From the IMG/VR virus record IMGVR_UViG_3300031841_004496, positions 1 through 25,711 of that record: 25,711 bases of DNA; one strand, 5' to 3'. A model generated the notes under the pieces. That model was not told the origin of the DNA and ran no database searches. It saw only the letters and a list, made by a program, of their open reading frames with translations. Within the stretch, counting starts at the first letter, position 1, and each line of letters starts with the position of its first letter. A program made the position numbers and the translations under genes. Of this stretch, positions 1-25,711 are shown in pieces. Source of the DNA: a virus.

Positions 1-87
1 GTGGAAGAATTCATGAAAATCGTGGTAGATACCTACTATTCCATGGTGGATGACGCGTTTATCGCAACTACAAAACTGACCTTGTGA
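1..87 (+). CDS. 3' end of an unidentified gene (partial)
   Basis: The first reading frame is open from base 1 to a TGA at 85-87 and gives 28 residues ending IATTKLTL. The other two plus frames close early, so this is most simply the C-terminus of a gene that starts before the window. An internal ATG at 13 would give only 24 residues. The neighbours downstream (pyrophosphatase, gp62-like) suggest a replication or nucleotide-metabolism gene. The fragment is too short to recognise, and no product is assigned. Confidence 0.45.
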   Translation: MEEFMKIVVDTYYSMVDDAFIATTKLTL

Positions 88-156
88 GGTCAAGACCCAG
101 AGAAAAAATTTTTTTGCAAAAATTTGATGAAATTACTATTAGGGTTTTAGACTGTC

Positions 157-678
157 ATGAATTTAGTAGAGCGAATACCAATAGGGAGTAAGTTCCCAGA
201 AAAAATTAATTGTATTATTGAAATACCTAAGGGTACTAGCGCAAAATATGAGTATAATGAAGAGTTGGATATATTTCAGCTCGCGAGATGTCTGTATAGT
301 TCGATGATATATACAGCATCGTATGGTTTTATACCTCAAACACATGCTCTTGATAATGACCCGCTAGATATTGTTGTGTATAATAATATACCTATACAAA
401 CAGGTACGTTAATTGAAGTTACACCTATCGCGACAATAGATATGACTGACAATGGAGATAAAGATTACAAAGTTGTGGCTGTTCCATGTAGCCATGTAAA
501 AGAATACCGTACCTTAAAAGATCTCGAACCACATTGGGTGAGTACAACTCTTAACTTCTTTTCTCATTACAAAGACTTAGAAGATAAGGTCGTAGAGATC
601 GGTGGTTGGTTGTCGAAATCTCGTACTAAGAAAATAATTACTGAAGCCCACGAAAGATATAATGCCAAAACCAATTAA
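157..678 (+). CDS. ppa: Inorganic pyrophosphatase, family I (soluble)
   Basis: It hydrolyses pyrophosphate to two phosphates in the cytoplasm, pulling forward PPi-releasing reactions such as DNA polymerisation and phosphoribosyl transfer. The family signature DNDPLD is at residues 66-71, with the three metal-binding Asp at 66, 68 and 71. Other active-site residues line up with E. coli PPase: E22, K30, E32, R44, Y56, D98, D103 and K105, plus an HYKDLE segment near residue 136. At 173 residues it is close to the normal bacterial length of about 175. It appears intact and catalytically competent. Its end overlaps the gp62-like gene by 17 bases, so the two are probably co-expressed. A pyrophosphatase gene is uncommon in T4-like phages. 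The family call is secure; its benefit to the phage is inferred. Confidence 0.93.
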   Translation: MNLVERIPIGSKFPEKINCIIEIPKGTSAKYEYNEELDIFQLARCLYSSMIYTASYGFIPQTHALDNDPLDIVVYNNIPIQTGTLIEVTPIATIDMTDNGDKDYKVVAVPCSHVKEYRTLKDLEPHWVSTTLNFFSHYKDLEDKVVEIGGWLSKSRTKKIITEAHERYNAKTN

Positions 679-1045
679 CAATGTTTTCGATCTTATTAAT
701 AACATTGCTTTTGATAGTAAGCCTGTTGATATTAATATTGCCGATAGCGGACTTTACTCTCCGTATATTACGAACAGGTATCTTACTCATATTAATCCTC
801 AAATTACTCTTCTTGTTAACAACACCGTCAACAAATATGGTATTGCGTTTAATTCCTTAGATCATTATAAGTTCATGTTCAACTTAATACCTAAGACAAA
901 GCGCAAATTTATTCGTTATATAAAGAAGAGAAAAGCAGACAAAAAGGAATGCGAACTGTTATCCAAACGATATGAATTATCTGAAAGAGAAATAAATTTG
1001 TATTCAGAAACATTTGATGTAAATATAAAAAAGTATGAACAGTAA
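662..1045 (+). CDS. gp62: Clamp-loader small subunit, T4 gp62-like
   Basis: In T4, gp62 is the single small subunit that joins four gp44 ATPase subunits to load the gp45 sliding clamp onto DNA. This 127-residue protein shows the family's pattern: an N-terminal FDLINNIAF segment, then YSPYITNRYLTH around residues 32-43 (T4-type 'NPFIVNRALS'), a short Asn-rich stretch, an LDHYKFMFNLIPKTKRKF segment near 66-83, and a basic helical C-terminus. It is shorter than T4 gp62 (187 residues), like the gp62 proteins of cyanophages. The start overlaps the pyrophosphatase gene by 17 bases and its stop overlaps the next gene by 11. gp44 and gp45 are not in the window. The match is by remembered pattern and is less certain than the structural genes. 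Confidence 0.7.
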   Translation: MPKPINNVFDLINNIAFDSKPVDINIADSGLYSPYITNRYLTHINPQITLLVNNTVNKYGIAFNSLDHYKFMFNLIPKTKRKFIRYIKKRKADKKECELLSKRYELSEREINLYSETFDVNIKKYEQ

Positions 1046-1517
1046 GCAACAAAAAGCATATGACGCGCAGTTAGATAAAATGGATCTAACTGACAGTCAA
1101 AGAGATGCATTTGATCACTCCACTAAGCGAAGCTTGGTTGATCTAGATACATACCAAAACACGGATCATTTTAGTTTACACGGCTATAAGTTGAGTAAAG
1201 TTATGGATGATATTGTCTTAGCGCAATATGCTGATTTGGCTGACGACGGACAGACAATCGAACGTAACGGAATATATATTCCTCTATCACAAGTACAGCG
1301 CACATGGCGAATCGCTCGAGTAATTCTTGCAGGCCCGGGTTGTAAGTATAGTGGGGTTGGAGATATTGTTTGTTTTCCTGACGACAAGGGAGTTAAAGTA
1401 GATAATATTACAGTTGCTGGTTATGAAGCCCCTCTCCGCAATTGTTTGTTTCTAAGTGAACAAAGATTCTTTGGTGTATGTGAGCAAGTAGATCAAGATG
1501 ATAGTAGGACTGAGTAA
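1035..1517 (+). CDS. GroES-like co-chaperonin (gp31 functional class)
   Basis: Residues 50-150 follow the GroES fold order: a first strand (YKLSKVMDDIVLAQY), a variable segment at the position of the mobile loop (about 66-78), the NGIYIPLSQ turn, RTWRIARVILAGPG at 89-102 (GroES 'TRGEVLAVGNG'), VGDIVCFPDDKGVKV at 108-122 (GroES 'VGDIVIFNDGYGVKS'), and a final LSEQRFFGVCE strand at 140-150. T4 gp31 replaces host GroES so that GroEL can fold the large capsid protein gp23, and this protein probably does the same for the gp23 in this window. It has about 45 extra charged N-terminal residues not found in GroES or gp31 (111 residues). It overlaps both neighbours (11 bases upstream, 20 downstream). 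Confidence 0.8.
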   Translation: MNSKQQKAYDAQLDKMDLTDSQRDAFDHSTKRSLVDLDTYQNTDHFSLHGYKLSKVMDDIVLAQYADLADDGQTIERNGIYIPLSQVQRTWRIARVILAGPGCKYSGVGDIVCFPDDKGVKVDNITVAGYEAPLRNCLFLSEQRFFGVCEQVDQDDSRTE

Positions 1518-1875
1518 CTTAAAAAGCATACTGCTTGATAAAGTATGTGAAGTAAAGTTTGCTCGAAGAAATCCAAAACCCGGGCGACCTTCTACTAGAA
1601 GAATGTTGTGTACTAACAATGTACAGCTTCTCAACTCAGTAGAGGGTCGCACAGTTTTAAATTATAGACCACCACGTCAAGCTCCTAAATATAACCCCAA
1701 TCAAGAAAACTTAATTATTACATGGGACATATTGATGCAAGGCTTTCGTACAATAAATTGCGATACAGTAGATCTTATATCTACTTTAGACGCAGATGAG
1801 ACATTTTGGACGTACCTGTCTCAAAATATTGCACCAATGTCTGCAGAAGAAAAAATGAACTTCATGAATGTATGA
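1498..1875 (+). CDS. DUF2693-like small protein (predicted SH3-like fold)
   Basis: A 125-residue protein with a pattern seen in small T4-like phage proteins of the DUF2693 type: a CEVKFARR strand near residue 17, the RRMLCTNN motif near 34-41, then ITWDILMQGFRTINCDTV near 74-91 (typical form V-W-D-x(4)-GWR-x-F-x-x-D-x-V). These proteins are predicted beta-barrels of unknown function found in the replication and early regions of T4-like genomes. The start codon lies 20 bases inside the co-chaperonin gene and the stop overlaps the next gene as ATGA, so it is translationally coupled on both sides. The family assignment comes from motif recall only. Confidence 0.55.
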   Translation: MIVGLSNLKSILLDKVCEVKFARRNPKPGRPSTRRMLCTNNVQLLNSVEGRTVLNYRPPRQAPKYNPNQENLIITWDILMQGFRTINCDTVDLISTLDADETFWTYLSQNIAPMSAEEKMNFMNV

Positions 1876-2198
1876 CCCACGACTTAGTTGAAAAAACCTT
1901 AAAATCTTTATTACAAAGCGAAGTAAAGATTATTTCTAGAAAGCGAGTATTAGGTACTGGCACGATACTTTTGTACGAACTAAAAGACTTTAATATTAAG
2001 CTGCATTTTAGTAACGGTAAAAAGGTTGAAATCTTGTATCCGTTTGATATCGTAAAAAAGAAAAAGTTTGTATATTTTGACTATAGCTTGTCTCATATTC
2101 ACCAAGACGATATTATACAAAAAGTACGAACTCAAAACATGGTTAAAAATCCTCGAAACAAATATTATGACTTGCTTCTCTCTATAGAACAGCTATAA
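1872..2198 (+). CDS. Hypothetical protein, 108 residues
   Basis: The chosen start is the ATG at 1872, which overlaps the previous stop codon as ATGA. A longer reading from 1806 would overlap the upstream gene by 70 bases for no gain. The protein is basic and rich in Lys and Ile, with alternating hydrophobic strands (ILLYELKDFNIKLHFSN, then KKVEILYPF) suggesting a small alpha/beta or beta domain. No cysteine, signal peptide or membrane segment is evident. The compact gene packing argues that it is real. I do not recognise the family. It ends 8 bases before the helicase start. Confidence 0.6.
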   Translation: MTHDLVEKTLKSLLQSEVKIISRKRVLGTGTILLYELKDFNIKLHFSNGKKVEILYPFDIVKKKKFVYFDYSLSHIHQDDIIQKVRTQNMVKNPRNKYYDLLLSIEQL

Positions 2199-2206
2199 TA
2201 TTAGTC

Positions 2207-3847
2207 ATGGGATTAAAATATTTTCCTAAAGGCTTCAAGCCTTCCTCAACTCAGCAGTATGCTATTCCTAATATTGTCGATGCATTTAAAGACAATAAGT
2301 TTGTAGTTATACAAGGACCGACTGGGTGTGGGAAGAGTTTTATCGCTAAGACTATTGCTAATAGTCTCAATAAACCACCTGCACGTCTTACTAAACTAAT
2401 TCATAACTATTCTGCTTTTGAAACTAGCTGGGAAAATAATCGTAGAGTGTATGAGTACGCAGATGATTTTAATGGTAGTAAGCGATACGGTACTTCTATT
2501 CTTACTACAACCAAAGCCCTACAAGATCAGTACATAAGAGATTTTGATGATGTAAAACCTCTTAAAGGTAAAGGTAGCTATATTTGTAATATAGATGACC
2601 GCAGTACTGCTGATTCGGCTCCATGTGCTTTTAGCTCTAAACTGAAAAAGGAATGTTGGGATTGTAATCGATGTGATTATTATGAGTCTAGAAATAAATC
2701 TATTGCCGCCAAGATTAGTATTGAAAACTATTCGAGCTTTTTTCACAAACCAGATCATCTAAAAAACAGACAACTTATAGTATGTGATGAAGCATCGGAA
2801 TTAGAAAACGTTATTGTTAGTCGTTACAGTTGTAGTATTGAATGTGGTAAGCTGAACAAGTACGGCTTTAGTTTACCGTATAGCACAAATCGAAAACGGT
2901 TTTACGATAATCTATGTACATTATACTCTAACCTGGAAGCAAGGTATATAGAGCTTTTGCGCATGCTAGATAAGCATCAAGATACTATTAGTGAAGATCG
3001 AAAGAAAGAGTTCAAATTTATTACCGACTTAAAAGGAGACTTAAGCTTAATCGTTGATACATGGAGTCAATCTGAATATATTATTCACTCTATCTACGAA
3101 CGTAATAAAAAATATATTAAACTAATTCCTAAAAAGATAGACAATCTAGCGCAGCATTTGTTTCAGTATGCTGATAAAGTATTGTTAATGTCAGCTACGT
3201 TTGTTGATTACAAAAGCTTTATGAGAGGGTTAGGTGTACCTGAACATGAGTACAAATATATAGACCTACCTTCAACATTCGACCCAAAAAAATCTCCTAT
3301 CTTATTTGGTAACTTTCATTTATCAAAAAAGAACTTAGAGAATAGTTTTCCTAAAATTGTCGGATGTGTCAAAGAAATATTACAAGAGCATAAAAACGAT
3401 AAAGGGTTGATACATACTCAATCTAATAAGATTACTAATATGCTCAAAGATAATATTAGATCAAAGCGCATTTTATATCGTATTCGAGGAGATAAAGATA
3501 ATATAGATATACTAAACGAACATCTCAATACAGATGCACCCACAGTTTTAGCGAGCCCGTCTATGAGCTTTGGTGTTGATCTAAAAGGAGACGCAGCTCG
3601 GTTTTGTATTATTATTAAATGTCCATGGCCTGATCTTGGAGACGTTCGTATTAAGGAAATGTCAAAGAATAACTATAGGTGGTACTCTAATAAGATGTTT
3701 ACTACGTTTATTCAGCAATGTGGTCGATGTACAAGAAACGAGAATGATGCTAGTATAACCTATGTATTAGATGCAGGCGGTATTAGAAAACTAGTTCCAG
3801 ACTATCTTAATTTATTGCCAAAATATTTTATAGACCGGTTTGTTTAA
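2207..3847 (+). CDS. DinG/XPD-type superfamily 2 helicase with a Cys cluster
   Basis: A predicted ATP-driven DNA helicase of 546 residues. Motif I is GPTGCGKS at 37-44, motif Ia is TTTKALQDQY at 100-109, and motif II is VCDEAS at 192-197 (a DEAH-box variant). Motif III is the LLMSATF segment near residue 327. A FGVDLKGD segment is motif V, and motif VI is QQCGRCTR at 503-510. Between motifs Ia and II lie five cysteines (127, 140, 150, 153, 156), the place where XPD, DinG and FancJ helicases carry a 4Fe-4S cluster. In that family the cluster domain acts in strand separation. It lies in a run of replication-type genes, so a role in replication or recombination is likely. UvsW was considered, but UvsW lacks such a cysteine insertion. 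Confidence 0.8.
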   Translation: MGLKYFPKGFKPSSTQQYAIPNIVDAFKDNKFVVIQGPTGCGKSFIAKTIANSLNKPPARLTKLIHNYSAFETSWENNRRVYEYADDFNGSKRYGTSILTTTKALQDQYIRDFDDVKPLKGKGSYICNIDDRSTADSAPCAFSSKLKKECWDCNRCDYYESRNKSIAAKISIENYSSFFHKPDHLKNRQLIVCDEASELENVIVSRYSCSIECGKLNKYGFSLPYSTNRKRFYDNLCTLYSNLEARYIELLRMLDKHQDTISEDRKKEFKFITDLKGDLSLIVDTWSQSEYIIHSIYERNKKYIKLIPKKIDNLAQHLFQYADKVLLMSATFVDYKSFMRGLGVPEHEYKYIDLPSTFDPKKSPILFGNFHLSKKNLENSFPKIVGCVKEILQEHKNDKGLIHTQSNKITNMLKDNIRSKRILYRIRGDKDNIDILNEHLNTDAPTVLASPSMSFGVDLKGDAARFCIIIKCPWPDLGDVRIKEMSKNNYRWYSNKMFTTFIQQCGRCTRNENDASITYVLDAGGIRKLVPDYLNLLPKYFIDRFV

Positions 3848-3853
3848 TAAATA
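3845..3853 (+). promoter_or_regulatory. Late-promoter-like box before gp15
   Basis: TAATAAATA resembles the T4 late promoter core TATAAATA. It overlaps the stop codon of the helicase gene and ends 6 bases before the gp15 start codon. It marks the switch from the replication genes to the virion genes. No Shine-Dalgarno sequence lies between it and the ATG. Confidence 0.5.
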
Positions 3854-3859
3854 TTTATA

Positions 3860-4543
3860 ATGAAAAATCAATACTATGGTTTTGAGCTGAAAGATATGAT
3901 AAGGCAGTTTATTACTGCCTTTAATAGTATTGTAATAAACAGGTATAATAAAAGTAAAACTGTTGTTGATCAGCTCAAGGTTGGTTTTTATTATGGACCG
4001 AAGGAAAGAGCACTTCATGATGTAGTAAATAAGGCAGGTTCTTTAAAATTACCGGTTGTCGCTGTGCACTATACATCTATTAATCGAGACCCAGATAGAG
4101 TCTTTAATAAGATACCGGGTTTTTATTTTAGTAAAGCACCAACAGTAAGTGCAGGAGCTCTTAATTCTGATCATTTAAAAACTCCGCTACCAGTTAATGT
4201 AGGTATCAACATGTCTATTATGACGAAATTTCAAACAGACATGGATCAAATTATTAGTAATTTTGCTCCGTATAATAATCCATATATTATAATGAGCTGG
4301 ATTATACCTACATCCCAAAATCTAGCTAGTAATTATGAAATTAGATCTGAGGTATTATGGTCAGGAGATATAAGTTTAGACTATCCAATTGAAGTATCTG
4401 GTACTCAACCTGCAAGAGTTATTGCTAACACAAGCTTTACAATTAAAGGCTGGTTGTTTAAAGGTCCTGCAGCAGAAGATACAAAGAATATTTTCACAAT
4501 AGATCAAAAATTCGTCCCTGTAAGTGGGTTTGATTATGAGTAA
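3860..4543 (+). CDS. gp15: Proximal tail sheath stabiliser / tail terminator, gp15-like
   Basis: In T4, a gp15 hexamer caps the finished tail tube and sheath and provides the surface that binds the head. This 227-residue protein matches the T4 gp15 plan: an N-terminal YYGFELKDMIRQFITAF helix followed by a strand IVINRYN, then KVGFYYGPKERAL near residues 40-52 (T4 'RVPITYASKEHFM'), a VGINMSIMTKFQTDMDQI segment near 113-130 (T4 'IYELSIFTRYEDDMFQI'), then NFAPYNNPYI. It ends with a SFTIKGWLF strand near 193-201 (T4 'TFEVNGWMY'). T4 gp15 has 272 residues; the difference is mainly at the C-terminus. It is the first gene of the structural block and overlaps the next gene by 8 bases. Confidence 0.85.
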   Translation: MKNQYYGFELKDMIRQFITAFNSIVINRYNKSKTVVDQLKVGFYYGPKERALHDVVNKAGSLKLPVVAVHYTSINRDPDRVFNKIPGFYFSKAPTVSAGALNSDHLKTPLPVNVGINMSIMTKFQTDMDQIISNFAPYNNPYIIMSWIIPTSQNLASNYEIRSEVLWSGDISLDYPIEVSGTQPARVIANTSFTIKGWLFKGPAAEDTKNIFTIDQKFVPVSGFDYE

Positions 4544-5012
4544 ATTTATAAAATATAATAGTACGTTAACTAATGTTACGTCGTTTAGTGCCAACTTTGA
4601 TACGAGAGAGTTATCTGCACGACCCGAGTTTTCAAATGACAATACATATACAACTCTTACATGTGGCTATTCTGGTAGTAGGACGTTTACTGGGTATGGA
4701 TTTGATTCAGTAGAGGGTGTGCTCTTAAGTGCAACGAACAATGCTTTGGTATTTACAAGCGCAGCGAGTGGTGATTTTGTTAACTGGCCGGTCTCTGGAT
4801 TTACGTCAATTTCTTCCTTATGTGACGGTGCGACGTTAGATCCTGCACTTTCAGGACTGCTTTTTAGCGACTTTACCCTAAATAACTATAATAGTATGAC
4901 TGTAAATTTCCCAACGTTAACAGCAACAGGATCCATTGATGTTATTGCATTAAATGCTGCTGGTTATGGGAGTTTAGTGAAAGACATAAACACAACAATA
5001 ACAATTAACTAA
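4536..5012 (+). CDS. Predicted virion protein, possible IPT/TIG-like domain
   Basis: The ATG at 4536, 8 bases inside gp15, is preferred to the GTG at 4524; it gives 158 residues. The protein is rich in Ser, Thr, Asn and Gly with alternating beta strands and almost no charge, typical of phage surface or decoration domains. From about residue 39 the order TTLTCGYSGSRTFTGYGF, then VEGVLLS, and later SMTVNFPTLTATGSIDVIAL resembles an immunoglobulin-like IPT/TIG domain ('GxGF...GV...V.F....TG..DV'). That resemblance is weak evidence and was judged by eye. It sits between gp15 and the portal gene, so a role in the neck or on the head surface is plausible. No T4 equivalent is recognised. Confidence 0.6.
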   Translation: MSKFIKYNSTLTNVTSFSANFDTRELSARPEFSNDNTYTTLTCGYSGSRTFTGYGFDSVEGVLLSATNNALVFTSAASGDFVNWPVSGFTSISSLCDGATLDPALSGLLFSDFTLNNYNSMTVNFPTLTATGSIDVIALNAAGYGSLVKDINTTITIN

Positions 5013-5013
5013 T

Positions 5014-6801
5014 ATGGCAGACGACGGAAAAAAAGGAACATTTGGTAGAAATTTACAAAAGTTTATTTCAAATAACTTACCGTATAGATCACCTGCGGCT
5101 ATTATTGATGATGTAGCAGCTGAGAATCCAAAGTTCAAAGAATTTTATAAAGCAGGAACGGTACGTAAAGAGTTACTAGCTCAACACTCTGTAATCGCCC
5201 CTAAGCTCCCTGAAGGTTCTCATCCTGTAGGCTCCTTCCTTGCTGATAAAGCATACAATGAGTTAATGTATGCGACTCTAGACGTAGATAAGTATCGTAG
5301 AGTTAGAGATTATCGTACAATGGCACAATTTGCTGAAGTAGCAGATGCGTTAGATGAAATTTGTGATGAGTTCTTAAATGAAGATGAGCATGGTAACATG
5401 ATTACACTTGCTATGCGAAACGTTGTAGGAGATTTCGACCCATTAGTAAGTAAGCAATTACACTCAGAATTTGATAAATTTATTAATCTTTTTGATCTAA
5501 AAGAAAATGCATGGGAGTATATTCGTAACTTGTTAGTAGATGGTGAATTATATTTTGAAAATATTGTTCATGAGAAACATCTTAAAGAAGGTATACTAGG
5601 TGTTATAAATGTACCAGTACAAGCAATAGACCCTGTTTATGATAATTATCAGAATATGCATGTTAAAGCGTATTTGCTTCGTAAGATGAAACATCATAAA
5701 GAAGCTGACGATAGTCAAGATGTATACGCTGCATCTCAAGATAAAGATTTTATACCAATGGAAAAGAACCAGGTTACGTATATTAACTCTGGTACTTGGA
5801 ACGAAAATAAAACATTTAGAATACCATTTATTGAAAATGCAAGACGAGCTTACAGACAGTTATCTTTAATTGAAGACTCAATTATTATATATCGTTTAGT
5901 AAGAGCACCAGAAAGGTTGGTTTTTAATGTTGATGTAGGTAACATGAGCCCACCTAAAGCAGAAGGCTATATTCGTAAGCTTATGCAGAATTATTGGAGC
6001 AAAAAGGCGTTTAGTCTTGATGGAGACAACAGAGTCAATTCTTTTAATCCTCAATCTATATTAGATGCTTATTGGTTTCCAAAAAGAGAAGGTAGTACAG
6101 GTACAGAAGTTAACACATTACCCGGTGGTCAAAATTTAGGTGAGTTGCAAGACTTAGTATACTTTGTTAAGAAGTTGTATAAAGCTCTTAAGGTGCCTAC
6201 TAATAGGGTAGATGTAGAAAATTCTCAATATAGTGCCGACGCTAATGTATTGCGCGAAGAGCTTAAGTTCGCAAATTTTATTGTTCGATTACAGCATCAG
6301 TTTGCTAAAGGATTAAAAGAGTCTTTTGTTACTCACTTAAAACTTAAAAACTTATGGCAACAATTTGAATTGAGAGAGAACTCGTTTGATTTACAATTTA
6401 CTCCACCGCGTAATTATTTTGAATTACGTAAACAACAAATACTTGATCTTAAAGTTAATAACTTTAACACTCTTACATCTAATGAATCTATCTCAAAAGG
6501 TTACAGCCAAAAAGAATATCTTGGTTGGACTGATGAACAGATTAAAGCTAATAGAGAGTGGTTACGTAAAGACGCCGCACTACAACATGAGTTGGAAGGT
6601 ATTCGTAGTGGTGGTGCCGATTGGGCAGCAGGTGGTGGAGCCGCTGGGCCCATGGGTGGTGGAGCACCAGCGGGACCTGGAGGAGAAGAAATGCCTCCTG
6701 ATATGGGTCCGGACGCAGCCCCAGATGCAGGAGGAGATGAAGCCCCTGCTCCCGAACCAGTACCTACTCCTGGTGGGGAAACTTCAGCGTTGCCGACATA
6801 A
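5014..6801 (+). CDS. gp20: Portal vertex protein, gp20
   Basis: The portal forms a dodecameric ring at one capsid vertex, nucleates prohead assembly, docks the terminase and later connects to the neck. The 595 residues show classic T4-type segments: MAQFAEVADALDEICDEF near residue 103, IEDSIIIYRLVRAPERLVF near 286, the conserved FNVDVGNM and KAEGYIRKLMQ segments, LPGGQNLGELQDLVYFVKKL near 369-388, and the ALKVPTNRV region. The C-terminal 55 or so residues are an unstructured tail rich in Gly, Ala and Pro, which T4 gp20 (524 residues) lacks. The start follows the previous stop by one base. It is followed immediately by gp13 rather than by the gp67/68 genes found next in T4. Confidence 0.95.
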   Translation: MADDGKKGTFGRNLQKFISNNLPYRSPAAIIDDVAAENPKFKEFYKAGTVRKELLAQHSVIAPKLPEGSHPVGSFLADKAYNELMYATLDVDKYRRVRDYRTMAQFAEVADALDEICDEFLNEDEHGNMITLAMRNVVGDFDPLVSKQLHSEFDKFINLFDLKENAWEYIRNLLVDGELYFENIVHEKHLKEGILGVINVPVQAIDPVYDNYQNMHVKAYLLRKMKHHKEADDSQDVYAASQDKDFIPMEKNQVTYINSGTWNENKTFRIPFIENARRAYRQLSLIEDSIIIYRLVRAPERLVFNVDVGNMSPPKAEGYIRKLMQNYWSKKAFSLDGDNRVNSFNPQSILDAYWFPKREGSTGTEVNTLPGGQNLGELQDLVYFVKKLYKALKVPTNRVDVENSQYSADANVLREELKFANFIVRLQHQFAKGLKESFVTHLKLKNLWQQFELRENSFDLQFTPPRNYFELRKQQILDLKVNNFNTLTSNESISKGYSQKEYLGWTDEQIKANREWLRKDAALQHELEGIRSGGADWAAGGGAAGPMGGGAPAGPGGEEMPPDMGPDAAPDAGGDEAPAPEPVPTPGGETSALPT

Positions 6802-6804
6802 ATA
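6797..6804 (+). promoter_or_regulatory. Late-promoter-like box before gp13
   Basis: CATAAATA differs from the T4 late core TATAAATA at one base. It overlaps the gp20 stop codon and ends 5 bases before the GTG start of gp13, with no ribosome binding site between. Confidence 0.4.
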
Positions 6805-6809
6805 ATTAT

Positions 6810-8162
6810 GTGGCAACAGATACCTGGTCAGATTCATATTTAAGTGCTGGTGGTTTAGTATATTCTACATATCTTGCAAATCAAGTTACTACCTACCAGC
6901 GACTCGCGGATAGAATATCGTATGCTCTTGGTTGGCCTATTGTTAATTTAGAGTTACACGGTAATCAGATATATACAAATATTGCACAATCTGTTGAATT
7001 CTTTAGTAAGTATGCAGGTTATACAGAAGAGCATTTAGTTTTCGATAGCGATAAGTATACGCGAGGCAAAGGCCTAGATATTGCTGAGCTATTAACTATT
7101 ACTCCAGAGTTAACAGCAACGTATGAATCTACAATTGAAGTAACAACAAGAACTACTACAGAGGTTGCTACTACTACGGCGAAAAGTTTTGACGCAGATA
7201 GTGAAGGTACGTTTATTTCTTTATTTGAATTCAACGTAGGGGATGCTGCCGTTGATCCATCTGAATATACATTTACAGTTACACTAGCAGATTCAAACGC
7301 TCAAGTATCAAAGGCATTAGTTATTGCTGTATCAGGAGATACCGGCAATAATCAGTCTGCTGATGTAAGCTTAACTCAATACGGTGATGTATTTACAACA
7401 TCGACTGAAATTTTTGAAGTAAGCTCTATCCCTGGATTATCTAGTGAGCAAGTTGCTGGAAGTTATACTAATGCTGTTTCAGTAGGTATCGTGTTAGGTA
7501 GTGAGATGACAAAAGCTGGTTCTGTAAATGCTAACAGAAACTCGGTTTCTACTGATGCAACCACTACTCAACAATTAACATCACAAAAACCAATTATTGG
7601 TAATTTTGATGACTTAACTAGACAAAAGCGAAAAGTTATAGATGTTTATAGTCACAATGAAGCTAGTAGTGATAGTTTAAATACTCTTTTTACAATTGAA
7701 CAAACATTAGCCCAGCAAACATATTTTAGTTATGCGATGGGTAACTACGGTTTTGATTTAGTTAGTTGGTATATCTTAAAACAATGGTTAGAGACACGTG
7801 AAAAAATGCTCTCGACAAAACGCTATTTTACATTTAATGAAAGAACTCAACATTTAAATTTAATACCAGAACCTAAAACTGGTGAGCGGTTTTACGGTTG
7901 TGTGAGTTGTTATGTAGAAAAACCTATTAGAGATATAATTAAAGAGCCATGGGTGTTTCAATATGCATTAGCTTTAACTAAAATTACATTAGGTCGAGTA
8001 CGTGGTAAGTTTGGTAATGCACAGTTGTTCGGAGGTACTAATTTAGATACATCTATTCTTCAAGAAGGTTTACAAGAAAAGAAGGAGCTTGAAGAGATGA
8101 TGACAACTGGTAGTTCTACTGGTTTCGGCGATGGCGCTCCTCCAATGTTTTTTGTTGGGTAA
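6810..8162 (+). CDS. gp13: Neck protein gp13-like, with a central insertion
   Basis: In T4, gp13 joins gp14 to build the neck that closes the filled head and accepts the tail. Both ends match T4 gp13: residues 38-74 contain YALGWPIVNLELHGNQIY (T4 'RLGAPIINVELTPDQIY'), and residues 380-450 contain EPWVFQYALALTKITLGRVR, an FGGTNLD turn and LQEGLQEKKELEEM, ending FFVG as T4 ends ILVG. T4 gp13 has 309 residues and this protein has 450. The excess is a Thr/Ser-rich, strand-forming block at about residues 105-265 that looks like an added beta-sandwich exposed on the neck. The start is GTG; the ATG two bases upstream is out of frame and soon stops. gp14 is not in the window. Confidence 0.82.
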   Translation: MATDTWSDSYLSAGGLVYSTYLANQVTTYQRLADRISYALGWPIVNLELHGNQIYTNIAQSVEFFSKYAGYTEEHLVFDSDKYTRGKGLDIAELLTITPELTATYESTIEVTTRTTTEVATTTAKSFDADSEGTFISLFEFNVGDAAVDPSEYTFTVTLADSNAQVSKALVIAVSGDTGNNQSADVSLTQYGDVFTTSTEIFEVSSIPGLSSEQVAGSYTNAVSVGIVLGSEMTKAGSVNANRNSVSTDATTTQQLTSQKPIIGNFDDLTRQKRKVIDVYSHNEASSDSLNTLFTIEQTLAQQTYFSYAMGNYGFDLVSWYILKQWLETREKMLSTKRYFTFNERTQHLNLIPEPKTGERFYGCVSCYVEKPIRDIIKEPWVFQYALALTKITLGRVRGKFGNAQLFGGTNLDTSILQEGLQEKKELEEMMTTGSSTGFGDGAPPMFFVG

Positions 8163-8632
8163 TGGCTCCTCACAAAAAAGGTGATTTCAAGAAAGGTATA
8201 TATCGACCGATATATAAACAAAAGTTTTTAGGCAAAAAATTCCCGCAATATAGAAGCTCGTGGGAACTTCATTTTTTTAAATGGTGTGATTATAATCCCA
8301 ATGTATTAGAATGGACGAGTGAAGGTATAATAGTACCGTATGTAAGTCCTTTAGATACTAAGACTCATAGATACTTTGTTGATAATAGCTTAGTGTTAAA
8401 TGAGCGAGGAAAAAAGCGAAGGTACTTAGTAGAGATTAAACCATACAGTCAAACTCAGCGCCCAGTAATGCGTGGTCGTAAGAAGCAAAGTACATTTTTA
8501 CACGAGCAGGCTACATATGATGTTAATCAAGCGAAATGGAGAGCCGCTAAGCAATGGGCAGATGATCACGGGTATAAGTTCCTTATTTTAACAGAAAGAG
8601 AACTATTTAGCGGAAAAAGCGCAAAGAGATAA
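8162..8632 (+). CDS. gp4: Head completion nuclease-fold protein, gp4
   Basis: T4 gp4 (also called gp50/65) finishes DNA-filled heads so that tails can attach. This 156-residue protein (T4: 150) carries the family hallmark RSSWELHFFKWCDYNPNVLEW from residue 31 to 51, and HRYFVDNS at 69-76. A PD-(D/E)XK nuclease arrangement is visible: E35, D74, and E91-x-K93 in LVEIKP. These are the expected catalytic residues of the fold, though the reaction in phage assembly is not well defined. The start codon shares one base with the gp13 stop (TAATG). It lies between neck and protease genes, whereas in T4 gene 4 lies with gene 53. Confidence 0.92.
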   Translation: MAPHKKGDFKKGIYRPIYKQKFLGKKFPQYRSSWELHFFKWCDYNPNVLEWTSEGIIVPYVSPLDTKTHRYFVDNSLVLNERGKKRRYLVEIKPYSQTQRPVMRGRKKQSTFLHEQATYDVNQAKWRAAKQWADDHGYKFLILTERELFSGKSAKR

Positions 8633-8638
8633 TAAATA
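8630..8638 (+). promoter_or_regulatory. Late-promoter-like box before gp21
   Basis: TAATAAATA starts on the gp4 stop codon and ends 12 bases before the gp21 ATG. This is the longest gap in the series, so gp21 would have a short leader of about 7 bases. Confidence 0.45.
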
Positions 8639-8650
8639 ATTTATAAGATT

Positions 8651-9307
8651 ATGTCATTTAAGTTACTTGTCGAAAAAACAGACCCGCAAGAGTTTGAGTA
8701 TATTCTCGAAGAGAAGAATACAAAAGACGCTCCGAGGTTATATATTAAAGGACCATATATGATGGCAGATGGTGTTAACAAAAACAAACGCATATATGAT
8801 CTTGATAATATGATCGAAGAAGTTGCGCGGTACGAAAAGGAAATGATTAAAAATGACAGGGCAATGGGAGAATTAAATCACCCTACCACAGCTGAAGTAG
8901 ATCTAGAACGCGCTTGTCATATTGTAACAGAAATGACTCAGGAGGGTAATACTTTTATTGGTAAAAGCAAAGTATTACAAACTCCATGCGGAGAAATTGT
9001 TCGCAAATTAGTTACCGACGGAGTAAGAGTTGGTATGTCTTCAAGAGCACTCGGTAAAATTGATCAAGAAGGTGAGGTTGGTAAAGTAAGTGAAATGAAA
9101 CTAGTAGCTATTGATTGTGTTGCTGATCCTTCCTACTCAGATGCCTTTGTTAACGGTATTTTAGAGTCAAAACAATGGATTTTAAATAAAGAAGGTACAT
9201 TTGAAGAGCACTATGATAAGTTCGAAGATAGCTTAAAGAATTTGCCACGTAAAGATGTTAATGATTTCTTAACGGAAAAAATTATTGCGTTTATCCGAAA
9301 TATATAA
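8651..9307 (+). CDS. gp21: Prohead core protease, gp21
   Basis: This serine protease is packaged in the prohead core, activates itself after assembly, and cleaves scaffold and capsid proteins after (I/L)-x-Glu so that the head can expand and take DNA. The 218 residues (T4: 212) carry the catalytic His in GELNHP at 73-78 and the catalytic Ser in GMSSRA at 128-133. The conserved DCVADPSYSDAFV block follows at 155-167. The N-terminal YIKGPYMMAD and RIYD segments are also typical. Upstream is a late-promoter-like box, and downstream come its substrates in order: the gp67-like protein, gp22 and gp23. The gp23 sequence contains a matching site (see gp23). Confidence 0.95.
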   Translation: MSFKLLVEKTDPQEFEYILEEKNTKDAPRLYIKGPYMMADGVNKNKRIYDLDNMIEEVARYEKEMIKNDRAMGELNHPTTAEVDLERACHIVTEMTQEGNTFIGKSKVLQTPCGEIVRKLVTDGVRVGMSSRALGKIDQEGEVGKVSEMKLVAIDCVADPSYSDAFVNGILESKQWILNKEGTFEEHYDKFEDSLKNLPRKDVNDFLTEKIIAFIRNI

Positions 9308-9325
9308 GAAAAATAGCGAAAAGAA

Positions 9326-9333
9326 TATAAATA
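9326..9333 (+). promoter_or_regulatory. Late promoter, exact TATAAATA, before gp67-like gene
   Basis: This is a perfect copy of the T4 late promoter core, 6 bases before the ATG at 9340. In T4 the core spans about -13 to -6, so transcription here would begin at about 9339. It probably drives the core-scaffold-capsid genes. Confidence 0.65.
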
Positions 9334-9339
9334 ATTAAG

Positions 9340-9483
9340 ATGGACCAAAAACAAGACATCAAAAGTTTTATCTCTAATGTAGTAGATAAAAACTATGCAG
9401 CTGCAAACAAAAATTTGCAGTCTGTTGTTAATGCAAAACTCAAAGAGAGGGTTGCAAAAGCTAAAAAGAAAAATTTATTTTAA
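9340..9483 (+). CDS. gp67: Small prohead core protein, gp67-like
   Basis: A 47-residue gene fills the gap between gp21 and gp22. It starts 6 bases after a perfect late promoter core and stops 4 bases before the gp22 start. The sequence begins MDQKQDIKSFISNVVDKNY and continues as an amphipathic, Lys-rich helix ending KKKNLF. T4 gp67 begins with the same kind of pattern (a short helix, 'ND..AA...F...M...R...L') before an acidic tail, which is absent here; T4 gp67 has 80 residues. gp67 is part of the prohead core and is degraded by gp21. Position and helical pattern support the call, but the protein is too short to be certain. Confidence 0.6.
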   Translation: MDQKQDIKSFISNVVDKNYAAANKNLQSVVNAKLKERVAKAKKKNLF

Positions 9484-9487
9484 GATC

Positions 9488-10369
9488 ATGAGCAAGATAT
9501 CTGATTTATTACAAGAAGTTGGGAAAGACGTTCTTACAGAAGAAAGTCTTGAGCAAATTGAAACAGTCTTTAAAGAGGCTGTAGACCAAAAAGCTGAAGA
9601 ACGCGCTCAAATCGCGACTGAAGCAGCACTACAAGTACAAGACGACGAACACTCGAAGAAACTTGAAGAGCTCTTGGAAGCAATAGATAAGGATCACGCG
9701 AAGAAACTCGAGAAAGTTGTTGAGGCTGTTGACGCCGACAGAACTCATAAGCTTAAAAATATTATTCGTAAGTATCAGACATCTCTTAACGAAGAAGCTA
9801 ATAGCCTCAAAGACACAGTTGTTGAATCTGTTTCAGATTATCTTGACTCATATATTAACGAAGCAATTCCAACTGAGACAATTGAAGAAGCCACCAAAAA
9901 TCGTCGCGCCATAGAGGTCTTAGAACAATTTCGTAAGACATTATCAGTTGATATGGTACTTGCTAATGAATCTATCAGAGAAGCCGTTAAAGACGGTAAA
10001 GCTACTATCGAAGAATCTAAAAAGCAAATTGCTGATCTTACCGATAGCGCTGCTGATCTTAAAGTTCAGCTAGAAAGCACTCAGAAAGAATTATTCTTAG
10101 AGAAGAAGCTAGCTGGTTTTGAAGATAAGAAATCTAATTTCATTAGAAAGACGTTTGCTGATAAAGAGTTGTCTTTCATCGAAGAAAATTTTGACTACAC
10201 AGTAACAATGTTTGATAAGAAAGCTCAAGAAGCTCTTGAGGTTATCAAAGAAGAAGCTACTAAAGAGTGTAAAGCACAGGAAGCTGAAGTAGTTGTAGAA
10301 GAGAGCTCATCTACACCTAAAACAGCGACCGAACTTTATGCTCAAGAGCTTGCAAACATGAGACTGTAA
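9488..10369 (+). CDS. gp22: Prohead scaffold core protein, gp22
   Basis: gp22 is the main internal scaffold around which gp23 assembles, and it is later digested by gp21. The ATG at 9488 is chosen, giving 293 residues (T4: 269); a longer reading from 9395 would run across the whole end of the gp67-like gene. The protein is highly charged and almost entirely helical, with predicted coiled coil over about residues 20-115 and 165-275. Residues 52-96 hold three tandem 15-residue units, each with the form D-x-(D/E)-(H/R)-x-x-KL followed by paired hydrophobics. The end (ATELYAQELANMRL) is a typical gp22 C-terminus. It is followed by a hairpin-rich 83-base leader before gp23. Confidence 0.92.
   Translation: MSKISDLLQEVGKDVLTEESLEQIETVFKEAVDQKAEERAQIATEAALQVQDDEHSKKLEELLEAIDKDHAKKLEKVVEAVDADRTHKLKNIIRKYQTSLNEEANSLKDTVVESVSDYLDSYINEAIPTETIEEATKNRRAIEVLEQFRKTLSVDMVLANESIREAVKDGKATIEESKKQIADLTDSAADLKVQLESTQKELFLEKKLAGFEDKKSNFIRKTFADKELSFIEENFDYTVTMFDKKAQEALEVIKEEATKECKAQEAEVVVEESSSTPKTATELYAQELANMRL
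9641..9775 (+). repeat. Three tandem 15-residue repeats inside gp22
   Basis: Three in-frame units of 45 bases encode DDEHSKKLEELLEAI, DKDHAKKLEKVVEAV and DADRTHKLKNIIRKY. The KL pair and the hydrophobic positions are kept in each. The DNA has diverged more than the protein, which suggests an old repeat kept by selection on a helical scaffold rather than a recent duplication. Confidence 0.7.
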
Positions 10370-10405
10370 AGTAGTCTAAAACTACTGTTGAGGTATTAAT
10401 TACCT
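10370..10405 (+). promoter_or_regulatory. Two tandem hairpins in the gp22-gp23 gap
   Basis: Immediately after the gp22 stop, AGTAGT (10370-10375) pairs with ACTACT (10381-10386), and AGGTA (10391-10395) pairs with TACCT (10401-10405), each with a 5-base loop. Neither is followed by a T tract, so they are not simple terminators. They may act as processing sites or mRNA-stabilising structures for the capsid message. The stems are short, so this is tentative. Confidence 0.35.
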
Positions 10406-10431
10406 GATTCTCCAATGCAACGGAAAAATAT

Positions 10432-10442
10432 TATATAAAGGA
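10432..10442 (+). promoter_or_regulatory. Promoter-like box and Shine-Dalgarno of gp23
   Basis: TATATAAAG at 10432-10440 is a weak version of the late core. The overlapping AAAGGA (10438-10443) is a good Shine-Dalgarno sequence 9 bases before the gp23 ATG. Most other late genes here have no such site, so the capsid gene differs in having a conventional ribosome binding site. Confidence 0.5.
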
Positions 10443-10452
10443 AAAATAAATT

Positions 10453-12024
10453 ATGAACGAAACACAAACTCGTCCTAATACTGATTATATTGATAATAAT
10501 CGTGCACAAGCCTTGTTGGAGAAGTGGAGTCCTGTTTTGGACTATACCTCTGACAAAGTTGATGCAATTGATAACGCACATACGCGTTTGAACACCGCCA
10601 TTCTCCTTGAGAACCAAGAAGAGTGGTGTATTCGGGAAGCCAATGCAAGTGGTGGATCTGCAAGCGGTGGAAACAGCGTCTTCGGATCTAATGCTCTTGG
10701 TGGAGGTCAAACTGGTGTTGGTCAAGGTGGTGGCGCTTATGGATCTGACGATACATACGCTGCTAACGACGCTCGTTTGCCGAAAATTCTTATACCGATG
10801 ATTCGCCGTACATTCCCTGAGTTGATCACTAACGAAATTGTTGGTGTACAGCCCATGAGTGGTCCGGTTGGTCTCGCTTTTGCGCTTCGCTATAAGTACA
10901 GCAATACTAGTATCGACGGTACTGCCGCCGGTATTGGTGGTTCTGGTGAAGGTTACCACGGTACAGGTGTGGCAGGTTCTGCTGCCGCAGGTTCTGCTGG
11001 TGCACCTACTGGTGAATTAGGTCACAATAACCTAGATACAGTATTCACTGGTAACTCTGCTGCAAATACACCTGCTGGTGCTCCTGCGACAGACTATGAC
11101 GGTACGCCTTACTCACCATTTGCTGCTGTATCTGCCACATCGCTGGCTGCTAAGTGGGTGTCTGGTGGTTTTGATACTGCTGATAACGGTTTCGCTGCTG
11201 CTTTGTCTGCTTTTGAGCTTGACAATGCGGTTGACGCTCCAACTGTTGAGTTAAGCTTCGAAAAGACAGCTGTTGAAGCTGGTACTCGTCGCTTAAACGC
11301 TCGTTGGTCTGTTGAGTTAGAGCAGGATCTTAAGAACATGAATGGTATTGATGTTGACGCTGAGTTAACTAATGCTATGTCTTATGAGATCCAGGCTGAA
11401 ATTGATCGTGAGATGATTATTCGCATGATTCAGGCCGCTCTTGGCGCAGGTGGTGGAACTGGTTATTCTATTTACCAACCACAGTCTGCTGATGCTCGCT
11501 GGATGGCAGAACGTAATCGTGACTTCTATCAGAAGTTGATCGTTGAGGCTAATCGTCTCGCAGTTCGCAACCGTCGTGGTGCTGCTAACTTTATTGTTGC
11601 TACACCTCGTGTTTGTGCTATTCTTGAGATGCTTCCTGAGTTCTCTTGGATGACTGTTGACGGTAACGTTAACACACAACCAGTTGGTGTTGCGAAGGTC
11701 GGTAATGTTGGTGGTCGCTTTAATGTATATCGCGATACTCGAACAGAAGCTCAAAACCTTACTAAGGCTGCTGAGAGTCAAAAGGTTGAGTACGCATTGC
11801 TTGGTTATAAAGGTCCTGAGTATTATGATACTGGTATCATTTACTGTCCTTATATCCCGGTCATGGTACAGCGTTCGATCGATCCGAACTCCTTCTATCC
11901 GAAGGTTGGTATGTTGACACGTTACGGTGTTGTTGATCACCTCTTTGGTGCTTCTAACTACTACCACGTTGTCTTCGTTACTAGCTTGGGTGTAGACGGT
12001 GGTTTTGGTTACGCTTATATGTAA
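10453..12024 (+). CDS. gp23: Major capsid protein, gp23
   Basis: It forms the hexameric capsomers of the head. The 523 residues (T4: 521) show the T4-type architecture: an N-terminal delta domain beginning RAQALLEKWSPVLD near residue 18, then LPKILIPMIRRTFPELI and the IVGVQPMSGPVGLAFALRY block, and later FIVATPRVCAIL and the conserved end region. A gp21 site is visible: I60-R-E62 followed by A63-N-A-S-G-G, almost the same place as T4's cut after E65. Residues 65-90 and 155-200 are Gly/Ala-rich loops. Its codons (many CGT, CGC, GGT, GCT) are richer in G and C than those of its neighbours, as expected for the most highly expressed virion gene. It has its own Shine-Dalgarno sequence and ends at a strong terminator. 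Confidence 0.97.
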   Translation: MNETQTRPNTDYIDNNRAQALLEKWSPVLDYTSDKVDAIDNAHTRLNTAILLENQEEWCIREANASGGSASGGNSVFGSNALGGGQTGVGQGGGAYGSDDTYAANDARLPKILIPMIRRTFPELITNEIVGVQPMSGPVGLAFALRYKYSNTSIDGTAAGIGGSGEGYHGTGVAGSAAAGSAGAPTGELGHNNLDTVFTGNSAANTPAGAPATDYDGTPYSPFAAVSATSLAAKWVSGGFDTADNGFAAALSAFELDNAVDAPTVELSFEKTAVEAGTRRLNARWSVELEQDLKNMNGIDVDAELTNAMSYEIQAEIDREMIIRMIQAALGAGGGTGYSIYQPQSADARWMAERNRDFYQKLIVEANRLAVRNRRGAANFIVATPRVCAILEMLPEFSWMTVDGNVNTQPVGVAKVGNVGGRFNVYRDTRTEAQNLTKAAESQKVEYALLGYKGPEYYDTGIIYCPYIPVMVQRSIDPNSFYPKVGMLTRYGVVDHLFGASNYYHVVFVTSLGVDGGFGYAYM

Positions 12025-12045
12025 TCTTTAAGGATTATAAACACG

Positions 12046-12076
12046 AAGAGCGCCCGTAAGGGCGCTCTTTTTTTTT
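12046..12076 (+). terminator. Strong intrinsic terminator after gp23
   Basis: AAGAGCGCCC (12046-12055), loop GTAA, GGGCGCTCTT (12060-12069) forms a perfect 10-bp GC-rich stem followed by an unbroken T tract to 12076. It separates the capsid gene from the convergent modification operon. Read on the minus strand it has only a weak T run, so it serves mainly gp23. Confidence 0.93.
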
Positions 12077-12094
12077 GTATATGATGAATAAGGA

Positions 12095-13006
12095 TTATTG
12101 TCTCAATGTCTTGATCCACGGAACCTTATGATCCCAAAAGAACTCATCAATCAAATATTCATGAGTAGTTCTGATAGGGTTAATGTCCCAACCACCTCGT
12201 CGTACATATAAACATGCTACCATAAGGGATCGCGGTTCAAAAGTATTATTCAATCTAGTGAAAATAGTCTCACATATCTCTTCGTGAAAATGACATTCAT
12301 CTCTAAAAGAGATAATATATTTTAACAATTCTTTATCAGATGGATGCTTAGTACCTTCAAGAGAGATAAACACATCACCCCAGTCAGGTTGAGAGGTAAC
12401 ACGACAGTTACTCTTAAGTAATGATGACATTACCTTATAAGGTTTATTAGTAGAGTTCAGATGCTTTGTCTCTAACAAGCTAGCAGTTTCGCTATATACA
12501 TCTACATAATAACTCTCTGCATCAATCTCATCAGTATTTTCTAATCTCTTATAGTTCTTATCAGTAAAGGGATTATCATTACTAAATGTATCGTTTGTAG
12601 GAAATACAGTTACTCTTACATCCGTCTGAAGATACTTACTTAAGTCTTTTGATGCTGTATCTTCTAGATTCTTAATTACCTTATCAAATGTATCTCCCAT
12701 CTTAGTCATATTGAATGTATTCCAATACAACTTCATAGATTTAGATTCAACGATATACTTACTATCAGAAGGATATACTACTTTAGCAACCCCACAAACA
12801 GGAACACCATTATTAGTTAATGCTGATACCTCGTAACCATTCCACACATCACAACCAATAAAAGGTAAGCTCTTCTCTTTAATACCTAAGTGCTTACGAT
12901 TACTTGATCGTGGTTCTCTCACTAACAGACTTGCATCATACTCAGATTTATACTGACTAGATTGTCCTAAGTGCTTACTAATATTTTTATTATCTAGTTT
13001 TGACAT
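12095..13006 (-). CDS. queF: NADPH-dependent 7-cyano-7-deazaguanine reductase (QueF, long form)
   Basis: It reduces the nitrile of preQ0 to the aminomethyl group of preQ1, using two NADPH. The ATG at 13006 is preferred to the TTG at 13012, giving 303 residues, the length of the two-domain bacterial form (E. coli 282). The N-terminal half has FIGCDVWNGYE at 49-59 and the NADPH motif ESKSMK at 87-92. The C-terminal half has the catalytic Cys in SNC201, Asp208 in QPDWG, FHEEICE at 240-246 and RRGGWDINPIR at 269-279. All key residues are kept, so it should be active. It is the last gene of the operon and overlaps the kinase gene by 17 bases. With DpdA and no tRNA-type TGT nearby, its product is most likely destined for phage DNA. 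Confidence 0.95.
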   Translation of the reverse strand: MSKLDNKNISKHLGQSSQYKSEYDASLLVREPRSSNRKHLGIKEKSLPFIGCDVWNGYEVSALTNNGVPVCGVAKVVYPSDSKYIVESKSMKLYWNTFNMTKMGDTFDKVIKNLEDTASKDLSKYLQTDVRVTVFPTNDTFSNDNPFTDKNYKRLENTDEIDAESYYVDVYSETASLLETKHLNSTNKPYKVMSSLLKSNCRVTSQPDWGDVFISLEGTKHPSDKELLKYIISFRDECHFHEEICETIFTRLNNTFEPRSLMVACLYVRRGGWDINPIRTTHEYLIDEFFWDHKVPWIKTLRQ

Positions 13007-13544
13007 CTTCAATAATCTCTATCATCTTATTATATCTACTTTCTACACTTCCTTCCAGTACATAAATATTAGGATACTTACCTAATATCAATTCTTCATA
13101 TAGTTTGATAATTTGACTTCTAAAACTTTCACTCATAGACCTTTCTCCATCATTGATAAGAGGAACATCATACGGATTAGTATAGAAGATACAATCATAC
13201 TTTTCTATATATCTACCTAATGCATAACTAAACATTTTATCTACGAACTCATTTACTTTACCTTGCGTTCTAAAATATCTAGTATAAACAAAACCATCTA
13301 CTATACAACGATCCAAGATATTGTTCATATCTTTACCACTATAAGTAAACAAATTTTGAATATGATCAGCAAAAATAGCTAACTGCGTATCATTATAGTT
13401 CGAACCATCGTCGTTAATCTCAAAACCGCTACGACGGATACGCCTAGTAACCTCATCGACTGAGCCCCATGCATTTGACTCTAAGAATTCGCGCAACAGA
13501 GTAGTTTTACCACTACTCTGCGCGCCTGTAAAAGAAACTAACAT
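12990..13544 (-). CDS. P-loop kinase-like protein (AAA_28 / NadR-kinase type)
   Basis: A 184-residue NTP-binding protein. The Walker A motif GAQSSGKTT is at residues 7-15. The following EVTRRIRRSG at 31-40 resembles the substrate region of NadR-like and nucleotide kinases. IVDGFVYTRYF at 81-91 follows a predicted strand, as a Walker B-type Asp83. NPYDVPLINDGERS near 123-136 resembles the 'P..DG.R' lid region of the AAA_28 family. Members phosphorylate nucleosides, nucleotides or cofactor precursors; the substrate here is unknown. It is tightly coupled: its ATG shares a base with the DUF1599 stop (TAATG), and its end overlaps queF by 17 bases. A role in the deazaguanine pathway is inferred from this position only. 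Confidence 0.75.
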   Translation of the reverse strand: MLVSFTGAQSSGKTTLLREFLESNAWGSVDEVTRRIRRSGFEINDDGSNYNDTQLAIFADHIQNLFTYSGKDMNNILDRCIVDGFVYTRYFRTQGKVNEFVDKMFSYALGRYIEKYDCIFYTNPYDVPLINDGERSMSESFRSQIIKLYEELILGKYPNIYVLEGSVESRYNKMIEIIEDVKTR

Positions 13545-13894
13545 TATTTACCCCAGACCCCATTATCGACTATCTGAGCAATTTTGCAATATAAACTTGA
13601 ATCTTTCCATGCATCTTGAATAGGTTCATTAGCAGCTTCTGCAGTACGTTTCTTAATGATGAGATTAATGAGTCTCTGTACTTTATCATTAACACGGAAT
13701 ACTAGTCCAGCTTTAGCAACTAAACGGCCATCCGGTTTAGATAAGTCCTGACCTACAGAAATATTAGTAGGGCCATAATCGTATTGCTTATTAATAAATA
13801 GCTTGTATTCTTCTTCGAGAAGATCTCTCAACATTGCACATGTTTCAGGATAATCATTCTCTACTTCCGCCTTGATTTCAGTGTAATCTTTCAT
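13544..13894 (-). CDS. DUF1599 (nucleotide modification associated domain 1) protein
   Basis: A 116-residue, mostly helical protein with the DUF1599 pattern: KQYDYGPTN at 36-44 (family 'K..DYG..N'), RVNDKVQRLINL at 67-78 (family 'R..DK..RL.NL'), then NEPIQDAWKDSSLYCKIA at 89-106 (family 'DE...D...DLA.Y'). The conserved Asp, Lys and Glu suggest a metal-binding site like that of all-alpha nucleotide pyrophosphatases, but no activity is known to me. The domain was named for its recurring association with phage base-modification genes. It lies third in the operon, overlapping the formyltransferase by 17 bases and the kinase by one. Confidence 0.75.
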   Translation of the reverse strand: MKDYTEIKAEVENDYPETCAMLRDLLEEEYKLFINKQYDYGPTNISVGQDLSKPDGRLVAKAGLVFRVNDKVQRLINLIIKKRTAEAANEPIQDAWKDSSLYCKIAQIVDNGVWGK

Positions 13895-14450
13895 TTAAAA
13901 AATTTATCCAAAGTTTTGTAGATTCAACATGAAGAGCTTTTTCTAGTTCTTCATATGTATTAAAGTTATTATCTATAATTGCATTTGCAACAATAGGTCC
14001 ATCATCGAGCTCGGGCGTTACCTTATGAATAACGCACCCAGCTCGATCATGTTTTGCTTCCCAAGCTTTTTTCTGAGGGTTAAAGCCTTTTAATTCTGGA
14101 TAGATATCAATAGCACCTGGATGACCATTATAGATGTTTGACGATCTAGTAAAGTCAGGAGGTAATATTCTCAGATAACCATGTAAAGTAACAAACACGT
14201 CTTCCTTCCAATCATCATTCAGTATAGAATAATTTAAAGCGTCTGCTGCTTTAAGATAATCCATCTCTTTTGGCCATTTAGGTAATCGTACAAACGGAAG
14301 ATCTCCAGTTGACTTCTTATATATTAGTTCAATATTTGTACCTTTGTCTTCTTGTCTATTAGTTACAATAAGATCAGGCCATCTTTTGATCTGTTTAGAG
14401 ATGTTTACAATTTCAGAACCAGTCTGACTATAAAACGCTAACCACTTCAT
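13878..14450 (-). CDS. dpdN: PurN-like formyltransferase, predicted dPreQ1 formyltransferase (DpdN-like)
   Basis: The fold is that of phosphoribosylglycinamide formyltransferase, which transfers a formyl group from 10-formyl-tetrahydrofolate to an amine. The ATG at 14450 shares a base with the dpdA stop (TAATG); a TTG at 14456 is less likely. In 190 residues (E. coli PurN 212) the catalytic triad is visible: N108-x-H110 in YNGHPG, and D149 in PELDDGP, matching PurN N106, H108 and D144. LHGYLRILPPDF at 89-100 matches PurN 'LAGFMRIL', and SQTGSE at 8-13 is the N-terminal loop. A purine-synthesis role is unlikely in this operon. Between QueF, which makes the primary amine of preQ1, and DpdA, N-formylation of preQ1 is the expected step. 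DpdN has been proposed for this in phages with 7-(formylamino)methyl-7-deazaguanine. Confidence 0.75.
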   Translation of the reverse strand: MKWLAFYSQTGSEIVNISKQIKRWPDLIVTNRQEDKGTNIELIYKKSTGDLPFVRLPKWPKEMDYLKAADALNYSILNDDWKEDVFVTLHGYLRILPPDFTRSSNIYNGHPGAIDIYPELKGFNPQKKAWEAKHDRAGCVIHKVTPELDDGPIVANAIIDNNFNTYEELEKALHVESTKLWINFLNERLH

Positions 14451-15280
14451 TACCAATATCTTCTTTTAATAATTCTTTTGAATTGACTTGTATTATACAT
14501 GATACGCTCTACTGCATCTTCATCAGGTTGTGCCTCGATTAAGTCAGCTAATAGCTGCGACGGTTTATGATCTAGACCGAAGTCTCCATTATAGGTATAT
14601 CCTAACAATCCAGCAACAACAGGATTAGACGTATCTAAGCTTCTAATATTATAGATATTATTATCTACATACCACTTAAATTCAGTTGCGAGAGATGCAC
14701 CTAACAAATGATGAGGTTTATTCCAGTCCCATTCTCCTTCATCAATTAATCTTTTAACTAGATTCTGACGACCAGTAGCTTGTCTTTTTAATTTAGCATT
14801 ATTATCACATACATGACTAATACCGGTTACATGATACATGCTGAAATCAAAACTGATAGCAACATAATCAGCGTTGTTTCTCATAAAGCGATAACACTCT
14901 ACTACTTCTGACCAAGTTTCGCCTTGAACTGCACCGATTCTCGCTCCTGGTAAATCTCCATAATTAGCGCGGAAGGCAGAAAACTGACCCATTGTTGCAG
15001 GCCCATTTTCAAGAACATCAGGTACGATGTAATAATTAGGTTTAATCTTCTCACACCAAACAGCATATTTATCTGCATCAAATGCTTCTTTTAGTTCGAA
15101 AATAGAATTATCTAAGAGAATTTCACCATTAGGTACTTTAGCTCTATATTTTTCTAGAAACCATTCTTTATATTCTTCTTGTTCTTCCATTAGATGAACT
15201 AAACAATATTGATAATCATTGTATTCTACCGATTCTGGTAGAAGAGCTATAGGAGATTCGTGCGATACCTTAATCGTCAT
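14450..15280 (-). CDS. dpdA: DpdA-type DNA guanine transglycosylase (TGT fold)
   Basis: It is predicted to swap guanine in phage DNA for a 7-deazaguanine base, protecting it from restriction. The 276 residues follow the tRNA-guanine transglycosylase order in reduced form: LLDNSIFEL at 55-63 (TGT 'TDSGGFQ', D57 matching the general acid/base Asp), VPDVLEN at 86-92 (TGT 'DE'), IGAVQGE at 115-121 (TGT 'FGIVQGG'), HHLLGAS at 190-196 (TGT 'YLMGVG') and SLDTSNP at 214-220 (TGT 'FDCVxPTR', with D216 as the expected nucleophile). It lacks the zinc-binding C-terminal segment of tRNA enzymes (about 375 residues), as expected for phage DpdA. It is the first gene of the operon, with a sigma70-like promoter ending 6 bases before its ATG. 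The DpdA subfamily could not be settled by eye. Confidence 0.88.
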   Translation of the reverse strand: MTIKVSHESPIALLPESVEYNDYQYCLVHLMEEQEEYKEWFLEKYRAKVPNGEILLDNSIFELKEAFDADKYAVWCEKIKPNYYIVPDVLENGPATMGQFSAFRANYGDLPGARIGAVQGETWSEVVECYRFMRNNADYVAISFDFSMYHVTGISHVCDNNAKLKRQATGRQNLVKRLIDEGEWDWNKPHHLLGASLATEFKWYVDNNIYNIRSLDTSNPVVAGLLGYTYNGDFGLDHKPSQLLADLIEAQPDEDAVERIMYNTSQFKRIIKRRYW

Positions 15281-15286
15281 ACTTTT

Positions 15287-15314
15287 ATTATAGTGGTTTC
15301 ACTATAAAGATCAA
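15287..15314 (-). promoter_or_regulatory. Sigma70-like promoter of the modification operon with internal palindrome
   Basis: Read on the minus strand, TTGATC (15314-15309) and a perfect TATAAT (15292-15287) are 16 bases apart, and the ATG of dpdA follows 6 bases later. No Shine-Dalgarno is present and the expected start site falls on or beside the ATG. TATAGTG (15289-15295) and CACTATA (15300-15306) form a perfect 7-bp inverted repeat overlapping the -10 box, a possible operator. It suggests early expression by host polymerase, in contrast to the late boxes of the structural genes. Confidence 0.65.
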
Positions 15315-15315
15315 G

Positions 15316-15324
15316 TAATAAATA
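15316..15324 (+). promoter_or_regulatory. Late-promoter-like box before the coiled-coil/gp5 pair
   Basis: TAATAAATA ends 5 bases before the ATG at 15330. It lies back to back with the dpdA promoter, so early minus-strand and late plus-strand transcription diverge from one 49-base gap. Confidence 0.5.
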
Positions 15325-15329
15325 ATTAT

Positions 15330-16211
15330 ATGGCTTTCAGCTTTGATACTCTTGTTAATGATCAGAAGCAATCCGCAATAGATATTACGGATGCGATCAC
15401 TCCTAGGCAAGTGAAGCAACTTGGAGCTGCATACAAACAAGGTCTTAACGCTTCTCCGAAACAAGTCATTAATGAGACGTTAGGAGAGTTTACTGGAATA
15501 GATTTTAGTCAGACTGCAGGTATAGATGGTCTAGGAGCCAAAGCAAAAGATTTTATTCAAGCTAAAGGAGCAGATTTAGCAATGCAACTAGAGCAACAAA
15601 TACTTGGTTGTATTAATACTGCAATAAGAGACTTAATGAACAAACACCCGGAGGTTGATTTTATATTAAACTTCGAGGATAGAATAAATGGTATATTAGG
15701 AAAGTTTCGTAATAAATTAGAACGGAAAATTGACGAAGAGCTACGTAAGTTAACTTATCAAAAACTTAAAGTTCAACAAATCGCTCTATTCAAGCAGAGA
15801 TTAAGATTAAAAATTAAAAACATATGTCCTGCTGCTACTCCAGCTAGTGTTGCTGAAGTACAAGACTTTAATAATAAAATAAAAGGATTAATTAATAGAA
15901 GAAAAGCTACTAACCAACCAGTAGACATAACCCCTACATTAAAGCAGGAGAAAATATCTGAACCAAAAACAGAATCTAAAACCCAAAATCAGACACCTCC
16001 TGAACCTATTAGTGAGAAAGCAAAAAAAGAATATAAAAAGGAAAGAGTTGCTACTAAAATTGCAAAAGAAAAGGCACAAGAACTAAAAGTAGAGGTGGAA
16101 GAAGAAACTAAAAAGCAATTAGAGCAACCAGAAGCTCTTACTATAGAAGATTTATTAATTAGAACTGAAGGTATACCTACAATTGAAATAGACGTTTATC
16201 CAAATCAATGA
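15330..16211 (+). CDS. Hypothetical virion or baseplate-associated protein, coiled coil
   Basis: A 293-residue protein with no recognised family. Residues 1-110 are of mixed composition with short helices. Residues 110-165 form a strongly basic helical region (FRNKLERKIDEELRKLTYQ). A Pro/Thr/Gln-rich linker spans about 190-225, and a Lys/Glu-rich coiled coil spans 225-270. There is no signal peptide or membrane segment. The stop overlaps the gp5-like start as ATGA, so the two are translationally coupled, which suggests a partner or chaperone of the baseplate hub. A late-promoter-like box precedes it. Confidence 0.6.
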   Translation: MAFSFDTLVNDQKQSAIDITDAITPRQVKQLGAAYKQGLNASPKQVINETLGEFTGIDFSQTAGIDGLGAKAKDFIQAKGADLAMQLEQQILGCINTAIRDLMNKHPEVDFILNFEDRINGILGKFRNKLERKIDEELRKLTYQKLKVQQIALFKQRLRLKIKNICPAATPASVAEVQDFNNKIKGLINRRKATNQPVDITPTLKQEKISEPKTESKTQNQTPPEPISEKAKKEYKKERVATKIAKEKAQELKVEVEEETKKQLEQPEALTIEDLLIRTEGIPTIEIDVYPNQ

Positions 16212-18589
16212 GCATATTTGTTAACGCAACTCCAGATTCAGACAAAGATCAATCAAAACAATATTTTGGTAACTATCTTGGTATAGTTGTACAAAACAAT
16301 GACCCTGATAAAGCAGGTAAAATTAAAGTATGGGTACCTCAAATCTCTCCTACAGTTTATGACAACTGGGATAATAAAGACACGTCAAAGAGTTTTAAGT
16401 TTATCGGTAAGAATTTAGATAGTGACCTTACTGATATTATAGAAGATTTAAAAAAGGTTCTCCCATGGGCTGAGTGCGCCTCTCCTGTTATAGGTAGCGC
16501 AGCACCTGGTAGATATAATGCATGGGAACAAAAAGGTACAATATCAGATTCTAATAGGTTAGATACTTCATACCCTGAAGACATACAAAGTAAATATAAT
16601 CTTAATAGTGATGGTATTGGAGAGAAACCAGCTCGTAAATATGAAGTTCATCAATTAAAAGTCTCAGATGCATTTGCTGATAAAGATAAGGTTAAGTTTA
16701 ACAATGTAAACAAGTATTCATATAGCTATGTACCAGAGTCTTATTCTAATAGTGCTAAAGGTAGTTTTAGTATTCCTAATGTAGGTTCTTATGTATGGGT
16801 ATTCTGTGTCGGTGGAGATCCAAATGCGTTAGTTTACTTTGCTACTACCCATGGTCAAGCTGAATGGCAATCGATTTACAAAAACTTTAATGAAGAAGGT
16901 CAAGACTATCCTGGTTCATATGAGAATACATCTAAAGATTTAGATCCTAATTATAATCACAATACAGAGACATATAGAAACAAATATGTTATAAACCAAA
17001 AGGGTGGTACTATAGAGATAGTTAGTACTGACAATAGAGAGAAATTAAAGTTTACACATTACTCAGGTTCATTTAAAGAGTTTAATAATGAGGTTAATAT
17101 TGAACTTGCTACTAATAACAATCAAAAGTTAGTACAAGGAGATGAGTTCTTTACTATCAAAGGTATGAAGAATGATTACGTTGGTAGAGACTTTGATCAA
17201 ATTATCAACGGAGATTATTATAAGAAGATTGGTAACCTTAACTCTGAAGTACAAAGTGGTTGGAGAGACTTAATGGAGACAATTGCTGATGCAAAGCAAT
17301 TATTTGAAATTCAGAGAGCTGAATCAATTACAGACAGTAACGACTTTATTAAAAAGACTAGCGCTGCTCAAGCTCGTGAAGGTGAATTTGGTTCATGTCC
17401 GTTATGTAAAGAACCTACTACAAGAGATCAATTATGGGACAATAGTTATGCCTTTACCTCAGTAGGACCTACTTCCGGTTTCGGTTATATAAACGGTACT
17501 AGCTCGTTCGACCATTCAACTGAAGTTACATCTACTAACTCTGATACTATTAGTAAGATAATATTACCAAGTACATCAACAAACTTTTTAGGTTCCGGTT
17601 CTTGCCCAGTGTGTGGTGGTAGCGGGAAAAGTCCTTCTAGTTATAATGGTATATGGACTCCTCAGGATAAAGATACTCTTATTGTAGATAACTTTAGACT
17701 TAAGGTGAGAGAGTTACTTGATTTAGAGAAACAGTTTGGTTTGGGAGGTAGTGAGATAGTTAATATAACTAAACACAAAATAGAAAATATAGGATTAATA
17801 TATAATGATTTTCCTTCTACTCGCATTGATGAGGTTGGTAAAATCGATAATCATGAAGTTAAAGTATTTGCTAAAGGGGTAGCTGTTACTAAAAAAGAAT
17901 CTGCTCTTATTGAATACGTACATGTAGACGATTTTCCAGGGGGTGACTTAACACAGAACATTAGTAACAAATGGAATGTGTTGGTTGGTAGTGGAGGAGT
18001 AAGTCTTAAATCTACAGGTGGTGTAGATATTGGGGGTACTATTACAAACATTGCTGGTCAACAGATTAATGTCGCTTCTGAATACGAGACTAATATCTCA
18101 TCTAAGAGAGTTACTATTGCAGCTGAAATGCTTACTCTAAGAAATAAAAACAACAGACAGGTTCTTGTCGATGGTAACTTAGGAGTGAATCAGAATATTG
18201 TTGTAGGTGGTAGTGTGCATGTAGAAGGAGAGTTAAGCGTACACCATATTACTGCTCCTGTCGAGATACAAGAGACAGAACCAGTTGTAGTATATAGCGA
18301 GTTGTTAAAGGATTTAGAGTTTAGTGCCAAACTAACTGGTTTTGCTGATAGCGACGGTGACACCATGAACGAGGCAACTGGTACGATCAAAGTTACTGCT
18401 GATAGTGGTCTTAATAAAATCAGAGCATATCCTCACACGCATCCATTCAAGAATGTACCTCTTAAGTTAATGAAGGACAAAGATGAAGTACGTAAGGTAG
18501 GAGCTAAGCAAACAGACTTGCAAGGTCGTTCATCTGCAATCCCGGTCATACATGAAAAGAAAACCGGTGAGACTGGTCCCACCGGTTAA
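16208..18589 (+). CDS. gp5: Baseplate central spike / hub protein, gp5-like, with zinc-knuckle insertion
   Basis: gp5 trimers form the central puncturing spike of the baseplate. The 793 residues begin with an OB-fold domain (YFGNYLGIVVQNNDPDKAGK from residue 19, then KVWVPQ), as in T4 gp5, continuing with PWAECASPV and an IPNVGSYVWVFCVGGDPN block near 189-206. The C-terminal part (about 585-680) is a repetitive beta-helix (GGVSLKSTGGVDIGGT, ISSKRVTIAAEMLTL, NQNIVVGGSVHVEGELSV), the usual spike. T4 gp5 has a T4-lysozyme domain in the middle; no such domain is seen here. Instead C397-P-L-C400 and C466-P-V-C469-G-G form an apparent four-Cys zinc site split by 65 residues. Spike function is well supported; wall-digesting activity is not. 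Confidence 0.85.
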   Translation: MSIFVNATPDSDKDQSKQYFGNYLGIVVQNNDPDKAGKIKVWVPQISPTVYDNWDNKDTSKSFKFIGKNLDSDLTDIIEDLKKVLPWAECASPVIGSAAPGRYNAWEQKGTISDSNRLDTSYPEDIQSKYNLNSDGIGEKPARKYEVHQLKVSDAFADKDKVKFNNVNKYSYSYVPESYSNSAKGSFSIPNVGSYVWVFCVGGDPNALVYFATTHGQAEWQSIYKNFNEEGQDYPGSYENTSKDLDPNYNHNTETYRNKYVINQKGGTIEIVSTDNREKLKFTHYSGSFKEFNNEVNIELATNNNQKLVQGDEFFTIKGMKNDYVGRDFDQIINGDYYKKIGNLNSEVQSGWRDLMETIADAKQLFEIQRAESITDSNDFIKKTSAAQAREGEFGSCPLCKEPTTRDQLWDNSYAFTSVGPTSGFGYINGTSSFDHSTEVTSTNSDTISKIILPSTSTNFLGSGSCPVCGGSGKSPSSYNGIWTPQDKDTLIVDNFRLKVRELLDLEKQFGLGGSEIVNITKHKIENIGLIYNDFPSTRIDEVGKIDNHEVKVFAKGVAVTKKESALIEYVHVDDFPGGDLTQNISNKWNVLVGSGGVSLKSTGGVDIGGTITNIAGQQINVASEYETNISSKRVTIAAEMLTLRNKNNRQVLVDGNLGVNQNIVVGGSVHVEGELSVHHITAPVEIQETEPVVVYSELLKDLEFSAKLTGFADSDGDTMNEATGTIKVTADSGLNKIRAYPHTHPFKNVPLKLMKDKDEVRKVGAKQTDLQGRSSAIPVIHEKKTGETGPTG

Positions 18590-18610
18590 CTAAAATTAAT
18601 GTAAGTAGTT

Positions 18611-19033
18611 TTAAGCTACCTTAACATCAATTACTTTAGCTTCTTTACGAGCTTTCCGAGGAATAGTGATACTAAGTACCCCTTCTGAGATAGTAGCATC
18701 AAGCTCCGCACAATTCATCTCATTACTAGGATGAAATGAGCGTGTATATGTTTCTTCTTTCGAACCAGTCTTTGTAGTGATAGTTCGTTTAGCTTCCACA
18801 TAAACGTTATTAGATTCCTCAGAGTAAGTAACCTTGAGGTTTTCTTTCTTCACACCTGGAAGATCAATTTCAATGCGAGCACCATCTTCACTTTCGTTGA
18901 AACGAATATTATCGTTAGAGAATGAAGCTGGAGTAGCAAAGTTGTCTCCAAATGCAGTGTTGAATAAGTCAACGACTGGGCTGACTGACCCCGCCCGAGG
19001 GTTTGTTGTTAAGTAATTAAATAAGTTAGACAT
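18611..19033 (-). CDS. hsp20: Small heat shock protein, Hsp20 / alpha-crystallin family
   Basis: An ATP-independent holdase chaperone of 140 residues. The alpha-crystallin domain covers about residues 40-130: IRFNESEDGARIEIDLPGVKK (start near 43), LKVTYSEESNNVYVEAKR, then CAELDATISEGVLSITIPRK, which contains the signature 'A....GVL.I..P'. The N-terminal 40 residues include short hydrophobic patches typical of substrate-binding arms. Hsp20 genes are common in marine T4-like phages. It is on the minus strand, converging with gp5, and has a perfect TATAAATA late core 8 bases before its ATG, so it is probably made late, with the virion proteins. Confidence 0.95.
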   Translation of the reverse strand: MSNLFNYLTTNPRAGSVSPVVDLFNTAFGDNFATPASFSNDNIRFNESEDGARIEIDLPGVKKENLKVTYSEESNNVYVEAKRTITTKTGSKEETYTRSFHPSNEMNCAELDATISEGVLSITIPRKARKEAKVIDVKVA

Positions 19034-19041
19034 AACGTAAG

Positions 19042-19049
19042 TATTTATA
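19042..19049 (-). promoter_or_regulatory. Late promoter, exact TATAAATA, before hsp20
   Basis: The minus strand reads TATAAATA here, a perfect T4 late core, 8 bases before the hsp20 ATG at 19033. It lies between hsp20 and the small gene upstream, so hsp20 has its own promoter. Confidence 0.65.
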
Positions 19050-19073
19050 CGCTATTCCACAGAAAGTGCAACG

Positions 19074-19310
19074 TTAAAGTATTCTTTCGGTCTTTTTTCC
19101 TGTTTTTACATTGAGAATAGTGAGTTTCTTATATGTACCAATCTGGAGAGTTAACGTTACTGTATCTCCGGACATAACAGGTTGGGAAACTATCTTGCCT
19201 GGAAGTCTATATAATTTAAACACATTAGCTTTCACAGTGTCTCTAACTTCTAACTTTACTGAGCTTCCTTGTTCAGTAGCGACTGCGTAATATGTTTCGT
19301 TTTTGTTCAT
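19074..19310 (-). CDS. Hypothetical small beta-rich protein, 78 residues
   Basis: Not recognised. The sequence alternates strands (TYYAVATEQGSSVKLEVRD, then VFKLYRLPGKI, DTVTLTLQIGTYKKLTILNV) with no helix-forming stretch and no cysteine, suggesting a small beta-barrel or sandwich. It has 13 Lys or Arg and few acidic residues. It lies upstream of hsp20 on the same strand with its own late-promoter-like box, and faces a fibre-like gene across a 54-base divergent gap. Expression with late genes hints at a structural or assembly role, but this is inference. Confidence 0.6.
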   Translation of the reverse strand: MNKNETYYAVATEQGSSVKLEVRDTVKANVFKLYRLPGKIVSQPVMSGDTVTLTLQIGTYKKLTILNVKTGKKTERIL

Positions 19311-19316
19311 TATAAT

Positions 19317-19325
19317 TATTTAATA
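19317..19325 (-). promoter_or_regulatory. Late-promoter-like box before the 78-residue gene
   Basis: The minus strand reads TATTAAATA, ending 6 bases before the ATG at 19310. It forms a divergent pair with the box at 19350-19358. Confidence 0.4.
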
Positions 19326-19349
19326 AACCTGGTATTAATGTGATTGTTA

Positions 19350-19358
19350 TATTAAATA
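19350..19358 (+). promoter_or_regulatory. Late-promoter-like box before the fibre-like gene
   Basis: TATTAAATA, identical to the minus-strand box of the divergent neighbour, ends 6 bases before the ATG at 19365. Confidence 0.4.
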
Positions 19359-19364
19359 TTTTAT

Positions 19365-20672
19365 ATGGCAGAGGTAAAAAAGGCTAGATTATTTTTACGT
19401 AGAGGTTCAGATACTGACCGGCGCGATACGGTTTTATGTCAAGGTGAACTCGGTTATTCTACTGATGCTTTTAGAATTTTTATTGGTGATGGCTCTACTG
19501 AGGGTGGTAAGTCAGTAGGTAGCTTTATGTATGTGAGTGGGGGTAATCTCGGAGCAAACTTTCATACTAACCTTACTACAGCATCTGCAAACGGTCGAGC
19601 ACATAAAGGAGATATAGCTATATTTCCTGCGCAATCTTATACTAACGCAGCTGGTGGTACAGTAACTCCGCACGCTAGTGCTTCTACAGTAATGATTTTA
19701 ACTGCTGCAACTACTGCGGATGGTAATGAGCAAGCTACAGCAAGCAGTTGGGTGGCTGTAAACTCTGGTATTCCATTTGGTAATATTGATGTTTTAGATA
19801 ATGATATTTCTGGTGATAAAGTACATGGCGGTACTATATCTGGTCCTATTACTCTGTCAGGTGGTAATATAAATATAGGTGGAGATAGTACGAGTGAGAA
19901 TTTAATTTTATCAGGAGTCGCTCTGAGCGCTGCAACTGTACCAACAGGAGATCTTGTTTACCCATTAGGTCTTACAAGTACTTCTCAGCTCACTTGTGTT
20001 GATTCTATTTTTGATTTTGGTATCCCGACAAATACTACTGGTTTTGGTAACGCGGGTGGTTATTTGCACGCATCGACAACAAATGCCGCATCAGCAGTTT
20101 CTGCTTATGCTGTAAGTAATGGTGCTTATACGTTTGGTGGTACAACAGGTTCTGCTTTAGTTTCCGGTTCAATTACAGATGATGGAACAGGTTCTGGTAT
20201 AGTAGTGTTTACAAAAGCTGGTTACTTGGGTAATGGAGGAGCATTCGCTAACGGTTCTGGTGATGTTTTCTTACCAGGAAATTTTGCAGTAAACTCTGGA
20301 GTATCTGAAAAATGCGCAATTAAAGAATTTGTATGGGGTATTACAGAAATTCGTAAGGCTGTACAAACTGCTAGCCTTACATGGGCTCAAATTAAAGAGT
20401 TTTATTTTTCTGTATTTCATTCTCACGCTGACGACTCAGCAACGTTTGTGGGTCATTATAACAATTTGACCGGTAGTAACGAAATCGTACATTGGAACGG
20501 TAGTTCTATTTCTTCTGGTAAAATGAGAGGTGTTCCAGATGCGGCAACAATTACAATACCTAATACGTATAATGGTAGTGTTGCTGCTACTGAGCGATTA
20601 GTAGTACATTTAGGTCTCGCAGCTAGCGGAGAAGTAGGTATTGCCCTGACTGGTATTAGAGTTAATCTCTAA
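19365..20672 (+). CDS. Predicted tail fibre/virion protein with Mtd-like N-terminal domain
   Basis: The 435-residue protein begins with a short module (ARLFLRRGSDTDRRDTVLC, then GELGYSTDAFRIFIGDGST, residues 8-45). It resembles the N-terminal domain of the phage major tropism determinant and many tail fibres ('R.G....W....L..GE.GY.TD....IGDG'). The rest is low in charge and rich in Gly, Ser, Thr and Ala: a probable beta-helix around 145-185 (SGDKVHGGTISGPITLSGGN), then Ser/Gly-rich sandwich segments. A C-terminal domain from about residue 320 contains EFVWGITEIRKAVQTASLTW. The composition and N-terminal module indicate a receptor-facing or accessory fibre. It converges on the phosphoribosyltransferase gene with a 4-base overlap of the ends. 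Confidence 0.72.
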   Translation: MAEVKKARLFLRRGSDTDRRDTVLCQGELGYSTDAFRIFIGDGSTEGGKSVGSFMYVSGGNLGANFHTNLTTASANGRAHKGDIAIFPAQSYTNAAGGTVTPHASASTVMILTAATTADGNEQATASSWVAVNSGIPFGNIDVLDNDISGDKVHGGTISGPITLSGGNINIGGDSTSENLILSGVALSAATVPTGDLVYPLGLTSTSQLTCVDSIFDFGIPTNTTGFGNAGGYLHASTTNAASAVSAYAVSNGAYTFGGTTGSALVSGSITDDGTGSGIVVFTKAGYLGNGGAFANGSGDVFLPGNFAVNSGVSEKCAIKEFVWGITEIRKAVQTASLTWAQIKEFYFSVFHSHADDSATFVGHYNNLTGSNEIVHWNGSSISSGKMRGVPDAATITIPNTYNGSVAATERLVVHLGLAASGEVGIALTGIRVNL

Positions 20673-21157
20673 GACTCCCACGGAAATACTATCCATTGAT
20701 CATTATCAAAATCTCTTACAGTATAATGAGGAGTAAATGTGGATTTAGGTTTATAATATAGCGTAGAATAAACCCACTTATTTTGCTCTGGTCGTTCCCA
20801 TGTGACTATAGAGTCTATTTGTTTTACTTTGCGAAGAGTCATTCCTGTATCAGCTAAATCATCAACTACAAGTATTTTTTCTTCATCTCTTAAAGTTCCA
20901 AAGTCAGGAAATGTAATTAGCCTTACTACATCGGTTTCAGAGTGTACTCCATCTCTAGGTTTATCATCTACGTAAGATTTCAAATTTGCTGAAAGTAATT
21001 TATCTACTTTAAGATGTTTAGCTAATAACGTTGCAGGTATCATGCCCCCATTAGCGATACCTATTATACAGGTAATATTTTCTTTTGATAGACTATCCGC
21101 TAATGTCTTGCAGTCTTGTTTAATATCTTCCCAAGTTAAATTAATCTTTTCACTCAT
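20669..21157 (-). CDS. Purine phosphoribosyltransferase, Gpt (xanthine/guanine)-like
   Basis: A type I phosphoribosyltransferase of 162 residues (E. coli Gpt 152). It would join a free purine base to PRPP, giving the nucleotide and pyrophosphate. The PRPP loop is ILVVDDLADTGMT at 95-107, IIGIANGGMIPATLLAKHL at 31-49 matches Gpt 'IIAVSRGGLVPGALLA', LTWEDIKQDCKTLADSL at the N-terminus matches Gpt 'VTWDMLQIHARKLA', and the end QWIVFPWE resembles the Gpt hood 'TWIEQPWD'. Residue S62-Y63 (NLKSYVDD) is in the flexible-loop position. The base used cannot be read from sequence, but guanine or xanthine is most likely. It follows the 55-residue gene with an ATGA overlap. A salvage role for guanine released by DpdA is a reasonable inference. 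Confidence 0.82.
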   Translation of the reverse strand: MSEKINLTWEDIKQDCKTLADSLSKENITCIIGIANGGMIPATLLAKHLKVDKLLSANLKSYVDDKPRDGVHSETDVVRLITFPDFGTLRDEEKILVVDDLADTGMTLRKVKQIDSIVTWERPEQNKWVYSTLYYKPKSTFTPHYTVRDFDNDQWIVFPWES

Positions 21158-21321
21158 ATATCGACAACCATCTCTTTACCGATATATTTTACGAGTTCTT
21201 TTAATTTTGCAAGCACCTTTATTTTTTCAGCTTCAGACATGGATTTTGACTCCTTATATATTTGTAATATAAGATCCGGAGTTATTTTATGTCTGGATTG
21301 TTTCTTTACCCCTCTTGGCAT
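21154..21321 (-). CDS. Hypothetical small basic protein, 55 residues
   Basis: The ATG at 21321 opens 55 residues beginning MPRGVKKQSRHKITPD and continuing as a Lys/Glu-rich amphipathic helix (EAEKIKVLAKLKELVKYIG). The stop overlaps the phosphoribosyltransferase start as ATGA, and a GTGTAAATA box ends 6 bases before the ATG, so it is the first gene of a two-gene unit. The basic N-terminus and helical body could suit a nucleic-acid-binding or partner protein. I do not recognise the family. Confidence 0.7.
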   Translation of the reverse strand: MPRGVKKQSRHKITPDLILQIYKESKSMSEAEKIKVLAKLKELVKYIGKEMVVDI

Positions 21322-21327
21322 TATAAT

Positions 21328-21336
21328 TATTTACAC
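21328..21336 (-). promoter_or_regulatory. Late-promoter-like box before the 55-residue gene
   Basis: The minus strand reads GTGTAAATA, six of eight positions as in the T4 core, ending 6 bases before the ATG at 21321. It forms a divergent pair with the plus-strand box at 21377-21384. Confidence 0.35.
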
Positions 21337-21376
21337 TTCTTCTTTCAACTTCAATCTGTTAAATAAGGGTTTATTT

Positions 21377-21384
21377 GTTAAATA
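21377..21384 (+). promoter_or_regulatory. Late-promoter-like box before the large adhesin
   Basis: GTTAAATA ends 7 bases before the ATG at 21392. The sequence TTAAATAATTA(T/A)A between box and start is shared with other late genes here. There is no Shine-Dalgarno. Confidence 0.35.
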
Positions 21385-21391
21385 ATTAATA

Positions 21392-24300
21392 ATGGCTAGT
21401 TCAGTATACAGTGAAGTTACATCTCTTTCGGACTCTAGATATGCGAGAGATAGAGTATTAGATAAACTACAAATAGCTAGTGAGGATCTACCATATAGTG
21501 TAGACGACATTACTATTAGTCATAATGATTTTGCGATCGCTGATGTATATAATGACAGTATAAGAAAATTATATAGAAACTATTTGTTTCTTATTGCAAA
21601 TGCTGAGATCGCAAGTACTAATACTCCTGTTTCTGCTGCAGCAAAATTTATAGCTGTTCAGACAGATAAAACTGCTGCATTGTCTGCTATTAATAACACT
21701 CCTAATAAAACAGGTTTTGGTACAACTCAATCTAATAGCTTATCTAATCTACAAGAAACATTTTTAACTACAAATACTGATGACCCTACTAAGCTATTAT
21801 TCTTTAATTATAGTAATAATGATTCATATGTATATGAATCAGATAAGGATTTAAATTCTTTAGTTACACTTTTATCTGGTAATGAAGTAGAGTTTAACAA
21901 AACATTTAAATTTAAAAATGTTGTTAGTGTTGATACAATAGATAATATTCTTTTTGTATTAGATAAAGGAGCTAATACAGTTTATAAGTTTGATATTACA
22001 GGTTTAATTACTAACGATATAGCTTTAAAAAGAACGAGTGTTAACGACACTGTAAGGCCTGGTAGATATTTGTTAAAGACTATTGGTGGAGAAGGTACAG
22101 CTCAAACTAAAAATAAGCTGTCCCGCCCTAATAGTTTATCAGTTTACAATAATAGAGTTTATATATTAGATAATGGTCATAATTCTGTTAAAGTATTTGA
22201 TTTAGATTTTAATTTTTTAAACGAAGTATCTGCCCCTAGTCTATTTAATAATCCTAATTACGGGGAGTTAGTATCTATTACCGTTGATAGATATTCAGAT
22301 ACATCAGACTCTGTTTTTGGATATATACTTTCTAAGAGGGGACGAGTAATAAAATTTGACCCTGTAGCGAATAGTTTGAGTATTTTTCCATCTTTATATT
22401 CTTTTTATGATACCAGACTTAATTTGTTATCTGCTACAGATTTGAGCAATTCTTTTAATAAGATTGTTAATAGTAAAGTTAATAAAAATATAGTTTATAT
22501 TAGCAATGCAGGTCGAATATACAAATATTATAAATCTAATTTTAATACATACATGTCAGAGTTAGATTTGTCAACTGTTGGTATTACTTTAGATCCAGGA
22601 TCAAATGACCGGCAGGAAATACTTTCTTTTGATACAACAAAAGTTAATGAACAAGAATACATAGCAATTACTACTCGATATTTAGGGAAAAATTTTAATA
22701 ATGTTTTTAATAATGAAGTTTCAACTCATATATTTGTTGACAATCATTTAACTACAAAATTATACAATGAAAATTTTTATAGTAATTATTTTTCTTTATC
22801 TAATATATTAGTTTTACCGCAAGAAGTTGTTAATAATATTACATTTAATAAAACTACTAAAAAATTAATTTACAATCATTATTCTTTATTTGAAAATTTA
22901 AATAAAAAAATTTATAGTTTTTATAATACTACATCTGGTCTAGCAGCCTACCCAACATTAAGCGCTATTGTACCTCACGAATTTACTAAACCAACTGAGT
23001 TAGAAGAAAATCACAACTTATATATTGGTGTAAATGAACCTTTACTTACAGATGTAATAAACAGACCTTTAAAATTATTACACTCACAACAAACAGCATT
23101 GTTTGATCTAATAAAAGAAGAGTCATTAAATAATAACCCACCATCAGATTATACAGTTTATCTACCAGGCGATCAAACAGCGTTCCCAAATGTCGTAAAA
23201 TTTGATGCTCTAACAAAAACAGTAGAAGCAGGTGAGGAATTCTACATAACAGTATCTCGAGTTAATGTGTTAACAGGAGCTCCAGCTTGTAGTTTTCAAT
23301 ATTATACTACTTTGGGTACTGCAGCATCTGGTGATTTTGATTATATTGATAGTTCAAACCCGTCGACTCTAAGTTTTCCTAAAGGAACTAATACTGTTAC
23401 TATTACTAGTTTCGCTGATCAGGTCTTTACCGGTGGTAATAAAACATTTAATATTGTTTTAAAAGAAAATACTAACTGTGTTATTGACCCTGAAAGTGAC
23501 ACAGCTGTTATTACTATTACTCCGATTGGTGAGCAATTTACAGTATCTCTTTCTGGTAGTACTGGTACGTTAGAAGAGGGCTCTACTAGTAGAGTTCAAG
23601 TAATACGTACGCCTAATTCTGGTGTAGATTATACTTCAGGAGCAGATACAAGTGTTAATTTACAGATTGTACCGAGTAATATAGCTGATAGTCAATACAC
23701 CCCAGTTGTTCCATTAAGTACAGAATATGCAGTTGTTATAGATAAAGAAGCTGATTTTCCACAATTTGGTTTCAGTCAGACATCAGCAGCTGAAATAAAA
23801 AATACAAGCACAATCACATTTACAGACACAGTTACATCTGTAGTATTTGATTTGAGTGCCGTTAATGATTTAACGTCTAATTTTGCGACTAGAACTTTGA
23901 GTGTACGTCTTAGTAACCCGAGTGATAATGCAAGTCTAGGCGCTACAACTGTACAAGACTTTTTAGTAGGTGATAAATACGAAACAGCAACATTATTTCT
24001 TTCTGATATATCAGGTACAGGAGGAGCATATGGAGCCGGGTACCGGGCAGATACAACAAGTAATACATTACTGAGTTGTGTTAATATATGGCAAGCATTA
24101 TCCGCGGATAGTGGTTTTGTTGCTAATTCCGCAAGTAATCCGTTTTTAATTAATTTCACAGTTAATGCTCCGTTGTCAGTATTTTCTGTCTCAACAGTAT
24201 CAGGTGCACTACAGTTTGAACCAGATCACGATTTAGATTTTAACAATAATAAATTAAACGTTATTGTTGAAGAGAATGCCGCAGTAATAGGAAAAGGTGG

Positions 24301-25042
24301 TCGAGGAGGTCATGGTTATATGTGGGCTTCAGGTTCTGATTTTTCTATCGATGGTACAGGTAATGATGATTTGAGTGCTTTTGCGCATACAGGAGAAAGT
24401 GGCGGATTTGCCATAGGTAGTGTTAATATGACTACTTATTTTAATGTAATAACAATTTCTGCAGTAGGTGGTGTATACGGTGGTGCAGGTGGTGGTGGCG
24501 GCGGTGTATTGGGGGTTAGCGCTGAAAGTATGCCTAATGTACAATATTTATCTGCGGGTTGTGGAGGAGGAGGAGGTCAAGGAGTACATAGTACAAATAT
24601 TGGTGATGCAGGATTAGCTGCTGTCAGTTCATTTGAATCGGAAGTCGATTTTTCTATTACGTACGTTCAAGATGCCAACTTTGATGATATCTTTCTAGCT
24701 AATGGTAATGTTGGTAGTACTACTGGCAACGTCGGGGGTCTTGGCGGGGCATTTACAAGTACACCAGGTACGGTAGGTCTAGGTTCTGATAATGTATTTA
24801 TTACTGCTTTTCCTGCTATGAGTGGTTTAGACGGAGGTGCGCTTGGCGAACCAGGTGGTACTGATGGTAATGTACCGGTATTACCATTTGAAGGTAATGT
24901 AGGTGCTGGATTTTCTACTATAAGCGCTGAGTGGGCTGTACGGGCTGGAGGAGATGCTGGTGCTATTGTAAATGGTACATTTACATCTGTTACGTCTTCT
25001 GGAACTGGAACAGTTGCAGGTAATAGACTAAACGAGTCTTAA
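21392..25042 (+). CDS. Large multidomain tail fibre / adhesin (propeller, Calx-beta, glycine-rich tip)
   Basis: A 1216-residue predicted virion surface protein. Residues 1-80 are a helical attachment region. About 170-450 looks like an NHL-type beta-propeller, with repeats such as VVSVDTIDNILFVLDKGANT and LSRPNSLSVYNNRVYILDNG. About 600-713 is a Calx-beta domain (VEAGEEFYITVSR, ASGDFDYI, LSFPKGTNTVTIT, NKTFNIVL), and 716-860 a second, longer one (TLEEGSTSRVQVIR). From about 880 to the end is a glycine-rich adhesin: LNVIVEENAAVIGKGGRGGHG near 953-973, then runs of up to six Gly, as in the polyglycine receptor-binding tips of T4-like gp38 proteins. The first 600 residues are encoded by very AT-rich DNA, less so the rest, suggesting domains of different origin. 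Receptor binding is inferred from the tip. Confidence 0.8.
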   Translation: MASSVYSEVTSLSDSRYARDRVLDKLQIASEDLPYSVDDITISHNDFAIADVYNDSIRKLYRNYLFLIANAEIASTNTPVSAAAKFIAVQTDKTAALSAINNTPNKTGFGTTQSNSLSNLQETFLTTNTDDPTKLLFFNYSNNDSYVYESDKDLNSLVTLLSGNEVEFNKTFKFKNVVSVDTIDNILFVLDKGANTVYKFDITGLITNDIALKRTSVNDTVRPGRYLLKTIGGEGTAQTKNKLSRPNSLSVYNNRVYILDNGHNSVKVFDLDFNFLNEVSAPSLFNNPNYGELVSITVDRYSDTSDSVFGYILSKRGRVIKFDPVANSLSIFPSLYSFYDTRLNLLSATDLSNSFNKIVNSKVNKNIVYISNAGRIYKYYKSNFNTYMSELDLSTVGITLDPGSNDRQEILSFDTTKVNEQEYIAITTRYLGKNFNNVFNNEVSTHIFVDNHLTTKLYNENFYSNYFSLSNILVLPQEVVNNITFNKTTKKLIYNHYSLFENLNKKIYSFYNTTSGLAAYPTLSAIVPHEFTKPTELEENHNLYIGVNEPLLTDVINRPLKLLHSQQTALFDLIKEESLNNNPPSDYTVYLPGDQTAFPNVVKFDALTKTVEAGEEFYITVSRVNVLTGAPACSFQYYTTLGTAASGDFDYIDSSNPSTLSFPKGTNTVTITSFADQVFTGGNKTFNIVLKENTNCVIDPESDTAVITITPIGEQFTVSLSGSTGTLEEGSTSRVQVIRTPNSGVDYTSGADTSVNLQIVPSNIADSQYTPVVPLSTEYAVVIDKEADFPQFGFSQTSAAEIKNTSTITFTDTVTSVVFDLSAVNDLTSNFATRTLSVRLSNPSDNASLGATTVQDFLVGDKYETATLFLSDISGTGGAYGAGYRADTTSNTLLSCVNIWQALSADSGFVANSASNPFLINFTVNAPLSVFSVSTVSGALQFEPDHDLDFNNNKLNVIVEENAAVIGKGGRGGHGYMWASGSDFSIDGTGNDDLSAFAHTGESGGFAIGSVNMTTYFNVITISAVGGVYGGAGGGGGGVLGVSAESMPNVQYLSAGCGGGGGQGVHSTNIGDAGLAAVSSFESEVDFSITYVQDANFDDIFLANGNVGSTTGNVGGLGGAFTSTPGTVGLGSDNVFITAFPAMSGLDGGALGEPGGTDGNVPVLPFEGNVGAGFSTISAEWAVRAGGDAGAIVNGTFTSVTSSGTGTVAGNRLNES

Positions 25043-25061
25043 ACTAGTAGCGTTCAATAAG

Positions 25062-25076
25062 TTACTTCATAAGTAA
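25062..25076. promoter_or_regulatory. Palindrome upstream of the Clp-like gene
   Basis: TTACTT (25062-25067), spacer CAT, AAGTAA (25071-25076) form a perfect 6-bp inverted repeat 12 bases before the ATG at 25089. There is no T tract, so it is not an intrinsic terminator. It may be an operator or a start-proximal RNA hairpin, but in AT-rich DNA it could be chance. Confidence 0.3.
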
Positions 25077-25088
25077 TAGTAAGAATAT

Positions 25089-25711
25089 ATGAAGTTTAGT
25101 CAAACTGCACAAAGCGCTCTAGCACTATCTAAAAACTACGCTGAAGAGTTTAAATGTAGGTACGCAGGTACTGAGCATTTGCTCCTAGGTTTAGTAGAGA
25201 GTGAAGATGAGTTTTTAGAGCAAACTTTCAGTAGATTAAAAGTAGATATTACTCACTTAAGAGATGTAGTGAGTAGTATATGTCAGTTAGAAGAAAATAA
25301 TAAACTTTTCAAATTAGAAGCTGGTCCTAACTTTACTCCGCGGGTTATGCGAATTATAGAATTCGCAAAAGGTCTAGCAGAGAAGCTCAATAAAAATACT
25401 GTAGACGTAATACATTTATTTCTTTCTCTTTTATACGAAAACGACGGGGTAGCTACTTCTATACTTTCTGAATATGGTTTAAATTTTGATAATGTAAAAT
25501 CAGCCATACAGCAAGAGCTTGGTAATTTAGAGAAAGAAAGTGCCCAGCTAATTACTACAACTATACCAGAAAGTTTAGAACCGTTTTTTATAGATTTAAC
25601 TCACCAAGCTGCTATTAATGAATTACAAAGTACATTTTCTCGTGATGCAGAATTCGAAAAGATATATTTAACTTTAGGTAAAAAACATAACACAAATATT
25701 ATTATTACAGG
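25089..25711 (+). CDS. ClpC/ClpB-type AAA+ unfoldase, N-terminal part (runs off the window)
   Basis: The frame is open from the ATG at 25089 to the end of the window, giving 207 codons. Residues 1-140 are a double Clp N-domain: FSQTAQSALALSKNYAEEF and AGTEHLLLGLVESEDEF, then a second repeat TPRVMRIIEFAKGLAEKL and VDVIHLFLSLLYENDG (Clp 'R..L..A...A......V...HLLLAL...'). From about residue 170, PFFIDLTHQAAINEL and then DAEFEKIYLTLGKKHNTNII correspond to the Clp D1 entry 'FG.DLT..A..G.L...IGR..E....I..L.RR.KNNP'. The Walker A motif would follow just past the edge. Such proteins thread substrates for ClpP or disaggregate proteins. Which subtype it is, and whether it binds ClpP, cannot be seen here. 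Confidence 0.85.
   Translation, partial: MKFSQTAQSALALSKNYAEEFKCRYAGTEHLLLGLVESEDEFLEQTFSRLKVDITHLRDVVSSICQLEENNKLFKLEAGPNFTPRVMRIIEFAKGLAEKLNKNTVDVIHLFLSLLYENDGVATSILSEYGLNFDNVKSAIQQELGNLEKESAQLITTTIPESLEPFFIDLTHQAAINELQSTFSRDAEFEKIYLTLGKKHNTNIIIT

What the first reader, a model, noticed from the sequence alone, without database searches (positions are those of the whole stretch)
12095..15280. Five-gene operon predicted to make formylated preQ1 (fdPreQ1) in phage DNA
The sequence shows DpdA, a PurN-like formyltransferase, a DUF1599 protein, a P-loop kinase and QueF as one overlapping minus-strand unit. QueF makes preQ1, DpdA inserts deazaguanine into DNA, and a formyltransferase named DpdN has been proposed to make 7-(formylamino)methyl-7-deazaguanine in phages. 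Together they point to fdPreQ1 rather than plain dPreQ1. No preQ0 synthesis genes are in the window, so preQ0 comes from the host or another phage locus.
Basis: partly seen in the sequence, partly recalled or inferred. Interest (0 to 1): 0.9.

Follow-up and report, generated by a model that had tools for sequence, protein, structure and literature searches.

The report
Phage operon for formylated-guanine-analogue DNA
A T4-like environmental virus carries a five-gene operon that very probably replaces guanine in its DNA with a formylated 7-deazaguanine; the chemistry has been described in phages before, but nearly every such operon also carries a nucleotide kinase, and many carry other nucleotide-pool enzymes, whose role is unexplained.

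Summary
In detail: five overlapping minus-strand genes lie at 12095-15280. The order is a DpdA-type transglycosylase, a PurN-fold formyltransferase (DpdN), a DUF1599 protein, an AAA_28 P-loop kinase and a bimodular QueF. DpdA has no Pfam, NCBIfam or PDB sequence match. Its AlphaFold2 model (pLDDT 94) matches tRNA-guanine transglycosylases and DpdA by fold, and it is closest to Flavobacterium phage immuto and Campylobacter phage CP220 proteins, which I read as DpdA3-type. Immuto carries DpdA-DpdN-kinase-QueF in the same order. Close relatives on long contigs encode FolE, QueD, QueE and QueC elsewhere, so the phage probably makes its own preQ0.

DUF1599 is fused to DpdN in ten fetched loci. In other lineages dATP/dGTP diphosphohydrolase, MazG/PRA-PH or IMPDH/GMP-reductase genes sit in the operon. 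A phosphoribosyltransferase elsewhere in the window has relatives in only 29 of 50,697 phage records, and all four named lineages among them carry a DpdA. This points to guanine recycling and perhaps to exchange at the nucleotide pool. Known chemistry; new variant.

The parts
14450..15280 (-). DpdA, 276 aa, TGT-fold guanine transglycosylase of the CP220/immuto (DpdA3-like) type
   Evidence: 43% to immuto DpdA, 37-38% to Campylobacter Firehammervirus proteins; AlphaFold2 pLDDT 93.9; Foldseek top 46 hits are TGTs and DpdA 7ui4, best E 3e-8; D57, D88, D216 invariant in 34 relatives and in three distant ones
13878..14450 (-). DpdN-type formyltransferase, 190 aa from the ATG at 14450 (ORF extends to a TTG at 14456)
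   Evidence: PF00551 E 2.8e-11; 40% to immuto homologue; profile hits PurN structures, best E 5e-16; N110, H112, D151 invariant in 36
13544..13894 (-). DUF1599 (nucleotide modification associated domain 1) protein, 116 aa, all-alpha
   Evidence: 4 of 12 relatives hit PF07659; fused to the C-terminus of DpdN in ten fetched loci; AF2 pLDDT 88.8; no significant PDB fold match
12990..13544 (-). AAA_28 P-loop kinase, 184 aa, (deoxy)nucleoside/nucleotide kinase-like
   Evidence: PF13521 in 33 of 33 relatives, dNK in 5; profile hits thymidylate kinase, NadR, deoxynucleoside kinases; tblastn matches in only 21 of 50,697 phage records, all Campylobacter phages or immuto
12095..13012 (-). QueF, bimodular preQ0 reductase making preQ1 (first ATG at 13006)
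   Evidence: TIGR03138 E 4.6e-77; 38% to E. coli QueF with C203, D210, F242-H243-E244 and E89-S-K-S aligned, invariant in 30
12045..12070 (.). Terminator-like hairpin between the convergent major capsid gene and queF
   Evidence: 11-pair stem, 4-nt loop and T-run on + strand; 10-pair reverse version on - strand
20669..21157 (-). Phosphoribosyltransferase (PF00156), proposed to recycle the guanine released by DpdA
   Evidence: PF00156 E 1.2e-12; homologues in 29 of 50,697 phage records; every named lineage among these also carries a DpdA-like protein where checked

Best explanation
The operon hypermodifies the genome of a T4-like phage. preQ0 is made by FolE, QueD, QueE and QueC encoded elsewhere in the phage genome (shown for close relatives, inferred for this fragment). 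QueF reduces preQ0 to preQ1. The DpdA3-like transglycosylase exchanges guanine for the 7-deazaguanine. DpdN transfers a formyl group, presumably from 10-formyl-tetrahydrofolate, to the aminomethyl nitrogen, giving 2'-deoxy-7-(formylamino)methyl-7-deazaguanosine (fdPreQ1) in the DNA, probably at a large share of all G positions, and so shields it from host nucleases. The kinase and DUF1599 serve the guanine-nucleotide side of the exchange, and the phosphoribosyltransferase salvages the released guanine. Enzyme families, conserved catalytic residues and gene linkage are shown; substrates, order of steps, extent of replacement and the partner roles are inferred.
For: Same gene order DpdA-DpdN-kinase-QueF, with FolE, QueD and QueE just upstream, in Flavobacterium phage immuto. 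TGT/DpdA fold and three invariant Asp. PurN triad in DpdN. E. coli-type QueF. Of 43 DpdN-bearing lineages with enough downstream sequence 42 have QueF, whereas 9 QueF lineages lack DpdN. L059 lacks both DpdN and QueF in its operon (no QueF in that contig). QueC, FolE, QueD and QueE in near-relative contigs of 115-201 kb. The PRT's restriction to DpdA phages. Precedent: Streptococcus phage Dp-1, with a QueF-like protein, contains dPreQ1 (PMC6884629).
Against: No nucleoside chemistry for this phage, and the phage is uncultured. The acceptor of DpdN is not shown by sequence. L083 has DpdN but no QueF in its 49.7-kb contig, although that is a fragment. hhalign to E. coli TGT alone is not significant, so the TGT assignment rests on fold, motifs and an annotated homologue. 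The kinase and pool enzymes are not explained by simple post-replicative exchange.
Confidence: 0.74

Rival explanations
1. Nucleotide-pool substitution. dGTP is cut to dGMP by DUF1599 or its replacements, the DpdA exchanges guanine for preQ1 on dGMP, DpdN formylates the base or nucleotide, the kinase lifts the modified dNMP towards the dNTP, and the polymerase then builds DNA without G, as in the Z-genome phages. It shares the product with the best explanation but differs in where the exchange happens, so the two confidences overlap.
For: A kinase follows DpdA in 53 of 55 lineages, and also in CP220 and CC_R7; in phiST a different P-loop ATPase precedes it. Within or at DpdA operons lie dATP/dGTP diphosphohydrolase PF18909 (L083, L048, L077), PRA-PH/MazG (immuto, L127), IMPDH/GMP reductase (L072, L124, L131, L145), LOG-family protein (L077) and HIT (L046, L047, L049, L052), and MazG in phiST. 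DUF1599 is fused to DpdN. A related kinase in CC_R7 sits beside dUTPase. DpdA is acidic (pI 4.6-6.6) and shows no conserved Cys cluster like the Zn site of TGTs. Nucleotide-level Z-genome precedent: PMC12783734.
Against: Published work treats DpdA as acting on DNA (PMC12783734). From memory, no dADG phosphates were seen in Firehammervirus-infected cells. E. coli TGT, which binds tRNA, is also acidic (pI 6.0). DUF1599 has no demonstrated hydrolase activity, and its model matches MazG only insignificantly. Several lineages show none of these pool enzymes next to DpdA.
Confidence: 0.33
2. The DNA carries plain dPreQ1 (or dPreQ0, dADG or dG+) and the formyltransferase serves another purpose, such as purine synthesis (PurN/GART) supplying the guanine drain.
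For: The best profile matches of DpdN are PurN enzymes, and some cyanophages carry PurN-like genes. QueF/QueF-L calls in phages have been ambiguous (PMC6884629).
Against: DpdN scores far below the PurN cutoff (47 against 150 bits). It sits in the DpdA-QueF operon in 43 lineages and almost never without QueF, with no purine-synthesis genes between them in the window. Both QueF modules and the ESKS motif are present, as in the E. coli nitrile reductase.
Confidence: 0.15
3. The operon boosts queuosine in host tRNA rather than modifying DNA.
For: QueF and preQ0 genes alone could feed tRNA queuosine.
Against: A phage-specific transglycosylase with a dedicated kinase is present. DpdA homologues were found in only 4 contigs of the 84,980-species genome collection. 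The homologue in Campylobacter phages belongs to phages whose DNA is reported to be highly modified by dADG (PMC6884629). The formyl group has no role in queuosine synthesis (established knowledge).
Confidence: 0.04

Closest known systems
Flavobacterium phage vB_FspM_immuto (Immutovirus) deazaguanine cluster
   Same: DpdA, DpdN, kinase and QueF homologues in the same order (40-47% identity; kinase 33%), with phage FolE, QueD, QueE
   Different: immuto has a PRA-PH/MazG protein upstream and no DUF1599 in the operon; in the window the preQ0 genes are not adjacent and DUF1599 sits between DpdN and kinase
DpdN / fdPreQ1 pathway of Cui et al. 2023 (doi 10.1093/nar/gkad657; content from memory)
   Same: Formyltransferase paired with a transglycosylase and QueF, predicted product fdPreQ1
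   Different: Kinase, DUF1599 and pool enzymes as operon partners are, as far as I know, not described there; not verified because the paper is not held
Campylobacter Firehammervirus (CP220) dADG system
   Same: DpdA homologue (37%) directly followed by a kinase homologue (31%); PRT present
   Different: No QueF and no DpdN hit; product reported as dADG
Cellulophaga phage phiST
   Same: QueD-QueE-FolE-MazG-(hyp)-P-loop ATPase-DpdA-like gp42, and a PRT
   Different: No QueC found, so a different 7-deazaguanine; gp42 is annotated hypothetical
Z-genome (diaminopurine) phages, nucleotide-level substitution
   Same: Works-like analogy: enzymes that remove the normal dNTP and make and phosphorylate a replacement nucleotide
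   Different: Different chemistry: base exchange by a TGT fold instead of PurZ; analogy only, not membership

Membership tests
DpdA (phage 7-deazaguanine transglycosylase), DpdA3-like | TGT fold | tested here: met
   AF2 pLDDT 93.9; 46 best Foldseek hits are TGTs/DpdA, E 3e-8 to 3e-5
DpdA (phage 7-deazaguanine transglycosylase), DpdA3-like | Catalytic/recognition Asp residues of TGT | tested here: met
   D57, D88, D216 invariant in 34 sequences and in phiST, CC_R7, StAshley; equivalence to Z. mobilis D102, D156, D280 is my motif reading, not a structural superposition
DpdA (phage 7-deazaguanine transglycosylase), DpdA3-like | Homology to the Firehammervirus enzyme | tested here: met
   tblastn E 3e-41 over 96%; the subfamily name DpdA3 is from memory
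DpdA (phage 7-deazaguanine transglycosylase), DpdA3-like | Exchange of guanine in DNA, complete replacement | not testable with these tools
   needs virion DNA or purified enzyme
DpdN formyltransferase | Formyl_trans_N fold with Asn-His-Asp triad | tested here: met
DpdN formyltransferase | Linkage to DpdA and QueF | tested here: met
   42 of 43 DpdN lineages have QueF
DpdN formyltransferase | Acts on preQ1 or dPreQ1 | not testable with these tools
   no assay
QueF (preQ0 reductase) | Bimodular, catalytic Cys/Asp, FHE motif, ESKS motif | tested here: met
   but score 259 bits is below the TIGR03138 equivalog cutoff of 293
PurN (GAR transformylase) | Equivalog score cutoff | tested here: not met
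   47 bits against 150
DUF1599 / Nmad1 | Pfam PF07659 match | tested here: inconclusive
   window protein none; 4 of 12 relatives, best E 1.8e-4
MazG/all-alpha NTP pyrophosphohydrolase (for DUF1599) | Fold match | tested here: inconclusive
   iMazG appears among hits but at E about 4, TM 0.4
Nucleoside/nucleotide kinase (AAA_28) | P-loop kinase family | tested here: met
   33 of 33 AAA_28; TMPK/dNK structures by profile; substrate unknown

The most novel reading that the evidence does not exclude
DpdA3-type phages substitute guanine at the nucleotide pool rather than in finished DNA: a transglycosylase works on dGMP, supported by dGTP-removing enzymes (DUF1599, dGTP diphosphohydrolase or MazG), a dedicated dNMP kinase and a guanine-recycling phosphoribosyltransferase. 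That would explain total base replacement and would be a new route to a G-free genome, with a TGT fold as a nucleotide enzyme.
Probability: 0.33. Interest if true: 0.82.

Novelty: new variant of a known kind. Interest (0 to 1): 0.6.

Why it matters
It places a formylated 7-deazaguanine DNA system in a large, uncultured group of T4-like phages and shows which partners travel with the enzyme family reported to replace all guanines. The recurrent nucleotide-pool enzymes make a specific open question testable: whether 7-deazaguanines enter these genomes by exchange in DNA or as nucleotides. The phosphoribosyltransferase suggests a simple answer to where the displaced guanine goes.

Tried and rejected
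Sequence profile of DpdA against the PDB: no hits; hhalign to E. coli TGT: not significant. PDB profile search and fold search for the DUF1599 protein: nothing significant; MazG-like at E about 4 is only a hint. First neighbourhood pass mislabelled many DpdN as DUF1599, because DpdN-DUF1599 fusions contaminated the profile; rebuilt from single-domain members. Isoelectric points do not separate nucleic-acid-acting from nucleotide-acting TGTs. Promoter-like sites are at the level of shuffles. CP220 gp55 (HD plus polynucleotide-kinase-like AAA_33) was considered as a dGTPase, not claimed. Small ORFs after QueF in L117-L140 look MazG-like by eye but have no Pfam support. No Rfam family or tRNA in the window. 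The key paper (Cui 2023) is not held.
Full report
What is there. The window is a 25,711-base virus record with T4-like structural genes: portal, head maturation protease, major head protein, tail sheath stabiliser. Its capsid protein is at most about 34% identical to the best cultured phages, mainly cyanophages. At 12095-15280, minus strand, five ORFs overlap by 1 to 23 nt. A strong terminator-like hairpin at 12045-12070 separates the unit from the convergent capsid gene.

Identity of each gene. (1) DpdA, 276 aa. It has no Pfam or NCBIfam match and no PDB sequence match even as a profile. It is 43% identical to the immuto protein annotated as DNA guanine transglycosylase and 37-38% to Campylobacter Firehammervirus proteins; among 50,697 phage records only those 18 match by tblastn. 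The AlphaFold2 model is confident and its 46 best PDB matches are tRNA-guanine transglycosylases plus DpdA 7ui4. D57 (LLDNS), D88 (VPD) and D216 (SLDTSNP) are invariant in 34 relatives and in three more distant ones; I read them as the TGT catalytic and recognition aspartates. (2) DpdN has the formyltransferase fold with the Asn-His-Asp triad and is far below the PurN cutoff. (3) The 116-aa protein belongs to DUF1599 by its relatives only. (4) The kinase is AAA_28, nearest among solved structures to thymidylate kinase, NadR and deoxynucleoside kinases. (5) QueF is a bimodular E. coli-type enzyme with its catalytic residues.

Comparative genomics. Scans of IMG/VR gave 403 DpdA relatives and 260 DpdN relatives; the 80 best of each were fetched. 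After grouping at 95% DpdA identity, 55 lineages had at least 3.5 kb downstream: the kinase is present in 53, QueF in 51, DpdN in 43 (42 with QueF) and DUF1599 in 24. With the DpdA bait alone the counts are 33, 31, 23 and 16 of 35. These samples lean towards the window, so proportions are not those of the whole family, and lineages are not independent. The exceptions are informative: lineages with DpdA-kinase-QueF and no DpdN would be expected to make plain dPreQ1 or another derivative; L059 lacks both DpdN and QueF; L083 keeps DpdN without QueF in a 49.7-kb fragment.

Source of preQ0. None of FolE, QueD, QueE or QueC is detectable in the window. The nearest relatives on long contigs (116, 115 and 201 kb) have FolE, a QueD-QueE pair and QueC elsewhere, and in the two whose loci were read a second AAA_28 kinase directly follows QueE. 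So the phage is likely self-sufficient for preQ0.

Predicted product. QueF gives preQ1, DpdA inserts it, DpdN formylates it: fdPreQ1. The precedent is Cui et al. 2023, known to me from memory and cited in held papers but not readable here. The immuto operon has the same order.

The kinase is not incidental. Its homologues at this sensitivity occur in 21 of 50,697 phage records, all Campylobacter phages or immuto, and it sits next to DpdA whether the phage has QueF or not. The DUF1599 domain is fused to DpdN in ten fetched loci. In other lineages the operon contains PF18909 dATP/dGTP diphosphohydrolase, PRA-PH/MazG, IMPDH/GMP reductase, LOG-family or HIT proteins, and phiST has FolE-MazG-(hyp)-P-loop ATPase-DpdA. 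These are mostly nucleotide-pool activities, which simple exchange in finished DNA would not need. The window's phosphoribosyltransferase, 5.4 kb from the operon, has homologues in 29 phage records. The named lineages (Campylobacter Firehammer-type including CC_R7, immuto, the Cellulophaga phiST group, Brevundimonas StAshley/MaInes) carry a DpdA-like protein where one representative of each was checked, and in StAshley the phosphoribosyltransferase is next to FolE and a dNMP kinase gene. Four short or unannotated records among the 29 were not checked.

Mechanism. I commit to fdPreQ1 DNA made by QueF, DpdA and DpdN (0.74), with guanine salvage by the phosphoribosyltransferase as a likely addition. 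Whether the exchange is on DNA or on dGMP is open; published inference is for DNA, operon content argues for a nucleotide step (0.33).

Novelty. The chemistry and the DpdA-DpdN-QueF set are known in kind. The DUF1599-containing and DUF1599-fused form, the fixed kinase, the interchangeable pool enzymes and the linked phosphoribosyltransferase are, to my knowledge, not described, so this is a new variant of a known kind.

Noticed in passing
window 157-678 (+): Family I inorganic pyrophosphatase (PF00719, E 2e-47), unusual in a phage; could draw off PPi from DNA synthesis or from pyrophosphohydrolases.
   Followed up: partly
window 18611-19033 (-): Hsp20 small heat-shock protein gene, as in T4-like cyanophages.
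   Followed up: no
window 19365-20672 (+): Protein with an Mtd_N (major tropism determinant N-terminal) domain, a possible receptor-binding protein; diversity-generating elements not searched.
   Followed up: no
L167 7055-7813 (+), L168 5698-6465 (-): A second AAA_28 kinase paralogue lies directly downstream of QueE in near relatives, so a kinase accompanies both deazaguanine loci.
   Followed up: partly
L166 6548-7327: Cellulophaga phage phiST gp42, annotated hypothetical, is a DpdA-like transglycosylase (E 2.4e-18) in a phage without detectable QueC.
   Followed up: partly
L152 3674-4474: Brevundimonas phage StAshley gene 90, annotated hypothetical, is DpdA-like and lies beside QueC-QueD-QueE; dNMP kinase, FolE and PRT are adjacent further along.
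   Followed up: partly
L059 2554-3003: In one lineage without DpdN and QueF, a cupin protein sits between DpdA and DUF1599; it may be an alternative tailoring enzyme.
   Followed up: no
L133 11999-13579, L140 9437-11579: Operons that continue QueF - small 70-82 aa ORF - QueC - amidotransferase-like - dCTP deaminase-like protein.
   Followed up: no
L148 7779-8333: Microcystis phage Mel-JY01 has a 42% DUF1599 relative, with an IMPDH/GMP reductase gene about 3.5 kb downstream, but no DpdA.
   Followed up: no
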